From Flavisolibacter tropicus (lineage in GTDB: Bacteria; Bacteroidota; Bacteroidia; Chitinophagales; Chitinophagaceae), in the NCBI RefSeq assembly GCF_001644645.1, contig NZ_CP011390.1:4026001-4090000 (forward strand): a DNA stretch of 64,000 nucleotides, written 5' to 3'. The notes beneath the pieces were generated by a model, which was not told where the DNA came from, searched no databases, and saw only the letters and a list, made by a program, of their open reading frames with translations. Position numbers and translations under genes: made by a program. The stretch's first letter is position 1. The number at the start of each line of letters is the position of its first letter. Positions 1 through 64,000 of the stretch are shown here, one piece after another.

Positions 1-311
1 CGCTTTATTTCATCCTCCGCCACCCCTTTGCGCAACAGTCGTACAGCCTTGCCAGTCAGTGTTCCAAACAGCCCTTGTTTGCGCACCGTCTTGGGCAGGG
101 TATAGTACCACTTCCTTACCATTTTAGACGCCTCTTTGAACTCGCGTTTGCGCAGGCACAGCAAGGGGTAATGCTCGTCCTGGCTCATGCGTTTTTTGGT
201 ACTGGGGGTGGGTTCGCCTTTTAGGCGCATGTAGTATTTGTCGCCCATTTTGTAAAATACCATATCATCAATCGTTCCGGTAATAAAGAGGGGTCCTGCC
301 TGTCGTGCCAT
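1..311 (-). CDS. Conserved hypothetical protein (partial, C-terminus beyond window edge)
   Basis: Reading leftward from an ATG at 311, an open frame runs off the window edge after about 103 codons. The product is very basic. It begins MARQAGPLFITGTIDDMVFY, followed by a Lys/Arg-rich body with RLKGEPTPSTKKRM and WYYTLPKTVRKQ. Short basic proteins starting with a 'GTIDD..FYKM' pattern are, from memory, common in Chitinophagaceae and have no known function. There is no signal peptide or membrane segment. A 17-nt palindrome lies 23-39 nt upstream of the start. The coding assignment is fairly safe because the frame is open with natural composition; the role is unknown. Confidence 0.65.
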   Translation of the reverse strand, partial: MARQAGPLFITGTIDDMVFYKMGDKYYMRLKGEPTPSTKKRMSQDEHYPLLCLRKREFKEASKMVRKWYYTLPKTVRKQGLFGTLTGKAVRLLRKGVAEDEIK

Positions 312-333
312 AGGGTAGTTCTTTTAAGTTTAA

Positions 334-350
334 TACTAAATTATTTAGTA
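334..350. promoter_or_regulatory. Perfect 17-nt palindrome upstream of the first gene
   Basis: TACTAAAT-T-ATTTAGTA has 8-nt arms and one central base. It lies 23-39 nt upstream of the minus-strand start at 311, where an operator or the promoter core could sit. That it binds a regulator is inference from position and symmetry only. Confidence 0.3.
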
Positions 351-529
351 AAAATAACCCTTCCTTTTTATCCTTACAAGCCGCAGCCTCTTTAGTTATA
401 CACATGTAAATTGCCTTGAATGTCACACGCCGGCCCCCTCGAAGAGCAGCCCTCTTGCGCGCTCCATCCGGATGCCGGCTGTAACGCCTCTTGCTTTTGG
501 CAGGCGTAATTTATTTCAGCAGCTGCTCT

Positions 530-870
530 CCCTCTCCAATCAGCCATCAGCCATCCTTACATCAGCCATATTCCCGCAAATCCTTAAATCTCCCCCAATC
601 CCGGTTCAGACATCCTCCACCTTACGTCATACTTCCTTCATAGTAACGTCTATGAAACGTCCTATAAGTCAGTAGGGAACGTGTGGGTTCACCCGTACCT
701 CACCCGTACATCAGCCCTTCCACAGCCCTTCCTTGGCCTGTACAACGCCACCTGGCAACCGCTAAGAGTTCATTAGAGATAGTAAAGAAAAGAGGAATAA
801 ATGGAGTAGAAATAACTCTAATAGAGAAGACACTAAAGATACAAAAGCCTCCTTGCTTTCTAATCAAATT
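530..870 (-). repeat. Dispersed composite repeat, copy A
   Basis: On the minus strand this stretch reads TTTTGTATCTTTAG, then CTTTTCTTTACTAT, then GTACGGGTGAGGTA, then a block containing GTCTGAACCGGGATT, then ATGGCTGATGTAAGGATGGC. The same blocks recur in the same order on the plus strand at about 62140-62460, and the last two recur again at 61891-61980. The rest of 312-930 holds no convincing gene; the small frames across it follow the repeat. Blocks are similar rather than identical, so this is an old or fast-diverging element. Confidence 0.6.
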
Positions 871-923
871 CTGATCATAAGTTCCCAATTTGCGTAATCC
901 ATCCAAATACTTTCATCTGCGAT

Positions 924-947
924 AAAAAAAGCACCCGATTGGGTGCT
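924..947 (-). terminator. Rho-independent terminator for the GIY-YIG-like gene
   Basis: On the minus strand AGCACCC-AATC-GGGTGCT forms a 7-bp stem with a 4-nt loop, followed directly by seven T. It lies about 75 nt past the stop of the gene at 1021-1368. Confidence 0.85.
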
Positions 948-1020
948 ATAAAACATTTAATTAATTCTAGTTACTATAGGTTAGCTGTGCCTGTTAGCTT
1001 ATACAGCGGCTTACAGTTGC

Positions 1021-1368
1021 TTAATTATACCCCTTGTCTGCAAAGGGTTTTAATTCTTCCAAATACATGGCTTTTAGCTCTTTTAATTCCGCCGTGTAGT
1101 TTATATCCTCATCTTCTTTTTGCTTGATCTCAGAGAGCACTTCAAACGAAAAGCTTTCTTCACCAAACTCTTTCCATTCCTTTTGCAAGGTTTCATTGCG
1201 GCTACTACCAAACTTTAATTCTGTACGCATGCGGTTCCAGATAGCGTCCAGGTTGGTGCTGCTGTCTATATAGATCTTGCCGTTTGCCGTGTTCTTAATT
1301 TGAAAGATGCCCATCTTCGTTTTGGCAGCTTTGTAATCGTTCTTTAGCTCTTTTTGTGTTTTCATCAT
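1021..1368 (-). CDS. GIY-YIG-like domain protein, degenerate motif
   Basis: A 115-residue soluble protein. After a Lys-rich leader (MMKTQKELKNDYKAAKTK) it reads GIFQIKNTANGKIYIDSS at about residues 20-37. This has the spacing of a GIY-YIG nuclease core (GIY..N..NGK.YIG.S), but the YIG glycine is Asp here, and the following 'W.R...EL..G...N..LQ.EW..FGEESF.FEVL' fits the second half of that fold. The tail is acidic and probably helical. Loss of the YIG glycine makes nuclease activity uncertain. A strong terminator follows the gene. It lies 13 bp downstream of the PLP-enzyme gene on the same strand and may be co-transcribed. Either of two adjacent Met codons could start it. Confidence 0.75.
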   Translation of the reverse strand: MMKTQKELKNDYKAAKTKMGIFQIKNTANGKIYIDSSTNLDAIWNRMRTELKFGSSRNETLQKEWKEFGEESFSFEVLSEIKQKEDEDINYTAELKELKAMYLEELKPFADKGYN

Positions 1369-1381
1369 TGATAACTATCTG

Positions 1382-2293
1382 TCATTTATACAATTCACCA
1401 TTCAAATACTTAAGACCTGAATCGCATACAATAGTAACGATCTTTTTACCGCGACCAATAACTTTAGCACGTTGCATAGCGGCCCATACGTTGGCGCCGG
1501 AAGTAGCACCACCAAAAATACCTTCCTCACGGGCCAGCCTACGCGCAGTTTCATATGCATCTTCATCCGATACAGGCATAATCTCATCGGCTAGATCCAT
1601 CCTGCAAATAGAAGGTATGAAGTTAGAGCCAATACCTTCCAGTTTGTGGGTGCCCGAAGTGTCGCCGCCAGAGAGCATACGCACGTTAAAGGGTTCAAGG
1701 GCAATACAGCGGATGCGTGGTATCTCCGTCTTCAAAATTTCGGCATTACCGGAAAAAGAGCCGCCAGTGCCTACACCCGTTACAAATTCATCAATATCAT
1801 TACCCAAGGCATTCATGATCTCCCAGGCCATGTGGTGATAAGCGTTGCGGTTGTCTACATTGTTAAACTGGTCGGTCCAGAACGTGTTGGGCTGGGTGCT
1901 GAGCTCTTTGGCTCTTGTTATCAGCCGGTCTATAAGGTTGGCCGTGATCTTACCGCCATCTGGGTTGATCAACTCCAGGTGGGCACCAAAGGCCCGCATG
2001 GTTTGCAGCTTCTCTTTGGCAAATGCATCAGAGGTTACAAAGTGCGCCTTGTATCCTTTAACGGCACATACCATGGCTAGTGAGCCGCCGGTACTGCCGC
2101 CAGTATATTCTACTACAGTACCGCCAGGCTTCAGTTGCCCGCGGCGTTCCGCGCCTTCAATCATGGAAAGGGCCATACGGTCCTTCATGCTGCCAGTGGG
2201 GTTGCCACCTTCATACTTTACATAGATTTCGGCCCAACCGGGCTCGGTTAGGTGCTTTAATTGAATCAATGGGGTATTGCCGATTGCTTGCAT
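1382..2293 (-). CDS. PLP-dependent cysteine synthase family protein (CysK/CysM-like)
   Basis: A 303-residue fold-type II PLP enzyme, the usual length for O-acetylserine sulfhydrylase. Visible motifs are GNTPLI (5-10), KYEGGNPTGSMKDR with the Schiff-base Lys37, a glycine loop GVGTGGSFSG that would hold the PLP phosphate, and GGATSGAN near the C-terminus. The substrate-binding loop reads TGGSTGG where classic CysK/CysM have TSGNTG, so the substrate may differ (O-acetylserine, phosphoserine or cystathionine are options). Expected reaction: beta-replacement at serine derivatives to give cysteine. No other sulfur-assimilation genes lie nearby. The family is clear; exact substrate is not. Confidence 0.9.
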   Translation of the reverse strand: MQAIGNTPLIQLKHLTEPGWAEIYVKYEGGNPTGSMKDRMALSMIEGAERRGQLKPGGTVVEYTGGSTGGSLAMVCAVKGYKAHFVTSDAFAKEKLQTMRAFGAHLELINPDGGKITANLIDRLITRAKELSTQPNTFWTDQFNNVDNRNAYHHMAWEIMNALGNDIDEFVTGVGTGGSFSGNAEILKTEIPRIRCIALEPFNVRMLSGGDTSGTHKLEGIGSNFIPSICRMDLADEIMPVSDEDAYETARRLAREEGIFGGATSGANVWAAMQRAKVIGRGKKIVTIVCDSGLKYLNGELYK

Positions 2294-2335
2294 AGCTTTA
2301 AAGTTAGGGCGTGTTGGAGGGAAAGTGAATGGTAG

Positions 2336-2530
2336 AGCTAAGATTAATAAGCTGCAAGCAGCGCGCGCCAGGGGCGCGGAGAGAGGGGAACCACAGAGGC
2401 ACAGAGGGCAGGGAGGGGCACAGAGGACCGCGGATTAGCAGGATTTGAATTAGCTGATGTGAGGATGGCTGATGAAGAGAGAGAATATTGAACAAGGAAT
2501 ATTGAATGAAGCAGGAGGAGGGGAAGGATG
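2336..2530 (-). repeat. Dispersed intergenic module (CTCTGTG / CTCCGCGCC type), copy 1
   Basis: On the minus strand this spacer carries, in order, AATATTCTCTCTCTTCATCA, GCCATCCTCACATC, CAAATCCTGCTAATCCGCGG, TCCTCTGTGCCCCTCCCTGC, GTGGTTCC and CTCCGCGCC, ending in AGCTTATTAATC. The same blocks in the same order recur at 12110-12310 and 18250-18450, and partly at 61810-61980 and 62640-62720. The neighbouring 2530-2729 is purine-rich low-complexity sequence with no gene I can support. Confidence 0.75.
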
Positions 2531-2729
2531 AATGGGAAGTGAGGAATGAAGAAGGGAGAAGAAATTGGGACTAGGAAAAAGAAAGGGAATGGTTTATATG
2601 TGATAGAGCTGTTTAAAGGGATAAATACTAAACAGGCTACAATAATCTCCAAGATTATTGTAGCCTACGACTAGTCATATTAAGCGAGAAAAGAATTAAT
2701 GCGAGACTGTGATATAAACTTGTTGCCTA

Positions 2730-3272
2730 TCAGCCTTTGTATTCCGACCGGAGCAAGGAGAATAATACGGAGTCAACGATTTGCCCATTATGGTTATAGT
2801 GTTGTCTTAGATAGCCTTCCCTTGTAAAGTTTAATCGTTTTACCAATTGCAATGAAGCTGTATTCTCCGGGCCAATGAGCGCTTCAATTCTATTCAGGTG
2901 CATGGTATTGAATCCATAATCAATAATGGGTAGAAGGGCTTCTGTCATTAGTCCCTTGCCTTTATGCTGTTCCTGGAAAAGTCCATAACCTATTTCTGCT
3001 CGGAAATGATCGAGATACCAGGTATGATAGCCACATCCACCAATAACCGTATCGTTGCTTTTATCAATGAGCTGAAAATAAAGGAAGCTTTTGTTGTAGG
3101 TAGCCAATCCTTTTTCATGTTTTATTCTTTCTTTCTCCAATTCTTGTTCTGTGCTTAGGCCGAAGAAAGTTTTTAATTCTTCGTTAGTGTAGTTGGTAAA
3201 AACAAAATCAAAAACCTCAGGTGTTAGTTTTCTCAGTTTTAGTCGACTTGTTTCCAGTATTTCGAATGTCAT
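2730..3272 (-). CDS. GNAT family N-acetyltransferase (RimJ/RimL-like)
   Basis: A 180-residue protein when started at Met 3272 (MTFEILETSRLKLRKL), the usual N-terminus of RimJ/RimL-type acetyltransferases; an upstream Met at 3311 would add an atypical 13 residues. It contains IGGCGYHTW (beta strands), then EIGYGLFQEQHKGKGLMTEAL, whose Q/H-x-G-K-G is the acetyl-CoA phosphate loop, and the C-terminal N..S..L..RLNFTREGYLRQ typical of the family. Such enzymes acetylate protein N-termini or small amines; the substrate cannot be told here. It stands alone, flanked by a repeat-rich spacer and a hypothetical gene on the same strand. Confidence 0.88.
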   Translation of the reverse strand: MTFEILETSRLKLRKLTPEVFDFVFTNYTNEELKTFFGLSTEQELEKERIKHEKGLATYNKSFLYFQLIDKSNDTVIGGCGYHTWYLDHFRAEIGYGLFQEQHKGKGLMTEALLPIIDYGFNTMHLNRIEALIGPENTASLQLVKRLNFTREGYLRQHYNHNGQIVDSVLFSLLRSEYKG

Positions 3273-3366
3273 GGAAGTTAGTTTGGTATAAAGCTTACCA
3301 ATAGCAAACAATAAGCCTCACTAAAACAGTTTGCTGGTTGAATAAGCTTTACTGAAGATAAATGAA

Positions 3367-4014
3367 CTATTTTATAGTGATGGAGTATGGCCACAATTTG
3401 TAGCTTCTACAACCTGGACATGTTACAGCTAAATCTTCAAAAACTAACTTGTCTCCACTTGATAATTCTTTGATAGCGTTCATTTGTTGATCTGTCAATT
3501 GGTTTCCGTCAGTAATATTAAATGCGCGACTAGCTAGGTCAGTATAAATAATAGTGAGCTTAAAGCGCATTATTACAGAGCTGTTCGTATATCCGCTATT
3601 TGGGTAGACTACATGCAGCTGAGGATTTGCCAGTATTTCAGCGATTGTTAAAGTACTGTCTTTTGTATAGCCGATACGTGCTTCCGGATCAGGAATTACC
3701 CGGGAGGTAAATGTCTTTGATAAAAGGAGTTCTCTTGGTGATTTGCTGTAATCATAAACCTCAAAGAGTGTATTGCCTATAGTGGAAACATGAATTACAT
3801 ATTTGGTATTGCTGAGCTTAAAAACCGATGCTTTAGGAGCGTATAAACGTAGATCCTTTTTAGTGTCTGTAGTTTTTAATTCTAAGTAGTTGTCAATTCC
3901 AATGAAAACAATATTCGAGTCGGGATGATTTACATTTAAGCTTCTTAACATTATCTGCCCGATTCCGGGAAAAGGCAGAAGTAAAAGCAGGTTTGGTAAA
4001 AGAGCTTTAAGCAT
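3367..4014 (-). CDS. Hypothetical secreted protein, possibly GldM C-terminal-like
   Basis: A 215-residue protein with an N-terminal hydrophobic stretch (LKALLPNLLLLLPFPGIG), likely a signal peptide or anchor. The rest is beta-rich: NIVFIGIDNYLEL, then LRLYAPKAS, IPDPEARIGYTKDSTLTIAE and a closing LSSGDKLVFEDLAVTCPGC. The 'N..FIGIDN' opening and the final 'GD.L.FE.I' strand resemble repeats at the C-terminus of the gliding/T9SS protein GldM and relatives, but this is a weak, by-eye resemblance. A CPGC pair near the end could form a disulfide or bind metal. No operon partner is evident. Coding status is good; function unknown. Confidence 0.65.
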   Translation of the reverse strand: MLKALLPNLLLLLPFPGIGQIMLRSLNVNHPDSNIVFIGIDNYLELKTTDTKKDLRLYAPKASVFKLSNTKYVIHVSTIGNTLFEVYDYSKSPRELLLSKTFTSRVIPDPEARIGYTKDSTLTIAEILANPQLHVVYPNSGYTNSSVIMRFKLTIIYTDLASRAFNITDGNQLTDQQMNAIKELSSGDKLVFEDLAVTCPGCRSYKLWPYSITIK

Positions 4015-4104
4015 TGTTAAGGGTTCTCAAACCTAAACGTTTGTTTTAATTGCTTAGTATGCAGGGAGTGGCTGAATAAAAGCAAGCAATCGTTCTTTAG
4101 CTTC

Positions 4105-5226
4105 TCAATATTGTTTGATCTGCACGCAAGACACATTTTTGACCTTCAGCTCCTGGCCGGTTGGGCTAAGAAGCCCTGTAAGCCCGTTTCTTTTAAAGAC
4201 AGTGACACTCTCACTTACCACGTTAGTAACTATTAGAAACTGACTGCTGGGATCAATGGCAAAGGTGCGTGGGTGTTCTCCTAAAGTAGGCTGATAACCG
4301 ATGTTTTTCAGCTTGCCATTTTTGGCAATAGCAAAGATGGCAATGTTATTTTCTTTGCCACGGTTAGTAGCATATAAGAACCTGCCGTCGGGGGAAATAT
4401 GAACATCCGAACTTTCAAATCCTTCTTTGTATTTATCGTTATGTGTGTCGATCCGTTGAATGCTATCCAGCCTTCCTTTATCATATTTATAAACGCTTAC
4501 TGCGCCACCCATTTCTTCAATGCAGTAGGCAAACTTACCATTTGGGTGAAATGTAAAATGGCGAGGGCCACTGCCTAATACTGCTTGAACAAAAGGCTTC
4601 TCTATGGCTTTAAGCGGTGCTGTTTGCGTGCTGTCAAATTGATAACAGCGTATTTTATCGGCACCCAGGTCGGGTAGGAATAGATAATCGGCATTAAGTG
4701 AGAATACAGTGGAGTGAATATGAGCACGGTCTTGGCGTTCTTTATTGATGCTGCTGTCTGTATAAGCCATGTGCTGCGTGGCAGGAAGTATTTCGCCACT
4801 TGCTGCAAGTGGGTACACCGATACGCTGGCTTCTGTATAGTTTCCATTCACCAGCCATTTACCACTTCTGTGTACCGATACATAAACGGGGTTTTCACCA
4901 CCGCTTTTCTGGCTGTTTATATATGTGAGGGTTTGTTGTTGTGGGTTAAAGGAAAAGCTGCTCACACTCCCCGCATTGGGTGTTTTGCTTTCCGTGCAGG
5001 CGTAAACAAACTTGCCATCGGGCGATAGGGTAAGAAAAGAAGGGTTGTATACATCTTTTACTGATGTTGCTTTAGTAAGAAGACCCGTTTTTGTGTCTAG
5101 CTGATACACATAGATCCCCTCTGTTGTTTTGTCCCAGTTATAGGATCCGAGAAAGACAAAGGTCTTTTGTGCAAAGAGATGGAAGTTTGTAAGAAGTACG
5201 AGTGCGAGTGGTAATAAGCTTTTCAT
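4105..5226 (-). CDS. Secreted lactonase-family beta-propeller (6-phosphogluconolactonase-like)
   Basis: A 373-residue protein with a signal peptide (MKSLLPLALVLLTNFHLFAQ), so it is probably periplasmic or exported. The mature part opens TFVFLGSYNWDKTTEGIYVY and repeats blades such as NPSFLTLSPDGKFVYAC, GPRHFTFHPNGKFAYCIEE, DVHISPDGRFLYATNRG and HPRTFAIDPSSQFLIVTN. These are hallmarks of the seven-bladed lactonase family (PF10282), related to YbhE-type 6-phosphogluconolactonase and muconate-cycloisomerase relatives. Export suggests it does not serve the cytosolic pentose phosphate pathway; extracellular sugar-lactone hydrolysis is a guess. A perfect 35-nt palindrome lies just upstream. Confidence 0.9.
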   Translation of the reverse strand: MKSLLPLALVLLTNFHLFAQKTFVFLGSYNWDKTTEGIYVYQLDTKTGLLTKATSVKDVYNPSFLTLSPDGKFVYACTESKTPNAGSVSSFSFNPQQQTLTYINSQKSGGENPVYVSVHRSGKWLVNGNYTEASVSVYPLAASGEILPATQHMAYTDSSINKERQDRAHIHSTVFSLNADYLFLPDLGADKIRCYQFDSTQTAPLKAIEKPFVQAVLGSGPRHFTFHPNGKFAYCIEEMGGAVSVYKYDKGRLDSIQRIDTHNDKYKEGFESSDVHISPDGRFLYATNRGKENNIAIFAIAKNGKLKNIGYQPTLGEHPRTFAIDPSSQFLIVTNVVSESVTVFKRNGLTGLLSPTGQELKVKNVSCVQIKQY

Positions 5227-5260
5227 CAGGTAAGTGGGCTTCTGAAAGAGGTCTTAAAAA

Positions 5261-5295
5261 TAGATATCCCATTTCTTGAAGAAATGGGATATCTA
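5261..5295. repeat. Perfect 35-nt palindrome
   Basis: Arms TAGATATCCCATTTCTT (5261-5277) and its exact reverse complement (5279-5295) flank one central G. It lies between two minus-strand genes and has no T-run on either side, so it is not an ordinary terminator. A related inverted repeat (TAGATATTCCATATCT arms) occurs at 54319-54385. Confidence 0.85.
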
Positions 5296-5317
5296 GTGTC
5301 TTATGGTTATAGCTTTT

Positions 5318-5779
5318 TTAAAGTGTTATCCGATAAACAAAAAAGCCTTCTTCTGGCTGTTGCTTTACAAAACCAATTGTTTCATAAAGGCGTTGGGCGT
5401 TATGATTGTCTGTGGCTGTTTCCAGTTGAACATACGTAGCATTGTCAGCTTTGGCAAACTCCATAGCGGCTTGAATCAGCTTTTCGCCTATTCCTTTCTT
5501 TCTGTGATCAGCGTCTACATACAGGTCGTTTAAGATCCAATTCTTTACGGCGCGTACAGATGAATACGTAGGATAGAGTTGTGTAAAGCCAACAGGAACC
5601 ACATTGCCGTCTACATTTTCTAACGCTACAAAAATGGCAGACTCGTTGTTCTCTAAACGTTGTAGAATATAGTTGTCTGCTAATTTCTTATCGGATGGTT
5701 GGTTGTAAAAGACGCGGTATTGGTCAAAGAGGTCTACTACTAAATGATGTTCCGTGTGATTGATTCTCTTGATGTGCAT
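5318..5779 (-). CDS. GNAT family N-acetyltransferase
   Basis: A 153-residue single-domain acetyltransferase. The acetyl-CoA loop is DADHRKKGIGEKLIQ (R/Q-x-x-G-I/G pattern) after the strand VKNWILNDLYVD, followed by ATYVQLETATDNHNAQRLYETIGF, the standard C-terminal half with its N..A..LYE..GF. Substrate unknown; close relatives act on amines, amino acids or antibiotics. It is separated by 23 bp from the downstream end of the YiaA-like gene on the same strand. Confidence 0.9.
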   Translation of the reverse strand: MHIKRINHTEHHLVVDLFDQYRVFYNQPSDKKLADNYILQRLENNESAIFVALENVDGNVVPVGFTQLYPTYSSVRAVKNWILNDLYVDADHRKKGIGEKLIQAAMEFAKADNATYVQLETATDNHNAQRLYETIGFVKQQPEEGFFVYRITL

Positions 5780-5802
5780 AAGGGCTGCAAATTAGCCTTT
5801 CT

Positions 5803-6228
5803 TCAACTATGAAGGTGCTCATTATTTTGTTCAAATAATTTCATGTCTCTTGTATTTTTCTGAACAGCAATAGCAGCGAACAGGCTGAGGGTAAAAGCCA
5901 TTGCATAAAAACCTTTTTCGCTTTTGGTAAGTGTTGCGTTCCATAGGCCAACGGTGAGTAGTATGATCGCTAAAACGGTGGCAAACCATGAAATACCATA
6001 ATAGAGATTCGTTACCGGTATCCCCTCCATTTGGTCCCGTACCGCTTTTTGTACAGAGATGGCAGAAAATAAACCAAACATTAATACAGTGAAATAATAT
6101 CCCTTTTCATTCAGTTCCATTTCTGCGTTCCATAGACCAATGATAAAAGCAGTAACGCCAATGATTAGCGCCATCCATGAGGCACCAATAAAGGCTGCAG
6201 AGGGTTGTCCAATTTGTTTTTGTTCCAT
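5803..6228 (-). CDS. yiaA: YiaA/YiaB-family inner membrane protein
   Basis: A 141-residue membrane protein made of two similar halves, each with two transmembrane helices: FIGASWMALIIGVTAFIIGLWN.. EKGYYFTVLMFGLFSAISVQK, then YYGISWFATVLAIILLTVGLWN.. EKGFYAMAFTLSLFAAIAVQK. The repeated 'GLWNA...EKG(F/Y)Y......LF(A/S)AI(A/S)VQK' is the YiaAB domain (PF05360), present twice. The family's function is unknown. It lies between a GNAT gene and a Crp/Fnr regulator on the same strand; regulation by that neighbour is possible but not shown. Confidence 0.88.
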   Translation of the reverse strand: MEQKQIGQPSAAFIGASWMALIIGVTAFIIGLWNAEMELNEKGYYFTVLMFGLFSAISVQKAVRDQMEGIPVTNLYYGISWFATVLAIILLTVGLWNATLTKSEKGFYAMAFTLSLFAAIAVQKNTRDMKLFEQNNEHLHS

Positions 6229-6308
6229 CGTAATTATTTAATAAAACAAACCTATTGGTGGCGGCTGAGGACTTATTTGACAAATGTCAAATAATGGGAT
6301 TGCCATTG

Positions 6309-6884
6309 TTAATACCGGCTGCGAATGCGACTGAGTGTTTCCTGGCTAATACCCAGGTAGGAAGCAATAAAGCCAAGCGGCACACGCTCTATAATATGGG
6401 GTCTTTGCTGCAATAGCTCCTGGTAACGCTCTGTGGCGGTTTTAAACTGCGCGTTTACAAAGCGCTCTTCCAGGCGGATATAATATTTTTCATACGCCGT
6501 TCTTACGAAGGTTTCTATTTCATGGTATTGTTTCATCAGGCGCGACAGGTTGTCTTTAGAAATAGACCAAAGGATACTATCTTCTAAGAGCTGTATGTTT
6601 TCTACAGCTGGCTCTTGAGTAATAAAGCTGTGAAAAGAAGTAACAAAATCATCTTCGAAGGCAAACCAGTGTGTGACAGTTTTGCCTTCCAGGTTGTAAG
6701 AACCGCGCAGGGCACCTTGTTGTAAAAAGTACAACTGCCGGCAGATCTTTCCTTCTGTGACCAGGAATTGATTTTTGGAAAGCACTACTTCGTGCAGACA
6801 TTCCTGCAAGGCTTGCTGCGCTTCGGCGCTAAGCAGGCGGTAAGCGTTGATATGCTTGAATAATTGTTCGATGGGTAGGTCAAT
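6309..6884 (-). CDS. Crp/Fnr family transcriptional regulator, no ATG start visible
   Basis: A cyclic-nucleotide-binding fold is visible (LYFLQQGALRGSYNLEGKTVTHWFAFEDDFVTSFHSF), with a C-terminal helix-turn-helix (VPLGFIASYLGISQETLSRIRS). Length is normal for the short Bacteroidota Crp/Fnr group only if translation begins upstream of 6809. The in-frame upstream sequence SIDLPIEQLFKHINAYRLLS has the family's N-terminal helix, yet no ATG, GTG or TTG occurs in it before a stop at 6900-6902. The first codon compatible with initiation is ATT at 6884; a TTG at 6809 would cut into the first helix. I give the ATT start tentatively. It may control the yiaA-GNAT pair downstream. Confidence 0.75.
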   Translation of the reverse strand: MDLPIEQLFKHINAYRLLSAEAQQALQECLHEVVLSKNQFLVTEGKICRQLYFLQQGALRGSYNLEGKTVTHWFAFEDDFVTSFHSFITQEPAVENIQLLEDSILWSISKDNLSRLMKQYHEIETFVRTAYEKYYIRLEERFVNAQFKTATERYQELLQQRPHIIERVPLGFIASYLGISQETLSRIRSRY

Positions 6885-7014
6885 TGAGAAGTGGCTAAAT
6901 TAGTAAAGGCAACCCGGTTTATTGTCATAGTCTCTGAGATCCTTTACTGCGTTAAGGATGAAGAGGTAAGAGATAATACAGATTGGAGGTTTTGTTCATG
7001 GTGTGAGATCAGAT

Positions 7015-7044
7015 GCTGAAACAAGTTCAGCATGACAGCGACGA
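7015..7044 (+). repeat. Left arm of the inverted repeat around the GIY-YIG gene
   Basis: Reads GCTGAAACAAGTTCAGCATG then ACAGCGACGA. ATGCTGAA (7013-7020) and TTCAGCAT (7026-7033) form an internal 8-bp hairpin with a 5-nt loop. Confidence 0.85.
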
Positions 7045-7114
7045 GTAAAAGCATTTGGGTACAGACTTTCAATAAAAGAGGCGTAGAAAAATAGCGGCTA
7101 GTTATCTTTATTAC

Positions 7115-7414
7115 ATGCCCAAACTAACAAGCTATTCGGTTTACATGCTAAGTAATGTGCATCGAAGCGTATTCTATGTTGGTGTCACCTCTGATCTAAT
7201 GCGCAGAATATGGCAGCACAAAAGCGGTGAAGGCGGAAAGTTTACGTCCAGTTACAAGTGCCACCTCCTTCTCTACTACGAAGCGTATGCTCATATCAGC
7301 CGGGCCATTGAGAGGGAAAAGAACCTAAAGAACTGGCACCGAGAGTGGAAGATCAATCTAATCAAGCAGGAAAACCCCGAAATGAAAGACCTGGCAGCTG
7401 ACTGGTATAATTAA
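7115..7414 (+). CDS. GIY-YIG nuclease family protein
   Basis: A 99-residue single-domain protein. The core is SVYMLSNVHRSVFYVGVTSD, the 'VYM....FYVGVT.DL..R...H' form of GIY-YIG seen in UPF0213/YhbQ-type proteins, followed by RRIWQH, YYEAYAHISRAIEREKNLKN with the conserved Glu region, and a C-terminal WHREWKINLI. Such proteins are predicted nucleases acting on branched or structured DNA; no target is known for this group. The gene stands alone between divergently placed genes and is bracketed by 30-bp inverted repeats, suggesting it travels with them. It keeps intact catalytic-type residues, unlike the GIY-YIG-like protein at 1.0-1.4 kb. Confidence 0.88.
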   Translation: MPKLTSYSVYMLSNVHRSVFYVGVTSDLMRRIWQHKSGEGGKFTSSYKCHLLLYYEAYAHISRAIEREKNLKNWHREWKINLIKQENPEMKDLAADWYN

Positions 7415-7475
7415 AAGGGCACAAATTCTTTTCTACTATTCATGCCGCCATAGGGTGGTTGCCTTCAATAATGCA

Positions 7476-7505
7476 TCGTCGCTGTCATGCTGAACTTGTT
7501 TAAGC
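7476..7505 (-). repeat. Right arm of the inverted repeat around the GIY-YIG gene
   Basis: On the minus strand it reads GCTTAAACAAGTTCAGCATG then ACAGCGACGA, one base different from the left arm. The change falls in the internal hairpin arm. Confidence 0.85.
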
Positions 7506-7686
7506 ACCTGATGATTGTATTGAAAGTGTGTTAGAATCTATATAGTTTTTGTAAAATAATATGAATGATGTATGCTTTCGTTAGACCGACTTTCATTATT
7601 GCAAAAGCAGATGCTGGCCCGCTTGAAAATATACTCTTTGTCATTCATCACTTCTGCAGGCATCTGCACAATCTGCTGGAAATGGA

Positions 7687-8829
7687 TTACAAACTCTTCT
7701 CTTCCAGCTTTTCTTTTTGAGCAACTACCTGCTGCACAAACATTGTCACCGCTTGTTCTAGCAAAGTACTGGTAACGGGCTCAGAGAAATAGTAATTGAA
7801 CTCTTCTGCCAATGCCAAGGCGGCTGTCAAATCAAACTGCTCCTGCTCTATACAAAGCGCCTTGCCTTGCGTGGTTAGGTGCGTGGCCAGGTATTCTTGT
7901 TCGGTTTGTCCGGGTGTGGGGATAAGAATGCTTTTCTTTTCCAGTGCCATCAAATCCATCACGGTGCTATAGCCACAACGAGCTACTACATAGGTGGCTT
8001 CTTTAATCGCTTGTTCCAGATCGGCAGCCGAAAGGTGATTTACAACCGTAACATTGGCCGGTGCGGTAATAGTAGCAGCCCCTTCGCCAGGTAGTCCTCT
8101 TACCAATAAAACAGGACCGTCATATTGGCTTGCTTGCGCTAACAGTTTCTCTTCTAATAAAGAACGCTGCGGTTCTGGTCCAGAGAGTAAGAACAATAAG
8201 TGCTTGCCTGTTTGGTGATCCTCCGCACCTTGAAAGCGTGATAAAGGCCCGATATAGTGTACGGGCACTTTGGGCTTTACGGCCGGGTGCGATAATTCGC
8301 CCGCCAGGTTAATGATTTCATCTTCCACATCGGGCACCCAGCAAGCTGTATAGTCGTTTACAAAATGGTAATTGAACTTTTGCAGAAAGCGATCGGCCTT
8401 CTCGCCCAGGTTGGTTTTAATTAATAGTTGGTGTGTGATAAAAACGGAAGGAATGCGATCGCAATACAAACCATAGCGGTTGTCGGAGATCACTGCATCT
8501 ATTTGATGGCGATCTATGGCCTCTTCTAACCATTCGTTTTCCTGGTGAATGGCATCCAGGATCTTTGGTATTTGTAATAGCAGTTTGCCATATACTTCCC
8601 ATTTCGTTTTGCCATAGTAAATGTTGTAACCCTTTAGGGGGATACAAGGCAATTGAGGGAACTCCTGTTGCAAAAGCGTGAGTGTTTTGCCTTCTCCCGC
8701 CAGCCATACATCACAATTATTTGTTAGTAATGTATTGATGATCGGAATGCAGCGTGTGGCGTGGCCTAGACCCCAGTCAAGTGGCGCCACCAAAACGCGT
8801 GGCTTCACCGAAGAAAAATTGGTACTCAT
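7687..8829 (-). CDS. GT-B glycosyltransferase, family-28/MurG-like
   Basis: A 380-residue soluble GT-B protein. The N-terminal domain begins RVLVAPLDWGLGHATRCIPI, the glycine-rich GLGHATR loop typical of this Bacteroidota group. The C-terminal donor-binding domain contains LLFLLSGPEPQR, then LVRGLP, and the signature YVVARCGYSTVMDLMALEKKSILIPTPGQTEQEYLA, equivalent to the GG..T..E....G.P.I..P....Q..NA motif of MurG and family 28. It probably transfers a UDP-activated sugar to a lipid or surface polymer. It is not MurG itself because cell-wall neighbours and the MurG N-terminus are missing. It stands alone. Confidence 0.88.
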   Translation of the reverse strand: MSTNFSSVKPRVLVAPLDWGLGHATRCIPIINTLLTNNCDVWLAGEGKTLTLLQQEFPQLPCIPLKGYNIYYGKTKWEVYGKLLLQIPKILDAIHQENEWLEEAIDRHQIDAVISDNRYGLYCDRIPSVFITHQLLIKTNLGEKADRFLQKFNYHFVNDYTACWVPDVEDEIINLAGELSHPAVKPKVPVHYIGPLSRFQGAEDHQTGKHLLFLLSGPEPQRSLLEEKLLAQASQYDGPVLLVRGLPGEGAATITAPANVTVVNHLSAADLEQAIKEATYVVARCGYSTVMDLMALEKKSILIPTPGQTEQEYLATHLTTQGKALCIEQEQFDLTAALALAEEFNYYFSEPVTSTLLEQAVTMFVQQVVAQKEKLEEKSL

Positions 8830-8899
8830 CTAAAATTTCGTAAGTTTTTTTAGGCGGTATACTAAATCGCCCGTAAAATAGTTAATTTAGAATCATAGT

Positions 8900-9028
8900 A
8901 TGGCAAAGCGAAATTTATACATGGCATTGTTCTTGACTTTGGTTGTGATAGCTACCAGTTGTCAACGAAATTATTATTCCGGTACAGGCAAGGGCAGCAA
9001 GTGTGGATGTCCAGGCTCTGTACGATAA
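8900..9028 (+). CDS. Small lipoprotein, 42 residues
   Basis: Translation from ATG 8900 gives MAKRNLYMALFLTLVVIATS, then CQRNYYSGTGKGSKCGCPGS and VR. A basic start, a hydrophobic stretch and an ATSC lipobox make Cys21 the likely lipidated residue, leaving a mature peptide of only 22 residues ending in a KCGCP motif. Tiny lipoproteins ending in 'YSG.GKG.KCGCP' are, to my recollection, found across Chitinophagaceae with unknown role. It is divergent from the glycosyltransferase gene, whose start is 71 bp away. It is easily missed because of its size. Confidence 0.75.
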   Translation: MAKRNLYMALFLTLVVIATSCQRNYYSGTGKGSKCGCPGSVR

Positions 9029-9047
9029 CAGGCTAAATTGGCGAGAA

Positions 9048-9290
9048 ATGGAAAACCGAAATAGAGATTTATTAGTTTTACTTAAGACCCCATCACTGAG
9101 TGGTGAGGCTTTTGAAAAGCATATAGAATGTTTGCACAGTATCCTGATCCGGGTAGAAAATGAGAATGCTTTCTGCCAAGCACATGAATTAGTAGCCCGC
9201 AACAGTATTACCTCCAACAAGAAAAAAATAATAAAGGCCTCAGCACATGATGAACTGAAGCCTTTCTATTTCTTAATCAACAAGAATTAA
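9048..9290 (+). CDS. Hypothetical small soluble protein
   Basis: From ATG 9048 this frame gives 80 residues, starting MENRNRDLLVLLKTPSLSGE and predicted helical (AFEKHIECLHSILIRVENEN). It begins 19 bp after the small lipoprotein gene and may be co-transcribed. Its last 20 codons overlap a hairpin that serves as terminator of the opposite-strand aminotransferase, so the C-terminal sequence may be accidental. No family recognised. Confidence 0.45.
   Translation: MENRNRDLLVLLKTPSLSGEAFEKHIECLHSILIRVENENAFCQAHELVARNSITSNKKKIIKASAHDELKPFYFLINKN
9233..9265 (-). terminator. Terminator of the aminotransferase gene
   Basis: On the minus strand AAAGGCTTCAG and CTGAGGCCTTT form an 11-bp stem (one G-U pair) around an 11-nt loop, followed by a T-rich run ATTATTTTTTTC. 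It lies 25 nt past the stop at 9291 and inside the end of the opposite small gene. Confidence 0.75.
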
Positions 9291-10547
9291 TTACTGTACT
9301 TCACGCAGGGCGGTTCCCAGTTTGTTTAACATCAGGTCGATCTCTTCTTTCTTACAAGTACCTACGCTAAGGCGGTACCAAGGTGAGTTATTGGAAGCAC
9401 CAAAGGCGTAGAATGGTACTACGGCCAAGCCAGCAGCTTGTAATACATAAGAGGTTACATCGGCTTGTGTAGACAGTACGGTACCATCTTTCAGCTTTCT
9501 GCCAGCCAGATCTATTTTGATGGTCAGGTAGATAGCTGCTTCTGGTGCTACGGCATCAACAGGGAAACCTTCTTGCTTTAAGTCTATAAAGCCGGTATAA
9601 ATACGGCGTAAGCGCTCTTCTACTTCTTTTTTAAAGTGCGCCAGGTAAGACTTGATATTGTCGGTCTGCAGCAGGTATTTAGCAACCGCTTTCTGCTCAG
9701 CCATAGGAGCCCAGGCGCCTACGTGCGAAAGAATGGCCTTCATTTTATTTAAAATACTGGCAGGCCCCATTGACCAACCCACGCGCACACCGGTAGCAGC
9801 AAATACTTTACTGATGGCATCAATAAATACAGTATAAGGGCGCATCTCTGGGTTAAGCGTTACCGGATCGTAATGCTCAATACCATCGTAGGTCAGCTGC
9901 CAGTACATCTGGTCGTACATAACATAGAGCTTTTTCTCACTATCACCGCGGCGTTTGTTTTCTTCCACTACCAGGTCACAGATAGCTTTCAGCTCTTCTT
10001 TACGGAAGGTAGTGCCGGTTGGGTTTTGAGGAGAACACAAGGCCAGGAAAGTAGCCGTTTGAATGTGTGGACGCAAGTCATCGGCTGTAGGCATAAAGTT
10101 GTTCTCTGCTGTAGCCTCTACTACTGTATGCTCACCTTCTACAAAATGTACATAGTGGTTGTTATTCCACGAAGGCACCGCATAAATAATCTTGTCGCCT
10201 TTGTCACAAATGGCGCGATATAAAGCATAGATCAATGGGCGACCGCCGGAAGCCACCAGGATCTCATCTGTACTATATTCTAGTCCCTGGAACGTTTTTG
10301 AGTAAGATGCAACAGCCTCACGCAGGTCCAGGTTACCCTCACCTAAGGGATAGTTGGTAAAATGCTGGCGGTAGGCCTCAACAATAGCATCTTCCAGTTC
10401 CTGTGGAATGGGGAAAATCTTGGGGTCAAAATCACCAACTGTAAAATTGTAAATCGTTTCGCCCTGGCGAATACGTTCACGGATTTCACCACCAAGCTTT
10501 ACTATTTCAGAACCAATCAAGGTATGAGAAAGATGCGATAGTTTCAT
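9291..10547 (-). CDS. Class I/II pyridoxal-phosphate aminotransferase
   Basis: A 418-residue fold-type I aminotransferase, normal length for the aspartate aminotransferase superfamily. Motifs: YPLGEGNLDLREAVASY (substrate loop), SGGRPLIYALYRAI (PLP phosphate cup), CSPQNPTGTTFRKEEL (NPTG), MYDQMYWQLTYDG (cofactor Asp-x-x-Tyr), and FIDAISKVFAATGVRVGWSM, where the Lys in SKVFAATG is the Schiff-base lysine and the following Arg belongs to the phosphate-binding SxxKxxxxxGxRxG motif. Cytosolic. The amino donor, Asp or another amino acid, cannot be fixed from sequence. It is monocistronic, with its own terminator. Confidence 0.93.
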   Translation of the reverse strand: MKLSHLSHTLIGSEIVKLGGEIRERIRQGETIYNFTVGDFDPKIFPIPQELEDAIVEAYRQHFTNYPLGEGNLDLREAVASYSKTFQGLEYSTDEILVASGGRPLIYALYRAICDKGDKIIYAVPSWNNNHYVHFVEGEHTVVEATAENNFMPTADDLRPHIQTATFLALCSPQNPTGTTFRKEELKAICDLVVEENKRRGDSEKKLYVMYDQMYWQLTYDGIEHYDPVTLNPEMRPYTVFIDAISKVFAATGVRVGWSMGPASILNKMKAILSHVGAWAPMAEQKAVAKYLLQTDNIKSYLAHFKKEVEERLRRIYTGFIDLKQEGFPVDAVAPEAAIYLTIKIDLAGRKLKDGTVLSTQADVTSYVLQAAGLAVVPFYAFGASNNSPWYRLSVGTCKKEEIDLMLNKLGTALREVQ

Positions 10548-10703
10548 TGTAGACTAAATGATTTGAGCCGCAAATTTAATCTGAATGGTTTAGACGCGAG
10601 TTATAAATTATCATTAGGTCGTCAAAAAAAGGATGAGATTTATCAACAAGTGAATGCTTTTTTACGTCAATGCTAGTAAAACTATTGATTGAAAACAAAG
10701 CGT

Positions 10704-11126
10704 ATGACTATGAAAAGACTTTTGTTGGCTGCCATACCTGTTATTGCACTTTATGCTTGTTGTAAGGAAGTGTGTGAAGATCAGAATTTACTGGTCCGTA
10801 CGCAGAATATGCAGGCGGTAGATACTGATACGGTTTTTCTTATCCGATACAAACCCTATTCACGGTTCAGCGAAAAAATAGATACGGTAAAACGCTATAG
10901 TCTTGTGCCTGTGGGCGGTACTACACAGCCTTCTGCTTTTTTCGACTACCTGGATTTTAATTATGACTGGAAAATTGTAATTCCTGCTTTGAACAAGGAG
11001 TACTTTATTTCCTATATCGAAACTGAAAAGAAGCCTTGTCATTGCGAGGGTGGGAAATATAGGGCAGTGAAGCGTTTTGAGTTAAACAATGTAAAAGTAG
11101 AAGGCAGTACTGTTGTACTGAATTAA
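10704..11126 (+). CDS. Hypothetical lipoprotein
   Basis: From ATG 10704 (MTMKRLLLAAIPVIALYACC), or from the next ATG at 10710, the protein has a signal peptide ending ALYAC, a lipobox, so it is probably anchored in the outer membrane. The mature part of about 120 residues looks beta-rich (DTDTVFLIRYKPYSRFSEKI, FFDYLDFNYDWKIVIPALNK) and has a CHCEGG motif near the end, giving three to four cysteines with the N-terminal CC and C. No family recognised. A hairpin right after the stop probably ends the transcript. Confidence 0.75.
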   Translation: MTMKRLLLAAIPVIALYACCKEVCEDQNLLVRTQNMQAVDTDTVFLIRYKPYSRFSEKIDTVKRYSLVPVGGTTQPSAFFDYLDFNYDWKIVIPALNKEYFISYIETEKKPCHCEGGKYRAVKRFELNNVKVEGSTVVLN

Positions 11127-11131
11127 AAGCA

Positions 11132-11165
11132 GAAGCACCGCTTGCAGTAACGGTGCTTCCTGTTA
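11132..11165 (+). terminator. Hairpin after the lipoprotein gene, weak terminator
   Basis: GAAGCACCG (11132-11140) pairs with CGGTGCTTC (11151-11159) around a 10-nt loop, followed by CTGTTAACC. The T-run is short, so termination may be partial. Confidence 0.55.
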
Positions 11166-11250
11166 ACCTTCAACCATTCTTTTACGGCAGATCAGTAGAA
11201 ATGCAGCACATGAAAAAGACAACTATAAGACCTTGAATCGCTGCATGGGT

Positions 11251-11865
11251 TTAATGGATTGTTTCAATATTGGGGGCAGCGGTTGTACCATAGGACAGGC
11301 GGAAAGACTGGCGGTGATATCTGGATGGGCCAAAACTGTCTAGTGCTACCTGGTGGTCTTTAGTACCATAACCCTTATTCTGTGCCCAATTGTATTGCGG
11401 GTGTTTTTTATGCAGTTCAATCATGTATTCATCGCGATAGGTCTTGGCCAATACAGAAGCTGCTGCTATAGAAGCATACTTTCCATCTCCACCTATAATG
11501 CACTGGTGCGGAATTCTTTTATAAACGGTAAAACGGTTACCGTCAATGAGCAGGAGCTGGGGTACTACACTTAGCTTCTTAATAGCCAGGTGCATGCTTT
11601 TAAAAGAGGCTTTTAAGATGTTGAGTTTGTCTATTTGCTTGTTGCACAGGTTAGCTACGGCAAAACTGATGGCGTTCTCTTCAATATAGGGGCGCAACGC
11701 AAAGCGTTGTTTTTCATTCAATTGTTTGGAATCGTTCAGCAGCGGGTGGTAAAAGTCTTTGGGAAGAATAACGGCGGCGGCAAACACTGGTCCCGCCAGG
11801 CAGCCACGCCCAGCTTCATCGCAGCCGGCTTCTAATAGCTCTTCTTGAAAATAAGGGTGCAGCAA
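11251..11865 (-). CDS. rnhB: Ribonuclease HII
   Basis: A 204-residue enzyme that cuts RNA in RNA-DNA hybrids and removes single ribonucleotides from DNA. The catalytic acidic residues are all visible: D16 and E17 in GCDEAGRGCLAGPV, D108 in LLIDGNRF, and D145 in SVLAKTYRDEYM. The C-terminal YNWAQNKGYGTKDHQ.A....G....HR.SF motif is characteristic of RNase HII. Length is normal. The short N-terminal MLHPYFQEELLEAG leads directly into the first motif. No operon partner; a repeat-filled spacer lies upstream. Confidence 0.97.
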   Translation of the reverse strand: MLHPYFQEELLEAGCDEAGRGCLAGPVFAAAVILPKDFYHPLLNDSKQLNEKQRFALRPYIEENAISFAVANLCNKQIDKLNILKASFKSMHLAIKKLSVVPQLLLIDGNRFTVYKRIPHQCIIGGDGKYASIAAASVLAKTYRDEYMIELHKKHPQYNWAQNKGYGTKDHQVALDSFGPSRYHRQSFRLSYGTTAAPNIETIH

Positions 11866-11959
11866 ATTTTTTTTCCAAAAATACTGACCGCAATGCTATT
11901 CCATGGGTTAAAGGCGTTAAGCCTGTTTTAAAAGCTAAAAAAATAGGAGACAGCGTCAA

Positions 11960-12343
11960 CAGTGGCGAGGAATCGTGAAACGTGAAACGTCAAACGTGAA
12001 AGGGGAGTCCAGTGATACAGGCATCCCTTCAATAATTATTGATTAGTAATCATTGATTATTGAACGTTGAGCATTGAACATTTCCTCCTTATGCCTTGTC
12101 CCTTTTCTTCCTCCCTTCTTCCTTCAACATTCCTTGTTCCTTGTTCAATATTCTCTCTCTTCATCAGCCATCCTCACATCTGCTAATTCAAATCCTGCTA
12201 ATCCATTCTAAATCCAGCCAATCCGCGGTCCTCTGTGCCCCTCCCTGCCCCCGTGCCTCCGTGGTTCCAATTCTCCGCGCCCCCGGCGCGCGCTGCTTGC
12301 AGCTTCTTCTCGCAGCTCACAGCTCATGGCTCACAGCTTTCTC
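11960..12343. repeat. Repeat-filled spacer: GTGAAACGTGAAAC block plus dispersed module copy 2
   Basis: It begins with a tandem GTGAAAC unit block (ATCGTGAAACGTGAAACGTC at about 11971), then a TTGAACGTTGAGCATTGAAC block, CTTCCTTCAACATTCCTTG, TCTCTCTTCATCAGCCATCC, the CTCTGTG.CCTCC..GTGGTTCC..CTCCGCGCCC part, and AGCTCACAGCTCATGGCTCA. It stops exactly at the stop codon of the next gene (12344). The longest blocks match 18180-18475 nearly base for base. Open frames across it are by-products of the repeat. Confidence 0.8.
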
Positions 12344-13048
12344 TCAGCCCGCAAATACATAACCGCATCCTTTTTCCTGCGCGCGGCCCAGTGCCCATAC
12401 GCCGGATGGTACTACCTGGATGCCGGGTATCAGACCCGCTGTCCAATCTTTTTTCACGTCTTCTGCCTTCATGTTCATTTTTTCAGCCATAACTGCGCTA
12501 TATACTGTTAGCGCCATATTGCAGGCCAGAAACTGAACGCCGCTTTGTTGCAGCTCATTGATACCGATGGCCACATTACCAATACCCGGAACTTTAAAAT
12601 CGCCAGCTTTTGGCTGCCAGAAAGGATTGCGTACGGCAGGGGCCTTGGTCATCATATCATCTGCCTTAAAGAACTCACCAAGTTTGTACTTAGCCCACAT
12701 CTCATCCTTTAAAGCATAAGGAATGCCGTCGTGGCGCAGCACTACCACTACGCTGTTTTCCTTTTCAGGAGTGCCGGTTTGTTCATTGGTAACTAAAAAA
12801 ATGCGGGGCCAGGCAAACGGCAACATGTCATTGGGGCGGGTAACATCAAATACCACACGGTGTTTTCCATTCACTTTTTTCATCCAGGCTTCCGGATCGT
12901 CGGGGCTGGTTTCCATGTGTTCGTTTACAGCTTTTGCGCCAGCAGAAAGGGGAGAGGCAATGGAGGCCATGCTAAAAGCGGCTGTACTGCCAGCTAAAAC
13001 TCCTAAAAATGTACGCCGGGAGGTATGGCGTTTTTCATCGTGTTGCAT
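12344..13048 (-). CDS. Tat-exported DsrE-like protein
   Basis: A 234-residue protein with a twin-arginine signal (SRRTFLGVLAGSTAAFSMAS). The mature part has HRVVFDVTRPND, NSVVVVLRHDGIPYAL, a GVQFLACNMALTVYSAVMAE segment with the single conserved Cys and then IPGIQVVPSGVWALGRAQEK. The order 'alpha/beta core, VxFxxCxxAL, (V)VPxGVxxLxxxQ(E)xG' is that of DsrE/DsrF-like sulfur-relay domains. Tat export implies folding with a cofactor in the cytoplasm. A second DsrE-type protein is encoded divergently next door. Function beyond the fold is unknown. Confidence 0.75.
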   Translation of the reverse strand: MQHDEKRHTSRRTFLGVLAGSTAAFSMASIASPLSAGAKAVNEHMETSPDDPEAWMKKVNGKHRVVFDVTRPNDMLPFAWPRIFLVTNEQTGTPEKENSVVVVLRHDGIPYALKDEMWAKYKLGEFFKADDMMTKAPAVRNPFWQPKAGDFKVPGIGNVAIGINELQQSGVQFLACNMALTVYSAVMAEKMNMKAEDVKKDWTAGLIPGIQVVPSGVWALGRAQEKGCGYVFAG

Positions 13049-13225
13049 AAAGCATTAGTTGAGGTTAAGAAATAAAGAACTGTCTCTATTAAGTTATGAA
13101 AAAGGCGTGAAAGAAGTAAGTGTTAACCGCTAAAATATCTGTAGTTGTTAATGTAATAGCGGCCTGTAACTAGGCCTGTTTCTGTGCAAATATTTTCGTA
13201 AACTTTATACTAAATATTGGAAGCC

Positions 13226-13639
13226 ATGAAACACCTTACATTGCTTGTTGTTTTTGGCTTGGCAACACTATTATTGCAAGCCCAAACCGTTCCTTATAAT
13301 GTGGTTTTTGATTTGACCAGCAAAGACACCAACGATCACAAAACGGTACTGCGGTGGATCGATGCCATTACAAAAGAACATCCAGATGCGCAGTTGGAGG
13401 TGGTATTGTATGGTCAGTCGTTAGACATGGTGCAAAAAGACAAATCAATTGTATCAAAGCAATTGCAGGATCTGTCCACAAATAAGAACGTTAGTGTAAA
13501 AGTGTGTGCAGCGGCCATGAAACGCCATGGCATAGAACCTTCTGCCTTGCTGCCTTCTGTAAGTACGGTGCCGGATGGTATTTACGAAATTATCAGTAAA
13601 CAACGGCAAGGATGGGGGTATATTAAAGTTGCGCATTAA
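13226..13639 (+). CDS. Secreted DsrE family protein
   Basis: A 137-residue protein from ATG 13226 with a Sec signal peptide (MKHLTLLVVFGLATLLLQAQ). The mature domain reads YNVVFDLTSKDTNDHKTVLR, LEVVLYGQSLDMV, VSVKVCAAAMKRHGIEPSAL and VSTVPDGIYEIISKQRQGWG, the DsrE/DsrF-like pattern with one Cys in 'VKVCAAAM' and the C-terminal 'VP.G...I...Q..GW.Y'. Probably periplasmic. It is divergent from the Tat-dependent DsrE-like gene and 33 bp upstream of heme A synthase. A link to copper or haem redox chemistry is speculative. Confidence 0.8.
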   Translation: MKHLTLLVVFGLATLLLQAQTVPYNVVFDLTSKDTNDHKTVLRWIDAITKEHPDAQLEVVLYGQSLDMVQKDKSIVSKQLQDLSTNKNVSVKVCAAAMKRHGIEPSALLPSVSTVPDGIYEIISKQRQGWGYIKVAH

Positions 13640-13658
13640 GTAATAAGCATTCCCGCGT

Positions 13659-13666
13659 TACCTTTG
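13659..13666 (+). promoter_or_regulatory. Candidate -7 promoter element TACCTTTG
   Basis: TACCTTTG matches the Bacteroidota TAnnTTTG box and ends six nt before the heme A synthase ATG (13673), implying a leaderless or nearly leaderless transcript. No clear -33 TTTG at normal spacing was found. Confidence 0.4.
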
Positions 13667-13672
13667 CGGGGC

Positions 13673-14737
13673 ATGAATCGAAAAACATCTTCTCGGCCAG
13701 TGGCGATATGGTTGCTGATAGGGGTAGCCATGCTTATAGTGCAAATTATTTTAGGCGGTATTACCCGTCTAACGGGTTCCGGTTTGTCCATCACCGAGTG
13801 GGATGTGATTACAGGTGCCGTACCACCGCTGAACCAACAGCAATGGCTCAATGAGTTTCATAAATACCAGCAGACTCCACAGTATCACCTGATGAACTCC
13901 GACTTTACGTTACACGATTTCAAGTTCATTTTCTTTTGGGAGTGGTTTCATCGTTTTTGGGGCCGGTTGATCGGGGTTGTGTTTGCTATACCGTTTATCA
14001 TCTTTTTATTTCAGCGCCGCTTTCGTACCGATATGGTGAAGCCGCTGATCATCCTCTTTATATTGGGCGCCTTGCAAGGTGCCGTGGGTTGGATCATGGT
14101 GGCGAGTGGACTTACCGGTGATGCGATCTATGTAAAGCCTACACGCTTAGCCCTGCACTTTGTATTTGCCATGGTGCTGCTATGTTATACGTTTTGGTTT
14201 GCGCTGAAACTATTGGTAAAAGAAAGAGAGTTTGTAACGGGTCCACGGTTACAGAAGTTTGCCTGGGGGACCATTGTGGTTTTATTTATACAATTTGTAT
14301 TTGGTGCCCTGATGGCTGGTCACCGGGCAGCACCAGCAGCGCCTACCTGGCCCGACATTAATGGTAGTTTTATCCCAGATTATTTATTCAATCGTCCGCT
14401 GACATTGGTGAGTATTTTAGAAGACCGGATTGTGATTCATTTTATTCACCGTATGCTGGCGTATCTGCTGGTATTATTGGTACTGGTATGGACCGTGCAG
14501 GCTTTCAGAAAACGCGGAGGGGCGCTGTATGCTACAGTACGCACCCTGCCATTGGTTTTTGTATTGCTGCAAACAACGCTTGGCGTACTTACGGTGCTGA
14601 CATCTATAAAAATCAGGGCAACAAAGTGGAACGAGTTTGAGTGGATGGCGCAACTTCATCAATTCGTGGCACTATTATTATTGCTTTCTTTAGTGTTTGC
14701 AGCGTTTCTGCTACGCCGGCGCTCTTTATATAAGTAG
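13673..14737 (+). CDS. ctaA: Heme A synthase, COX15/CtaA family
   Basis: A 354-residue inner-membrane protein with eight predicted transmembrane helices. It converts heme O to heme A for cytochrome oxidase. Key features are QIILGGITRLTGSGLSITEW (first helix and loop), a paired-His helix in FFWEWFHRFWGRLIG, ALHFVFAMVLL, FGALMAGHRAAPAAPTWPDI, and HFIHRMLAYLLVLLV with the second-half His. The length and the EW/HR signatures are those of COX15-type CtaA. ATG 13673 gives the natural N-terminus MNRKTSSRP. Cytochrome oxidase genes are not in the window. Proteins needing heme A are inferred elsewhere in the genome. Confidence 0.95.
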   Translation: MNRKTSSRPVAIWLLIGVAMLIVQIILGGITRLTGSGLSITEWDVITGAVPPLNQQQWLNEFHKYQQTPQYHLMNSDFTLHDFKFIFFWEWFHRFWGRLIGVVFAIPFIIFLFQRRFRTDMVKPLIILFILGALQGAVGWIMVASGLTGDAIYVKPTRLALHFVFAMVLLCYTFWFALKLLVKEREFVTGPRLQKFAWGTIVVLFIQFVFGALMAGHRAAPAAPTWPDINGSFIPDYLFNRPLTLVSILEDRIVIHFIHRMLAYLLVLLVLVWTVQAFRKRGGALYATVRTLPLVFVLLQTTLGVLTVLTSIKIRATKWNEFEWMAQLHQFVALLLLLSLVFAAFLLRRRSLYK

Positions 14738-14789
14738 CGAGCTATCCGCTGAAGAAGTTGAATTAAATCCTTAAATCCAGAAACTATTG

Positions 14790-17066
14790 ATGGCTTATTT
14801 AAGAGGCATATTTTATTCGTTACCCGTACAACTCCTCTTTCTTCATTTTCGGAAATACCAAATATTGCTTGTTTTTTGGTTGGTGTTGTTTGCGGTGGTT
14901 AACGGTTCGCTAATGAAAAGCTTTGGCGCCAATGCCCTATTTCTGGCCCCGGAGTATTTGGGAAATGTGAATGCTCTTAGTACCGCTATTGTGGGGGCTT
15001 CCATTGGCGTATTTATCATGTGCTGGAACATTACTACGTTCATCTTATTCAGCCAACATTTTACTTTCCTTGCCGCTACGCAATACCCTTTTGTAAAGTA
15101 TTGCGTAAACAACAGCGTTTTACCGATCTCCTTTCTAACCTATTTCCTGATCAAAAGTTATTCATTTGCACACTACAAAGAATTGATTCCTAATATAGAG
15201 ATCATCTTTTTGACCCTTGGTTTCTTAGTGGGGCTGTTGCTGATGTTAACCATTTCGTTCTTTTATTTTTTTGGTGCTGATAAAACCATCTTACGATCAC
15301 TGCAGCCATTATTTAATACCACCAAGAATGTGATTTCCCATCTGCAGCCAGAGCATGTGCCTACGAACTCTAAAGTGCTGATCAACGCGGAATGGTTCCT
15401 GGATTCATTCAGGAAAGTGCGCCGCTGCCGCGATGTGTCGCACTACTCGCGCGAGTTGATGGAGACGATCTTTAAGCGTCACCACTTTGCCGCTGTTGTG
15501 TGTATGGTGCTGGCTTATTTATTCCTGATCATCATTGGTTTTTTCCTGGACTATAGAGTATTTCAGATACCAGCAGCAGCCAGTATCATTTTATTCTGTT
15601 CTATACTGATTGGGGTGTCTGGGGCCTTTGCTTATTTCTTTCAAAGCTGGAGTGTGCCAGCCCTGATTATTTTTTTGATCGTCTTAAATACGCTGTTTGA
15701 GTCTGGTTGGATTGATCCACGCAACAAGGCTTATGGCCTGGCCTACGATAAAGCCAATTGCCCTGAATATTCATTACATAGCCTGCAGCAATTAGCTAAT
15801 CCTGCAGCTGTGGAGGCCGACAAGCAGAATATGTTCCAGATACTGGATCGCTGGAAGGCTAAACAAAAAGAAGACAAACCGCTGTTGGTACTGATCACCA
15901 CCAGTGGGGGAGGTACCCGCAGTGCCACCTTTACCATGAATGTGCTGCAACGACTGGATAGCGTTACCAATGGTAAGATCATGGATCAAACCTTCCTGAT
16001 CACCGGGGCTTCTGGTGGTATGATCGGCGCTACCTATTTCCGGGAACTGTATCGCCAAAAAATAAAAGGCACTTACACCAACCTGCAATCAACCGAGTAT
16101 GTAGATGCCATAGCACAAGACCTGTTGAATCCTACGTTTTCTTCTTTTGTAGCTCGCGACCTGTTTGCACCGGAGCAAAAATTCAAAGTAGGCCCTTACA
16201 GTTATTTAAAGGATAGAGGATATTCTTTTGAATTGGCATTGAACGCGAATACCAAAGGTGTTTTAAACAAGCGCTTAAAAGATTATGAGCAGGATGAACG
16301 GAATGCTAAAATTCCATTGATCTTTTATCACAACGTGATCACCCGCGATGGTAAAAAGCTTTTGATAAGTACGCAGCCCCTGCGCTTTATGATGCAGCCG
16401 CTATCCGATAGTACACGCCCCATAAATCCGGATGCTGTTGATTATACAACTTTCTTTGCCAGCCAGGATCCGCACAACCTACGCATGTTGACAGCATTGC
16501 GCATGAATGCTACCTTTCCTATTGTACTACCCAACGTGTGGTTGCCAACAGAGCCGGTGATTGATGTGATGGATGGAGGCCTGCGCGATAATTACGGTAC
16601 CGATAATGCACTGCGCTTTATGTCGACCATGAAAGGCTGGATTGAAAAGAATACCAGAGGGGTGCTGATCATACAGATCCGTGATCGTATGGATGGTGGC
16701 TGGGAAAATCCATATGAGACCCAAACCATGACAGAGAACGCTGTAAAGCCTTTCTTCCTGCTACAACACAACTGGTATAAGATGATGGAGTATGGCCAGA
16801 GTGATATGGCCTCTTACTTAATAGGCAACAGTAACTTTTCTATTCAGCAACTAACGTTTCAGTATATCCCAGGAAAAGAAGAAGACAAGGCTGCCTTGAA
16901 TTTTCACTTGACCCAACGTGAGAAGCAAGATATTGGAGCTTCTTTAAACTCGCAGCAAAACGCGCAAAACTTTGGTAAAGTGGCCTTGTTGCTCAACACC
17001 TCTAAGGACAAATTAGCCGAAAACAAGATTTCAGTATACGGATCTCCAGGTGCTGCGCAGCAGTAA
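14790..17066 (+). CDS. Large membrane-anchored patatin-like phospholipase
   Basis: A 758-residue protein. The first 300 residues hold about six to seven hydrophobic helices (e.g. LLVFWLVLFAVVNGSLM, IIFLTLGFLVGLLLMLTISF, VVCMVLAYLFLIIIGFFLDY). The C-terminal part is a patatin domain: the oxyanion loop TTSGGGTRSATF, the nucleophile elbow ITGASGGMIGA with Ser408, and the catalytic Asp595 in VMDGGLRDNYGTD. Patatins hydrolyse phospholipids or acylglycerols. The membrane half makes it unusual compared with short bacterial patatins. Its last 65 nt overlap the convergent lipid kinase gene. ATG 14790 is chosen over the adjacent TTG. Confidence 0.88.
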   Translation: MAYLRGIFYSLPVQLLFLHFRKYQILLVFWLVLFAVVNGSLMKSFGANALFLAPEYLGNVNALSTAIVGASIGVFIMCWNITTFILFSQHFTFLAATQYPFVKYCVNNSVLPISFLTYFLIKSYSFAHYKELIPNIEIIFLTLGFLVGLLLMLTISFFYFFGADKTILRSLQPLFNTTKNVISHLQPEHVPTNSKVLINAEWFLDSFRKVRRCRDVSHYSRELMETIFKRHHFAAVVCMVLAYLFLIIIGFFLDYRVFQIPAAASIILFCSILIGVSGAFAYFFQSWSVPALIIFLIVLNTLFESGWIDPRNKAYGLAYDKANCPEYSLHSLQQLANPAAVEADKQNMFQILDRWKAKQKEDKPLLVLITTSGGGTRSATFTMNVLQRLDSVTNGKIMDQTFLITGASGGMIGATYFRELYRQKIKGTYTNLQSTEYVDAIAQDLLNPTFSSFVARDLFAPEQKFKVGPYSYLKDRGYSFELALNANTKGVLNKRLKDYEQDERNAKIPLIFYHNVITRDGKKLLISTQPLRFMMQPLSDSTRPINPDAVDYTTFFASQDPHNLRMLTALRMNATFPIVLPNVWLPTEPVIDVMDGGLRDNYGTDNALRFMSTMKGWIEKNTRGVLIIQIRDRMDGGWENPYETQTMTENAVKPFFLLQHNWYKMMEYGQSDMASYLIGNSNFSIQQLTFQYIPGKEEDKAALNFHLTQREKQDIGASLNSQQNAQNFGKVALLLNTSKDKLAENKISVYGSPGAAQQ

Positions 17067-17898
17067 CGGGGTCTCCATCAATATGCATGGGTGCACCACC
17101 TGCATTGCTAATGGTAAGCGATGGGGTTTGAAAATAAAGAATGCCTTTATTGGCTTTAGCTAGTTCTGGCTGCACTAAGCGATTAAAACCGCCTACCTGT
17201 AAAATGGTTTGCGCCAGCATATTCAGCTTGTTTTGTTTGGTTACTACCACAATGTCCAACAGACCGTCGGTTAAACTGGCCTTTGGTGCAATGGTAAAAT
17301 TGTTGCCAAACTGATTGCTGTTAGCTACAGAAATGAAATAGGCTTCCTTTTCTAATACACTGCCATCCATAGTAAGGCTAAAGGGATAGGCTTTGGCCGA
17401 AAAGAAATTGGAAACTGTTTTTTGAATATAGGTATTCAGACCACGCTTTGGCGCCTTAGCAAAATCATGCGCCACCTGGGCGTCGAAACCAATACCACAG
17501 AGCATACAGGAAAAAGCGCCATTTACCAGGAAAGCATCCGTGAGTTGGCTTTGTCCTTTAAAAATAATAGCCAGGGCCTTTTCCAGGTTTTTGGGTATGC
17601 CAGCACTAAACGCCAGCCCATTTCCTGAACCACAAGGCAGAATACCAAATTGTACATCCAGATCTTTAAGCCCGTTGATCACCTGATTTACCGTACCATC
17701 ACCAGCAGCAATGATCACATCGGTTACCTTTTCTTCTTTGATAAAGGGGTGCAGGAAACTGTAATCGCCACCAGCTACAGAGTGCTTGATGGTGTAAGGC
17801 AGGCCGGCAGCTTTTGTTTTTTCTTCAACTAATTGTTGTACAGAACGCTTATTGCGGGTACCGGATATAGGATTAATAATGTACAGAAGGTGACGCAT
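17002..17898 (-). CDS. Diacylglycerol/lipid kinase, YegS/BmrU family
   Basis: A 298-residue soluble lipid kinase. NP.SGT (9-13) opens the nucleotide-binding domain, AAGDGTVNQV (65-72) is the GGDGT-type ATP loop, and LPCGSGNGLAFS (88-97) the conserved P.GTGN-type loop. The C-terminal beta domain contains the CGIGFDA motif and HIDGDPV. The expected reaction is ATP-dependent phosphorylation of diacylglycerol or a related lipid. It is convergent with, and overlaps by 65 bp, the patatin gene, so the two may affect each other by antisense transcription. Lipid breakdown by the patatin and rephosphorylation by this kinase would fit one lipid-turnover function, as inference. Confidence 0.93.
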   Translation of the reverse strand: MRHLLYIINPISGTRNKRSVQQLVEEKTKAAGLPYTIKHSVAGGDYSFLHPFIKEEKVTDVIIAAGDGTVNQVINGLKDLDVQFGILPCGSGNGLAFSAGIPKNLEKALAIIFKGQSQLTDAFLVNGAFSCMLCGIGFDAQVAHDFAKAPKRGLNTYIQKTVSNFFSAKAYPFSLTMDGSVLEKEAYFISVANSNQFGNNFTIAPKASLTDGLLDIVVVTKQNKLNMLAQTILQVGGFNRLVQPELAKANKGILYFQTPSLTISNAGGAPMHIDGDPVTAAQHLEIRILKSCFRLICP

Positions 17899-18029
17899 AA
17901 ACTAGGAGATTGAAAGAGGGGAAGGAGAAAAGGAGATTATAGAAAGACTCTTATCATTCCTGTTCTTAACCCAACAAGCTGCAAATGTATTCTCTTCAAA
18001 ACATAATTGGGAAGCTGTACGTATTAAAT

Positions 18030-18080
18030 CGTGAAACGTGAGACGTGAGGCCCCTCCCGGCCTCCCCGAAAGGGAGGAGT
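18030..18080. repeat. REP-type GC palindrome with GTGAAACGTG leader
   Basis: ATCGTGAAACGTGAGACGTG leads into CCCCTCCCGGCCTCCCCGAA then AGGGAGGAG. CTCCC..GAAA..GGGAG is a hairpin. It is followed by GCACAAAACCAGAAG and a terminator-like hairpin, an order repeated near 33.4 and 42.0 kb. Confidence 0.75.
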
Positions 18081-18125
18081 GCCAACGCACAAAACCAGAA
18101 GAACAAAACCTCTTATAAAAGAAAT

Positions 18126-18155
18126 GCACTCCTAAAGTGGAGTGCTTTTCTTTTT
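18126..18155 (+). terminator. Terminator-like hairpin of the REP composite
   Basis: GCACTCC and GGAGTGC form a 7-bp stem with a 6-nt loop, followed by TTTTCTTTTT. No plus-strand gene ends nearby, so it seems to travel with the repeat. Confidence 0.65.
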
Positions 18156-18179
18156 AAATTGATTCTTTTCTTATTGTTT

Positions 18180-18475
18180 ATTGAATATTGAGCGTTGAGC
18201 ATTGAGCATTTCCTCCTTGTGCCTTGTGCCTTGTGCCTTTTCTTCCTCCCTTCTTCCTTCAACATTCCTTGTTCCTTGTTCAATATTCTCTCTCTTCATC
18301 AGCCATCCTCACATCTGCTAATTCAAATCCTGCTAATCCATTCTAAATCCAGCCAATCCGCGGTCCTCTGTGCCCCTCTCTGCCCCCGTGCCTTCGTGGT
18401 TCCAATTCTCCGCGCCCTTGGCGCGCGCTGTTTGCAGCTTCTTCTCGCAGCTCACAGCTCATGGCTCACAGCTTT
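18180..18475 (+). repeat. Dispersed intergenic module, copy 3
   Basis: Starts with TTGAATATTGAGCGTTGAGC, followed by CTTGTGCCTTGTGCCTTTTC, CTTCCTTCAACATTCC, TCTTCATCAGCCATCCTCAC, CCAATCCGCGGTCCTCTGTG, GTGGTTCC and CTCCGCGCCCTTGGCGCGCG, ending AGCTCACAGCTCATGGCTCA. Nearly identical to 12040-12340 over more than 200 bp. A frame open across it is repeat-derived, not a gene. Confidence 0.85.
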
Positions 18476-18545
18476 CCTTCCCTCCCTGTCATCTGTCCTC
18501 TATCAACTGTCAGCAAACAACAGTTCACTAGTGTTGGATCAACCT

Positions 18546-18573
18546 AAGTTCCCCCTTCGGGGGACAGGGGCCG
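18546..18573. repeat. REP-type palindrome abutting a stop codon
   Basis: AAGTTCCCCCTTCGGGGGAC then AGGGGCCG. CCCCC-TTC-GGGGG is a hairpin. It ends directly at the stop codon (18574-18576) of the minus-strand gene, the same position taken by a sister copy at 42202-42233. Confidence 0.7.
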
Positions 18574-19011
18574 CTACTCCTCCAATGTCACCGTACACAA
18601 ATGCATTCTTTTAATGCGAATACGGGAGGCCAGGTCAGGGTCTGTTGGTAATGCCCATGTGTAGATCTTTAGGGTTTTGATGCCTTGGTTGCGTAAGTCG
18701 CGTAGTTTTCCATTGCCGATCTTAAAGGAACTGCCACTATAGTTGATCAGTTCGTTGTCCTTGGTGTCAAAAACAGCAAACGTACGCTTCCAGTCTTTCA
18801 AAGGCTTTTCTTCATGGAAGTTTATATAAAGCTGGCCTTCTGCTTTCAGGTCGGCATCCTTGATCACAAAACTGTTCTTGGTCTCGCTCTCGCTGGTAGC
18901 CTTCAGGCGTACTACTTTATTGTGCTCTATCGTCCAGGTATTACCCTTGGGCGTTTGTGCTGGTATTTGAAAAAAGCCCATAAGGCTAAGCATAAGGAAC
19001 AATATTTTCAT
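18574..19011 (-). CDS. Hypothetical secreted protein
   Basis: A 145-residue protein with a signal peptide (MKILFLMLSLMGFFQIPAQT). The mature part looks like a small beta-sandwich (TWTIEHNKVVRLKATSESET, LYINFHEEKPLKDWKRTFAV) that ends LKIYTWALPTDPDLASRIRI plus RMHLCTVTLEE. No catalytic motif or known family is recognised. A REP palindrome sits immediately past its stop codon. The start is 49 bp from the divergent DUF2905 gene. Confidence 0.7.
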   Translation of the reverse strand: MKILFLMLSLMGFFQIPAQTPKGNTWTIEHNKVVRLKATSESETKNSFVIKDADLKAEGQLYINFHEEKPLKDWKRTFAVFDTKDNELINYSGSSFKIGNGKLRDLRNQGIKTLKIYTWALPTDPDLASRIRIKRMHLCTVTLEE

Positions 19012-19059
19012 ATTAAATCGGTTAATAGTTTGACTTCAATCAATAGTACGAGTTTAAAT

Positions 19060-19281
19060 ATGCAAGGTCAATGGGGTAAATACATCATTTTGCTGGGTGG
19101 TTTGATCATAATCATTGGCATTATTGTGTATTTCCTTGGCGATAAGCTGCACTGGATAGGCCGCCTGCCTGGTGATATCAGGGTAGAAAGAGACAATTTT
19201 CGCTTTTATTTTCCCATTACCACCATGATACTGGTTAGTCTCATCCTTTCATTCTTGCTTTACCTGCTACGCCGTTTTTAG
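19060..19281 (+). CDS. DUF2905-family small membrane protein
   Basis: A 73-residue protein from ATG 19060 (MQGQWGKYIILLGGLIIIIG). Two transmembrane helices flank a loop HWIGRLPGDIRVERDNFRFY, and the second helix begins FPITTMILVSLILSFLLYLL. The 'G.LPGDI..(E/R).(D/N)...YFPI.T....S..LS' signature is DUF2905 (PF11146), of unknown function and very widespread. It faces the hypothetical gene at 18574-19011 divergently. Confidence 0.9.
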   Translation: MQGQWGKYIILLGGLIIIIGIIVYFLGDKLHWIGRLPGDIRVERDNFRFYFPITTMILVSLILSFLLYLLRRF

Positions 19282-19528
19282 GTTTAATCTATTTCTATTC
19301 TCCGCGCTGTCTTGTTTAAAACTCACCCTTATAAAGAGACGAAATATATGTGGCATAAATAAGCCTGACAGGGGGTGAAAAAGCAAAAGTTAGGTGAAAG
19401 TAATTCGGAACCCATCTTTAAAGATGCATAGCCGATGCTCCTCTACGGCTATTTTCCTAAGCTCTTCAGTTGGTCCTTCTCATCAAAAAGTTTTTGTAAA
19501 GTCCACCATTTTAGGCCTCTGGCGGTCA

Positions 19529-19622
19529 GGAATAGCTTACATTTGCGCCTCTTAAAACAGCTACAAGCTGCAAGCTACACGCTAAAAACTGCGTGAAGCG
19601 TGAAGCGTACAGCGTTAAGCAC
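19529..19622 (+). promoter_or_regulatory. typA promoter region and repeat-derived 5' leader
   Basis: TTACATTTGCG (from about 19529) resembles the TAnnTTTG box. Between it and the typA ATG (19630) lie AGCTACAAGCTGCAAGCTAC, ACGC, then GCGTGAAGCGTGAAGCGTAC, a member of the AGCTTG/GAAGCGTG repeat family that can fold back on itself. If the box is the promoter, the repeat is transcribed as leader. The rest of 19282-19528 shows nothing recognisable. Confidence 0.45.
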
Positions 19623-19629
19623 GAAAATT

Positions 19630-21441
19630 ATGGATATCAGAAATATTGCGATTATCGCACACGTTGACCACGGAAAAACAACCCTCGTTGACAAAATCTT
19701 ACACGCAACTAAAGTGTTTCGTGAAAACCAGGATGCAGGTGAACTGATCATGGATAGTAACGACCTTGAAAAGGAACGTGGTATCACCATCTTCAGTAAA
19801 AACGCTGCTGTAGAGTACAATGGTGTAAAAATTAACGTGATTGATACCCCAGGCCACGCCGACTTTGGCGGTGAGGTAGAGCGCGTATTGAAAATGGCCG
19901 ATGGTGTTTGCCTGTTGGTAGATGCTTTTGAAGGCCCAATGCCTCAAACTCGTTTCGTATTGCAAAAAGCTTTGGCCTTAGGTCTGAAGCCGATTGTTAT
20001 CATCAATAAAGTTGATAAGCCAAACTGCCGTCCGGACGAAGTGCATGACGCAGTATTTGAGCTTTTCTTTAACCTGGATGCTACCGAAGAGCAGCTGGAT
20101 TTCCCAACTTATTATGGTTCTGGTAAAAATGGCTGGTTCAACGATAGCCTGACCCAGATCGATAATATCAATCCTTTGTTGGATGGTATCCTGAAGCATG
20201 TACCGCCGCCAGCTGTTGGCGAAGGTTCTTTGCAGTTGCAGATCACCTCTTTGGACTATTCTTCTTTCCTTGGTCGTATTGCCATTGGTAAAGTAAGCCG
20301 TGGTTCGATCAAAGAAGGTCAGCCAATCTCTTTAATGCAGACAGACGGTACAATTAAGAAATCAAGAGTACGTGAGCTGTATGTGTTTGAAGGAATGGGT
20401 AAGAAGAAGGTGAGCGAAGTAGTAGCGGGTGATCTTTGTGCAGTTGTAGGTTTAGAAGGTTTCAACATTGGTGATACTATTGCTGATTTTGAAAATCCAG
20501 AAGCTTTACCGGTAATCAGCGTGGATGAGCCTACGATGAACATGATGTTCTCTATCAACAACTCACCGTTCTTTGGTAAGGATGGTAAGTTTGTTACTTC
20601 TCGTCACCTGCGTGATCGCTTAATGAAGGAAACGGAGAAGAACCTGGCCCTGCGTGTTAGAGACACCGATAGCGCTGATAGCTTCCTGGTATACGGTCGC
20701 GGTATCCTGCACTTAGGCGTATTGATTGAAACGATGCGTCGTGAAGGATATGAGTTGACTATTGGTCAGCCGCAAGTATTGGTGAAAGAAATTGATGGCA
20801 GAAAATGTGAGCCATTTGAAACCCTGGTAGTAGATGTACCACAGGAATATGCTTCTAAAGTAATTGACCTGGTAACACGCCGTAAGGGTGAGATGCTGAT
20901 CATGGAAACAAAAGGCGACATGCAACACTTAGAGTTTGATATCCCTTCTCGTGGTTTGCTGGGCTTGCGTACCAATATGCTAACCAATACTGCAGGTGAA
21001 GCTGTAATGAACCACCGCTTTAGTGAATACAAACCTTGGAAAGGACCAATCCCTGGTCGTAACAACGGTGTGTTGATCGCTAAAGAAGCGGGTTCCACTA
21101 CTGCTTACTCTATTGATAAATTACAAGACCGTGGATTCTTCTTTGTAGATCCAGGTGAGGAAGTATATAAGGGTATGATCATCGGTGAGAACAATAAGCC
21201 TGGTGACCTGGTAGTGAATCCAAACGAAGGAAAGAAACTGACCAACATGCGTGCCAGCGGTAGCGATGGTACGGTAAGCCTTCCTCCTAAGCGTTTAATG
21301 ACCCTGGAAGAGTGTATGGAATACATTCAGCAGGATGAGTGTATTGAGGTGACACCGAACAACATTCGTATGCGTAAGACCATTCTGGATGAAGAAGAGC
21401 GTAAGAAGCAGCAGAAGCGTATGAGCGCTGAAGCGATCTAA
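19630..21441 (+). CDS. typA: Ribosome-associated GTPase TypA/BipA
   Basis: A 603-residue translational GTPase, standard length. G-domain motifs: AHVDHGKTTLVDKIL (P-loop, residues 10-17), ERGITIFSK (switch I region), DTPGHADFGGEVERVL (switch II) and INKVDKPNCRP (NKxD). It continues with EF-G-like domain II, a domain III segment (INNSPFFGKDGKFVTSRHLR, a TypA hallmark) and the TypA-specific C-terminal domain ending MRKTILDEEERKK. It binds 70S ribosomes and assists 50S assembly, notably under cold or stress. ATG 19630 (MDIRNIAIIAHVDHG) fits all homologues. A strong terminator follows. Confidence 0.98.
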   Translation: MDIRNIAIIAHVDHGKTTLVDKILHATKVFRENQDAGELIMDSNDLEKERGITIFSKNAAVEYNGVKINVIDTPGHADFGGEVERVLKMADGVCLLVDAFEGPMPQTRFVLQKALALGLKPIVIINKVDKPNCRPDEVHDAVFELFFNLDATEEQLDFPTYYGSGKNGWFNDSLTQIDNINPLLDGILKHVPPPAVGEGSLQLQITSLDYSSFLGRIAIGKVSRGSIKEGQPISLMQTDGTIKKSRVRELYVFEGMGKKKVSEVVAGDLCAVVGLEGFNIGDTIADFENPEALPVISVDEPTMNMMFSINNSPFFGKDGKFVTSRHLRDRLMKETEKNLALRVRDTDSADSFLVYGRGILHLGVLIETMRREGYELTIGQPQVLVKEIDGRKCEPFETLVVDVPQEYASKVIDLVTRRKGEMLIMETKGDMQHLEFDIPSRGLLGLRTNMLTNTAGEAVMNHRFSEYKPWKGPIPGRNNGVLIAKEAGSTTAYSIDKLQDRGFFFVDPGEEVYKGMIIGENNKPGDLVVNPNEGKKLTNMRASGSDGTVSLPPKRLMTLEECMEYIQQDECIEVTPNNIRMRKTILDEEERKKQQKRMSAEAI

Positions 21442-21462
21442 TTCTCTTTTAGATAAATTTTT

Positions 21463-21488
21463 AAAGCCCCGCGTTAGCGGGGCTTTTT
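21463..21488 (+). terminator. Rho-independent terminator of typA
   Basis: AAAGCCCCGC-GTTA-GCGGGGCTTT followed by TT, 22 nt after the typA stop. A strong GC stem. Confidence 0.92.
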
Positions 21489-21720
21489 GTTTCACGCAGA
21501 GGCGCCGGGGGCGCAGAGAAAAGGAGAAGAATTAGCTGATTAGCTTATGTGTAGATTAGCTGATGATATTGGTTGACAGGTTGATAAGTTGACAAGGAAG
21601 GAAGAAGAGTGAGTGATGAATAATCAATAATGAGTAATGAATAATGAGAGGGAAGTGTTGGAATAAGGGCTTATTAGATTGATTCCCTTGACCAGGGAAA
21701 TCCATCGTTCTTGCCGGTTC
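21489..21720. repeat. Repeat-rich spacer
   Basis: Directly after the typA terminator: TTTCACGCAGAGGCGCCGGG, GGCGCAGAGAAAAGG, then AGCTGATTAGC units, GGTTGACAGGTTGATAAGTT, GACAAGGAAGGAAG, and AATAATGAGTAATGAATAAT. The same block order (CACGCAGAG..GCGCGGAGA, then GACAGGTTAACAAGTTG) occurs at 61813-62020. No gene seen. Confidence 0.7.
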
Positions 21721-21811
21721 ATGTAGCAAAAAAGCCAATTAATGCCCCTCAGTCTTTCATTGGGTGTTTAGGGTTATTAATCTTGTGTCCGATACTTTAA
21801 ACATTTTTGCA

Positions 21812-23203
21812 ATGAATAACACCCTTTCTACTGTTATTGACCATACCATCGCATCGCAAATAAAACCCGGCACCAAAATATTATTTGCCACCTTCCCTGC
21901 AGATGGGCATTTTAACCCGCTAACCGGGTTAGCCATGCATCTTAAACAGATTGGATGTGATGTGCGTTGGTATACCGCAAAGAAATACGCAAATAAATTG
22001 CAGCAACTGGATATACCTCACTATGATCTGGTACGTGCGCTGGACTTTGCCAGTGGTGAGCCTGATGAAATATTTCCAGAGCGGAAACAACACAAAAGCC
22101 AGTTGGCCAAACTAAAGTTTGATATCATTAATGTGTTTATAAAACGTGGGCCTGAGTTTTACGATGATATTAAGGAGATTCACCAAACCTTTCCGTTTGA
22201 GGTGATGATTGCCGATGTGGCTTTTACCGGCACTCCCATGGTAAAGGAAAAGATGAATATTCCGGTGATCACGGTGGGCATATTGCCGCTGCCGGAAACC
22301 TCAAAAGACCTGGCACCTTATGGACTGGCCATTACACCCAACTATTCATTCTGGGGTAAGAAAAAGCAAACCTTCCTGCGTTTTGTAGCCGATCAGGTAC
22401 TGTTTCGGAAACCTTACCTGGTTATGAAAGAGATGCTGGCAGACTATGGGATAAAACCAGATGGCAATTTGTTTAGCACACTTATCAGAAAATCTTCCCT
22501 GGTGCTGCAAAGCGGTACGCCGGGCTTTGAATACTTCCGTAGTGATCTTGGACACAATATTCGCTTTGCCGGGGCATTATTGCCGTATACTACCCAAAAG
22601 CAAACAACACCCTGGTACAACAAAAAGTTGGAGCAATACGATAAAGTGATTTTAGTTACACAAGGAACTGTTGAAAAGGATGTAGAGAAGATCATTGTGC
22701 CTACCCTGGAAGCTTTTAAAGACTCCGACTGCCTGGTGGTGGTAACCACGGGTGGCTCCAGAACGCTGGAATTGCGCCTGCGCTATCCGCAAAACAATAT
22801 TATCATTGAAGATTTTATTCCTTTTGGTGATGTAATGCCATATGCGGATGTATATATAACTAATGGCGGATATGGTGGTGTAATGTTGGGTATAGAAAAC
22901 CAATTGCCAATGGTGGTGGCAGGTGTGCATGAGGGCAAAAACGAGATCTGTGCACGTGTTGGATACTTTCAGTTAGGCATCAACCTTAAAACGGAGCAGC
23001 CTATTCCTGCACAAATCCGTAATAGTGTAGAAGAGATCCTGAGCAATGTTGTTTACAAGAAAAATGTGGTGAAGCTGAGCAAAGAATTTGCGCAATACAA
23101 GCCAAATGAGCTGTGTGCCAAGTACGTAGCGCAATTGGTACAACAAGAGTCATCGTCTCAGAAAGTAAATGTGGCAGCCGTCGAGGCGGTATTGGAGGCA
23201 TAA
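21812..23203 (+). CDS. UDP-glycosyltransferase-like protein (GT1/MGT type)
   Basis: A 463-residue GT-B enzyme from ATG 21812 (MNNTLSTVIDHTIASQIKPG). The N-terminal domain starts KILFATFPADGHFNPLTGLA, the acceptor-domain 'GH.NP' motif. The C-terminal nucleotide-sugar domain has LVTQGTVE, VVVTTGGS, IIIEDFIPFGDVMPYADVYI, TNGGYGGVMLGIENQLPMVV and GVHEGKNEICAR, equivalent to the PSPG-like 'THGG..S..E....G.P......DQ..NA' region. Expected role: transfer of a sugar from a nucleotide donor to a small or lipid acceptor. A strong terminator follows, so it is separate from the glycan cluster at 23.6 kb. Confidence 0.9.
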   Translation: MNNTLSTVIDHTIASQIKPGTKILFATFPADGHFNPLTGLAMHLKQIGCDVRWYTAKKYANKLQQLDIPHYDLVRALDFASGEPDEIFPERKQHKSQLAKLKFDIINVFIKRGPEFYDDIKEIHQTFPFEVMIADVAFTGTPMVKEKMNIPVITVGILPLPETSKDLAPYGLAITPNYSFWGKKKQTFLRFVADQVLFRKPYLVMKEMLADYGIKPDGNLFSTLIRKSSLVLQSGTPGFEYFRSDLGHNIRFAGALLPYTTQKQTTPWYNKKLEQYDKVILVTQGTVEKDVEKIIVPTLEAFKDSDCLVVVTTGGSRTLELRLRYPQNNIIIEDFIPFGDVMPYADVYITNGGYGGVMLGIENQLPMVVAGVHEGKNEICARVGYFQLGINLKTEQPIPAQIRNSVEEILSNVVYKKNVVKLSKEFAQYKPNELCAKYVAQLVQQESSSQKVNVAAVEAVLEA

Positions 23204-23224
23204 TGTTATTTCCCCTCAGACGTT

Positions 23225-23260
23225 AAAATTCCATATCCTGTCGGGTATGGAATTTTTGTT
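23225..23260 (+). terminator. Rho-independent terminator of the GT1 gene
   Basis: AAAATTCCATATCC-TGTC-GGGTATGGAATTTT, a 14-bp stem with one G-U pair, then TG and TTTCC. It partly shares space with the promoter of the next gene. Confidence 0.85.
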
Positions 23261-23263
23261 TCC

Positions 23264-23271
23264 TACCTTTG
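23264..23271 (+). promoter_or_regulatory. Candidate -7 promoter element TACCTTTG
   Basis: TACCTTTG ends seven nt before ATG 23279, in the same arrangement as at 13659. No -33 element is clear, because the preceding bases are the terminator stem. Confidence 0.4.
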
Positions 23272-23278
23272 CTGTGCT

Positions 23279-23506
23279 ATGAAAAAATTGCTTTTTTTGT
23301 TTTTGCTGCTGGTAAGCTTATTTGCAGTTACAATAGATGCAACAGCACAATGTTCTATTTGTACAAGAACAGTAGAGCAGCTAGGCGAAAAGTCTGCTAA
23401 GGGATTAAACGCTGGTATCATTTATCTGGCCATGACACCATTAGCTATTATTGGTTTTATTGGTTTCAGGTGGTGGCGGCGCAACCGTGATGCGTTTGGC
23501 GGCTAA
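23279..23506 (+). CDS. Small conserved membrane protein with CxxC
   Basis: A 75-residue protein: a signal peptide (MKKLLFLFLLLVSLFAVTID), an ATAQCSICTRTVEQLGEKSA segment with a CSIC pair on the periplasmic side, and a C-terminal transmembrane helix (IIYLAMTPLAIIGFIGFRWW) ending in RRNRD. Similar short proteins with 'QCSIC...QLGE..AKGLN.GI.YL' occur, from memory, in many Chitinophagaceae; no function known. The CxxC could bind metal or be redox-active. It has its own promoter-like box 7 nt upstream. Confidence 0.8.
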   Translation: MKKLLFLFLLLVSLFAVTIDATAQCSICTRTVEQLGEKSAKGLNAGIIYLAMTPLAIIGFIGFRWWRRNRDAFGG

Positions 23507-23631
23507 GACTTTATCCAATATATAATTCTAATAACAAGCATTAAGAGATGTAACAAGAAAAGTCGAAGTATTGTCCATCTCTTTTTATTTTAATACGCCT
23601 GCTTTAATCTATTTAGGAAAAAACCAACCCG

Positions 23632-24735
23632 ATGAAAATTAATATTCTGTTACCAGGAATTTGTCGTGTACCGACCGGTGGTGCGAAGGTAATGTTAGAA
23701 TATGCCAATCGATTAGCTGCTGATGGAATGGACGTGACTTTGTTTTATCCAATAGAGCCAAAAGTGAACACTGTAAATAATCTTTCCTTGAAAAGAAAGA
23801 TAAGAATGTACAGGAAGGTATTTACGAAGAAGCTTAAACAAAAATATTCCGCTCGTATTTGGTTTCCCTTACGAAAGGAGATCAAGGAACGGTTGGTTCC
23901 TTATTTAGGAGAACAATATATGCCTGATGCCGATTTTACATTTGCTACGGCATGGGAAACAGCAGAATGGGCAGTACAGTACAAAGAAGAAAAGGGAGAG
24001 AAGCTCTATCTGATTCAAGGCTATGAAGATTGGTCAGGCACCAGGGAAGAAGTTGACAACACCTGGAAGATGCCTTTAAAAAAGATAGTCATTGCTAATT
24101 GGCTAAAGAAACATGCTGACGCTTTAGGGCAAGAAGCTGTATTAATAAATAATGGGCTTGATTTTAATCGCTTTCATATTACGCAGCCTATTGAACACCG
24201 CCAACCTTTCTCTGTATTAATGTCTTACCATACCTTAACTATAAAGGGTTCTAAGGATGGGATCGCCGCTTTGGAAATAGTAAAAAAAGAAATTCCGGAA
24301 CTTACCGTTACGCTCTTTAGCATTTATAAGAAACCAGAGTCTATACCTGACTGGATACGATTCGATCATAATCCTGTTTATCTTAAAGAGCTTTATAATA
24401 ATTCAGCCATTTTTATTTCGCCAAGTCTTAGCGAAGGATGGGCGCTACCTCCAGCAGAAGCTATGCAGTGCGGATGTGCAGTGGTTGTAACGGATATTGG
24501 TGGCCATGGCGATTATGGTATAAATGGAAGAGATTTACTACTCACGCCTTCTGGTGATATAAAAGCTATGGCAGACCAGATCATTCAATTAATTAAAAAT
24601 AATGACCGTCGTATTGCTATAGCAAAAGCAGGCAATACAATTATACAGCAGTTTACATGGGAAGCTGCTTATACCAAGCTTAAACAGGAAATGGATATAA
24701 AACAAAAGCAAAAAGAAATACTCTTGGTCCAATAA
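23632..24735 (+). CDS. Glycosyltransferase family 4 protein
   Basis: A 367-residue GT-B enzyme. The N-terminus MKINILLPGICRVPTGGAKV is the acceptor-domain opening with its glycine-rich loop. The C-terminal domain ends with the retaining EX7E signature: FISPSLSEGWALPPAEAMQC, followed by VVVTDIGGHGDYG. The middle is long and basic (LKRKIRMYRKVFTKKLKQKY), suggesting membrane association through positive charge. It probably adds a hexose or rhamnose to a surface glycan. It is the first gene of the plus-strand glycan set with the GT2 and glf genes; codon use looks more AT-rich than in neighbouring housekeeping genes. Confidence 0.9.
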   Translation: MKINILLPGICRVPTGGAKVMLEYANRLAADGMDVTLFYPIEPKVNTVNNLSLKRKIRMYRKVFTKKLKQKYSARIWFPLRKEIKERLVPYLGEQYMPDADFTFATAWETAEWAVQYKEEKGEKLYLIQGYEDWSGTREEVDNTWKMPLKKIVIANWLKKHADALGQEAVLINNGLDFNRFHITQPIEHRQPFSVLMSYHTLTIKGSKDGIAALEIVKKEIPELTVTLFSIYKKPESIPDWIRFDHNPVYLKELYNNSAIFISPSLSEGWALPPAEAMQCGCAVVVTDIGGHGDYGINGRDLLLTPSGDIKAMADQIIQLIKNNDRRIAIAKAGNTIIQQFTWEAAYTKLKQEMDIKQKQKEILLVQ

Positions 24736-24796
24736 ATCGTTTCAAGACGTACTTTACAGTAATAAATCTAATTGTTATCTACTTATTATTCAGTCT

Positions 24797-25783
24797 ATGA
24801 AGAAAGGCTTGTCCATTGTTATTCCGAACTATAATGGTGTGCAGCTTTTCACTCATACACTGCCTACCGTATTTAAGGCGCTGGAACATGTGTCGCTACC
24901 ATCTGAAGTGATTGTAGCAGACGACTGTTCAACGGATGATTCCATAGCGTACTTGCAAAAAGAGTATCCACAGATCCGGATTGTACAGAATACTGTAAAC
25001 AGCGGCTTTTCTATAACCGCCAACAATGGTATAACAGCGGCCAGTTATAGCTATGTGCTTTTGTTAAACAGTGACGTGAAGTTGGAGCCGGATTATTTTC
25101 ACAGCTTGTTCTCTTATTTTGAAGATCCTACAACGTTTGGTGTAGTTGGACGCATTGTAGGGTGGGAAGATAATATTATACAGGATGGCGCCAAGTATCC
25201 TTCCTTTCATGGTGTAAAGATTAAAACATCTGGCAACTATTTGCTGGAAGATGAGAAGGCCATGCAGTATGGTTTGTTCTCCATGTATCTTTCCGGAGCT
25301 TGTGCGCTACTGGATAAAGAAAAATTTCTGCAGTGTGGCGGGTTCAATGAATTGTTCTCACCCTTTTATGTAGAAGATTATGAGTTGTCGCTTCGAGCCT
25401 GGCGATTAGGCTGGAAGTGCTATTATGATCATCGCTCTGTATGCCGGCACAAAGTATCTACATCGATCAAATCAAAGAATAAGAAAAAATATGTGGAAAC
25501 CATCTATAACCGTAACAAGATGTTTCTACATGCCATTCACCTTTCTTCCCCAAAACGTCTCTTGTGGTTTCTGCAACTAAGCGTTGAAACCTTGGCACGT
25601 TTTTTTACATTACGTTGGAGCTATTTACGATCTCTTTATCTGTTTATCAGTAGTTATCAAAAAGTAAGAGACTATCGCAAAAAGTTGCAGCGCTTAAATG
25701 GAAGTGTACCCCTGTTGTCTATTGATGAAGTGACTGCATTTATATTGAATTCAATACAGGGAAAAAAGATCAGACGATTTTAG
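24797..25783 (+). CDS. Glycosyltransferase family 2 protein
   Basis: A 328-residue GT-A enzyme. LSIVIPNYNGVQLF, then VIVADDCSTDDSIAYLQ (nucleotide site), VNSGFSITANNGI, YVLLLNSDVKLEPDYF (the DxD-like metal-binding position is NSDV), and the acceptor/active-site region FYVEDYELSLRAWRLGWKCY with its ED..L..R motif. The C-terminal 60 residues are basic with a hydrophobic stretch. It is likely to elongate a surface glycan. It ends 2 bp before glf, so the two are co-transcribed and the enzyme may use or extend galactofuranose. Confidence 0.92.
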   Translation: MKKGLSIVIPNYNGVQLFTHTLPTVFKALEHVSLPSEVIVADDCSTDDSIAYLQKEYPQIRIVQNTVNSGFSITANNGITAASYSYVLLLNSDVKLEPDYFHSLFSYFEDPTTFGVVGRIVGWEDNIIQDGAKYPSFHGVKIKTSGNYLLEDEKAMQYGLFSMYLSGACALLDKEKFLQCGGFNELFSPFYVEDYELSLRAWRLGWKCYYDHRSVCRHKVSTSIKSKNKKKYVETIYNRNKMFLHAIHLSSPKRLLWFLQLSVETLARFFTLRWSYLRSLYLFISSYQKVRDYRKKLQRLNGSVPLLSIDEVTAFILNSIQGKKIRRF

Positions 25784-25785
25784 GT

Positions 25786-26892
25786 ATGAAGCAGTACGAC
25801 TATCTCATTGTAGGCGCCGGATTGTTTGGCGCTACGTTTGCACACCAGGCAAAAAAAAGAGGAAAGAAATGTTTAGTGATTGACAAGCGCTTTCATGCGG
25901 GCGGTAATATTTACTGTAAAGAGGAAGAGGGTATTAATGTACACTATTACGGTGCACACATCTTTCACACTAACGATAGAGACATTTGGGAATTCGTAAA
26001 CTCCTTTGTTGAGTTTAACCGGTATACGAATTCGCCCCTTGCTAATTACAAAGGCAAGCTGTATAACCTGCCTTTTAATATGAATACGTTTTACCAGCTT
26101 TGGGGTGTTACCACACCAGAGGAGGCGCAGCAAAAGATCAATGAACAGATTGCTTCATTGAATATTGGTGAACCACAAAACCTGGAAGAACAAGCATTAA
26201 AGCTAGTGGGCACTGATATTTACGAAAAGCTCATCAAAGGCTATACGGAAAAACAATGGGGCCGCAAAGCAACGGAACTGCCGGCTTTTATTATCAAGCG
26301 TTTGCCCGTGCGGTATACATTCGACAATAACTACTTTAACGATAAATACCAGGGTATTCCTATTGGAGGTTATAATAAGCTAACAGAAGGGTTATTGGCT
26401 GGCATAGATGTTCAATTAAACACGAACTTCTTTGATGATGTGGAGCATTTTAAATCATTAGCTGAAAAAATTGTTTATACGGGACCGTTAGACGAGTATT
26501 ACAATTACCAGTTTGGTGAGCTGGAGTATCGCAGCCTTCGCTTTGAACACAAGCGTTTAGAAACACCCAACTTCCAGGGCAATGCGGTGGTAAACTATAA
26601 TGAAAGGGAAATCCCTTACACCCGCATCATTGAACACAAGCACTTTGAGTTTGGTACGCAGCCACACACTATTATTACCTACGAGTATCCGGCAACCTGG
26701 GAAAAAGGTATGGAGCCTTACTATCCTTTAAATGATGACAAAAACTCTAAGCGTTTTAAGCAATACCAGGAGCTAAGTGAAAAAGAGTCGAATGTTATTT
26801 TCGGTGGTCGTTTGGCGGAATATCGCTACTACGACATGCACCAGGTAATAGGATCAGCACTGGTAAAAGCCAAACGAGAACTAGGAGATTAA
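25786..26892 (+). CDS. glf: UDP-galactopyranose mutase
   Basis: A 368-residue flavoenzyme converting UDP-galactopyranose to UDP-galactofuranose. The FAD-binding start YDYLIVGAGLFGATFAHQAK is followed by VIDKRFHAGGNIYCKEEEGI and VHYYGAHIFHTND, signature of Glf. YTEKQWGRKATELPAFIIKR and LPVRYTFDNNYFNDKYQGIP line the active site, and the C-terminus YRYYDMHQVIGSAL is the second FAD contact. Length is normal. It starts 2 bp after the GT2 gene. Its presence indicates that this organism makes galactofuranose-containing surface polymer, to be used by the neighbouring transferases. Confidence 0.97.
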   Translation: MKQYDYLIVGAGLFGATFAHQAKKRGKKCLVIDKRFHAGGNIYCKEEEGINVHYYGAHIFHTNDRDIWEFVNSFVEFNRYTNSPLANYKGKLYNLPFNMNTFYQLWGVTTPEEAQQKINEQIASLNIGEPQNLEEQALKLVGTDIYEKLIKGYTEKQWGRKATELPAFIIKRLPVRYTFDNNYFNDKYQGIPIGGYNKLTEGLLAGIDVQLNTNFFDDVEHFKSLAEKIVYTGPLDEYYNYQFGELEYRSLRFEHKRLETPNFQGNAVVNYNEREIPYTRIIEHKHFEFGTQPHTIITYEYPATWEKGMEPYYPLNDDKNSKRFKQYQELSEKESNVIFGGRLAEYRYYDMHQVIGSALVKAKRELGD

Positions 26893-26976
26893 ATCCGAAG
26901 CGTTTGGTATATACCAAATTCCAAATACCAAGTCTTAAAGCGAGTGTGATAAAAGCTTTGTTGGTTTCCTTCTCTT

Positions 26977-27894
26977 TTAGGCCAAAGTTTTGCGGTGTGC
27001 AAACTTGTAGGCATACTTAAAATAAGAAAGTGAGGGGAACCGTCTTCTCTTGTAAGCAAAGACTACAGCACTATGTTTTAACAGAAAAAGGAATAGCGGG
27101 AATGAAAAGCGCTTTTCGGGGAATTCGCGATAAAGCTGTAACAGCTTTTCGCCGAATGCTTTTGCATCACCATTAATGCCTTTAATTTCAACGAGGTTGC
27201 TTAACGTAACTTGTTGCTGTTTGTAATAGTTTACCTTAGGCTTTGCGGCACCCGTAGCATTAGTGGCATGCATGCGATGCCATACCAGGATTTTATCTAC
27301 AGCCAATATTTTTCCAACAACACAAGCATTTGCTACCAGCCACCAGTCGTAGTAAACAGCTGCAGGGAAAGGCAGTGCCTTTTCTAGCAAATCACTTCGA
27401 AACAACATGCTATGACCCGAGATCACATTCTTTAAATAGAAGTTGCGGATATCGTTACCGGTATAATTATTCAGGTATTTTAAGCTGCGCAAATGGGGGG
27501 CATGATTTCCTTCAAAGCGGGCAGAAATGCCGTGCACCATTACAATAGTCGGGTCGGCTTCGATAGCTTCAACCAATAATTCTATTTTACCAAGCTCCCA
27601 TATATCGTCCTGATCGGCAATGGCAATATAAGTACCTTGGGCTTTTTCGCAGGCCTTGCTAAAGTTGACATTGTAACCTACATTCCGCTCGTTTCGGTAC
27701 AGGAGTACTCTTTCATCATTTGCATAACGCTGCAATACCTCAAACGTGTTATCCGTAGAAGCGTCATCGGCAATAATTACTTCAATTGCCTTGTAGGTTT
27801 GATTTAAAATTGAATCGATCTGTTCCTCTATATACAGACCGCCATTATAGGTACAAACTACCACAGAGACCAATCCGCTTCTATTTTCACTCAT
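26977..27894 (-). CDS. Glycosyltransferase family 2 protein
   Basis: A 305-residue GT-A enzyme from Met 27894 (MSENRSGLVSVVVCTYNGGL); a more upstream Met would add an atypical leader. Motifs: IEVIIADDASTDNTFEVL, RNVGYNVNFSKACEKAQGTY, IAIADQDDIWELGKIELLVE (metal-binding QDD, typical of rhamnosyl/galactosyl transferases such as WcaA-like enzymes), GHSMLFRSDLLEKALPFP and YYDWWLVANA. It is on the opposite strand to the rest of the glycan cluster. Its C-terminus is basic and lacks a clear membrane helix. Confidence 0.92.
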   Translation of the reverse strand: MSENRSGLVSVVVCTYNGGLYIEEQIDSILNQTYKAIEVIIADDASTDNTFEVLQRYANDERVLLYRNERNVGYNVNFSKACEKAQGTYIAIADQDDIWELGKIELLVEAIEADPTIVMVHGISARFEGNHAPHLRSLKYLNNYTGNDIRNFYLKNVISGHSMLFRSDLLEKALPFPAAVYYDWWLVANACVVGKILAVDKILVWHRMHATNATGAAKPKVNYYKQQQVTLSNLVEIKGINGDAKAFGEKLLQLYREFPEKRFSFPLFLFLLKHSAVVFAYKRRRFPSLSYFKYAYKFAHRKTLA

Positions 27895-28030
27895 AATTTT
27901 ACACGCATGGGCGTTCAATAATATTATTGGCAAACCACTATTTATTCAGCAATTTGCAGTGTTCTCATTGATTTAGAACAAGAACGCTTTACACAAAGAT
28001 ATACGTTCAAATAACCTGTCCATAATCTCT

Positions 28031-28969
28031 ATGAAGATTGTTGCTGTTGTCAATACACATAATCGACTGGCCCTTTTGCAGGAATGCATTCAGAAAGTAA
28101 AGAAACAAAGCTACCCGGTCGATAAATTAATTGTAATCAACAACGGTTCTACTGACGGAACTGAAGAATGGCTCAAAGCACAATCAGGCATCATCACCTT
28201 TACACAACCTAATCACGGAGGGGCGTTTGGGTTTCACAGGGGTATCAAAGAGGCGTATCAACTAGCGCCCGATTGGATATGGATCATGGACGATGATACT
28301 ATTCCAGGAGAAAATGCTTTAGAAGCACTGGTGCAAAAACTGCAACAACTGGGCTCGCGTGAAAACGAGTTTGGGTTTCTTTCCAGTAATGTAATCTGGA
28401 TTGATCAATCAACTCATAATAAGAACCGCTTACCCTTTGAGGAAAAACCCTATTCTTTCAACGGTACACCTATCAATAATTTGCACCCGGTACCTTCGGG
28501 AACGTTTGTTTCTTTGTTAGTATCGTATAAGGCGGTAGATAAAGTAGGTCTGCCGATCAAAGAATTCTTCATTTGGTACGACGACGTAGAATATACAGAA
28601 AGAATAGTGCGGTATGGGTTTAAAGGCGGTTTTGTAAAAGACAGTCTTGTATTACATAAAACAGCCGATAATCTTAATAACAATGTCTTTTCCGATGATG
28701 TGCATGCACACTGGAAATACTACTATGGTTTTAGAAACGGCCTTTACTTACGCAAGCTTCGAAAGGGTAGCGGCAGCTATTATCGTAATGTATTAAAACA
28801 CTTGCTGGTTTGGCCCTTCCTGATTTTTAGTAAGCGTACTAATAACCGCTGGCGTTTTACCAAAGTAATGTGGCTGGGCACGGTAGCTTCATTAACCTTT
28901 CGTCCTAAACATGAGGTGTTTACAGGCATTACGACAGGTAATGCTGCTGAACAAAGCGGTATAAATTAA
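28031..28969 (+). CDS. Glycosyltransferase family 2, galactofuranosyltransferase-like
   Basis: A 312-residue GT-A enzyme. IVAVVNTHNRLALLQECIQK, VINNGSTDGTEEWLK, then the stretch PNHGGAFGFHRGIKEAYQLA and WIWIMDDDTIPGENALEAL, and FFIWYDDVEYTERIVRYGFK. The 'N.GGA.GF.RG', 'W(L/I)MDDD' and 'WxDDxE' motifs together are typical of GlfT-type galactofuranosyltransferases and related GT2 enzymes. With UDP-galactopyranose mutase 1.1 kb upstream, transfer of galactofuranose is a reasonable inference. The last 41 nt overlap the convergent meaB gene. Confidence 0.88.
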   Translation: MKIVAVVNTHNRLALLQECIQKVKKQSYPVDKLIVINNGSTDGTEEWLKAQSGIITFTQPNHGGAFGFHRGIKEAYQLAPDWIWIMDDDTIPGENALEALVQKLQQLGSRENEFGFLSSNVIWIDQSTHNKNRLPFEEKPYSFNGTPINNLHPVPSGTFVSLLVSYKAVDKVGLPIKEFFIWYDDVEYTERIVRYGFKGGFVKDSLVLHKTADNLNNNVFSDDVHAHWKYYYGFRNGLYLRKLRKGSGSYYRNVLKHLLVWPFLIFSKRTNNRWRFTKVMWLGTVASLTFRPKHEVFTGITTGNAAEQSGIN

Positions 28970-29837
28970 AGTTGCTGGTAGCACTTTGGTTTTTAATTGC
29001 TACCATTAGCGCACCCTTGTCTATATCGCGCATGCGCTCTTTTTGAATTAGCTGGAATGCTTTTTCTGCCAGTAGCCAGGCTTTCTTTTCATTAAAGTTT
29101 TCTTCCTGTTGGTGTTTTAAAACGGCTGTCACCAGATCATTCAGGCCTTGGTGCTGATGCGCGGTTGTTTTTATAATGGGTATTTCCTGTTTGTGTGTGG
29201 CAAAGGCTGGGGCCAGCATCAGACGTAAGTTTTTGACGAAGACATCGGCATCGGGGCGGTCGCTTTTGTTGACCACAAAGATGTCGGCAATTTCCATCAG
29301 GCCGGCCTTCATGGTTTGTACTTCATCGCCGGCTTCGGGAACTACCACTACCACAGTAGTATCTGCTAAACCGGCAATTTCAATCTCGCTCTGGCCTACA
29401 CCTACTGTTTCTACAATGATAAAATCGAAAGCAGCAGCTTTCAGCAAATCGGCAATTTCTATGATCTTGGGGTGTAATCCACCCATGGAACCCCGGGTAG
29501 CCAGGGAACGAATATATACCTGGGGATGTGTGTACCAATCGCTCATGCGGATGCGATCGCCCAGAACAGCGCCCAGGTTAAAAGGAGAGGAGGGGTCTAC
29601 ACAGAGCACGCCTACCTTAAAACCTTGTTGTACTAACTCACGGATCAAACCATCTACCAATGTGCTTTTGCCGGCACCGGGAGGTCCGGTTACGCCAATG
29701 ATCCTGGAGGCAGGGTGTAGCGGGAGCGCCTGCAAAAGTTGCTGGTAGCCGGGTTGCTCATTTTCAATAAAGGAAATGGCCCTGGCTAATGCCCTGATTT
29801 CACCTTGTTGTAACTGCTCTAGCAAAGAAGACCACAT
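28929..29837 (-). CDS. meaB: GTPase MeaB/ArgK, methylmalonyl-CoA mutase chaperone
   Basis: A 302-residue G3E-type GTPase. Walker A GPPGAGKSTL (51-60), CVDPSSPFNLGAVLGDRIRM with the base-specific DPSS and GDR motifs, RSLATRGSMGGL, ETVGVGQSEIEIAGLADTTV (Walker B-like and switch region), and NKSDRPDAD (guanine-specific NKxD). The family loads and protects adenosylcobalamin-dependent methylmalonyl-CoA mutase. The mutase subunits are not in the window. The C-terminus is shorter than some homologues and overlaps the GT2 gene by 41 nt. Confidence 0.95.
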   Translation of the reverse strand: MWSSLLEQLQQGEIRALARAISFIENEQPGYQQLLQALPLHPASRIIGVTGPPGAGKSTLVDGLIRELVQQGFKVGVLCVDPSSPFNLGAVLGDRIRMSDWYTHPQVYIRSLATRGSMGGLHPKIIEIADLLKAAAFDFIIVETVGVGQSEIEIAGLADTTVVVVVPEAGDEVQTMKAGLMEIADIFVVNKSDRPDADVFVKNLRLMLAPAFATHKQEIPIIKTTAHQHQGLNDLVTAVLKHQQEENFNEKKAWLLAEKAFQLIQKERMRDIDKGALMVAIKNQSATSNFNLYRFVQQHYLS

Positions 29838-29976
29838 GTAGATTTAAAATTGATGGCGCACAAAAATAGCAGATTGCTTCACAGATTTAGCTGGTCATTG
29901 AAAGTCGTCATTTTCTTACGCAGAATAACAGGCGCGGCAACCGAACGTGCATCAAATTTGTGGTGGTTATTTAGCT

Positions 29977-30618
29977 ATGACCAACTTTATTCCCATCTTC
30001 CCCCTAGGCATTGTTGTATACCCACATGAAGAAGTAAACCTGCACATTTTTGAGCCGCGCTATAAACAATTGATCAATGAATGCCATGAAACGGGTCATT
30101 TCTTTGGGATTCCCACTGTTATAGAAAACAAGTTACAAGATTATGGCACCTTGGTTTCTATAACGGAAATTACCACGGTGCATGAAAACGGCGAAATGGA
30201 TATTAAGACGGTAGGTGATAAAGTGTTTCGGATATTGGAAGTGATTACACAAGTGCCAGATAAGCTTTACAGCGGCGCTATTGTTAATTATCCCAACAAT
30301 CCAGAGCAGGGCAGCCCGGAGGTGATGCGGAAAGTAATGAGCAGCTTACGTGAACTGTATAAATTGCTTAAAGTGAGTAAGGATTTTAAAAAGCAGGATG
30401 AGGAGTTGCAGAGTTATGATGTGGCACACCATGTAGGTTTTACGATAGAGGAGGAGTATGAACTGCTTCACCTGCTGCATGAGCGTCAACGCCAGGAATA
30501 CTTAAAACGCCATCTTATTAAAGTGCTGCCTTTAATAGCAGAAATGGAAAATCTCAAAGAAAAAATAAAACTCAATGGCCACTTTAAGAACCTCTCCAGC
30601 TTTAACTTCGACTTTTAA
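29977..30618 (+). CDS. LON peptidase substrate-binding-domain protein
   Basis: A 213-residue protein starting MTNFIPIFPLGIVVYPHEEV, the Lon N-terminal (LAN) domain opening, with LHIFEPRYKQLINECHETGH and FFGIPTV. It continues through a beta-rich lobe (GTLVSITEITTVHENGEMDI) to a helical part ending LKEKIKLNGHFKNL. No AAA+ or protease domain follows, so it is a stand-alone Lon-N homologue, a known class of unknown function, perhaps binding unfolded protein. ATG 29977 is preferred to the GTG 30 nt upstream. It is followed by a perfect 21-bp inverted repeat, then coaX. Confidence 0.9.
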   Translation: MTNFIPIFPLGIVVYPHEEVNLHIFEPRYKQLINECHETGHFFGIPTVIENKLQDYGTLVSITEITTVHENGEMDIKTVGDKVFRILEVITQVPDKLYSGAIVNYPNNPEQGSPEVMRKVMSSLRELYKLLKVSKDFKKQDEELQSYDVAHHVGFTIEEEYELLHLLHERQRQEYLKRHLIKVLPLIAEMENLKEKIKLNGHFKNLSSFNFDF

Positions 30619-30625
30619 TACGGTT

Positions 30626-30682
30626 GTGAAACGTGAAAGGTGAAACAATATCCGTTCTCACGTTTCACCTTTCACGTTTCAC
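30626..30682. repeat. Perfect 21-bp inverted repeat of GTGAAACGTG units
   Basis: Left arm 30626-30646 (GTGAAACGTGAAAGGTGAAA plus C) and right arm 30662-30682 are exact reverse complements around a 15-nt loop. No T-run follows on the plus strand. It belongs to the GTTTCACGTTTCAC family seen at 11971, 18030, 42178 and 56262. Confidence 0.88.
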
Positions 30683-30714
30683 GGAATGGCCCTTATTATT
30701 ATCTAGCATTCACT

Positions 30715-31440
30715 ATGACCACTCTCTGCCTCGACTTTGGAAATACCCGCTTGAAAGCTGCGCTTTTTAAGGAGCACCAGTTAGTGCAAACCATTACACT
30801 CGCTGAAAATCCGGTAGAGCACCTGGAAGCAATACTAGAGGAATACTGTCCAACAGCATCCATTCTTTCTTCCGTTATCGATCATGCTGCTGAAATAGAA
30901 GCGGTTTTGCAAAAACATACCAAGTTTCACAGGCTTTCGCACCAATCCAAGCTACCGTTTACCATACCAGTAGGCAAGCCGGAAACGGTAGGGACAGACC
31001 GGTTGGCCATTGCGGCGGCGGCAGTACACCTTTTCCCAAGTCAGCATAACCTGGTTATAGCCTTAGGCACTTGTATCACCTACAACTTCATTAATAAAGA
31101 CCACCAGTTGGTGGGCGGTTCCATTTCGCCCGGTTTGGAAATGCGCTTCCGTTCCATGCATGAGTATACGGCTAAGCTGCCGTTGGTAAAAGGCGACTGG
31201 AATGTGCCGCTGATTGGCTATGATACCGTAAGCAATATGCAGTCCGGCGTTATTTTAGGCATGGCAAAAGAAATAGATGGAATGATTGATGCATACAAGG
31301 AGCGCTTCAGTAACTTTAACGCTGTTTTAACCGGGGGCAATTTGCCCTTTTTTGAGTCCCATTTAAAAAACGAGATATTTGCAGACCCTGATTTAATCTT
31401 TAAAGGTCTGTATGCTATTAGCAAAGTCAATTATGCTTAA
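30715..31440 (+). CDS. coaX: Type III pantothenate kinase
   Basis: A 241-residue enzyme for the first step of coenzyme A synthesis, ATP-dependent phosphorylation of pantothenate. MTTLCLDFGNTRLKAALF is the phosphate-binding DxGNT(R/S) motif. VGTDRLAIAAAAV holds the catalytic Asp, LVIALGTCITYNFI the GT motif, and GGSISPGLEMRFRSMHEYTA the substrate motif 'GG.I.PG......L...TA.LP'. VLTGGNLPFF closes the ATP site. ATG 30715 fits the family; upstream frame runs through the inverted repeat. The stop overlaps the next start by 8 nt (ATGCTTAA), indicating translational coupling with the OMP gene. Confidence 0.95.
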   Translation: MTTLCLDFGNTRLKAALFKEHQLVQTITLAENPVEHLEAILEEYCPTASILSSVIDHAAEIEAVLQKHTKFHRLSHQSKLPFTIPVGKPETVGTDRLAIAAAAVHLFPSQHNLVIALGTCITYNFINKDHQLVGGSISPGLEMRFRSMHEYTAKLPLVKGDWNVPLIGYDTVSNMQSGVILGMAKEIDGMIDAYKERFSNFNAVLTGGNLPFFESHLKNEIFADPDLIFKGLYAISKVNYA

Positions 31441-32797
31441 GAGAAAGTGTGCTAGCAGAATGGTTCAAGTCCTGTTTACAACAGCAGGATTATTATCGGT
31501 TCCTCAATTGTTTGCCCAGGACAACTCACCTTATTCCCGTTTTGGACTAGGAGATGTTGTACCTAACACCAATATTTCCAACAGGGCAATGGGAGGGATC
31601 CAGGCAGGTTATGCAGATCCTCTTTCTGTGAACTTCAGCAACCCGGCTTCATACTCCAACTTTGTTGGATATGTAACGCCTGGTACGAACAAAATGCAAA
31701 ACGGCCGTGTGATACTAGATGCCGGCATCAACCTGGAAAGCCGCACATTGCGTAATCCAAACCAGGCTGATAAGTTCTCCTCTACAAACGGTCTCTTCTC
31801 CTATTTACAGGTGGGTATGCCGCTGCGAAAAGGCTGGGGTCTAAGCTTTGGTCTTCGCCCGGTAACACGCATCAGCTATAATGTAGTAGAGCGCTCCCGG
31901 ATTCCAAACGAAGACAGTATCCTTACCGCAAATACCGGTAATGGAGGTTCTTACCTGCCTTCTATTGGTACCGGTGTGGCAATTAAAAATTTAAGCTTAG
32001 GCGTTAATATAGGCTATTTGTTTGGTGATAGAGAGCGCTCGATCCGACGTGCGATCATCAGCAACGAGGTAGAATATAAAAATGCCAATTTCACCACTCG
32101 TTCTTCTTATGGAAACCTTGTTTTCAGTGGTGGCGCCCAGTATAAGATCAACCTGGTAAAAACAGCAACCCGGACCACGGTGCTTCGTTTAGGCGCTTCG
32201 GGTAATATTAAACAGACATTAAAAGGTTCTCAAGATATCATTACCGAAACCTTTATGCGCGACCAGAATACGGGTGATATCCGCCTGGATAGCGTTTATG
32301 ATAAAACCATCAGAAACGGAAAAGTAGAGTTCCCTGCTTCTTATACTGCTGGTTTTGTAGTAGAAAATCAGACACAGAAAGGCGGTGGATGGATGGCAGG
32401 TGCCGACTTTGTACAGACAAAATGGAGCGATTACAGCTTTTTTGGTGAAAGCGGTTCGGTACAAGACAGCTGGCAAATCCGTGCGGGTGGTCAAATTCGC
32501 CCAGAGCCAACACGTGCTTATTTTAGCAACGTAGCTTACCGCGCTGGCTTCTTTACAGGTATCGACTATATTACCTCAGGTACTAAAGACCTTCCTTTAT
32601 GGGGTGTTTCCATGGGTATGGGTTTACCTGTTTTCAACTACAACCGTTTAAGTCCTGGTCAATACTCGGTGGTTAATCTAACGCTGGAGTACACCAAAAG
32701 AGGTAATAACGACAATATTTTAAAGGAAAACCTGTTCCGTGTATCAATTGGCCTGAACTTCAGTGACCTTTGGTTTACTAAACGCAAGTATGATTAA
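31433..32797 (+). CDS. Outer-membrane beta-barrel protein of the coaX-lptC operon
   Basis: A 454-residue protein with a signal peptide (basic MLKRKCASR, then a hydrophobic run to LFAQ). The mature part opens DNSPYSRFGLGDVVPNTNIS and NRAMGGIQAGYADPLSVNFS plus NPASY, as in FadL-like Bacteroidota barrel proteins. Alternating strands with glycine turns run to the aromatic-rich end VSIGLNFSDLWFTKRKYD. Known relatives sit between coaX and lptC in many Bacteroidota genomes; transport of hydrophobic compounds is suggested by fold only. Both junctions overlap by 8 nt (ATGCTTAA and ATGATTAA), so the three genes form a coupled operon. Confidence 0.88.
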   Translation: MLKRKCASRMVQVLFTTAGLLSVPQLFAQDNSPYSRFGLGDVVPNTNISNRAMGGIQAGYADPLSVNFSNPASYSNFVGYVTPGTNKMQNGRVILDAGINLESRTLRNPNQADKFSSTNGLFSYLQVGMPLRKGWGLSFGLRPVTRISYNVVERSRIPNEDSILTANTGNGGSYLPSIGTGVAIKNLSLGVNIGYLFGDRERSIRRAIISNEVEYKNANFTTRSSYGNLVFSGGAQYKINLVKTATRTTVLRLGASGNIKQTLKGSQDIITETFMRDQNTGDIRLDSVYDKTIRNGKVEFPASYTAGFVVENQTQKGGGWMAGADFVQTKWSDYSFFGESGSVQDSWQIRAGGQIRPEPTRAYFSNVAYRAGFFTGIDYITSGTKDLPLWGVSMGMGLPVFNYNRLSPGQYSVVNLTLEYTKRGNNDNILKENLFRVSIGLNFSDLWFTKRKYD

Positions 32798-33362
32798 TAC
32801 CTCCCTATTGATAAAATATTTAGGTCAAGCAGCTATCTTTTGTAGCTGCTTGTTCATTTTGGGCTGTGAAAATGATGAGAAGGCTATTAACGCCCTGACT
32901 GATAAGGCCGTAATGGTAGAAAAAGCAAAAGACATTGATGTGCTATTTAGCCAGAGTGGTCAGTTGCGTGCCCGCATGAAATCGCCATTAATGCTCCGCT
33001 ACCAGGAAGATACCCTGCGTACAGAGTTTCCCAACAGCCTCCATGTAGATTTTTATGACTCTACCCGGCATGTAGAAAGCTGGCTCGATGCACGCTTCGG
33101 GATATATTACGAAAGCCTGAACCGCGTTCTTTTAAGGGACAGTGTAAAAGTGGTTAACGTCAAAGGCGATACGCTTACAACTCCTGAGCTTTGGTGGGAC
33201 CAAAATGCGCGTAGCTTTTATACAGACAGTACTGTTCGCATTACTACCAAAGACAAACGCATAAATGGTGGGAAGGGCTTAGTAGCTGACCAGGACTTAA
33301 GCGCATATACTATCCGCCAGCCAACCGGTACCGTGCTGGTGGGGGAAGAGATTAAGCTGTAA
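32790..33362 (+). CDS. lptC: LPS export ABC transporter periplasmic protein LptC
   Basis: A 190-residue protein from ATG 32790 (MINTSLLIKYLGQAAIFCSC) with a hydrophobic N-terminus ending LFILGC, a possible lipobox. The mature part is a beta-jellyroll: INALTDKAVMVEKAKDIDVL, SGQLRARMKSPLMLRYQEDT, TEFPNSLHVDFYDSTRHVES and DSVKVVNVKGDTLTTPELWW, the LptC/OstA-like pattern ending TPELWWDQ..R.FYTDSTV. LptC receives lipopolysaccharide from LptB2FG in the inner membrane. A lipoprotein form is typical of Bacteroidota. It overlaps the OMP gene by 8 nt. Confidence 0.92.
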   Translation: MINTSLLIKYLGQAAIFCSCLFILGCENDEKAINALTDKAVMVEKAKDIDVLFSQSGQLRARMKSPLMLRYQEDTLRTEFPNSLHVDFYDSTRHVESWLDARFGIYYESLNRVLLRDSVKVVNVKGDTLTTPELWWDQNARSFYTDSTVRITTKDKRINGGKGLVADQDLSAYTIRQPTGTVLVGEEIKL

Positions 33363-33374
33363 GACCAGCACACA

Positions 33375-33395
33375 CCCCCGGCCCCTAAAGGGGAG
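33375..33395. repeat. REP element, CCCCTAAAGGGG type
   Basis: CCCCCGGCCCCTAAAGGGGA then G. The CCCCTAAAGGGG core is palindromic. It starts 13 nt after the lptC stop. Matches 63903-63923 exactly over 21 nt and the pair at 44453/44563 except for GG versus AA. Confidence 0.85.
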
Positions 33396-33432
33396 CTCCC
33401 CCGCACAGAAGAGCAAACATTCTTTATATAAC

Positions 33433-33465
33433 AAAGCACTCTTTATTGTAGGGTGCTTTTGCTTT
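33433..33465 (+). terminator. Terminator of the coaX-OMP-lptC operon
   Basis: AAAGCACTC (33433-33441) pairs with GGGTGCTTT (33451-33459, one G-U pair), followed by TGCTTTT. It resembles the terminator-like hairpins at 18126 and 42108 and follows a REP in the same way. Confidence 0.7.
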
Positions 33466-33489
33466 TATAGTTTAATCCTTCCTGGTGAC

Positions 33490-33622
33490 TTTGCGTGAAA
33501 TTTATCCTTGTCCCTTGTTTCTTGAACCTTGTGCCTTGCATCTTCCCTTCTTCCTTCATCATTCCTTGTTCAATATTCTCTTTTTCTTCTTTCTCTCCTT
33601 TAATCTCTTAGCCTTCCACCCG
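33490..33622 (+). repeat. TTGTGCCTTG / CTTCCTTCATCATTCC repeat block
   Basis: CCTTGTCCCTTGTTTCTTGA, ACCTTGTGCCTTGCATC, CTTCCTTCATCATTCCTTGT, TCAATATTCTCTTTTTC and CCTTTAATCTC. These are the start blocks of the dispersed module at 12060 and 18190, here without the CTCTGTG part. No gene seen. Confidence 0.65.
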
Positions 33623-33629
33623 GATTTCC

Positions 33630-33637
33630 TAAATTTG
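33630..33637 (+). promoter_or_regulatory. Candidate -7 promoter element TAAATTTG
   Basis: TAAATTTG, followed by CGCC, lies 17 nt upstream of the psd ATG at 33655 and fits TAnnTTTG. A -33 element is not clear. Confidence 0.4.
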
Positions 33638-33654
33638 CGCCTTACTAATTGACA

Positions 33655-34311
33655 ATGAAAATTCACAAAGAAGGCTACGCTTCCATTTTTATCTCTATTG
33701 TGGTAGTGGCCATTATCAACCTGCTAACCCTGTTTTTTGTAAGTCCAGCTTATCCCGTACTTGGATCAATTGTTACTGTTATTACGCTGGTATTGCTCAT
33801 TTTTATTCTTTCCTTTTTCCGTATTCCTAAGCGTATTCATGCCGAAGGAGAGGACATCATTGTTGCTCCCTGCGATGGCACCGTAGTAGTAATTGAAGAG
33901 GTTCAAGCCGATGAATACTTTCCTGACAAACGCTTGCAGGTGTCAATATTCATGAGTCCACTTAACGTACACGTAAACCGTAACCCTGTATCAGGGGAGG
34001 TGCTGTACAGTCAATACCATCCAGGTAAGTACCTGGTGGCCTGGCACCCCAAGTCGTCTACCGACAACGAGCGCCACTCAGTAGTATACCGCCAGAATGG
34101 AAAGGAAATGCTGGTGAAACAAATTGCTGGTGCCCTGGCAAAGCGTATTGTGAACTACCTGAAGCCCGGCGACCAGGTAAAGATGGGTGAGGAAATGGGC
34201 TTTATTAAGTTTGGTTCTCGCGTAGACCTGCTGCTACCATTAGACACAGAAATTGATGTAAAGATCAATCAGAAAGTAAAGGGTGGAGTAACCGTTCTTG
34301 GAAAGTGGTAA
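33655..34311 (+). CDS. psd: Phosphatidylserine decarboxylase, short archaeal/Bacteroidota type
   Basis: A 218-residue proenzyme. Two N-terminal transmembrane helices (FISIVVVAIINLLTLFFVSP and a second, VLGSIVTVITLVLLIFILSF) precede the catalytic domain: RIPKRIHAEGEDIIVAPCDG, VSIFMSPLNVHVNRNPVSGE, WHPKSSTDNERH and GFIKFGSRVDLLLPLDTEID. The self-cleavage site that yields the pyruvoyl group lies at the Gly-Ser of FGSR, in place of LGST in E. coli Psd; FGSR is usual for this short type. It makes phosphatidylethanolamine. The stop codon lies inside an 11-bp inverted repeat. Confidence 0.94.
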   Translation: MKIHKEGYASIFISIVVVAIINLLTLFFVSPAYPVLGSIVTVITLVLLIFILSFFRIPKRIHAEGEDIIVAPCDGTVVVIEEVQADEYFPDKRLQVSIFMSPLNVHVNRNPVSGEVLYSQYHPGKYLVAWHPKSSTDNERHSVVYRQNGKEMLVKQIAGALAKRIVNYLKPGDQVKMGEEMGFIKFGSRVDLLLPLDTEIDVKINQKVKGGVTVLGKW

Positions 34312-34337
34312 GTTACGCAAGCATTATTGCGTAACTT
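34310..34337 (+). promoter_or_regulatory. Inverted repeat at the psd stop codon
   Basis: AAGTTACGCAA (34310-34320) and TTGCGTAACTT (34327-34337) form a perfect 11-bp stem with a 6-nt loop, beginning within the psd stop codon. There is no T-run, so it is likelier a transcript-stabilising or attenuating hairpin between psd and the small downstream gene than a terminator. Confidence 0.5.
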
Positions 34338-34356
34338 AAAGAATAAACGCTTAACC

Positions 34357-34530
34357 ATGAAAAAGTATGTATTGGTCGCTGCGGCGGGCTTACTCACCAC
34401 TATTGCTGTAACAGCAACGGTGCTCTCTACGAAGGAAACCAAGAAGAGTGAAGTGAAAAAAGAGGTGAAGAAAGTAGAGAAGAAAAAAGAATGTACCCGT
34501 ATGAAGTCCAACTGCTTCTTCAGTAGTTAA
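34357..34530 (+). CDS. Small lysine/glutamate-rich anchored protein
   Basis: A 57-residue protein from ATG 34357. An N-terminal hydrophobic segment (MKKYVLVAAAGLLTTIAVTA) is followed by a strongly charged KETKKSEVKKEVKKVEKKKE stretch and a short tail CTRMKSNCFFSS with two Cys. No family recognised. The basic helix would face the periplasm if the N-terminus is an uncleaved anchor or signal. It follows psd by 45 bp and is followed by a strong bidirectional terminator, which supports it as a real transcribed gene. Confidence 0.65.
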   Translation: MKKYVLVAAAGLLTTIAVTATVLSTKETKKSEVKKEVKKVEKKKECTRMKSNCFFSS

Positions 34531-34537
34531 TGAATTA

Positions 34538-34565
34538 AAAAGCCCCGCTTCAGAGCGGGGCTTTT
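34538..34565. terminator. Bidirectional terminator
   Basis: AAAAGCCCCGCT-TCAG-AGCGGGGCTTTT, flanked by A-rich and T-rich sequence, between the convergent small gene and yjjG. It can serve both strands. Confidence 0.9.
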
Positions 34566-34567
34566 GC

Positions 34568-35263
34568 TTATAGAATATCTTTTAGTTCTTTTAAGGCATA
34601 GACGGTGTAAGTGGGTTTGATATGTTGGTCTATGCGGTTGAAATTAACGTGTATTTGATCCATACCTACGTTCATAGCACCAAGTATATCTATATCCAGT
34701 GCGTCGCCAATCATAATGCTTTCCTTTACAGAGGCACCTGCTTTTCCTAAAGCATATTCAAAGATTTCCTTTTCTGGTTTTAGGCAGTTACTGCCTTCCG
34801 ATGTAATGACTTCTTTAAAAAAGACATCAAGGCCACAGCTGCTTAACTTGCTGTATTGCGTTTTTACAAAACCATTGGTGATCAAGTGTAGATGATAGCC
34901 TTTCTCTGTCAGGTATTGTAATACTTCAATAGTATCGGGGAAGATTATCGTTCGTGTGGGAAGGAGTTGGACAAATGTCTCTCCCATTTCACGGGCCAGT
35001 TCTTCGTCGCCAATTTTAAAATCCAGCAGCGCTAATCGCATACGCTTCAAACGAAGCTCGTCTTGCCGGATCTGGCCTTTGCGGTAACGCTCCCACAGCC
35101 GTTCATTGTGTGCCAGGTAGTTGGTGTGAAAGAGTTCAAAGTCGTGCACGCCTCTTTCAGCAAGATTCAGATCTTGGTGCATTTGGTGCAGGGTAGCACG
35201 TGCATTCGCATCAAAGTCCCACAAGGTATGATCGAGATCAAAGAATATGTGTTTGTACTTCAT
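34568..35263 (-). CDS. yjjG: YjjG-family HAD pyrimidine nucleotidase
   Basis: A 231-residue HAD-superfamily phosphatase. Motif I FFDLDHTLWDFDANA (catalytic Asp9, Asp11), motif II LHLITNGF, motif III around LKPEKEIFEYALGKAG, and motif IV ESIMIGDALDIDILGAMNVG. The 'DHTLWDF..N' opening is typical of YjjG-type noncanonical pyrimidine nucleotidases, which dephosphorylate dUMP/dTMP and damaged nucleotides. The cap is the four-helix C1 type. It is monocistronic, and converges with the small Lys-rich gene. Confidence 0.92.
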   Translation of the reverse strand: MKYKHIFFDLDHTLWDFDANARATLHQMHQDLNLAERGVHDFELFHTNYLAHNERLWERYRKGQIRQDELRLKRMRLALLDFKIGDEELAREMGETFVQLLPTRTIIFPDTIEVLQYLTEKGYHLHLITNGFVKTQYSKLSSCGLDVFFKEVITSEGSNCLKPEKEIFEYALGKAGASVKESIMIGDALDIDILGAMNVGMDQIHVNFNRIDQHIKPTYTVYALKELKDIL

Positions 35264-35310
35264 AAAGGGCGGTAAAGTTAAGCAATGAGTAAGGAAGAGA
35301 TCGTTAAAAG

Positions 35311-35391
35311 GCTACACGCTGCAAGCTATACGCTATACGCATTTAGACTATCTGCGTGCAGTGTGAAGCGTATAGCGTGCAGCTATACTTA
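35311..35391. repeat. Self-complementary AAGCGTATAGCGTGCAGC repeat
   Basis: GGCTACACGCTGCAAGCTAT then ACGCTATACGC, a spacer, and GCGTGCAGTGTGAAGCGTAT then AGCGTGCAGCTATAC. The halves are inverted copies with mismatches (e.g. AGCTATACGCT versus AGCGTATAGC). It is the same family as the typA leader at 19556, and lies just upstream of the SDR promoter. Confidence 0.7.
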
Positions 35392-35396
35392 AGATG

Positions 35397-35424
35397 CTTG
35401 ACTACTCTTTCCCCCTTAGCTTTG
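35397..35424 (+). promoter_or_regulatory. Bacteroidota-type promoter of the SDR gene
   Basis: CTTG (35397-35400) and TAGCTTTG (35417-35424) are spaced by 16 nt, close to the TTTG-N17-23-TAnnTTTG consensus. The ATG lies 20 nt downstream, at 35445. This is the most complete promoter match seen in the window. Confidence 0.5.
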
Positions 35425-35444
35425 TAATAAACAAACCATAACAA

Positions 35445-36143
35445 ATGAATGCGATCATCACTGGCGCTTCTCGAGGAATAGGATTGGAAGTAGCAAAGAT
35501 CTTTGCCCTGCATGGCTATAATTTATACCTGTCGGCCCGTAATGAAGAAAAGTTATTACAGACAGTAGAAGAACTAAAAACACAGTTTCCACATGTGACC
35601 ATTGATACGAAAGCATTTGACTTAGGCAACAAACAACAGGCGCAGCTATTTGGTGAGTGGGTAGTGAATAGTGTTGATACCATTGATGTATTGGTTAATA
35701 ATGCCGGCACCTTTATTCCGGGTAACATTTCAGACGAGCCGGATGGCGCACTGGAAAAGATGCTGGAGGTAAATCTTTTTAGCGCTTACCATGTTACGCG
35801 TTCGGTATTGCCTAAGATGATGGCTCAAAAGACTGGCCATATCTTTACGATCTGCTCAATTGCAGCCTTGCACGCCTATCCCAACGGAGGCGCTTATAGT
35901 ATCAGCAAGTTTGCTTTACTAGGGTTTACCAAAAACCTGCGTCAGGAACTCATGCCACACAACATCAAGGTCACAGCTATTATCCCTGGTGCAGTGTATA
36001 CCGACTCCTGGAAAGGTTTTGTAGAACCCGAGCGTATCATGCAGCCGGAAGATATTGCAACGCTTATTTATACCACCAGTCGCTTATCGATACAGGCCAA
36101 TGTAGATGAACTGCTCATTCGGCCATTGTCGGGCGACTTGTAA
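35445..36143 (+). CDS. Short-chain dehydrogenase/reductase
   Basis: A 232-residue classical SDR. NAD(P) loop ITGASRGIGLEV (6-13 TGASRGIG), structural VNNAGTF (85-88 NNAG), and the catalytic set Ser138 in TICSIAALHAYPNGG, Tyr151 and Lys155 in GAYSISKFALLG. IPGAVYTDSW follows as usual. The residue pattern ARNEEK after strand 2 (Arg32) suggests NADP(H). Its substrate is unknown; such proteins reduce ketones or 3-oxoacyl groups. A GTCATTAG repeat begins directly after its stop codon. Confidence 0.92.
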   Translation: MNAIITGASRGIGLEVAKIFALHGYNLYLSARNEEKLLQTVEELKTQFPHVTIDTKAFDLGNKQQAQLFGEWVVNSVDTIDVLVNNAGTFIPGNISDEPDGALEKMLEVNLFSAYHVTRSVLPKMMAQKTGHIFTICSIAALHAYPNGGAYSISKFALLGFTKNLRQELMPHNIKVTAIIPGAVYTDSWKGFVEPERIMQPEDIATLIYTTSRLSIQANVDELLIRPLSGDL

Positions 36144-36174
36144 AGTCATTAGTCAGTAAGTCATTGGTCATTAG
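36144..36174 (+). repeat. Left GTCATTAG-type repeat
   Basis: AGTCATTAGTCAGTAAGTCA then TTGGTCATTAG: about four degenerate 8-9-nt units of (A)GTCATTAGT. Confidence 0.8.
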
Positions 36175-36209
36175 GTTTTAGCTCAGTTCGTACTCCTAAA
36201 CCGTAAACT

Positions 36210-36572
36210 ATGATACCTCTTAATGAATTGGTAGTTTATAAAACAGCTATGGAAATAGGGGAGGTTGCTTGGAAGTTGACAGAAGAATGGACGCAGTTTC
36301 AAAGAGATACATTAGGAAAGCAAATAGTTAGAGCTGCTGATTCTATAGCTCTTAATATCGCCGAAGGTTATGGCCGGTTCTCCTATAAAGAAAACAAACA
36401 GTTTTGCTATTATAGCAGAGGGTCAGCATTTGAGACATTTAGTGGTCTAAACAAAGCTTATGACAGAAAGTTAATTTCTGAAGAAAACTATGTTTCTCTA
36501 AAAGTTAAGTTTGAGCAGTTCTTTAAACTGTTGAATGCCTACATCAAATCAATAGGAAATGGGGGCACTTAA
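36210..36572 (+). CDS. Four-helix-bundle protein, S23/IVP type
   Basis: A 120-residue all-helical protein. PLNELVVYKTAMEIGEVAWK, then QRDTLGKQIVRAADSIALNI and AEGYGRFSYKENKQFCYYSR, with GSAFETFSGLNKAYDRKLIS and a last helix FEQFFKLLNAYIKSI. The 'L.(D)QI.RA..SI..NIAEGYGR.....(N).QF...A.GS..E......A' signature defines the S23 family (TIGR02436), first seen encoded in 23S rRNA intervening sequences and related to the Avd protein of diversity-generating retroelements. It is basic and probably binds nucleic acid. There is no reverse transcriptase nearby. The gene is bracketed by GTCATTAG inverted repeats and is more AT-rich than its neighbours. Confidence 0.93.
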   Translation: MIPLNELVVYKTAMEIGEVAWKLTEEWTQFQRDTLGKQIVRAADSIALNIAEGYGRFSYKENKQFCYYSRGSAFETFSGLNKAYDRKLISEENYVSLKVKFEQFFKLLNAYIKSIGNGGT

Positions 36573-36574
36573 TT

Positions 36575-36612
36575 AAGTGACTAATGACTTATTGACTCAA
36601 TGACTTATGACT
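36575..36612 (-). repeat. Right GTCATTAG-type repeat
   Basis: On the minus strand: AGTCATAAGTCATTGAGTCA then ATAAGTCATTAGTCACTT. Its outer 12 nt match the left arm at 11 positions. Confidence 0.8.
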
Positions 36613-36616
36613 ATCC

Positions 36617-37318
36617 CTACTCCGCATATTTGTAACCCACACCTCTAACCGAATGGAAGTGTTTGGGGTTGCGGCTATCTTCTTCAAAGTACTTGCGGAA
36701 GTTGAGAATAAAGTTGTCGATAGTGCGGGTGGTAGGGTATACGTTATAACCCCATACGGCTTGCAGGATCTTTTCGCGAGGTACTACCTCGTTTTTGTTT
36801 TCAATCAGCAGCTTTAGCAGCATTATTTCTTTTTTGCTCAGGTCAATCTTTTCGCCTTTAGACGTAGTAGCTTGCTGGGCCTTAAAGTTGACGGTGTGGC
36901 CACCGAATGTATAAGTGTCGCCAACGGTAGAGCGATCCTGAAGTCGCTTATTCTTATTAATTAGTTTTTCTACGCGCAGTAATAACTCTTCCAGGTTGAA
37001 GGGTTTGGTTAAGTAATCATCTGCCCCCTTTTTCAAACCCAGCACACGATCTTCACTATTATTCTTGGCACTTAAAATCAGTATGGGCACTTCCGTGTGG
37101 GTTAGCCGAATGGTTTGGATAACTGAAATGCCATCTATTTCTGGCAGCATGATATCCATGATGATCAGATCGAAATATTCTTCCTGGACGGCTTTCAGGG
37201 CAGCAGCACCATCGAAGGCTGAAGTAATGGAGTATCCTTCCAGATCCAGATTTAGTTTCAGGGCTTCGTGTAGATTTTCTTCGTCTTCAACTAATAGAAT
37301 AGAGGGCTTTGTGCTCAT
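36617..37318 (-). CDS. OmpR-family response regulator
   Basis: A 233-residue two-domain regulator. The receiver domain has the acidic pair EDEE (11-14), phospho-acceptor Asp55 in IIMDIMLPE, Ser/Thr in ILSAK and Lys105 in LTKPF. The C-terminal winged helix (about 133-233) contains ISLSKKEI-type sequence DLSKKEIMLLKLLIENKNEV, then VWGYNVYPTTRTIDNFILNF and HFHSVRGVGYKYAE, typical of OmpR/PhoB. It acts in the cytoplasm as a DNA-binding regulator, phosphorylated by the adjacent kinase. It overlaps the kinase gene by 4 nt, so the two are one operon. Confidence 0.96.
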   Translation of the reverse strand: MSTKPSILLVEDEENLHEALKLNLDLEGYSITSAFDGAAALKAVQEEYFDLIIMDIMLPEIDGISVIQTIRLTHTEVPILILSAKNNSEDRVLGLKKGADDYLTKPFNLEELLLRVEKLINKNKRLQDRSTVGDTYTFGGHTVNFKAQQATTSKGEKIDLSKKEIMLLKLLIENKNEVVPREKILQAVWGYNVYPTTRTIDNFILNFRKYFEEDSRNPKHFHSVRGVGYKYAE

Positions 37319-38301
37319 GCGGTAAAAGTTACAATAAAGGTACTACCCTGCGGCACATTATCTACAACTTTGATATCGCCTCCATGGCTTTGTGCAATCT
37401 TTTTACAAATGTATAAGCCTAAGCCTGTGCCCTTGGTGCGGCGTGTTTGTTCATTGCCCACACGGTAAAACTTCTCAAAGATCATTTTCTTCTCTTCGTC
37501 TGATATGCCTATGCCTTCATCGCTTACTTCGAGCACGATCTTATGGTCTTTTGTATGCAGGCTACACGTGATGTTGGTTTGCTTTCCGGAGTACTTATTG
37601 GCGTTCTCCAGCAAGTTGCTCACAAGCAGTTTTAAAAGCAGCGGATCGCCATAAATATGAATGCCTGCATCTATGTTTTCTATTACTTGTTTATCCGCAT
37701 AGCGGTGTTTTAAATCTTCTGTAAGCTGCCGGGTTATTTCCGATAAGCTAACAGCTTCTTTGTGGGCTTTATAACCGTCATGGTCAAGTTGAGAAGAGAT
37801 CAGGATGTTATTAATTAATGTATCCAGGCGTAGTGTTTCCTGTAAGGTTTTATCTAAAAGTTTTCGTTGGCGTTCTTCGTCTAACTTATGCTTTTGAATG
37901 GTCTCCAGGCTTAAGCGTGCCACCGCCAAAGGAGTCTTCAGTTCATGGGTGATGGCCATGGCAAAATTTTGCTGCTGGAGTTGTAGTTGGAATTGCTTGC
38001 GCACCAGCCGGTAGATATAAACGGCACCAAAAAGAATAAGTAATAAAAATGTAGCACCTTCTAAAAGGTATTTGGCCGAGTTCCGATTGCGCGAGCTTTC
38101 AATTGCTCCCCACTGCTTTAAGGCTACTGCTTTTGTGACAGGGTTAGTGGTATCAACTTGTGCTTGTTGCAGATCGTGTATAGCATGACTTTGTTGTTCT
38201 AAAGAAATAAGCCACCATACCAGAGCAGCAATGATATAACAAAGGAGTACCCAAAAGACAATAGTTGCACGCCGTAATTGTTTTTGGGTGGGCGAGGTCA
38301 T
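37315..38301 (-). CDS. Sensor histidine kinase
   Basis: A 328-residue membrane kinase. Transmembrane helices at about 12-33 and 80-98 flank a small periplasmic loop of 45 residues. The HisKA motif MAITHELKTPLAVARLSLET carries phospho-accepting His119. The ATP-binding domain shows the N box LLVSNLLENANKYS, G1 VLEVSDEGIGIS, F box EKFYRV and G2 TKGTGLGLYICKKI. It autophosphorylates and passes phosphate to the response regulator with which it overlaps by 4 nt. The stimulus is unknown; the small sensor loop suggests detection at or in the membrane. gldH starts 2 bp upstream, suggesting one transcript gldH-kinase-regulator. Confidence 0.95.
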   Translation of the reverse strand: MTSPTQKQLRRATIVFWVLLCYIIAALVWWLISLEQQSHAIHDLQQAQVDTTNPVTKAVALKQWGAIESSRNRNSAKYLLEGATFLLLILFGAVYIYRLVRKQFQLQLQQQNFAMAITHELKTPLAVARLSLETIQKHKLDEERQRKLLDKTLQETLRLDTLINNILISSQLDHDGYKAHKEAVSLSEITRQLTEDLKHRYADKQVIENIDAGIHIYGDPLLLKLLVSNLLENANKYSGKQTNITCSLHTKDHKIVLEVSDEGIGISDEEKKMIFEKFYRVGNEQTRRTKGTGLGLYICKKIAQSHGGDIKVVDNVPQGSTFIVTFTA

Positions 38302-38303
38302 GG

Positions 38304-38804
38304 TTAAGGTGTTTTTTTCTCGATGCGGAAGCCGATGTTTAAAACGTTTTGCAAGGGCTCTTCTCTCATTACATGTTCCAGGCTGAAGGTATATATACCA
38401 GCCTTTTTAAAATAGAACTGTTGGTTAACTGGGGTTAGGGCAATGCGGTGCTCATAGAGGTCGTCCATGCCGGTACCTAGCCAGCCCTTTTCGTTAGTGG
38501 CCAAAGGGAGTTCGTATTGCGCTTTTGATACTGTTCCATCGGGCGACTTCGTATGCAAGTTCACCCAAATATTATTGTAGTTATACTTTTCATTGTGGCG
38601 AAGGATAACATATAATTGATAAGGAACAGTAGTATCTTTTATTTCAAAGGAAAAAGTGGGGCGGAAAGAATTCTTCCACTCATGGTCTGGTATCGAAACG
38701 ACTTTTTCGTACAGGTTAATCCGGGTACAAGAAGATATCCATACACTGCCTGCTAACAACAATAGGCCAATAAAAAATCGAAAAGTTCTTGATGATCCAA
38801 ACAT
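38304..38804 (-). CDS. gldH: Gliding motility lipoprotein GldH
   Basis: A 166-residue lipoprotein: basic start, hydrophobic FFIGLLLLAGSVWISSC with the lipobox Cys26, then RINLYEKVVSIPDHEWKNSF and RPTFSFEIKDTTVPYQLYVI, followed by LRHNEKYNYNNIWVNLHTKS and GWLGTGMDDLYEHRIAL. 'W....P.F.F.I.D....Y......R....Y...N(L/I)(W/Y)(V/L)....SPDG' is the GldH pattern (TIGR03511). GldH belongs to the Bacteroidota gliding gene set tied to type IX secretion. No other gld genes lie here. It is 2 bp from the histidine kinase gene. Confidence 0.92.
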   Translation of the reverse strand: MFGSSRTFRFFIGLLLLAGSVWISSCTRINLYEKVVSIPDHEWKNSFRPTFSFEIKDTTVPYQLYVILRHNEKYNYNNIWVNLHTKSPDGTVSKAQYELPLATNEKGWLGTGMDDLYEHRIALTPVNQQFYFKKAGIYTFSLEHVMREEPLQNVLNIGFRIEKKTP

Positions 38805-38865
38805 GATACAAATCTAAAACGGAATAACGAATACAGGTTAGTCTTACAATCAGGTAGCTCTCAGG

Positions 38866-39741
38866 TTACAGTACGTTCAATACCTGCTCTTTTGCTTTTT
38901 CCAATTCATCTTTCATCAATACAACACAACGTTGAATGGACGCATCGTATGCTTTAGCCCCAGTGGTATTTATTTCTCTTCCGATCTCCTGCAGAATAAA
39001 AGAAAGCTTTTTACCTTTTGATTCTTCACCTTCCTCTAGCACGCTTGTAAAATACTCACAGTGATTTTTTAGTCGCACCTGTTCTTCAGTGATATCTATT
39101 TTTTCAATGTAGTAGATGAGCTCTTGTTCCAGGCGGTTGCTATCGTAGTTTTCTTTACCTACATTTTCTTCTAACAGCTTAGTGATGTTTTCACGAATCT
39201 TTAGTTGGCGTTGTGGCTCCAACGAAATAACGGTTTGTTGTTGTTGTAAGATGTTGGCGATACGCAATTCCAGATCTTTCTTTAGTACTTGTCCTTCATT
39301 CAGGCGATGCTGGTTGAGGTCTTCAATAGCCGCCTTGATTAACTCTTCAAACTGGTTCCACTCATCGTCGGTTAATGTTTCACTGCTAGGTGTGATCACT
39401 TCCGGCAACTTGATAATAGTACTTAGTAAATCGCCTGTCTCTAAGTGCAACTCTGCTGCAAGTTGTTGTAGGGGTTTGTAATATGCCCTTGCTAAATCAG
39501 TGTTGATCGTAACAGGTTTTGCATTGCCTGTTTCTTTGAGGTTGATCATGCAGTCTACAGAGCCGCGACCCAATCCTTCTGATAATGTTTTTCGAATATT
39601 AAATTCAAAAGGCTTTAAGAAGGCCGGCATTTTTAAGTTCAATTCAAACTGCTTTCCGTTCAGCGATTTGATATCTATTAAAAAAGTTTTATCACCAACA
39701 GCTTGTTCTGTTCTACCAAAGCCCGTCATTGATTTGAGCAT
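38866..39741 (-). CDS. yicC: YicC/YloC-family endoribonuclease
   Basis: A 291-residue protein from Met 39741 (MLKSMTGFGRTEQAVGDKTF), the universal YicC opening. The N-terminal domain continues LIDIKSLNGKQFELNLKMPA, FLKPFEFNIRKTLSEGLGRG and SVDCMINLKE. The C-terminal DUF1732 part holds NYDSNRLEQELIYYIEKIDI, EEQVRLKNHCEYFTSVLEEG and KKLSFILQEIGREINTTGAK, ending in the helix ...MKDELEKAKEQVLNVL. YicC-type proteins are ribonucleases that trim or cut small RNAs. A longer start at 39822 gives an untypical leader and is not used. Confidence 0.94.
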   Translation of the reverse strand: MLKSMTGFGRTEQAVGDKTFLIDIKSLNGKQFELNLKMPAFLKPFEFNIRKTLSEGLGRGSVDCMINLKETGNAKPVTINTDLARAYYKPLQQLAAELHLETGDLLSTIIKLPEVITPSSETLTDDEWNQFEELIKAAIEDLNQHRLNEGQVLKKDLELRIANILQQQQTVISLEPQRQLKIRENITKLLEENVGKENYDSNRLEQELIYYIEKIDITEEQVRLKNHCEYFTSVLEEGEESKGKKLSFILQEIGREINTTGAKAYDASIQRCVVLMKDELEKAKEQVLNVL

Positions 39742-39815
39742 GCAAAGAAGTTTTAGAGATGCGTAAAGGTATTTGAAATCTTGCTTTAAACCTGCATGGG
39801 CAAAGCGTTTTGAAA

Positions 39816-39846
39816 AAAACAAAAGCCCCGCATTTCTGCGAGGCTA
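39816..39846 (-). terminator. Orphan minus-strand terminator upstream of yicC
   Basis: On the minus strand AGCCTCGCA-GAAA-TGCGGGGCT (one G-U pair) followed by TTTGTTTTTTTC. A strong terminator, but no recognised minus-strand gene ends before it; a short frame ends at 39918-39920. Confidence 0.8.
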
Positions 39847-40100
39847 ATATGTATATGGGTTAGTAAGTACAGGAAATAAAAATTTCCTTACACAATATTA
39901 AAAAGATTTTTTTCGAACTAGAAAATTTTACTCCACTTTTTATTCACATTTTTTTCTTTCTCTAAAAAATTGAGTATATCATTCTTGATGAATTGCATCG
40001 TTTTTGATGAACCTTCTCGGTGACGATTATTCACTGAAGATAAGATCGTGTTGCCTTTGATCTTTGCAAGATCTTAATAAAATGCATGTGCTTTCACTGC

Positions 40101-40108
40101 TACCTTTG
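40101..40108 (+). promoter_or_regulatory. Candidate -7 promoter element TACCTTTG for lpxD
   Basis: TACCTTTG with 17 nt to the ATG at 40126. The preceding 39850-40100 is about 70% A+T and otherwise shows only a short minus-strand frame. Confidence 0.45.
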
Positions 40109-40125
40109 CTTATCAAAAATTTACT

Positions 40126-41070
40126 ATGCGCTTTGAACGTCCTGTGCCGCTTACAGAAATAGCTAGCCTAATAGGTGCTACTATTATTGGAAATAAAAAT
40201 AGTGCTGCTACTGGTATCAACGAAATCCATAAAGTAGAAGAAGGCGATTTGGTTTTTGTTGATCATCCGAAGTATTATCAAAAGTGTATTGACTCTGCGG
40301 CTACTTTTATTATCATTAATCAGCCCACAGATTTTCCTTCGCATAAAGCTTTGTTGTTAGTAGAACAACCATTTGAAGCGTATCAAAAAATTGTACAACA
40401 CTTCCGTCCTTTTATGCCATCCATGAAGAACGTAAGTGACAGCGCAATAATAGGAGAGCAGACAGTGATCATGCCCGGAGCCTATGTTGGTAACCATGTA
40501 ACTATTGGTAACAACTGTATCATCTATCCCAACGTGGTGATCATGGATCATTGCATTATTGGTGATAACTGTATTATACAAGCAGGCACCATAATTGGCT
40601 CGGATGCTTTTTATTATAATAAGAAAACAAACCGCCCAGTGCATTATAAGAAAATGCTGAGCTGCGGGCGTGTGGTTATTGAGAACGATGTAGAAATAGG
40701 AGCGGGTTGTACTATTGATAGAGGTGTGAGTGGTGATACGTTGATTGGGGCGGGAACAAAGATGGATAACCTGGTGCATATTGGTCATGATACAGTAGTA
40801 GGAAAAAATTGTTTGTTTGCTGCACAAGTTGGAATCGCAGGTGCTACCACATTAGAAGATAATGTCATCCTATGGGGGCAAGTGGGGGTAAGTAAAACAT
40901 TAACCATTGGCGCGGGAGCTGAGGTGTATGCACAAAGTGGTGTGCCAGCCAGCTTAGACGGCGGTAAAAAATATTTTGGTTCCCCGGTACAGGAAGCAGC
41001 TGTTAAGATGAAAGAGATTGTATGGATCAAACGTATTCCGGAGCTATGGAAAAAAGTAACGGGTGAATAA
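40126..41070 (+). CDS. lpxD: UDP-3-O-acyl-glucosamine N-acyltransferase (LpxD-type)
   Basis: A 314-residue left-handed beta-helix acyltransferase. The N-terminal uridine-binding domain ([20 protein letters not shown] .. [20 protein letters not shown]) is characteristic of LpxD. From about residue 105 hexapeptide repeats follow ([36 protein letters not shown]). [16 protein letters not shown] contains the catalytic His region and [20 protein letters not shown] the C-terminal coils. It transfers a 3-hydroxyacyl chain to the 2-amino group in lipid A synthesis. It is slightly shorter than E. coli LpxD. Bacteroidota often carry two LpxD homologues. It is monocistronic. Confidence 0.93.
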
Positions 41071-41361
41071 TACAGCCATCCTTTTTTAGCTAAATAATTA
41101 TAACGATACACTCAAGTGTCAATTCGCTAGACTGCTTCAATACTCTATTCTTTTTTATAGAAGCAGCAGTAGTAGACAAAAGAATCCGGAAGGACATGTT
41201 CTTGCTATTGCGTATACTTTCTTTTCAGAAAGGGTTTTTCGTTTTTCTTTTCTCCTAAAAGAGATTTGTGTATCTGTTTATTGATGAGCTTATAAGTAAG
41301 CAGATCGATGCGAACAGCGTAAAGTCCATTAAGCGAATGCCGTAGTTATTAAATAGAATAG

Positions 41362-41487
41362 TTATTGGGTAGGAAAGGTAAAAAGCATTGCAGGGTTCCA
41401 ATTAGGATCGGCCATTTTTAATGGGGTATCCTTTCTAAAGCCAGAAAAGAACTCCTTCTTACTAAATATCCTCTCGCCAAAGGGCAT
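41362..41487 (-). CDS. Possible small protein or gene remnant
   Basis: A 41-codon frame starting MPFGERIFSKKEFFSGFRKD and continuing TPLKMADPNWNPAMLFTFPT. The residue mix is protein-like and the frame is open eight codons further upstream without a Met. No ribosome site, family or promoter is seen. It may be the broken end of a larger former gene together with the next frame. Confidence 0.25.
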   Translation of the reverse strand: MPFGERIFSKKEFFSGFRKDTPLKMADPNWNPAMLFTFPTQ

Positions 41488-41529
41488 CTCAAGCCTTAGT
41501 GTAGTACAATGGTTTTTTTAGAGCATCAG

Positions 41530-41670
41530 TTATACTTCTAATATGTACCTAAGGGAAGCCCTTAGTGACTCAAGAAAGCCCGGGCGAAAGCTTTTAATTC
41601 TGTTGGAGTCGGAGTATCTATGCTTATCCAATTTTTTGAAAGACCAGATATTCAATTTCCGAAAAACCAT
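41530..41670 (-). CDS. Possible small basic protein or gene remnant
   Basis: A 46-codon frame, MVFRKLNIWSFKKLDKHRYS then DSNRIKSFRPGFLESLRASL, very basic. It lies 42 nt upstream of the previous frame on the same strand but in a different phase. Both could be remnants of one decayed gene. No family recognised. Confidence 0.25.
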   Translation of the reverse strand: MVFRKLNIWSFKKLDKHRYSDSNRIKSFRPGFLESLRASLRYILEV

Positions 41671-41729
41671 TATGTCCTAAATCCTATGAAAAGGCGACCA
41701 TTCCATTCCGTCCAAACAATGGATTGAGC

Positions 41730-41754
41730 CCCGCTTCTGCGGGGCTTTTTATTG
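41730..41754 (+). terminator. Orphan plus-strand terminator
   Basis: GCCCCGC-TTCT-GCGGGGC followed by TTTTTATTG. It lies about 650 nt after the lpxD stop with no plus-strand gene in between, so it either ends a long lpxD 3' region or a non-coding transcript. Confidence 0.75.
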
Positions 41755-41893
41755 CGCTAAACCGTTATTTGGTATAGTACGTTGAACGAAACTTTATCAG
41801 CCTTTACCGACAGAAAAAAAGCCTTTGGCTACAGTGCGTTTTTTAACTCAAAATCAGATCTCAACTTTGCATCTTCTAGAAAAACACCAACCA

Positions 41894-41989
41894 ATGCAAA
41901 AACTCTTTTCTTCTGATGCGCTGCGCAACGCTATTCGTGTACTGGCTTTAGTAATCATGCTTTTTGTGCTTGTGAATCTGTTTGGGTAA
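41894..41989 (+). CDS. 31-residue single-span membrane protein
   Basis: MQKLFSSDALRNAIRVLALV then IMLFVLVNLFG: a short basic amphipathic start and one transmembrane helix. CAACTTTGC lies 20 nt upstream as a promoter-like box. A REP element begins 4 nt after the stop. The hydrophobic helix and its placement after a terminator and promoter-like box suggest a real gene. No family recognised. Confidence 0.5.
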   Translation: MQKLFSSDALRNAIRVLALVIMLFVLVNLFG

Positions 41990-41992
41990 AAG

Positions 41993-42042
41993 CCCTACCC
42001 GGCCTCCCCGAAGGGGAGGAGACCGGCCCCGAAGGGGGAGAA
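41993..42042. repeat. Double REP element
   Basis: CCCTACCCGGCCTCCCCGAA, GGGGAGGAGACCGGCCCCGA, AGGGGGAGAA. Two GC hairpins in a row (CTCCCC-GAA-GGGGAG and a second CCCC-GAA-GGGG), then CGTCGCACAGAGG and the hairpin at 42108. Confidence 0.75.
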
Positions 42043-42107
42043 CACCGTCGCACAGAGGCCTGCTTAACTACGATACTTTCATTTTGCAATGAAATCAATA
42101 AACAAAA

Positions 42108-42136
42108 AAGCACTCTTTTAGTGGAGTGCTTTTGTT
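42108..42136 (+). terminator. Terminator-like hairpin of the REP composite
   Basis: AAGCACTC and GAGTGCTT around TTTTAGTG, followed by TTGTT. The same sequence type as at 18126 and 33433. It could end the small gene at 41894. Confidence 0.65.
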
Positions 42137-42165
42137 ATGTAGAATAAGATTATACTGACAGAATT

Positions 42166-42233
42166 CCTTTCACGGTTGACGTCTCACGTTTCACAATTGC
42201 AGTCCTCCCTTCGGGAGGATTTAGGAGGGCCGC
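42166..42233. repeat. GTTTCAC block plus REP palindrome abutting a stop codon
   Basis: TTTCACGGTTGACGTCTCAC, GTTTCAC, then AGTCCTCCCTTCGGGAGGAT and TTAGGAGGGCCGC. CCTCCC-TTC-GGGAGG is a hairpin. It touches the stop codon (42234-42236) of the minus-strand gene, as the copy at 18546 does for its neighbour. Confidence 0.7.
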
Positions 42234-43307
42234 TTACTTCGGCTTGTAATCATAAGGCAATTGATCGGCGAGATTTTTCCAGCTCCAATAACCTTGGTTG
42301 ATCCAGCTGCGCTGATCCAGGAAATAGCCATTCTCTTTTATTAAAATAGCATCCTTTAAATCCACGTAAGAGATCTGAACCGGTACATCTAAGGGTAGCT
42401 TCATTTGCTGCAGGTATTCCTGTTCTGGTTTGACCTTGGTATAAGTAACGCTAATGCGGTTAGGATACCACATTTCTATATCTCCGGTGGAGTCATCCAC
42501 TAAATAAAAGCTGGTGTCGTAAGGATTGGCCAAGCGGTTGAACTTGTTAGGGTCATTTTGAGAAAGCATATCAATGGTAAAACCTTCCTGCTTAATGGTG
42601 CTATCGTAATAGGCATGTAAAAAATGCAGGCGGGAACCTTTATAGGTAGCCAGGCGTGTGGCCTCCCAGGCCTTTTGCTGCGCAGAATCTCCTTCCATTG
42701 GAAGATAAAAACAGTTGCCGCGATAGGTGTTAACATCCGTTTTATAATGATAGACAAACGAGTCCAGTGTATACTGGAGCGTGTAGCCTAGCGCGTTGTT
42801 AGTAATACGTAATGGTTCGGTAGCCATTACCTTCAAACGGTCTGTACGCTTGTAATAAAAAAACTTCAGGGCCTCTGGGTTTTGTAAAACAGTTTGGGCA
42901 GCATTAGGGGTAGTGCCGATAAAATGCTGAATAAAAAAGCTACCATACTTTTCCCAGCCGTCTGCTACTTCACTGGTACTTTTAATCACTACTTCACCCA
43001 GGCTTTTATCTTCTTTCTTTAACTCAATATCAAAGTTCTTATCGGCTGATGCGTCTACCGTAATACGCTCACTATTATAACCCGTAAAGGAGATGACCAG
43101 TTCGTATCCTCCGCGGGAAATAGAAAGTTTAAAACTGCCATCTGCCTTTGTAACAGCACCAATGGTAGTATTTTGAGCAAAGACGGAAGCACCTTCCAGT
43201 GGCTGCTTAGTTTCGGAATCCAGTACACGACCAGTAATAGTACTTTGCGCAAAGGCAACGATTGTAAACAAAAGCGCTGCAGCAGTAGAGAGAAGTTGTT
43301 TTTGCAT
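42234..43307 (-). CDS. Secreted CarboxypepD_reg-like domain protein
   Basis: A 357-residue protein with a signal peptide (MQKQLLSTAAALLFTIVAFA). Residues about 22-105 form a carboxypeptidase-regulatory-like beta-sandwich: STITGRVLDSETKQPLEGAS, VFAQNTTIGAVTKADGSFKL and SISRGGYELVISFTGYNSER, the domain that precedes TonB-dependent receptors. Here no plug or barrel follows; instead a 250-residue tail (FFYYKRTDRLKVMATEPLRI .. VQISYVDLKDAILIKENGYF) typical of stand-alone surface or periplasmic proteins of this type. Function is unknown. A REP touches its stop codon. Confidence 0.88.
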   Translation of the reverse strand: MQKQLLSTAAALLFTIVAFAQSTITGRVLDSETKQPLEGASVFAQNTTIGAVTKADGSFKLSISRGGYELVISFTGYNSERITVDASADKNFDIELKKEDKSLGEVVIKSTSEVADGWEKYGSFFIQHFIGTTPNAAQTVLQNPEALKFFYYKRTDRLKVMATEPLRITNNALGYTLQYTLDSFVYHYKTDVNTYRGNCFYLPMEGDSAQQKAWEATRLATYKGSRLHFLHAYYDSTIKQEGFTIDMLSQNDPNKFNRLANPYDTSFYLVDDSTGDIEMWYPNRISVTYTKVKPEQEYLQQMKLPLDVPVQISYVDLKDAILIKENGYFLDQRSWINQGYWSWKNLADQLPYDYKPK

Positions 43308-43452
43308 AGAGATTGGTTAAGATCGAACCTGGTTCGATGAATTGACTGAAGTCATATATCAGACTACAAAAGTGTGACCTTGAAGTTGAACCTTTTCTAG
43401 AATAAAACTTTTGTAGTCTTCTTATCCTTCCGAATAAAGATACTAAAGCTTC

Positions 43453-44451
43453 TTACGACAAGTATCCTTTGGCCATTGCTTCCTTATATTTTTCACACGA
43501 GTTTTGGATTACGGTATCCAATGGTGTGAATTGAAAGCCAGGTAAGGCCTCCAATAAGGCTGAATTATTAAAGCGGGTTTTGCTGTGTGCTACGCGGGCC
43601 GATTCTTTAGTGAGTAGGGGCTGTCCGTCGGCAAAAAGGTATTTAAGCTTTTCTAATCGCCAGGCCAACTCGCCTAAGAAAGGAGTGGCTTTACGATAAG
43701 GCTTTCGCTTTTTAAAATGGATAGCTATTGTGTTGAACAATTCCTGGAAACTCCAGTTGTCTGCATTCACAATAAACCGTTTCTCTATAATATCTGTATT
43801 TAATAAAGCAACAACCGCCGCAGCTACATCTTCTACACCCACAAAGCCATTAACGCCTTCAGTATACCAAGGGAACTCTTTGTAAACATTTTTAAAGATG
43901 GCACTGCTGGAGTGATGCCAATCGCTATAGCCTAAGATGGTGCTGGGGTTAATGATCACGCCCGGTAACCCTTCAGCAAAACCACGCCATACTTCCAATT
44001 CAGCTTGATGTTTGGTAATGGCATAGTGTGTATTGTTAGTAGAAGGCTGCCATTTTTTTTCTTCAGTAACTTCTTCGTTGTGTGAGGTTCTGCCAAGCGC
44101 GGCTACAGAACTCACATGCACAAAGCGGTCAATATTATTTTCCAGGGCTACATTCACCACATTTTCGGTGCCTTCGATATTGGTCTGGTACATTACGCCG
44201 CGCTGCTTGCGATTAAATGAAACTACCGCAGCTGCATGAATGACCTTGTTGACGCCCTGCATGGCATCGTGCAAGGAAACGACATCCATCACATCGCCCT
44301 CTATCCATTCTACTTTTTCCCAAATGGAAGAGGGAATGAAAAATGGTGTTTTAACAGAGCGGCGTAAGGCACGAACAGGAATGTCTTGTTCTACAAGGTG
44401 TTTAATAATATATGCTCCTAAAAAGCCAGTGCCGCCTGTGACTAAAACCAT
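43453..44451 (-). CDS. NAD-dependent epimerase/dehydratase (extended SDR)
   Basis: A 332-residue extended SDR from Met 44451 (MVLVTGGTGFLGAYIIKHLV), the natural Rossmann start. Motifs: TGGTGFLG, DVMD (adenine Asp), HAAAVVSFNRK, HVSSVAALGR and catalytic Tyr-Lys in THYAITKHQAELEVWRG, then INPSTILGYSDW. It resembles dihydroflavonol-reductase/hopanoid-associated epimerases. The frame continues upstream to an ATG at 44499, but those 16 codons (containing NNNSPLGVGG) are read from a REP element, so I reject that start. The substrate is unknown. Confidence 0.9.
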   Translation of the reverse strand: MVLVTGGTGFLGAYIIKHLVEQDIPVRALRRSVKTPFFIPSSIWEKVEWIEGDVMDVVSLHDAMQGVNKVIHAAAVVSFNRKQRGVMYQTNIEGTENVVNVALENNIDRFVHVSSVAALGRTSHNEEVTEEKKWQPSTNNTHYAITKHQAELEVWRGFAEGLPGVIINPSTILGYSDWHHSSSAIFKNVYKEFPWYTEGVNGFVGVEDVAAAVVALLNTDIIEKRFIVNADNWSFQELFNTIAIHFKKRKPYRKATPFLGELAWRLEKLKYLFADGQPLLTKESARVAHSKTRFNNSALLEALPGFQFTPLDTVIQNSCEKYKEAMAKGYLS

Positions 44452-44452
44452 G

Positions 44453-44583
44453 CCCCCAACCCCTAAAGGGGAGTTATTGTTGTGCGAAGTATCTTCCATT
44501 GATTTGTGCTGAATTCAATTTAACGATTTATAGAAAGCGATCTAGCTGTTCTGAAATATATACTCCCCTTTAGGGGTTGGGGG
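44453..44583. repeat. Inverted REP pair (REPIN-like), perfect 21-bp arms
   Basis: Left REP 44453-44473 (CCCCCAACCCCTAAAGGGGA plus G) and right REP 44563-44583 are exact reverse complements separated by 89 bp. The left one sits directly before the epimerase ATG. The right one overlaps the 3' end of the dehydrogenase gene and supplies its last codons (ACCCCCAACCCCTAA). Confidence 0.88.
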
Positions 44584-45427
44584 TATATTTATAGTAGCCC
44601 TTTCCTGTTTTTTTACCTAGCTCGCCTTTTTCTACTTTTTCTTTTTGAATGTAAGAAGGTTTCAGGCGCTCGGGTTGGTTTAATTGGTCGTACACGGAGC
44701 AACTTACTGCATAGTTAATATCGTTGCCAATCAAATCCATTAATTTGAAAGGTCCCATTTTAAATCCTTTGCTTTCTAAAAGTTGGTCAATGGTGGCCAG
44801 ATCAACCTGACCTTCTTCCGCTAAGCGCAAGGCTTCAATATAATAAGGGCGGGCAACGCGGTTTACAATAAAGCCAGGAGCATCTTTACATACTACGGGT
44901 GTTTTGCCCAGACGTTTGGTAAAATCAACCAACGTAGTAATAACAGCATCATCGGTTTGTTCTCCTTTTACCACTTCTACCAACTTCATTAAAAACGCCG
45001 GGTTAAAGAAGTGAAGACCAGCAATTCGCTCTGGGCCTTTAACACCTTTGGCAATGGCTGTAATAGAAAGCGATGATGTATTGGAAGCAATGATGGTGTG
45101 CGGAGCATTGATGGCAGCCAGTTGGTTAAACAGGTTCACCTTCACCTCCACTTTTTCTACGATGGCTTCAATGACAATATCAGCAATGCAATCTTGAAGC
45201 TGACTGGTAAATGTGATGCGACCTAATGTAGCTTCTTTATCTGCGGCTGAAAGCTTGCCTTTTTCTACAGCGGTTTGCAGGTTGGCTGCGATACTGCTCT
45301 TTGCTTTTTCCAGTACCGTTTCATTCAGCTCGTAAAGAATGGTGGTAAAACCAGCCGTAGCTGCTACTTGTGCAATGCCGCTACCCATAGTGCCGGCGCC
45401 ACAAACAGCAATGGTTTGAATTGTCAT
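44570..45427 (-). CDS. 3-hydroxybutyryl-CoA/3-hydroxyacyl-CoA dehydrogenase
   Basis: A 285-residue single-function dehydrogenase. The NAD-binding start IAVCGAGTMGSGIAQVAATA and the Glu in LYELNE (ribose hydroxyls) indicate NAD. Then VIEAIVEKVEVKVNLF, IIASNTSSLSITAIAK with catalytic Ser/Asn, GLHFFNPAFLMKLVEVVKGE with the catalytic His, and DAPGFIVNRVARPYYIEALR. It oxidises L-3-hydroxyacyl-CoA, for fatty-acid or butanoate metabolism. The C-terminus YKYTPNP and the stop are encoded within a REP element, so the end of the gene was shaped by the insertion. Confidence 0.94.
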   Translation of the reverse strand: MTIQTIAVCGAGTMGSGIAQVAATAGFTTILYELNETVLEKAKSSIAANLQTAVEKGKLSAADKEATLGRITFTSQLQDCIADIVIEAIVEKVEVKVNLFNQLAAINAPHTIIASNTSSLSITAIAKGVKGPERIAGLHFFNPAFLMKLVEVVKGEQTDDAVITTLVDFTKRLGKTPVVCKDAPGFIVNRVARPYYIEALRLAEEGQVDLATIDQLLESKGFKMGPFKLMDLIGNDINYAVSCSVYDQLNQPERLKPSYIQKEKVEKGELGKKTGKGYYKYTPNP

Positions 45428-45651
45428 AAGCGCAAAGGTAACCGCAGATGGTCATGATTAATGACGGATTATCAGGATTATTGCCAGATCGGTTTTAAGC
45501 AGGGAAGAGAAAAGGAAGTAGTTTGGGTTGGTATTACAATCTTTCCATCTCGTCACAAGGAAATTTGTCAACAGATGTTGATTTGCATAACAGGAAAGAC
45601 AATGTATAAGCTGGACTCATTTTTGCAACAGCTAGCAACAACAAGTTTGAT

Positions 45652-45852
45652 ATGAAACAGAAATTCCCCCTTCCGCTTGTAGTCGGTGTTCTGTCTGCAT
45701 TGGGTGCCGGCTTAGCGTTATTGTTTGTAACCCGGAAAAAAAGTAAGCACATAGCAGAACGCCCGCCACGGAAGGCGCCTCAACTACATATTGAAAACCC
45801 TGGCACACAGGATGAATTTCCTAAGCCACCTATGGAGTCAGAAATTGGCTAG
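45652..45852 (+). CDS. Small single-span membrane protein
   Basis: A 66-residue protein: MKQKFPLPLVVGVLSALGAG then LALLFVTRKKSKHIAERPPR. One glycine-rich transmembrane helix with a basic cytoplasmic flank, and a Pro-rich soluble tail (KAPQLHIENPGTQDEFPKPP MESEIG). Similar 'membrane anchor plus short proline tail' proteins are common in Chitinophagaceae; no function known. It has a TTTTTGC promoter-like box about 24 nt upstream. A terminator lies 70 nt after the stop. Confidence 0.7.
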   Translation: MKQKFPLPLVVGVLSALGAGLALLFVTRKKSKHIAERPPRKAPQLHIENPGTQDEFPKPPMESEIG

Positions 45853-45916
45853 ACATGTTGCTGAGAAAAGTGCATCTACTGTAAAAGTTTATTGCAAAGC
45901 GTAGTATTACCCCAAA

Positions 45917-45950
45917 TAAAAAAGACACTCCGCAGAGTGTCTTTTAATGT
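45917..45950. terminator. Bidirectional terminator between the small gene and pheS
   Basis: GACACTC-CGCA-GAGTGTC with A-rich sequence on the left (TTTTTTTATTT on the minus strand) and TTTT on the right. It serves the convergent pheS gene best. Confidence 0.85.
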
Positions 45951-45964
45951 ATTGATGAAAGGCT

Positions 45965-46996
45965 TTAGACCGCCCCTTGGAATTGTCGTAAGAAACGAAT
46001 ATCGTTTTCACTAAATAAGCGCAGGTCGTTAATGCCATAGAGCAGCATAGTGATCCGTTCGATACCCATACCAAACGCATAGCCCGTATATTTCTCGCTA
46101 TCAATTCCACAATTCTCCAACACCTTAGGGTGTACCATGCCACAACCCAGTATCTCTACCCAGCCGGTGTGCTTACATACACGGCAACCTTTACCTCCGC
46201 AGATAAAACAGCTTACATCCATTTCTGCACTAGGCTCAGTGAATGGGAAGTAAGAAGGACGGAAGCGCACTTTTACATCTTTGCCAAACAATTCCTGTAC
46301 AAAGAAGTAAAGGGTTTGTTTCAGATCGGCAAAGGATACATGCTCGTCAATATAAAGACCTTCTACCTGGTGAAAGAAACAGTGCGCGCGTGCTGAGATC
46401 GTTTCATTGCGGTACACACGGCCCGGACAAATAACACGGATCGGTAATTGACCTTTTTCCATTTCCCGGATCTGTACGTTTGATGTATGCGTACGAAGTA
46501 GCCAATCTGGATTCTGGTGAATATAGAAGGTGTCCTGCATATCGCGGGCAGGATGGTTCTCCGGCAGGTTCAGTGCGGTGAAGTTGTGCCAGTCGTCTTC
46601 TATTTCCGGACCGTCGGCCACAGCAAAACCAAGACGGTTAAAAATGTCAATGATCCGCTTACGCACCGTGTTGATGGGGTGGCGGGTACCAAACTGCGTG
46701 GGGTTGCCCGGCAGTGATAGATCTATTTGGCTAACTGTAGCAGCTTCGCTACTTACAGTTGTTTCTTTTGCAGTATTGTATTTTTCTTCAGCAAACTGTT
46801 TAAAGTCGTTTAATACCTGGCCAAACTCCTTACGTTTATCGCCCGGCACGTTTTTCATTTCTCCAAACAAGCCCTTTACCAAACCCTTTGTTCCCAAATA
46901 CTTGATACGGTATTCTTCCAGTTGTTGGGCATTGGTAATCGGATAGGTGGCAATCTCCTGACGATACGCCTCCAGTTGACTTAACAATTCTTCCAT
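45965..46996 (-). CDS. pheS: Phenylalanine-tRNA ligase alpha subunit
   Basis: A 343-residue class II synthetase subunit, standard length. The N-terminal coiled coil (MEELLSQLEAYRQEIATYPI .. RIKYLGTKGLVKGLFGEMKN) binds tRNA. The catalytic core has motif 1 around HPINTVRKRIIDIFNRLGFA, motif 2 CPGRVYRNETISARAHCFFH, and motif 3 GMGIERITMLLYGINDLR. FTEPSAEMDVSCFICGGKGC contributes the Phe pocket. A Cys-rich CFICGGKGCRVCKHTGWVEI insertion is usual in this phylum. It acts as an alpha2beta2 tetramer with PheT, which is not adjacent here. Confidence 0.98.
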   Translation of the reverse strand: MEELLSQLEAYRQEIATYPITNAQQLEEYRIKYLGTKGLVKGLFGEMKNVPGDKRKEFGQVLNDFKQFAEEKYNTAKETTVSSEAATVSQIDLSLPGNPTQFGTRHPINTVRKRIIDIFNRLGFAVADGPEIEDDWHNFTALNLPENHPARDMQDTFYIHQNPDWLLRTHTSNVQIREMEKGQLPIRVICPGRVYRNETISARAHCFFHQVEGLYIDEHVSFADLKQTLYFFVQELFGKDVKVRFRPSYFPFTEPSAEMDVSCFICGGKGCRVCKHTGWVEILGCGMVHPKVLENCGIDSEKYTGYAFGMGIERITMLLYGINDLRLFSENDIRFLRQFQGAV

Positions 46997-46999
46997 GCT

Positions 47000-47795
47000 G
47001 CAAAGGTAACCGCCGCGGACGAAATAGCCGTTTTCATATTTATACCTATTTACGTTAGCCCTGTGTATAGTCGATGACGGCTGGCAGCTGGGAGTTGTCA
47101 GTCTGTAACAGGTTGCAGTTCAATACTGTTCGGAAGGCTTTGAGCTTGGCTTGGGCGTGGAGACTCCGCTTGTGATAAGAAGTGATTAGTTTTCTATTGC
47201 AAGTGGTCTTGCACGATTTATCTTTTCCCCTTTTTTTCTTGATAAAAAAAGGGGAGCAAAAAATCAATCCCGCATGTGCGGGACCGCCAATGCGCCTCCG
47301 GCTGCCGGGCCACCCACGCACAGCCACACTCCAACATTTTGATCAGTGTCTAGGATGGGTGGGTCATTTTCCGCGTACCCTTCCCAACGGTGGGTATAGG
47401 GAACAAGAAAGGTAGATAGCGCTGCTAGGCGGAAATACTGCAGGCGCTGTATATTCTGCCCGCCTCTGATTGTACAGTGAGTGTTTAAGTACGGGGCACA
47501 ATATAAGGCGCTGGACCACCCAAAGAAAATGGCTGATTTCTGAATTTGGGATTTTGCGTATGGGGTTTGAAGGGGTGCATTTAAGGTGGGTTTTGTTTTA
47601 TGGGACGAGGGAGGGGAACCCTTATAAGGGCTGTGAGTAGCAATTAAAATATTTGAACACTTGAAGGCGTTGTCAACTCAATAAGCCCACCTTTATTGAA
47701 AACAGTGTTATGCTACTTTCTGGATTTAAAATTTGTTTAGCAATACGAATGGATAAGGAGGTGCGGCTAGTTAGTTATGCAAAACCCAAATAAAA
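47000..47795. other. Gene-poor 0.8-kb spacer
   Basis: Between pheS and the MFS terminator no supported gene is seen. The overlapping open frames on both strands (47055-47327, 47182-47415) have unnatural composition and follow a GC-rich stretch. It contains the double hairpin at 47227-47283 and a GC-rich part (GCGCCTCCGGCTGCCGGGCC) unlike the rest of the window. Confidence 0.55.
47227..47283. repeat. Two adjacent palindromes
   Basis: CCCCTTTTTTT-CTTGAT-AAAAAAAGGGG (11-bp stem, 47227-47254), then AGCAAAAAATCAA and the palindrome TCCCGCATGTGCGGGA (47268-47283). Confidence 0.75.
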
Positions 47796-47821
47796 AGCCC
47801 GCATCTAGATAGATGCGGGCT
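47796..47821 (-). terminator. Terminator of the efflux operon
   Basis: On the minus strand AGCCCGCATCT-ATCT-AGATGCGGGCT, an 11-bp perfect stem, followed by TTTTTATTTG. It lies 22 nt past the MFS stop. Confidence 0.92.
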
Positions 47822-47843
47822 GTAACTATAATCATAGAACTTT

Positions 47844-49421
47844 TTAGTGCATAGCTTCAGAAAGGTCTACTTTCTTGCCTTTGTTTCCTTTAACCATTAG
47901 TACAAAGGGAATACAAAGCAGGAACAATACACCCAGGTATAGGAAGGCTTCCATGTAGGAAAGTACGGCGGCTTGCTTCATCACGGAATAATCCAGCATT
48001 TGATAACCTGCCTTCAAGGCATCGTTAGCAGCCTTGCCCTTGGCCATAAACATGTGCTGCAAGCCTGCTATGCGGTTTTGTACATCAGGGTCATTGACAT
48101 CGAGCTTTGATACCAGGTCACTGCGATGCACCATGTTGCGATGCGCAAGGAAGGTGGTTACACCGGCCACACCAAAAGAACCACCCAATTGGCGCATCAT
48201 ACCGGTAAAGGCAGCACCCTGGCCAATTTGCTGGCCTTTCAAGGAAGAGAGTGCCAACGTGGTTACCGGGATGAACAACATTGCCATACCGATACCCCGC
48301 ACAAGCAGCATCCAGAAGAAAGCTTCTTTGGAGGTGTCGGGTGTCATGATCTTATAGCCCCAAAAGCTATAAATGAAGAACATGAGCATACCGCCCGCTA
48401 CCAGGAACTGCTGCTTTACGCCTTTCTGGATCATGCGGCCAATAAAGGGCATCATAAAGGCTGTCATCAACGCGGCGGGTACCAGCAGCATTCCCGATTG
48501 TTGCGCTGTCCAGCCCAAGCTGGCCTGGGTATACAAGGGTATGATAAACGTAGAGCCGTAAAGACCCACACCCATGATAAAGGATAATATTGTACCCACC
48601 CTTAGGTTCCCATTCTTCAATACGCGCAATTCTACAATAGGGTTGCGGAACGTTAGTTCACGCCAGATAAAGAAGAACAGACCAAATACCGCTGTAATAG
48701 TAGTAATGATAATAGAGGTGTTATTAAACCAGTCTTCTTCCTGCCCTCTTTCCAATACGTATTGTAGGGAGCCTACGGCCACGGCTAAGAATAAAATACC
48801 AAACCAGTCAATATCGCGGGGGGCTGTTTTTTCCGCATACTTAGGGCTGCGTACAAATTGCAGTGTTAACAAGGTAGCTATTATACCTAATGGTATATTG
48901 ATGTAAAAGATATAAGGCCAAGAGTGATTAACCACAATATATCCACCCAGCGGAGGACCTAATGTAGGACCTACAATTACACCTAGGCCATAGATAGCTT
49001 GTGCCATACCGCGCTTTTCTGGTGGGTAGCTTTCGGTGATAATGGTTTGTGAGGTAACCAATAAGGCACCGCCTCCAAGGCCTTGCAAGAATCGGAATAA
49101 CACCAGCTCCCAGATACCAGTTGCATTGCCACATAAAAACGAACAGATGGTAAATATGACAATGGATGCGGCAAAGTAATTTCGGCGGCCAAACTGCTGG
49201 GAGAGCCAGCTGGTCATGGGTACAATAATAACGTTACCAATGGCGTAGGCGGTAACTACCCAACCTACTTCCGCCATAGTAGCGCCAAGGTTCCCCCGCA
49301 TATCATTCAGCGCCACGTTCACGATAGTAGTATCTACTATCTCCAGCAACGCACAGATAATGGCCGTAACCGTAATAATCACGCGGCGGGAACCATATTC
49401 AACTAAAGATTGTTGTTGCAT
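47844..49421 (-). CDS. DHA2-family MFS drug efflux permease (EmrB/QacA type)
   Basis: A 525-residue inner-membrane antiporter with 14 predicted helices, typical of DHA2. TTIVNVALNDMRGNLGATMA is the EmrB-like motif in helix 1 (D-T-T-I-V-N-V-A), followed by GWVVTAYAIGNVIIVPMTSW, the loop WLSQQFGRRNYFAASI (motif A), RFLQGLGGGALLVTSQTIIT and the helix-5 motif C GLGVIVGPTLGPPLGGYIV. A long last helix region ends in KGNKGKKVDL. It exports drugs using proton motive force. It is the last gene of the tetR-tolC-hlyD-MFS unit, with a strong terminator, and so works with the HlyD adaptor and TolC channel. Confidence 0.95.
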   Translation of the reverse strand: MQQQSLVEYGSRRVIITVTAIICALLEIVDTTIVNVALNDMRGNLGATMAEVGWVVTAYAIGNVIIVPMTSWLSQQFGRRNYFAASIVIFTICSFLCGNATGIWELVLFRFLQGLGGGALLVTSQTIITESYPPEKRGMAQAIYGLGVIVGPTLGPPLGGYIVVNHSWPYIFYINIPLGIIATLLTLQFVRSPKYAEKTAPRDIDWFGILFLAVAVGSLQYVLERGQEEDWFNNTSIIITTITAVFGLFFFIWRELTFRNPIVELRVLKNGNLRVGTILSFIMGVGLYGSTFIIPLYTQASLGWTAQQSGMLLVPAALMTAFMMPFIGRMIQKGVKQQFLVAGGMLMFFIYSFWGYKIMTPDTSKEAFFWMLLVRGIGMAMLFIPVTTLALSSLKGQQIGQGAAFTGMMRQLGGSFGVAGVTTFLAHRNMVHRSDLVSKLDVNDPDVQNRIAGLQHMFMAKGKAANDALKAGYQMLDYSVMKQAAVLSYMEAFLYLGVLFLLCIPFVLMVKGNKGKKVDLSEAMH

Positions 49422-49473
49422 AAATATTTTAATCGTTTACACGGTAATCCATTTTCACTATAATAGGACGTAT

Positions 49474-49539
49474 AAAGTTGATAGTTGACGGATGACAGTT
49501 GACTGCGTTCTACTATCAACTTTCATCTGTTATCCGTCA
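49474..49539. repeat. Interleaved inverted repeats, GTTGATAGTTGACGGATGAC type
   Basis: Unit A AAAGTTGATAGT (49474-49485) and unit B TGACGGATGACAG (49486-49498) recur inverted as ACTATCAACTTT (49512-49523) and CTGTTATCCGTCA (49527-49539). The order is A-B-A'-B', so the pairings cross instead of nesting. It lies between the MFS and HlyD genes. A CTGTCATCTGTCCTCTATCA relative lies at about 18486. Confidence 0.75.
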
Positions 49540-49572
49540 TCGTATAAACGTACCGAATAGCTTAAATTGGTA

Positions 49573-50700
49573 TTAGTCTAAGTTCACATCTACATACACG
49601 TTCATACCAGCTCTTAGATGTTTCACATCCGGATCATTAGGATTGTTGAATTCAACACGAACAGGTACACGCTGTACTACCTTTACGAAGTTGCCGGTAG
49701 CATTATCCGGGGGCAGTAGGGCAAAGCTGGAACCCGTAGCACCGGCGAAAGAAGAAACCTTGGCTTCAAACTCTTTTCCTGGGTAAGCATCCACGTGGAT
49801 GGTTACTTTTTGCCCTTCTCTCATTTTGTTCAGCTGTGTTTCTTTAAAGTTGGCTACCACCCACAAGTCGTTATTTAAAACAACACTAAACAGAGACTGG
49901 CCGGCTTGTATAAATTGGCCAGACTGCACATTTACTTTTGATATAACACCATCAGCAGGAGCCGTAATAACGGCATAGGATAAGTGCAATTTAGCATCAT
50001 CCACATCAGCCTGGCGTTGCTTGATAACAGCGCTGGCTACACCAATCTGAGAACCGGTAGCATTGCTTTGCGTAGCTACTGCATTGGTTTGCGTAGCTGC
50101 CTGAAGCTTTTGCTGTTGCAGGATCTCTACCTGGCGCTCTGCGGCCTGCTTGGCGGCCAAAGCCTGCTCATATTGTTGCTGTGTAACAGAGTGATCCTTG
50201 ATCAGGTTTTCATAACGCTGAAAATCCTGTGTGGTGCGCCAAACATTTACTTTAGCTGCTTCGATCTGCGCATCTACTGTAGATACAGAAGCTCTGGAAG
50301 TAGAGATATTAGCGGTTGCTGCTGAAGTAGAGGCTTTTGCTGCTTGCAGGTTGCTTTCGGCCGTTGCTAAAGCTGCTTCCGCTTGCTCTAATTTGATCAC
50401 CAGGTCACGATCGTCCAATACAATTAAAGTATCGCCTTTCTTTACGCGTTGGTTATCGGTTACACGTACATCTGCTATATAACCAGAAACGCGGGGAATA
50501 ACAGGGCTGATATTAGCAGCTACCTGTGCATCATCTGTTTCTTCGTGGTGCTGGGCGTGTGTGTATTTGCTGATACCAAACCAGCCACCGCCAACTATTA
50601 ATAAAATAAGAATAATTAAAAAGACCTTGCTCTTTTTCTTAGGTGCACTTTCTTCATTTACGGTAGTAGTAGTGCGTTGTTCTTTTACTTGCTGTTCCAT
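49573..50700 (-). CDS. HlyD-family membrane fusion protein (EmrA-like)
   Basis: A 375-residue periplasmic adaptor. A cytoplasmic tail rich in charged residues precedes one transmembrane helix (VFLIILILLIVGGGWFGISK). The periplasmic part opens with the lipoyl half ISPVIPRVSGYIADVRVTDN and QRVKKGDTLIVLDDRD, a long alpha-hairpin coiled coil (AEAALATAESNLQAAKASTS .. QYEQALAAKQAAERQVEILQ), the second lipoyl half YAVITAPADGVISKVNVQSG, and a beta-barrel ending HLRAGMNVYVDVNLD. It links the MFS pump to the TolC channel, EmrA-style. It lies 34 bp downstream of tolC in the same operon. Confidence 0.95.
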   Translation of the reverse strand: MEQQVKEQRTTTTVNEESAPKKKSKVFLIILILLIVGGGWFGISKYTHAQHHEETDDAQVAANISPVIPRVSGYIADVRVTDNQRVKKGDTLIVLDDRDLVIKLEQAEAALATAESNLQAAKASTSAATANISTSRASVSTVDAQIEAAKVNVWRTTQDFQRYENLIKDHSVTQQQYEQALAAKQAAERQVEILQQQKLQAATQTNAVATQSNATGSQIGVASAVIKQRQADVDDAKLHLSYAVITAPADGVISKVNVQSGQFIQAGQSLFSVVLNNDLWVVANFKETQLNKMREGQKVTIHVDAYPGKEFEAKVSSFAGATGSSFALLPPDNATGNFVKVVQRVPVRVEFNNPNDPDVKHLRAGMNVYVDVNLD

Positions 50701-50734
50701 AATTCGTTTACTATTGCTGTTGAGAAATGGTTGT

Positions 50735-52069
50735 TTATTGATTGGTTAAAAGACCTGCTGATTGCAGCAGTTTGTTATAGGCTACAACGGCATCGGATTG
50801 GGCAAAAGCGTAGTTCATACGCGCTTGTAACTGGGCTACATCAGCATCCAGCAAGTCAGTAACAGTAGCCAGACCATTGTTGTATTTGTTATTAATGATC
50901 TTGTAGTTTTCTGTAGCCTGTGCCATAGCTGTAGTATATACATCGATCTTTTTCTGGCTGGACAAATAGGTTTGATAAGCTTGGTTTACCTGTAGGCGAA
51001 TAGCATCGTTCAGCATGCCTTCACCAATTACCAATTGCTTTTCACGCGCTTTGGCCTGGTCTACTTTTGCTTTATTCTTCCATAGGGTAGAAAGACTGTA
51101 TTGTACACCTACGCCTACGTTCATTGCATTCGGCACCGCCAGTACGCCAGGAACATCCAGTGCCACATAACCACCTGTTAAGGCCAGACTGGGTAGTTTT
51201 TCAGCAGCAGCTGCTTTTACACCTACCTGGGCTGCTTTTTTACGATAGTTCATTGCTTCCAGGTCTTTACGATTTTGTAAGCCTTGCTGTACATAATCTT
51301 CAATAGACTTTAAAGTAGGCGTAGCTGTTATACTAGCAGAGTCTACGGTCAACTCTGTATTTTCTGGCAGCCCTAACATCAGGTTCATGTTGATCATAGA
51401 CAGCTTCCAGTTGTTCTGTGCATCTAATAATGCTAATTCTGTATTGGAGGCCTGCAGTTCTGCTTTTAAATAATCGTTACGGGCCAGCAAACCGTTCTTT
51501 TCCAGGCTGGAAAACTGCTTTACACGCGCACGTGCTTGTCCCAGGCTTTCTTCTACCAGCGATACGGCCGCTTTGGCTTTGTATAAATTGTTGTAGGCAT
51601 CAATGGTGTTAAGCACCACTTCTTCACGGTTGTTATCGGCATCCAGCTCAATTGCTTTCTCTAAGTATTTGGCAGATTCGATACCATATTTAATACGGCC
51701 ACCGGAAAACACGGGTAGCGAAGCATTGACCATACCATACATGGCCTGGTTAGGCTTAGCCATAGCTGCACCACTACCACCACCAGAGCTGCTGGGTTTG
51801 CTTTTTAATGCTACGCTGGGTTGGTTCAGTCGCAGGTAGGAGCCGGACGCATTAACGTCTGGTAAACGACGATCGGTGGCTTCTCTAACTGCAGCAACGG
51901 CCTCTTCAATGCGCGCTTGATTTGTTTTTAATTCTTTGTTGCTGGCCAGGCTTAAGTTAATTGCTTCCTGCAGCGATAATGTTTTCTTTTCTTGCGCATA
52001 TAGGGAACTGTTTCCCCAAATGCAGATGAAAGAAATCATTGTCAGGAGCTTCCATAATCTATGCTTCAT
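50735..52069 (-). CDS. TolC-family outer membrane efflux protein
   Basis: A 444-residue protein with a signal peptide (HRLWKLLTMISFICIWGNSS LYAQ). The mature part has two similar OEP halves: LSLQEAINLSLASNKELKTN .. AVREATDRRLPDVNASGSYL in the first, DLEAMNYRKKAAQVGVKAAA and AEKLPSLALTGGY in the second, each ending in long helices (KARVKQFSSLEKNGLLARND; YKIINNKYNNGLATVTDLLD). These form the trimeric channel-tunnel through the outer membrane. The start overlaps the tetR end by 11 nt, so the pump genes are under the regulator's promoter. Confidence 0.95.
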   Translation of the reverse strand: MKHRLWKLLTMISFICIWGNSSLYAQEKKTLSLQEAINLSLASNKELKTNQARIEEAVAAVREATDRRLPDVNASGSYLRLNQPSVALKSKPSSSGGGSGAAMAKPNQAMYGMVNASLPVFSGGRIKYGIESAKYLEKAIELDADNNREEVVLNTIDAYNNLYKAKAAVSLVEESLGQARARVKQFSSLEKNGLLARNDYLKAELQASNTELALLDAQNNWKLSMINMNLMLGLPENTELTVDSASITATPTLKSIEDYVQQGLQNRKDLEAMNYRKKAAQVGVKAAAAEKLPSLALTGGYVALDVPGVLAVPNAMNVGVGVQYSLSTLWKNKAKVDQAKAREKQLVIGEGMLNDAIRLQVNQAYQTYLSSQKKIDVYTTAMAQATENYKIINNKYNNGLATVTDLLDADVAQLQARMNYAFAQSDAVVAYNKLLQSAGLLTNQ

Positions 52070-52688
52070 AATTCAGGATTGCTTTGTATAAATTTTTTAT
52101 GTGGTTACTAGCTTTTTCTTTCAGTAGTTTGTCAAAGGCTTCTTCCGAAAGCGCTTCCAAACCGTGAAACTTTTTGTAGATGGCCTTATTTAAAAGGGCC
52201 TGCATGGCAATGCCGGTGAGGGTATTTGTAAGCAACACAATATCTACGCCTTTTTTAAACAGCTTCTTTTTTTGCCCATCCTTAATGATCAGTTCCATGA
52301 ACGCAAGGTTCTTTTGCTTGAGTTCGTTTAACAGCTCCGTTATAAGGGTATTCTTTTCCAGGATCTGCTCATGCAGCATGATTTTAAAGAAGCGCTGCTT
52401 TTCCTTTACCCGTTCTACATAGTCATCAATAACATAGCATAGTTTGTCCCATGGATTCAGTGATTCATTCTGGATGAGGTTTTCGTAGCGCAGGGCCATG
52501 TGTTGTGTACGCTCTTCAAAAAGCGATTGCATTAATTTCTCCTTTGATCCGAAATAGTAAGAGATCATGGCAATGTTTACTTGGGCTGCCTCTGCAATAT
52601 CCCGGATAGAAGTTCCGTCAAACCCTTTGCAAGCGAACAGCTTTTCAGCTGTACTTAAAATATGTATTTGCTTGTCATTCAGATTCAT
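52059..52688 (-). CDS. TetR/AcrR-family regulator of the efflux operon
   Basis: A 209-residue regulator. The N-terminal helix-turn-helix domain reads ILSTAEKLFACKGFDGTSIR then DIAEAAQVNIAMISYYFGSK and EKLMQSLFEE, textbook TetR. The ligand domain is all-helical (LCYVIDDYVERVKEKQRFFK, IMLHEQILEKNTLITELLNE). It is the first gene of the tripartite efflux operon and overlaps tolC by 11 nt. Two adjacent palindromes start 8 bp upstream of its start codon, the expected operators for self-repression with drug-induced release. They lie between it and the divergent MATE gene and could affect both. Confidence 0.95.
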   Translation of the reverse strand: MNLNDKQIHILSTAEKLFACKGFDGTSIRDIAEAAQVNIAMISYYFGSKEKLMQSLFEERTQHMALRYENLIQNESLNPWDKLCYVIDDYVERVKEKQRFFKIMLHEQILEKNTLITELLNELKQKNLAFMELIIKDGQKKKLFKKGVDIVLLTNTLTGIAMQALLNKAIYKKFHGLEALSEEAFDKLLKEKASNHIKNLYKAILNYEA

Positions 52689-52695
52689 GATGCAA

Positions 52696-52730
52696 AATTA
52701 AACAATCGTTTAATTTAAACAAACGTTTAA
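52696..52730. promoter_or_regulatory. Tandem TetR-type operator palindromes
   Basis: Site 1 AATTAAAC-AATC-GTTTAATT (52696-52715) and site 2 TTAAAC-AAAC-GTTTAA (52715-52730) share the half-site TTAAAC. Their centres are about 17 bp apart. They lie just upstream of the tetR start, overlapping where the promoter should be. Confidence 0.75.
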
Positions 52731-52834
52731 TTGAACTTGTTAAGGGATTTAACATTTTGTAAATACTGTAAGACCCAACAGTACGATAGGGCAGTTGGTC
52801 TTGAATTTGAATAGAATAGGCGGGAAGTTTTACA

Positions 52835-54265
52835 ATGGCAGAATCAATTAACCGGAAGGAGTTATTAGAAGGACCTATAATCAGCTCATTGTTGAAATTG
52901 GCGATACCGTTAGTGCTGGCCAATATTTTACAGTCGGCCTATCAGCTCATCGATGCCTTTTGGGTAGGGCGGCTGGGTGGCGATGCCGTGGCAGCCGTTT
53001 CAGTTACTACCCCGGTTGTATTTTTATTTATAGCCCTGGGTTTTGGATTGGCGATAGCTGGTTCTACCCTGATTGCCCAGTATGTAGGCGCTGGCAATTT
53101 TTCCATGGTGAACCATGTAGCTGCACAAACCACCCTAATGGTAATGCTGGTCTCTTTGCTACTGGCTTCTATTGGTTACTTTTTTACGCCCAACCTGTTA
53201 CACCTGATTGGTGTGGCGCCAGAAGTATACCGTGGTGCTGTAGGCTTTATGCGGGTAACCTTTATGGGACTTCCTTTTAATTTCTTTTTTATCGTATTTC
53301 AGTCCTTTATGCGCAGCACCGGGCATGCTAAAGTGCCGGTTTATATCGTATCGGGCACGGTGGTGCTCAATTTCTTGCTGGATCCACTATTCATCTTCGG
53401 CTGGGGGCCTATACCCGCCATGGGTGTAATGGGTGCAGCGTTAGCCACTTTTATTACACAGGTCATTGCCGCACTGATAGGCCTTTTACTGCTTTTTCGT
53501 GGACGATACGGGATACATTTAAAACGCAAAAACTTTGCACCCGACTGGGCCTATATTAAACGGGCTTTTTTATTAGGCTTTCCGGCTTCTATTGAGCAGT
53601 CCATGCGGGGATTGGGGCTGATTGTAATGACCTTTTTGATCACCAGTTTTGGTACCCTTACCCTGGCCGCTTATGGGGTGGGATCAAGTGTGCTGCAGGT
53701 AGTAATGATTCCGGCTATGGGGCTCTCCATGGCTATATCCACGTTAGTAGGACAAAACATTGGCGCTGGCAATATAGAACGAGCGGCTAAGATTGGCAGC
53801 TTAGGAACAACACTGGGTTTTTGGGTACTTACCGGCTTTGGTATTTTGGCCTTTTTGTTAGCGCCTCATCTTATTCGCTTTTTTGTTCCGGAAGACCCGA
53901 ATGTTATAGCCGCCGGTGCTGAATTCTTACGCACAATGTCCTGGGCCTGGGGCTTTATTGCCATTCAGTTTTGTTTGACGGGTGTCTTCCGAGCGTCGGG
54001 CAATATGTTTCTATCCATGATCATAGCCTTGGTTTCACAATGGGTGCTGCAGTTTCCGCTGGCTTATGTACTATCGCGACATTCGCCCTTAGGTACGCAA
54101 GGATTGTGGTGGGCCTTTCCGGTTACCAATTTGATTACGGCATTAATTACATGGGTGATCTTTAGGAAAGGTGATTGGAAAAAGAAACGACTCACGGATG
54201 AAGATGAAGTTTTGACAAGGCAAATAGCAGGTGAAATCATTGCAGAAGAAGGAATCCGTCAGTGA
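52835..54265 (+). CDS. MATE-family multidrug efflux transporter
   Basis: A 476-residue inner-membrane transporter with 12 predicted helices in two similar halves: LLKLAIPLVLANILQSAYQL with DAFWVGRLGGDAVAAVSVTT (first MatE domain), then FLLGFPASIEQSMRGLGLIV with TLTLAAYGVGSSVLQVVMIP (second). The 'P......L....Y...D..(F/W)VG.LG..A.AAV' signature is MATE/NorM-DinF type. It exports cationic drugs with Na+ or H+. It faces the tetR operon, with the operator palindromes in the 146-bp shared spacer. Confidence 0.95.
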   Translation: MAESINRKELLEGPIISSLLKLAIPLVLANILQSAYQLIDAFWVGRLGGDAVAAVSVTTPVVFLFIALGFGLAIAGSTLIAQYVGAGNFSMVNHVAAQTTLMVMLVSLLLASIGYFFTPNLLHLIGVAPEVYRGAVGFMRVTFMGLPFNFFFIVFQSFMRSTGHAKVPVYIVSGTVVLNFLLDPLFIFGWGPIPAMGVMGAALATFITQVIAALIGLLLLFRGRYGIHLKRKNFAPDWAYIKRAFLLGFPASIEQSMRGLGLIVMTFLITSFGTLTLAAYGVGSSVLQVVMIPAMGLSMAISTLVGQNIGAGNIERAAKIGSLGTTLGFWVLTGFGILAFLLAPHLIRFFVPEDPNVIAAGAEFLRTMSWAWGFIAIQFCLTGVFRASGNMFLSMIIALVSQWVLQFPLAYVLSRHSPLGTQGLWWAFPVTNLITALITWVIFRKGDWKKKRLTDEDEVLTRQIAGEIIAEEGIRQ

Positions 54266-54318
54266 TGGTAATAGTAGGAATTGGGAATTTGTGATTTGGA
54301 ATTTGGTTTAGCAAGGTC

Positions 54319-54385
54319 TAGATATTCCATATCTCGTCAAGAGACATCAAGAAAAGAAGCTGCTTTTTAAGATATGGAATATCTA
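54319..54385. repeat. Inverted repeat related to the 5.26-kb palindrome
   Basis: TAGATATTCCATATCT (54319-54334) and its exact reverse complement (54370-54385) around 35 nt. It shares TAGATAT(C/T)CCAT with 5261-5295. It lies between convergent genes and has no T-run. Confidence 0.8.
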
Positions 54386-54417
54386 CAGTCTTTATGAGCG
54401 GTTAAACGTCGTCTATA

Positions 54418-54966
54418 TTAAGAAAGGCCTATGCGCTGCTTAAAAAATCCTAGTAATTGCTGCAATAGTATAAAGGAAAGTAAGCCTAGTAGAACACCTG
54501 CCACCAAGCCGACGCCCCCGCCCATCCACAAGGTAGTGGTGTGCGACAAGTGAAGATTAAATAAGTAATTGGTCAAGTAGAGCAGTGATATGCCTAGGCC
54601 AATACCTCCAATACTGAAGGTGGAAACAACAAAGGTTTTAAAACCAGAAGTAAACGATCTTCTGTTTAATCCAACAAAAACAGAAGAAGACAAAATGCCT
54701 AACAATACAAAGCTAAACAACAGTAATAATAGAGTTATTGTAAGAATACTTCCTATTCCTATACATACACACACCAGGCTAATGCCAATAAGTGCCATAA
54801 ACAAAAGGCCGGGTGCAAAGTCATCATCAGCAGTGTTATCTTCCTTTTGCCAGGAAGCTGAAGTGGCAGTTGTATCGCGATGTGAAGAATCAGGAAGCTG
54901 GCTCATACCATTGAAAGCTGCAAGCAGTGTCAGTAAAAATATAGATAAGAATACAAGCGTTTTCAT
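54418..54966 (-). CDS. Hypothetical membrane protein
   Basis: A 182-residue protein with a signal-like N-terminus (MKTLVFLSIFLLTLLAAFNG), an acidic Ser/Thr/Asp-rich loop and then four hydrophobic helices: LLFMALIGISLVCVCIGIGS, ITLLLLLFSFVLLGILSSSV, TFSIGGIGLGISLLYLTNYL and GVGLVAGVLLGLLSFILLQQ. No family recognised. It overlaps the HD-domain gene by 4 nt (ATGA), so it is translated from the same transcript as that gene and the acetyltransferase upstream. Confidence 0.75.
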   Translation of the reverse strand: MKTLVFLSIFLLTLLAAFNGMSQLPDSSHRDTTATSASWQKEDNTADDDFAPGLLFMALIGISLVCVCIGIGSILTITLLLLLFSFVLLGILSSSVFVGLNRRSFTSGFKTFVVSTFSIGGIGLGISLLYLTNYLFNLHLSHTTTLWMGGGVGLVAGVLLGLLSFILLQQLLGFFKQRIGLS

Positions 54967-55580
54967 TGCAGTTGTTTTAGTTCAGCCGATAAGTTTAGTC
55001 GGGCTTGATTTTCAAAGCGTTCATAAAAATAAGTGGTCTTAAAGATTTGCTCCATTTGCAAAAAGTGCTGGAGAACCTTGGCCCGTCCTTTTTTGTAAAG
55101 AAAGTCTGGGTACACCGCGTACTCTTTTCTAATGTTGGCCGCGTACTGTACATACGCGTCTTGACTACTTCCCAGCATTGATAGATCGGCATCTGTAAAA
55201 AGGTTGGTGTCATTTTCTGTGCTCAACTGATGCCCCTTGGTGGCTAGAATCTGCGAATAGCAAGTAGCTGATTTGTGCAAAGGATAGGAGAGTGCCTTTA
55301 ATCGATTTACGGCTAACTCAGCACTTTGTTCCTCGTTGTCTTGCCGTAGTGGATTATAAACAACATCGTGGTAGAAAAGAGAAAACAAAACAGTGTCCCA
55401 ATCAGCTATCAGGTCTTTGCAATTCAATAATTGTTGCAACAGTTGCTCCAGGTGTGTAAGCGAATGATAGTAGCGTTTCTTTCCTGTATAATGCCCTTCA
55501 ATTTCTTGCCACAATTGGCTGGCTAAATGTGTATCGGTAGTATAACCTTGAAGCAGTTGTAAAAAATAGTCTTGTAGCAT
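54963..55580 (-). CDS. HD-superfamily predicted metal-dependent hydrolase
   Basis: A 205-residue protein from Met 55580 (MLQDYFLQLLQGYTTDTHLA). It has GKKRYYHSLTHLEQLLQQLL (the first His pair region) and LFYHDVVYNPLRQDNEEQSA with the HD motif (FYHD), followed by SATCYSQILATKGHQ and LFTDADLSMLGSS, the family's later Asp. Such YfbR-unrelated 'predicted metal-dependent HD phosphohydrolase' proteins have no known substrate. A much longer frame upstream only reads the other phase of the acetyltransferase gene. It starts 7 bp after that gene and overlaps the next by 4 nt. Confidence 0.88.
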   Translation of the reverse strand: MLQDYFLQLLQGYTTDTHLASQLWQEIEGHYTGKKRYYHSLTHLEQLLQQLLNCKDLIADWDTVLFSLFYHDVVYNPLRQDNEEQSAELAVNRLKALSYPLHKSATCYSQILATKGHQLSTENDTNLFTDADLSMLGSSQDAYVQYAANIRKEYAVYPDFLYKKGRAKVLQHFLQMEQIFKTTYFYERFENQARLNLSAELKQLQ

Positions 55581-55587
55581 GCAGTAA

Positions 55588-56262
55588 TCATTGGGTCTTA
55601 GAATATCCATCTGTTCCGTTGGCCTCTTCCGGAATAACAGCCGTAGTATAAAGCGTATACAATTGCCATCCCAGGGATTCATACAAGGCCTTTCCATCGG
55701 GTGTAGCCACCAGCACGCCTTTTGTTCCACCTTGCTCAAATCCTATTGTTTCCAAGGCCTTCATAATTGTACTGCCAAGCCCACGGTGGCGGTGCGCTGG
55801 GTGTGTTTCGATGCGGTCATAAATAATAAAGTCATTTACAAGAGCCACCCGGCCAATAGCCGCTATTTCACCATCTTCTGAAATGACTTTGGCAATGGGA
55901 ACAGGTATGTTTTTTTCTAATTCAAGTCGATACCCTTTGGGCAAGCCCGCTTTAGTGCTGGACATCGGTTTGAAACATGTCATCATAAAGCGAAGTGGCT
56001 GTATGCGCCAACGGGCTGGTAAAAGCGTTTCAACAGCTTCAGGTGGTGCACAGACTTTTAAAAAATGCCAGGGCTCAGAAATCGTTTCTGCTAATTGCTG
56101 AAAAGTATTAGAAAGGTGAGGGAAAACATAACGTACACGCTGCTGCGGCCATCCTACATCTACCCGCCATCCATCTTTCTCTTTTACGGGAAGAGATACT
56201 TCGCGCGCCAGCGACCAGCCCTTGGCCCAGGTTTCTACTATATGTGGATCAACCCAATTCAT
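55588..56262 (-). CDS. GNAT-family acetyltransferase
   Basis: A 224-residue protein with an N-terminal specificity region (MNWVDPHIVETWAKGWSLAR, WRVDVGWPQQRVRYVFPHLS) and a C-terminal GNAT domain: DGEIAAIGRVALVNDFIIYD, IETHPAHRHRGLGSTIMKAL (acetyl-CoA loop RHRGLG) and GVLVATPDGKALYESLGWQL. The substrate is unknown. It is the first gene of a three-gene minus-strand operon with the HD hydrolase and the membrane protein. Confidence 0.9.
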   Translation of the reverse strand: MNWVDPHIVETWAKGWSLAREVSLPVKEKDGWRVDVGWPQQRVRYVFPHLSNTFQQLAETISEPWHFLKVCAPPEAVETLLPARWRIQPLRFMMTCFKPMSSTKAGLPKGYRLELEKNIPVPIAKVISEDGEIAAIGRVALVNDFIIYDRIETHPAHRHRGLGSTIMKALETIGFEQGGTKGVLVATPDGKALYESLGWQLYTLYTTAVIPEEANGTDGYSKTQ

Positions 56263-56499
56263 GTTTCACGTTTCTTGTTTCAAGTCTCATGTTTCTGTAC
56301 TCATTATTCACCATTCATCACAACATGTATAAAGTTATAACGCGCTCACGTCTCACGTTTGACGGTTCACGATTATTTACCTCTCACCATTTGATTAATA
56401 ACTTCCTACCTGTGGACTGTCGTCTGTTGACCGGGGACTCTCCTCACGGCTGTTTGGCTTGTAGCATGTAGCTTGAAGCGTGCAGCTCTCTTTCACCAC
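56262..56499. repeat. Spacer made of GTTTCACGTTTC and AGCTTGAAGCGTG repeats
   Basis: CATGTTTCACGTTTCTTGTT TCAAGTCTCATGTTTCTG, then CGCTCACGTCTCACGTTTGA CGGTTCACG, and GGCTTGTAGCATGTAGCTTG AAGCGTGCAGC. It fills the gap between two minus-strand acetyltransferase genes. No gene seen. Confidence 0.7.
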
Positions 56500-56958
56500 T
56501 CACCCTCTCTCCAGCTCCTTCTCCATACACAAACTCATTTCTACACCGGCGTATTGCCCATAATTAGGAATAATATGATACCCGGCTTTCTCATACAACC
56601 GAATGGCTTCTGGTTGTTTCTTGCCGGTTTCTAAAATGCAGCTGTTATAACCGAGTTCTTGTGCCCATCGCTCCAATTCAGATAATACTTGTAGTGCAAT
56701 ACCTTTGCCTCGATAAAGCGGTGCTACAAACATGCGTTTTACCTCTGCTACCTGTGGCGTATATTCTTTAATAGCACCACAGCCTATGGCTTGCTCACCG
56801 TCATACACCACCACCACGTGGCGAATTTTAGTAAGCTTGTTGAACTGGTCAAAGAAAGCCTGTTCCTCACCATATCGTTGTTGCAGATCTTTATCCAGTT
56901 GAACAACTAAACTTCTAAAATCGTTGTGATCTGAATCTGTTCTAAAAACAGTGGCCAT
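56500..56958 (-). CDS. GNAT-family acetyltransferase
   Basis: A 152-residue protein from Met 56958 (MATVFRTDSDHNDFRSLVVQ). GNAT core: VVVVYDGEQAIGCGAIKEYT, AEVKRMFVAPLYRGKGIALQ with the RGKGI acetyl-CoA loop, and NSCILETGKKQPEAIRLYEK followed by AGYHIIPNYGQYAG. The last stretch, 'L(E)TG..Q.EA..LYE..GY..I..YG.Y', is found in the YyaT/MarR-associated acetyltransferase group. The substrate is unknown. A Met 11 codons upstream is less likely. Confidence 0.9.
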   Translation of the reverse strand: MATVFRTDSDHNDFRSLVVQLDKDLQQRYGEEQAFFDQFNKLTKIRHVVVVYDGEQAIGCGAIKEYTPQVAEVKRMFVAPLYRGKGIALQVLSELERWAQELGYNSCILETGKKQPEAIRLYEKAGYHIIPNYGQYAGVEMSLCMEKELERG

Positions 56959-57132
56959 AATATATTCTTTAACACCAGATGGTAAACCCAATGCATAAAC
57001 GAAAAAAAATCTTGCTAAGTGTTGGTATATTGAAACATGAAGATACAGCCTCTGGAAATGACAAGAGCTGATTTAAATAGCAACCATTTTAATTGTCTAT
57101 CCATACAAGCCTAAGAGTGCGTAACTTCGTGA

Positions 57133-58317
57133 ATGCACCCTTCAATTGCTATACTTCCTTCTATACTGGATAATGACTTTTATAAGTTTACCATGCAGCA
57201 ATGCGTTGTAAAGTTGTTTCCTCGGGCACGGGCTCGCTACCAATTTATTAACCGCGGTAAGCATGCATTCCCGGAGGGCTTTGCAGACGCCTTGCAAGAG
57301 TCGGTTAATGCCATGGCTCAGCTAAAGCTTTCTAAAAAAGAAAAACAATTTTTTGCCGATACCTGTCCTTATTTAGATCCGGTTTATTTGGATTTTCTCC
57401 AAGGCTATCGTTATGATCCCCATGAAGTAAAGATTGTTCAGGATGGCGATAGTTTATCAGTGCATGTAGAAGGACTTTGGTATCGTACCATTTTATGGGA
57501 GGTGCCCCTGCTTTGTTTGATTTCTGAGAACTACTACCGCTTGCGGGATGAGCAGCGTATAAATGATGCAGCGGTGAAACAGATTACCAAAGAAAAGATG
57601 CAGCGGTATAATGAGTTGGGTGCTACCATCGCTGAATTCGGAACCCGTCGGCGTCATTCCTTTGAGGTACACCAAGTGGTAGTAGAAACCTTAAAGCAAA
57701 ATGCAGGGAAGGGTTTTGTTGGAACCAGCAATGTATACCTGGCCATGCTGAATGATACCAAACCTATTGGCACACATGCACATGAATGGTTTATGTTTCA
57801 TGCTGCCAAATATGGCTTTAAGATGGCAAATATTATGGCCCTGGAACATTGGGTAGATGTGTTTCGTGGAGACTTGGGAATAGCTTTATCTGATACCTAT
57901 ACCACTGACGAATTCTTTGAAAGCTTTGATAAGAAATTTGCCAAGCTGTTTGATGGTGTACGTCACGACAGTGGCGATCCTTTGGAGTTTGCCAATAAGA
58001 CCATCCGTCATTACCAGCATTTTGGTATTGATCCCTTATCCAAGACCATCATCTTCTCAGATGCATTGGACTACAATAAAGTAAAGCGTATTACAGAACA
58101 TTGCAAAGGAAAGATCGGTCACTCGTTTGGCATTGGTACCAACTTCACGAATGATGTTGGCTTGACACCCATGAACATTGTAATGAAAATGACGGAAGCT
58201 TTTCCTGAAGGGCAGGAGTGGACACCGGTAGTAAAGTTGTCGGATGAAAGAGGAAAATATACCGGGGAGCCGGAAACGATTGATCTGGCTAAACGCATAC
58301 TCAACATCCACGTATAA
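57133..58317 (+). CDS. pncB: Nicotinate phosphoribosyltransferase
   Basis: A 394-residue enzyme joining nicotinic acid and PRPP to give nicotinate mononucleotide, with ATP stimulation. Motifs: LDNDFYKFTMQQCVVKLFPR, FADTCPYLDPVYLDFLQGYR, IAEFGTRRRHSFEVHQVVVE, GTSNVYLAMLNDTKPIGTHA plus HEWFMFH containing the His phosphorylated in this family, VRHDSGDPLEFANKTIRHYQ (PRPP loop) and SFGIGTNFTNDVG. Length equals E. coli PncB. Nicotinamidase is encoded 2.8 kb away, so nicotinamide can feed NAD through both. TAACTTCG lies 3 nt before the ATG as a possible -7 box. Confidence 0.97.
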   Translation: MHPSIAILPSILDNDFYKFTMQQCVVKLFPRARARYQFINRGKHAFPEGFADALQESVNAMAQLKLSKKEKQFFADTCPYLDPVYLDFLQGYRYDPHEVKIVQDGDSLSVHVEGLWYRTILWEVPLLCLISENYYRLRDEQRINDAAVKQITKEKMQRYNELGATIAEFGTRRRHSFEVHQVVVETLKQNAGKGFVGTSNVYLAMLNDTKPIGTHAHEWFMFHAAKYGFKMANIMALEHWVDVFRGDLGIALSDTYTTDEFFESFDKKFAKLFDGVRHDSGDPLEFANKTIRHYQHFGIDPLSKTIIFSDALDYNKVKRITEHCKGKIGHSFGIGTNFTNDVGLTPMNIVMKMTEAFPEGQEWTPVVKLSDERGKYTGEPETIDLAKRILNIHV

Positions 58318-58336
58318 ATAGTAATCTCATAGCCTT

Positions 58337-59866
58337 TTATTCGCGGCGTTTTTTTTCATCAATCTCTTGTTGCAGAATGGCATTAATGGATACCCGTGCA
58401 CCTTCCAGCGAATAAATGCTGGTGCCATATTCGCGGGCAAAGGGATTGGTGATTTGCCCTTTCCAGGAAACGCTTTCAAATAAAGGTTTCTCTTTTTTCC
58501 GCTCCTTATCAGTGTCTGTAATTTCCTGGATGAGAATCACGTTTCGGATTTCCTTTTGTAAAGGAAACCAATTGATATAATCGGCGTTCATAGATACGGC
58601 CTGTATGTTTTTGTAACGCGAGTAATAGTTAATAGCGCCGGCCTGTCCGTAATTATCACACAACACTAAAGTGTGTTCTTTGTCAGTTAAAGAAGCATAT
58701 ACACTATCTGTTTTCTGTGCCAGCTCTCGCCAGCCTTGCATATCGGCAAAGTCTTGTGGTAAGGAATGCTCTTTGCCATCTTCCCAGCGTAGTAAGCCTA
58801 ATGCCTGGTAGGGCTTTGGATTTTTCAAAATCTGCCGTGGTGTTTTATTCGGAAAAGCTACTTGGAGCATAGGAAGAAATAAGACAACAATCAGGAGAAT
58901 AGCTACCGGTCGGAGATACACTTTCCAGCCGTTTTGTAACAGGCGTTCTAAATACACAGCACCAAAGGCTAAAAGAATAGGATAGAGCCCAATAGCATAA
59001 TACCCCTTTGCCTGTAAATACAGGTATAGCAGCAGTGTAAATACAAACGACCAAAAGAAAAGGCGATAACGTTGAAAAGGTTTATAAAGAAAGAAGGATA
59101 GCTGCGCAGCTATAAGTACAAAGAAGGAGGGTAGAAAGAACAATACCTGTTCTTTTAAAAAGTCGGTCCGGTTCACATTCACCAGTTGTCGCGCTGCTAA
59201 TTCCTGCATATGTGTAACCACTGGAAAATGGTTGGTGTATTGCCACCAGAGATTGGGTGCAATAAGGATCAAGGCTAAGCCTGCTGCCAGGTACAATGTA
59301 GGTTTTGCAAACACGCGTCTATGTTCCGTAAGCAGCAAGGCAGGAATTAAGCCCGCTAATTGAAAGACAATATTGTATTTGTTAAGAAAGCCCAATGCAA
59401 ATGCGACGGCAGCCCACCATAACCATTTTTTGTTTTCAGAATGAATATACTTCAGCACACAGAAGTATAACACGGTCCAAAGTAGCACCTCTAAGGAGTT
59501 GGGTTGGTAAAGAATATTCAGGCGTAGAATAACAGACAATAAAACAGAAGTAGCGCCCAATACCAATGCAAATAAACCTCCCTTTAATTCCTCAATGGCC
59601 TTCCATACAACCACAATCGTTAGTGCACCAAACAGCGCGGGGAAGAACTTAACCCAGAAAACACTGTTGCCCAGTTGCAAGATCATCCAGGAGAACCAAG
59701 AAGTAACCGGTGGTACTGAAAGATAACCCCAGGCCAGGTGTTTGCCTTGATCCAGATGCAAGTACTCATCGCGGTGTAAATCATATACAGGATCAATCAG
59801 CCAATACTGTAGTATGAACTTTAATAGAACGAATGATAGTAAAAGAAACGTCTTTTTATTGTTCAT
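58337..59866 (-). CDS. GT39-type membrane glycosyltransferase
   Basis: A 509-residue protein with about eleven hydrophobic helices. The first extracytoplasmic loop has LIDPVYDLHRDEYLHLDQGK with the Asp-Glu typical of the ArnT/PMT (GT-C, family 39) fold, followed by YLSVPPVTSWFSWMILQLG. A soluble C-terminal part (about 370-509) follows, containing WEDGKEHSLPQDFADMQGWR and LVLCDNYGQAGAINYYSRY. Such enzymes move a sugar from a polyprenyl-phosphate carrier to lipid A, protein or glycan. It ends 19 bp from the convergent pncB gene. The acceptor is unknown. Confidence 0.9.
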   Translation of the reverse strand: MNNKKTFLLLSFVLLKFILQYWLIDPVYDLHRDEYLHLDQGKHLAWGYLSVPPVTSWFSWMILQLGNSVFWVKFFPALFGALTIVVVWKAIEELKGGLFALVLGATSVLLSVILRLNILYQPNSLEVLLWTVLYFCVLKYIHSENKKWLWWAAVAFALGFLNKYNIVFQLAGLIPALLLTEHRRVFAKPTLYLAAGLALILIAPNLWWQYTNHFPVVTHMQELAARQLVNVNRTDFLKEQVLFFLPSFFVLIAAQLSFFLYKPFQRYRLFFWSFVFTLLLYLYLQAKGYYAIGLYPILLAFGAVYLERLLQNGWKVYLRPVAILLIVVLFLPMLQVAFPNKTPRQILKNPKPYQALGLLRWEDGKEHSLPQDFADMQGWRELAQKTDSVYASLTDKEHTLVLCDNYGQAGAINYYSRYKNIQAVSMNADYINWFPLQKEIRNVILIQEITDTDKERKKEKPLFESVSWKGQITNPFAREYGTSIYSLEGARVSINAILQQEIDEKKRRE

Positions 59867-59908
59867 AAACAGTTGGTAGTTGTAAGGGCAGACTTAAAAT
59901 AAGGGGGC

Positions 59909-61084
59909 TTATGATAAGCAATTCTTAAAGGCGTTAATGATTGTATCGGTATCTTGGTAAAGCAGGGTTTCGTTTACACTCAACTTCGTTTGATTATCCT
60001 TGTTAGGTGGTGGCATAAGGATATGGTATTGTTTGTTCAGCGTCTCTTGAAACTTTTTTCCATCTATTTCTTTTGCCAGTGTCAGGTTATAGATATTGGT
60101 GCCATTATCCAACGCACTTACTTTCACACCTTTCATCTTATTCAATGCAGCGAATACGGTGTTGGCTCTTTTAATGGCTTCCTGCAGGCGGCTTTCAGTT
60201 CCTTCCAACCGGTGTAAGGCCATAGCCGCATTAAGCCAGTTGCCATACATATTGCCGCCATGTATTTTGATGAGGTGCGGCATTTGATCAATCACTATTT
60301 TGTCGCCGCAAAGTATAGCGCCACCACTTGCACCTAAATATTTATAGAGCGAAATGTAAACGGTATCAAAATAAGAAGCGTATTCTTTGATGGACACACC
60401 TGACCAGGCAGAAGCCATATATATGCGTGCGCCATCCAAGTGTAGTTTGATGTTTTTACTGCGACAGTAAGCACTGATCTTTTTGATCTCTTCTAGTGGC
60501 ACCATGCGGCCATCTGCACGTCGCACGGGGTTTTCAACAAGCACAGCACCAATACCACTACTAAACACTTCTTCCTGCGGTAAGCCTTCAATGGAGCTTT
60601 GTAATTGTTGGGCGGTGAAACAAGCTTGTCCTTTTGCCAGTGGCATTAAGCGCTTTTGAAAGACAGATTGGGCCGCATCGGCTTCATCGCGAAAGTAGTG
60701 GCTCTCGTCGGGTACAAACACTTTTGTATTTCCTCCGCTTAGTACAGCAACAGCTAACTGGTTGGCCAGTGTACCGCTAGGCATGTAGATCGCTTTTTCC
60801 TTTCCGGTAATGGCCGCAAACTGTTTCTCTAATGCTTCCACGGCACCACCGTTCCCATAGCGGTCAGGCACAATGACAGTAGCGGATTGAACTTGTTGTA
60901 GCTGCTGCAGGTAGTCGCCCGGACTAAACATCTCTCCATCGCCAAAGAACTTGACAGGAGCTCCTGTAGGTGCCGCTGGCCCATTGGTAAGGGGTGCTGC
61001 CAATGCTGGTGCTAATGGCAGGAGTGAGGGGAGGGCTGCTAAACTGGTCGACTTCAAAAAGTTTCTACGGTTGATGGATGACAT
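59909..61084 (-). CDS. Tat-exported threonine-aldolase-family PLP enzyme
   Basis: A 391-residue protein. The N-terminus MSSINRRNFLKSTSLAALPS with LLPLAPALAAP is a twin-arginine signal. The rest is the beta-eliminating lyase/threonine aldolase fold: FFGDGEMFSPGDYLQQLQQV, AIYMPSGTLANQLAVAVLSG, VFVPDESHYFRDEADAAQSV, LHLDGARIYMASAWSGVSIK, and the PLP lysine in TVYISLYKYLGASGGAILCG. Cytosolic threonine aldolases lack a signal, so the exported form is unusual. It may cleave beta-hydroxy amino acids in the periplasm. The fold and signal are clear; the substrate is not. Confidence 0.88.
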   Translation of the reverse strand: MSSINRRNFLKSTSLAALPSLLPLAPALAAPLTNGPAAPTGAPVKFFGDGEMFSPGDYLQQLQQVQSATVIVPDRYGNGGAVEALEKQFAAITGKEKAIYMPSGTLANQLAVAVLSGGNTKVFVPDESHYFRDEADAAQSVFQKRLMPLAKGQACFTAQQLQSSIEGLPQEEVFSSGIGAVLVENPVRRADGRMVPLEEIKKISAYCRSKNIKLHLDGARIYMASAWSGVSIKEYASYFDTVYISLYKYLGASGGAILCGDKIVIDQMPHLIKIHGGNMYGNWLNAAMALHRLEGTESRLQEAIKRANTVFAALNKMKGVKVSALDNGTNIYNLTLAKEIDGKKFQETLNKQYHILMPPPNKDNQTKLSVNETLLYQDTDTIINAFKNCLS

Positions 61085-61140
61085 ATGTGTGTCTCTTTAA
61101 GCTTATTACAGGTATAAAAGTTATAGAGAAATGGGCCAGC

Positions 61141-61746
61141 TTACAATAAACTGCTTTGAATAAGATGACCACCCTTGTCCTGCAGGTCTTTTTTTGCTTG
61201 TAGAAAACCATCTGCACTGATAGCCTTGGTAGCATCTTCTATAACAAAGGTGTTAAACCCTTCTTCCAGTGCATCTTTGGCTGTGAAGTACACACAATAA
61301 TCTGCTGCTAGTCCTGCCACGTATACATCCGTTATATGGCGCCCTTTCAGGTATTCACTAAGGCCGGTTGCTTTGCGATGGCCATTATCATAAAAGCCGC
61401 TGTAGCTATCAATATCCGGGCTGGTGCCCTTACGGAAGATGGCCTCGGTACGGTTCCAGTTCACTGAATCTGACAACGCGGCACCGTGTCTGCCCTGCAC
61501 ACAATGGTCTGGCCATAGTACTTGTGGTAGTCCATTCAGATCTATCATTTCAAACACCTTCTTTCCCTGATGGCTGGAGGCAAAGCTTTTATGCCCTTTT
61601 GGGTGCCAGTCTTGTGTGGCCACTATCAAATCAAACCGGTCTTGTATGTTATTGATAATAGGAATGATGGCGTCTCCTTCCGGCACGGCCAGTGAGCCAC
61701 TTGGTAAAAAATCATACTGGATATCGATCAATAGCAAGGCCTTCAT
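61141..61746 (-). CDS. pncA: Nicotinamidase/pyrazinamidase
   Basis: A 201-residue cysteine hydrolase converting nicotinamide to nicotinate. Catalytic triad Asp8 (LLIDIQYDFLPSGSL), Lys106 (AIFRKGTSP) and Cys151 (VAGLAADYCVYFTAKDALEE). The metal site is Asp46 and His48 in ATQDWHPKGHKSFAS plus His81 in LWPDHCVQGRHGA. The length is usual for PncA. It complements pncB at 57.1 kb in the NAD salvage route. It is monocistronic, 57 bp downstream of no gene and upstream of the Tat aldolase on the same strand. Confidence 0.97.
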   Translation of the reverse strand: MKALLLIDIQYDFLPSGSLAVPEGDAIIPIINNIQDRFDLIVATQDWHPKGHKSFASSHQGKKVFEMIDLNGLPQVLWPDHCVQGRHGAALSDSVNWNRTEAIFRKGTSPDIDSYSGFYDNGHRKATGLSEYLKGRHITDVYVAGLAADYCVYFTAKDALEEGFNTFVIEDATKAISADGFLQAKKDLQDKGGHLIQSSLL

Positions 61747-61799
61747 GTTTGTGTTTGACTAAAGTTAAGAAAGCAGGCGCACATCCATAAAGGGTGCGC

Positions 61800-62060
61800 T
61801 TCGCGCTATTGGTTTCACGCAGAGCGCGCCGAGGCGCGGAGAGGGAGGAACCACGGAGGCACAGGAGGCAGGGAGGAGCACAGAGAATATTGTCTGAACC
61901 GGGATTTGGGGAGATTAAGGGATTAAGGAGAAATGGCTGATGTGAGGATGGCTGATGGCTGATTTAGGTTGACAGGTTAACAAGTTGAAAAGTTGACAAG
62001 GAAGGGAATAATGAATAAGGAAGGATGAAGGAAGAAGTAGGAAAAATTCGAAAGGGGAAA
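61800..62060. repeat. Dispersed module, copy 4, with GTCTGAACCGGG unit
   Basis: TTTCACGCAGAGCGCGCCGA GGCGCGGAGAGG, AACCACGGAGGCACAGG, GAATATTGTCTGAACCGGGA TTTGGGGAGATTAAGG, ATGGCTGATGTGAGGATGGC, GTTGACAGGTTAACAAGTTG and AAGGAAGGATGAAGGAAG. The 37-nt unit at 61891-61927 recurs unchanged at 62420-62456. No gene seen across 61750-62750. Confidence 0.8.
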
Positions 62061-62139
62061 TGCGAAAGGCAGAAGGAAGAAAGAAGGAATGTTCAATGCT
62101 CAATTTTCAATGTTCAAGGTACAAGGAAAGAAAGAACTT

Positions 62140-62460
62140 GCTCTACAGGGGCTGGTTTTGTATCTTTAGGACCTACTCTTTAAGTGTATTTTCTTCTCTT
62201 CTTATTACACTTTTCTTTACTATTTCTGATGGATTTTTATAGACTGATATACGGTAGTGGTGGGGCTCAGGTACGGGTGAGGTAGGGACTTCATACGGAG
62301 TTAAGTAGGACCTGATACGGAGTTACCTAGGCTTCCATACGGAGTAACCATGAGGGGACAGAGAAGTGGTAGTGAAGATAGAGGGAAGTAGTAGGCAAGG
62401 TAGACAGAAGCTTGAGGGATGTCTGAACCGGGATTTGGGGAGATTAAGGGATTAAGAGGA
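62140..62460 (+). repeat. Dispersed composite repeat, copy B
   Basis: TTTTGTATCTTTAGG, CTTTTCTTTACTATTTCTGA TG, GGTACGGGTGAGGTAGGG, three short CATACGGAGTTA-type tandem units, then the GTCTGAACCGGGATTTGGGG unit. The same series in the same order is at 530-870 on the other strand. Three TACGGAGT units spaced about 25 nt recur only in this copy. Confidence 0.65.
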
Positions 62461-62639
62461 TAGATTAGGCATTTAGGGTAAGTGTCCTTTTATGATAGCC
62501 AGCTTTTCTTTAGTGCAGGAGCAGATCCTTACTTCGATTAACTCAGGATCAAGTTCAGGGTGACCGTAAAAATCATTACCCAATACAGGCAGGTTGAAAG
62601 CGGAAGAGTGAAACTGGAAATTCTTCTCCTTTCCTCTGT

Positions 62640-62740
62640 GCGAAACCTATTCTTTGTGTCTCTCTGTGGTTCCTCCCTTCTCCGCGCCCCCGGCGCGCTC
62701 TGCTTGTAGCTTACAGCTTGAAACGTGTAGCTTTTCTCCC
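62640..62740 (+). repeat. Short copy of the CTCTGTG / CTCCGCGCC module
   Basis: GTGTCTCTCTGTGGTTCCTC, CCTTCTCCGCGCCCCCGGCG, then CTTGTAGCTTACAGCTTGAA ACGTGTAGC. It ends about 20 nt before the next start codon, so it forms part of that gene's upstream region. Confidence 0.7.
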
Positions 62741-62753
62741 TTATCTTGCACCC

Positions 62754-63887
62754 ATGTCAGACTATTTGAATATTGAGGATTTCTTGGAGCCCATAAATAA
62801 AGACATGCTGTCTGAAGATATGGGCTATAAAGACAACCAAATTGGTAAAGTGATTGATGCCTATGAAGAAGGTTTCCCCGATTTAGATCGGGCTGATATA
62901 GTGATCCTGGGTTGTGGCGAGCAGCGCGGTGCCGGTTTAATGACACGCAGTGAGGCGGCCGACGAAGTGCGCAAAGAGTTTTACAAACTGTTTTACTGGC
63001 ATACCGATGTAAACCTGGCCGATATTGGTAACCTGCGTATTGGCAACAATCTGAATGATACCTATGCTGCCTTGAAAATGGTGGTGCACGAGCTGGTAGC
63101 TATTGGTAAACTGGTAGTGGTGATTGGTGGTTCGCACGATCTAACCTTAGGTCAATACCAAGCCTTTGTAGATGATAAGAAATCTATTGATGCTGTAGGT
63201 GTAGATGCTATTATAGATATCAACATCGACTCGCCTTTCCGTAGCGATAAATTCCTGATGGACCTTTTTACAGGCGAGCCTAACTATATGAATCACTATA
63301 ATCACCTGGCCTTCCAAAGCTATTTTGTACACCCGCGTATGCTGGAGACCATGGACAAGCTGCGTTTTGACTGCTTCCGTGTAGGTGTAGTAAAAGATCG
63401 TATAGAAGAAATGGAGCCGGTGATTCGCAACTGCCACTTGTTCTCTTTTGATATGGCCGCTATTGCCAATGCTTTCGCGCCAGCTAATACAGCTTCGCCC
63501 AATGGCTTGAATGGGGAAGAGGCCTGCACGCTGATGCAGTTTGCCGGCATGAGCCCCAACATGCAAACGGTTGGCATCTTTGGTTACCAGCCGGAAAATG
63601 ATAAAGAATCGCTGACAGCTAAACAAATCAGCCACATGCTGTGGTATCTGATGGATGGTCATAGTCGTGGCACAAGAGAAGCCTCACTAGACGATCGCGA
63701 ATCGTTCAATGAGTTTCACATGACCTTTGCCGAGGTGGAAACCCTGTTTTTACAAAGTAAAAAGACTGGTCGCTGGTGGATGCAATTGCCTGATCAAAAG
63801 TTTATTGCCTGCTCACACCGCGATTATATTGCTGCCAGCCAGAATGAACTGCCGGAACGTTGGTTACGTGCTCAGGAAAGGCCGTAG
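62754..63887 (+). CDS. Arginase/ureohydrolase-fold protein with altered metal site
   Basis: A 377-residue protein from ATG 62754 (MSDYLNIEDFLEPINKDMLS). The ureohydrolase fold is visible: VVVIGGSHDLTLGQYQAF (His128), DAIIDINIDSPF (155-159) and LFSFDMAAIANAF (231-236). The family's metal ligands are GGxH, DxHxD and SxDxD. Here the His of DxHxD is Asn157 and the second Asp of SxDxD is Ala235, so the binuclear manganese site is incomplete. Relatives are annotated formimidoylglutamase or arginase; hydrolase activity is doubtful. It is preceded by repeats and followed within 16 bp by a REP. Confidence 0.85.
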   Translation: MSDYLNIEDFLEPINKDMLSEDMGYKDNQIGKVIDAYEEGFPDLDRADIVILGCGEQRGAGLMTRSEAADEVRKEFYKLFYWHTDVNLADIGNLRIGNNLNDTYAALKMVVHELVAIGKLVVVIGGSHDLTLGQYQAFVDDKKSIDAVGVDAIIDINIDSPFRSDKFLMDLFTGEPNYMNHYNHLAFQSYFVHPRMLETMDKLRFDCFRVGVVKDRIEEMEPVIRNCHLFSFDMAAIANAFAPANTASPNGLNGEEACTLMQFAGMSPNMQTVGIFGYQPENDKESLTAKQISHMLWYLMDGHSRGTREASLDDRESFNEFHMTFAEVETLFLQSKKTGRWWMQLPDQKFIACSHRDYIAASQNELPERWLRAQERP

Positions 63888-63902
63888 TGGCCGGAGCCGA
63901 CA

Positions 63903-63923
63903 CCCCCGGCCCCTAAAGGGGAG
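63903..63923. repeat. REP element, CCCCTAAAGGGG type
   Basis: CCCCCGGCCCCTAAAGGGGA plus G, identical to 33375-33395 over all 21 positions. It lies 16 nt after the stop of the arginase-fold gene. Confidence 0.85.
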
Positions 63924-63946
63924 CAGGCCGCGCGCAAGGCTACGCT

Positions 63947-63974
63947 AGTCAATGGTCATTAGTCAATAGTCATT
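63947..63974 (+). repeat. Solo GTCATTAG-type repeat
   Basis: AGTCAATGGTCATTAGTCAA then TAGTCATT: the family that brackets the four-helix-bundle gene at 36.1-36.6 kb, here with no gene. GCGCACAAAACCAGAAG follows, as after the REP at 18080. Confidence 0.8.
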
Positions 63975-64000
63975 GAACAGCGCACAAAACCAGAAGATAA

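Follow-up and report, generated by a model that had tools for sequence, protein, structure and literature searches.

REP/RAYT systems consist of a gene placed between inverted repeats that also occur alone genome-wide, and the RAYT protein is a catalytic Y1/HUH transposase. The S23 protein family is known from the intervening sequences (IVS) of 23S rRNA; in Coxiella, the IVS also has terminal inverted repeats, with a 28-bp stem, and has been termed a selfish element (PMC4990558). S23 ORFs are carried by rRNA inserts of CPR bacteria (PMC11270868), S23 genes are contained in cas loci (PMC3936711), and Avd of diversity-generating retroelements is kin to PF05635 (PMC10053308), and two of the reports give the function of S23 as unknown (PMC4990558; PMC11270868). 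Degenerate, mostly intergenic arrays of heptanucleotide repeats have been described with the units GGGAATC in Xanthomonas and GGGGA(C/T)T in Nostoc; X. campestris has 70 cases of paired inverted arrays, and four units are preferred in the Xanthomonas arrays (PMC4692102). In its available text, the same report links no gene to these heptamers and states that there is no detailed literature on heptameric repeats (PMC4692102). Heptanucleotide repeats of the Nostoc tRNA-Leu intron fold into a hairpin (PMC3488679), STRR are cited in the reference lists of PMC4046671 and PMC2858038, and 7-nt TAACTGA repeats occur in Beggiatoaceae, Cyanobacteria, and five Bacteroidetes, with a mechanism of spread described as not evident (PMC4679880). 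In the open-access literature, subscription papers being mostly outside reach, we found no description of a link between S23 genes and heptad arrays.

The locus analysed here lies in the window, by which we mean the whole 64,000-nucleotide stretch of Flavisolibacter tropicus DNA under analysis (contig NZ_CP011390.1, positions 4,026,001 to 4,090,000); its genome is designated G000 and its S23 unit L016. The first-pass annotation had set an S23 gene exactly between the stop codons of an SDR gene and a convergent regulator gene, with inverted repeats at the ends, and coordinates and scores agree with this description (Table 1). The SDR stop TAA occupies 36141-36143, and the regulator stop, at 36617-36619, lies four bases past the end of the right arm (36612). 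Both arms are arrays of the degenerate heptad GTCATTA, inverted with respect to each other, with four cores on the left (spaced 7, 8, 7) and five on the right (spaced 7, 8, 8, 7). The mixture of 7 and 8 in the spacing keeps the plain lag-7 scores of the unit low (7 and 6). The arms are complementary over 13 nt at 100% and over 20 nt at 90%, and the inverted-repeat score of 20 compares with at most 15 among 50 shuffles and with 11.5 when the right flanks of the other S23 loci are used. The unit word, GTCATTAGTCA, has 13 copies in the genome, 11 of them outside the unit, compared with 3 for the reversed control pattern. The arms enclose no transposase, the S23 gene being the sole ORF of at least 60 aa there. 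The seven neighbouring ORFs checked include SDR, response regulator, and histidine kinase genes and, unlike the surroundings of avd in a diversity-generating retroelement, no reverse transcriptase; the PADLOC anti-phage defence models matched 0 families.

Table 1. The S23 unit, its borders, and gene-free heptad arrays in the window (positions counted from the first base of the window).
Feature	Position	Strand	Remarks
SDR gene, left border of slot	35445..36143	+	ORF, slot comparison, neighbour annotation
Left arm, G-rich strand	36144..36174	+	four GTCA cores at 36145, 36152, 36160, 36167; inverted pair with right arm
S23 / four helix bundle protein gene, 120 aa, PF05635	36210..36572	+	ORF, profile matches, AF2 model, Foldseek
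Right arm	36578..36612	+	five TGAC (inverted GTCA) cores at 36578, 36585, 36593, 36601, 36608
Response regulator gene, right border of slot	36617..37318	-	ORF, slot comparison, neighbour annotation
Heptad hairpin without a gene, carrying the word of S23 locus L011	19559..19620		
Heptad hairpin without a gene, carrying GTGAAAC, the word of S23 locus L018, in the polarity found there	30626..30683		
Gene-free heptad hairpin	35311..35383		5' arm best fits L011 arms, same polarity
Heptad hairpin without a gene, carrying AGTTGAC, the word of S23 locus L010	49476..49541		
Gene-free array, window unit's word GTCATTA	63948..63972	+	

The encoded protein matches PF05635 (E 2.3e-27, 95.7 bits; curated cut-off 33.8) and TIGR02436 (E 3e-27, 95 bits; curated cut-off 24), and its AF2 model consists of four helices with a pLDDT of 94.9. 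Foldseek identified 2gsc as the closest solved structure (TM 0.92), with 2rld also similar; Avd has the same fold and was more distant (4dwl, TM 0.76; 8ub7 was also matched). Both relatives, 2gsc and 2rld, contain five chains (A-E), and Xcc0516 (2gsc) is described as a toroidal homopentamer ring, with Lin et al. 2006 cited as the source (PMC4990558). The net charge of S23 proteins is small (mean +0.8). Purifying selection acts on S23: dN/dS was 0.01-0.14 in the eight pairs, out of 12, that gave a usable value, with dS saturated (>3) in two of these eight. S23 units resemble REP/RAYT systems in having a gene between repeats that are also dispersed in the genome but differ in that the Y1 (HUH) transposase is absent: within Pfam, S23 matches PF05635 alone and no recognised catalytic family. 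The protein family is common to S23 units and 23S rRNA IVS, and the window unit has the IVS trait of an S23 ORF between terminal inverted repeats. However, IVS are located in rRNA and excised by RNase III, whereas the arms of S23 units are arrays of unit-specific words, and Rfam detected no rRNA at gathering score in 20 S23 loci including L016.

The architecture is general among S23 genes. The genome of the window holds 16 PF05635 matches in 15 loci, some interrupted by a stop or frameshift; a period-7 or period-8 array is present on at least one side at 14 of these loci, and an inverted repeat scoring at least 15 within 200 bp at 10, or at least 14 within 300 bp at 12. In S23 flanks, lags 7, 14, and 21 exceed other lags, and lags 8 and 16 do so less strongly. 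Using two locus criteria, a period-7/8 array score of at least 11 on a side and an inverted-repeat score of at least 14, we measured 193 S23 loci, spread over about ten phyla (among the matches listed), and found the array at 174, the inverted repeat at 150, and both at 144; the remaining 49 fail one of the two criteria. Removal of near-copies left 186 loci, with the array at 167, the inverted repeat at 146, and both at 140. Among 1009 control ORFs of 90-180 aa from six genomes of the genus, the corresponding numbers were 73, 12, and 4. In a mismatched-pair control the 99th percentile was as high as 21.5, G-rich words being common to different units, and the ORF control and the protein-word pair test described below were preferred. 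The words of the loci in the window's own genome differ (GAGCTAT, CGCTTCA, GGTGAAT, CGGGAAT, GTTGACAA, TGATCAA, and others), which rejects one repeat common to all S23 genes. Since words differ between S23 lineages, a search for the repeat of the window unit next to other S23 genes would not have revealed their arrays.

Both criteria hold at 54 of 72 loci of the genus and 6 of 12 of the order and, for named loci among the matches listed, at 4 of 7 of other Bacteroidota. Cyanobacteria gave 18 of 23 (array in 23/23; among the matches listed), cyanobacterial plasmids 4 of 6, and viral contigs 17 of 25. The remaining counts, again among the matches listed, were Alphaproteobacteria 22/23, Planctomycetes 6/7, Acidobacteria 4/6, Chloroflexi 2/3, Desulfobacterota 2/2, Nitrospirota 2/2, Firmicutes 2/2, and others 1/3. 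The phylum counts are not a census: the named loci were ranked by likeness to cyanobacterial S23, and 78 of the best 80 were used. Loci came from relatives' genomes, named loci, cyanobacterial plasmids (six of seven records), and viral contigs, with groups taken from record titles. Left out of the 193 were the contig-end loci L042, L046, L038, L050, L269, and L298, the second part of L019 (L023), two matches of <60 codons (L024 and L315), and L319 and L321, which share contigs with L313 and L305. Taken across these groups, S23 units look like an overlooked, pan-phylum class of mobile repeat element.

Within the Cyanobacteria, L177, L270, L271, L284, and L291 have arrays and no inverted pair (scores 8-10.5), and L173 has neither. 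The five former loci have stretches in common in both orientations (among the matches listed), and an IS204-type transposase gene lies directly upstream at L177. L178, on a Pseudanabaena galeata plasmid, is an S23 unit with strongly expanded GCTAAAA arrays that lies between cas6 and cas4.

The arm period is equal on both sides in 114 of 116 loci, and the upstream arm is the G-rich strand (G>C) in 262 of 289 arms. Among 118 arms (two of them from the mis-cut loci L038 and L050), 44 have five cores, 36 have four, and 15 have six, and the median arm length in 40 units is 4.57 periods. The match between a pentamer and about five cores is suggestive only. In 40 two-armed units, mean pairing was 21.0 for the real arms versus 18.7 for column-shuffled arms, with the real value higher in 26; in many units column shuffling takes away little of the pairing, so selection for perfect pairing of the arms is not a general explanation. 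Nearly identical arms are found in a few units (L037, L071, L081, and L086).

We infer that a pentamer may recognise the arms and that S23 may drive their spread, and it seems to us rather probable that the unit is a mobile element of roughly 450 bp, each end carrying about five cores at a spacing of 7 (or 8) that are recognised by the S23 ring. S23, as a homopentamer like its solved relative, would bind the arms born with it, one core per subunit. The ring would then bring the two ends of the unit together, as DNA or as transcript, and would direct host enzymes, or enzymes acting in trans, to copy the unit, and gene-free hairpins would be non-autonomous derivatives spread by the same S23 protein. 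If this is true, the class would be a mobile element carrying no recognised enzyme of its own.

The G-richness of the arms admits a different reading, namely G-quadruplex or terminator elements, a proposal already made for the heptamers of Xanthomonas and Nostoc. Quadruplex formation in vitro has been published for GGGNATC repeats (PMC4692102), 60 of 289 arms, mostly from cyanobacteria, planctomycetes, alphaproteobacteria, and viral contigs, contain at least four GGG tracts, and the slot of L068 in genome G015 holds an ordinary-looking terminator hairpin, as judged by eye. Among the 109 arms from the genus of the window, however, none has four GGG tracts and 34 lack even a single GG, so that the quadruplex is rejected as the general cause for this genus, and quadruplexes leave the match between word and protein unexplained. 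We regard this reading as highly improbable.

That match is heritable: loci with similar S23 proteins have matching words. In 14726 locus pairs without detected flank homology (by blastn at 1e-4, from which diverged synteny can escape), words matched in 79.8% of the 124 pairs with S23 similarity above 0.7, in 25% of the 360 pairs at 0.6-0.7, and in 0.7% of the 3269 pairs below 0.2; reverse-complement arm matches amounted to 0-0.3%. On the S23 tree (163 rows, few columns, and many open forks), the label 'period 8' required 15 changes versus 30.5 when shuffled, with 0 of 500 as low. Since S23 and the heptamer repeats are linked by this match, both become directly testable, and if one word is read per subunit, the collected pairs would form a ready set for a recognition code. 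A group of alphaproteobacterial loci (L228, L229, L231, L234, L236, L241, L245, L255, L272, and L282) represents one site by flank homology and carries several words, through either replacement or a joint change of both arms.

Gene-free arrays favour the words of their own genome's S23 genes in three of the five genomes compared. In 464 kb of the window's genome, 95 arrays lie away from S23 genes and 68 of them match its own S23 arms; the arms of other genomes (five genomes) match 9-21 of the 95, and the own arms match 13 when the array is read backwards. The own arms match 21 of 38 arrays in G009 (others' arms, 6-14) and 7 of 10 in G013 (others' arms, 0-4; array counts there leave out runs of N). 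The preference is absent in G003, with 2 of 10 versus 2-5 (9 of its 14 S23 matches sampled), and in G006, with 1 of 9 versus 0-4 (8 of its 11 sampled). Of 16 hairpins in the G000 sample, 10 match no S23 arm, and the other six each match one in its own polarity; for the window hairpin at 35311..35383, the score against the L011 arms was 14.5, while its opposite strand gave 7.0 and the reversed control 10.0. A search with the L068 unit in 18 genomes gave 26 matches in G009, 15 in G006, 12 in G007, and 1-4 in the other 15. Two arrays of the window (12035-12153 and 18171-18288) are composite, with heptads of two or three words seemingly nested.

Heptad arrays might also arise and spread otherwise, by slippage or general repeat machinery, with S23 genes merely tolerated inside them. 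Such an origin would accommodate the seven arrays found in 200 kb of G005, which has 0 S23 matches, the TAACTGA arrays without S23, and the fact that array numbers do not track S23 numbers: G003 has 50 arrays per Mb with 14 S23 matches and G000 has 205 per Mb with 16, so array density fails as a measure of S23 number. It would account poorly for the agreement of word and protein where no flank homology was detected between the paired loci, for the purifying selection on S23, and for the rarity of inverted arrays around other small ORFs, and we consider it distinctly unlikely.

Comparison of sites between genomes supplied the marks of a unit moved or copied whole. The slot of the window unit was comparable in eight of 18 genomes, and the presence/absence variation between the same two genes that the first-pass annotation had led one to look for was found there: the slot is filled with an S23 unit in G000 and G004 and contains only 17 bp in G017 and 30 bp in G005, with other sequence of 143-178 bp in G010, G012, G013, and G016. 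Since G017 is nearer to G000 than G004 is by two flanking proteins, the unit was either lost precisely or gained twice. Between G006 and G015, whose flanks are 82-90% identical, the L065/L086 and L066/L083 slots differ by the whole unit including both arms, and L032 and L085 occupy one slot in opposite orientation. In G015 the L087 slot contains an S23 unit; G009 has an S23 sequence there whose word differs (80 codons, 84% identity to L072), and G006, G003, and G007 have hairpins that lack a gene and carry other words. At the L063 slot, where words were judged by eye, G006 has an S23 unit, G007 a gene-free form with a like word, and G015 and G003 hairpins with other words. The L068 slot holds the L068 S23 in G009 and G006 and arms with a 63-codon S23 remnant in G007; no array was seen there by eye in G015, G003, G014, G012, G005, or G017. 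L059 and L060, both in G003, are 80% identical over about 455 bp, with the homology ending at the outer arm ends, and their flanks are unrelated, scoring no better than the reversed control. Inspection of the compared sites by eye showed no target-site duplication, in pairs none of which is related closely enough for certainty.

These site patterns also bear on a role at the RNA level, in which the S23 ring, like TRAP on its repeats, would wrap the G-rich arm in transcripts and would control how its own mRNA and those of other genes terminate or decay; the units would spread passively as useful 3' ends. The fixed polarity of the arms fits such a role, and in 61 of 123 cases the left arm has its outer end between -3 and +15 bp from a stop, versus 10 of 123 random positions; stop codons contained in the words bias this count. 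Avd, with the same fold, is found in a reverse-transcriptase RNA complex according to the title of 8ub7. However, whole-unit replacement and a copy with unrelated flanks need a moving step, and regulation alone leaves the dispersal of a genome's own S23 word unexplained. We judge regulation of this kind unlikely and retain a mobile unit whose ends are recognised by the S23 ring as the preferred reading.

An extension of the preferred reading, which we put forward tentatively and with some doubt, is that S23 units form a pan-bacterial class in which a non-enzymatic pentameric ring would read five 7- or 8-base words per end through a protein-to-word code. The heptanucleotide repeats that have been on record for decades (STRR, the Xanthomonas and Nostoc heptamers, and the tRNA-Leu intron hairpins) might then be gene-free derivatives, and the 23S rRNA intervening sequences might be units that landed in rRNA. 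The likeness of the heptanucleotide repeats to S23 arms lies in their degenerate 7-nt arrays. In our set, the nearest relatives of Xcc0516, the S23 of X. campestris, are L317, L318, L320, and L326, all near-copies of a single locus; they show a GGGNATT array upstream and no inverted pair.

The TAACTGA repeats of Beggiatoaceae are direct, with one indirect set, unlike the inverted arms of S23 units (PMC4679880). Among 104 viral-contig stretches with three exact TAACTGA copies, there was one S23, located about 1.3 kb from the array. Viral-contig arrays were rejected as a route to new S23 genes: TAACTGA (104 loci) and GGGAATC (three loci) together gave one in 107, and this one was not adjacent. 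Six viral-contig loci (L399, L401, L414, L428, L459, and L466) have pairs of same-strand TAACTGA arrays 432 or 439 bp apart with no S23 between them, which possibly represent another gene with its own heptads.

A general design of one small protein plus its own repeat had also been suggested from the S23 gene together with a GIY-YIG gene. For S23 the idea is strongly borne out, as a heptad or octad array with a word for each S23 lineage, but it does not extend to GIY-YIG as part of one system: a period-7/8 array scoring at least 11 is absent at all nine GIY-YIG matches in the genome. The GIY-YIG gene L124 (window 7022-7498; G000:C1:4033022-4033498) lies between inverted copies of a non-heptad repeat (score 32) whose core, GTCATGCTGAACTTG, occurs at seven exact places in the genome and at 0 for the reversed control, and L125 has another strong inverted non-heptad repeat (score 25). 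L124 and L125 may thus follow a comparable design built on a different repeat. Another small GIY-YIG gene occurs in tandem copies (L127-L130 and L132; G000:C1:1257589-1258614 and 4829599-4830234) together with a tRNA-Leu-like gene recognised by eye.
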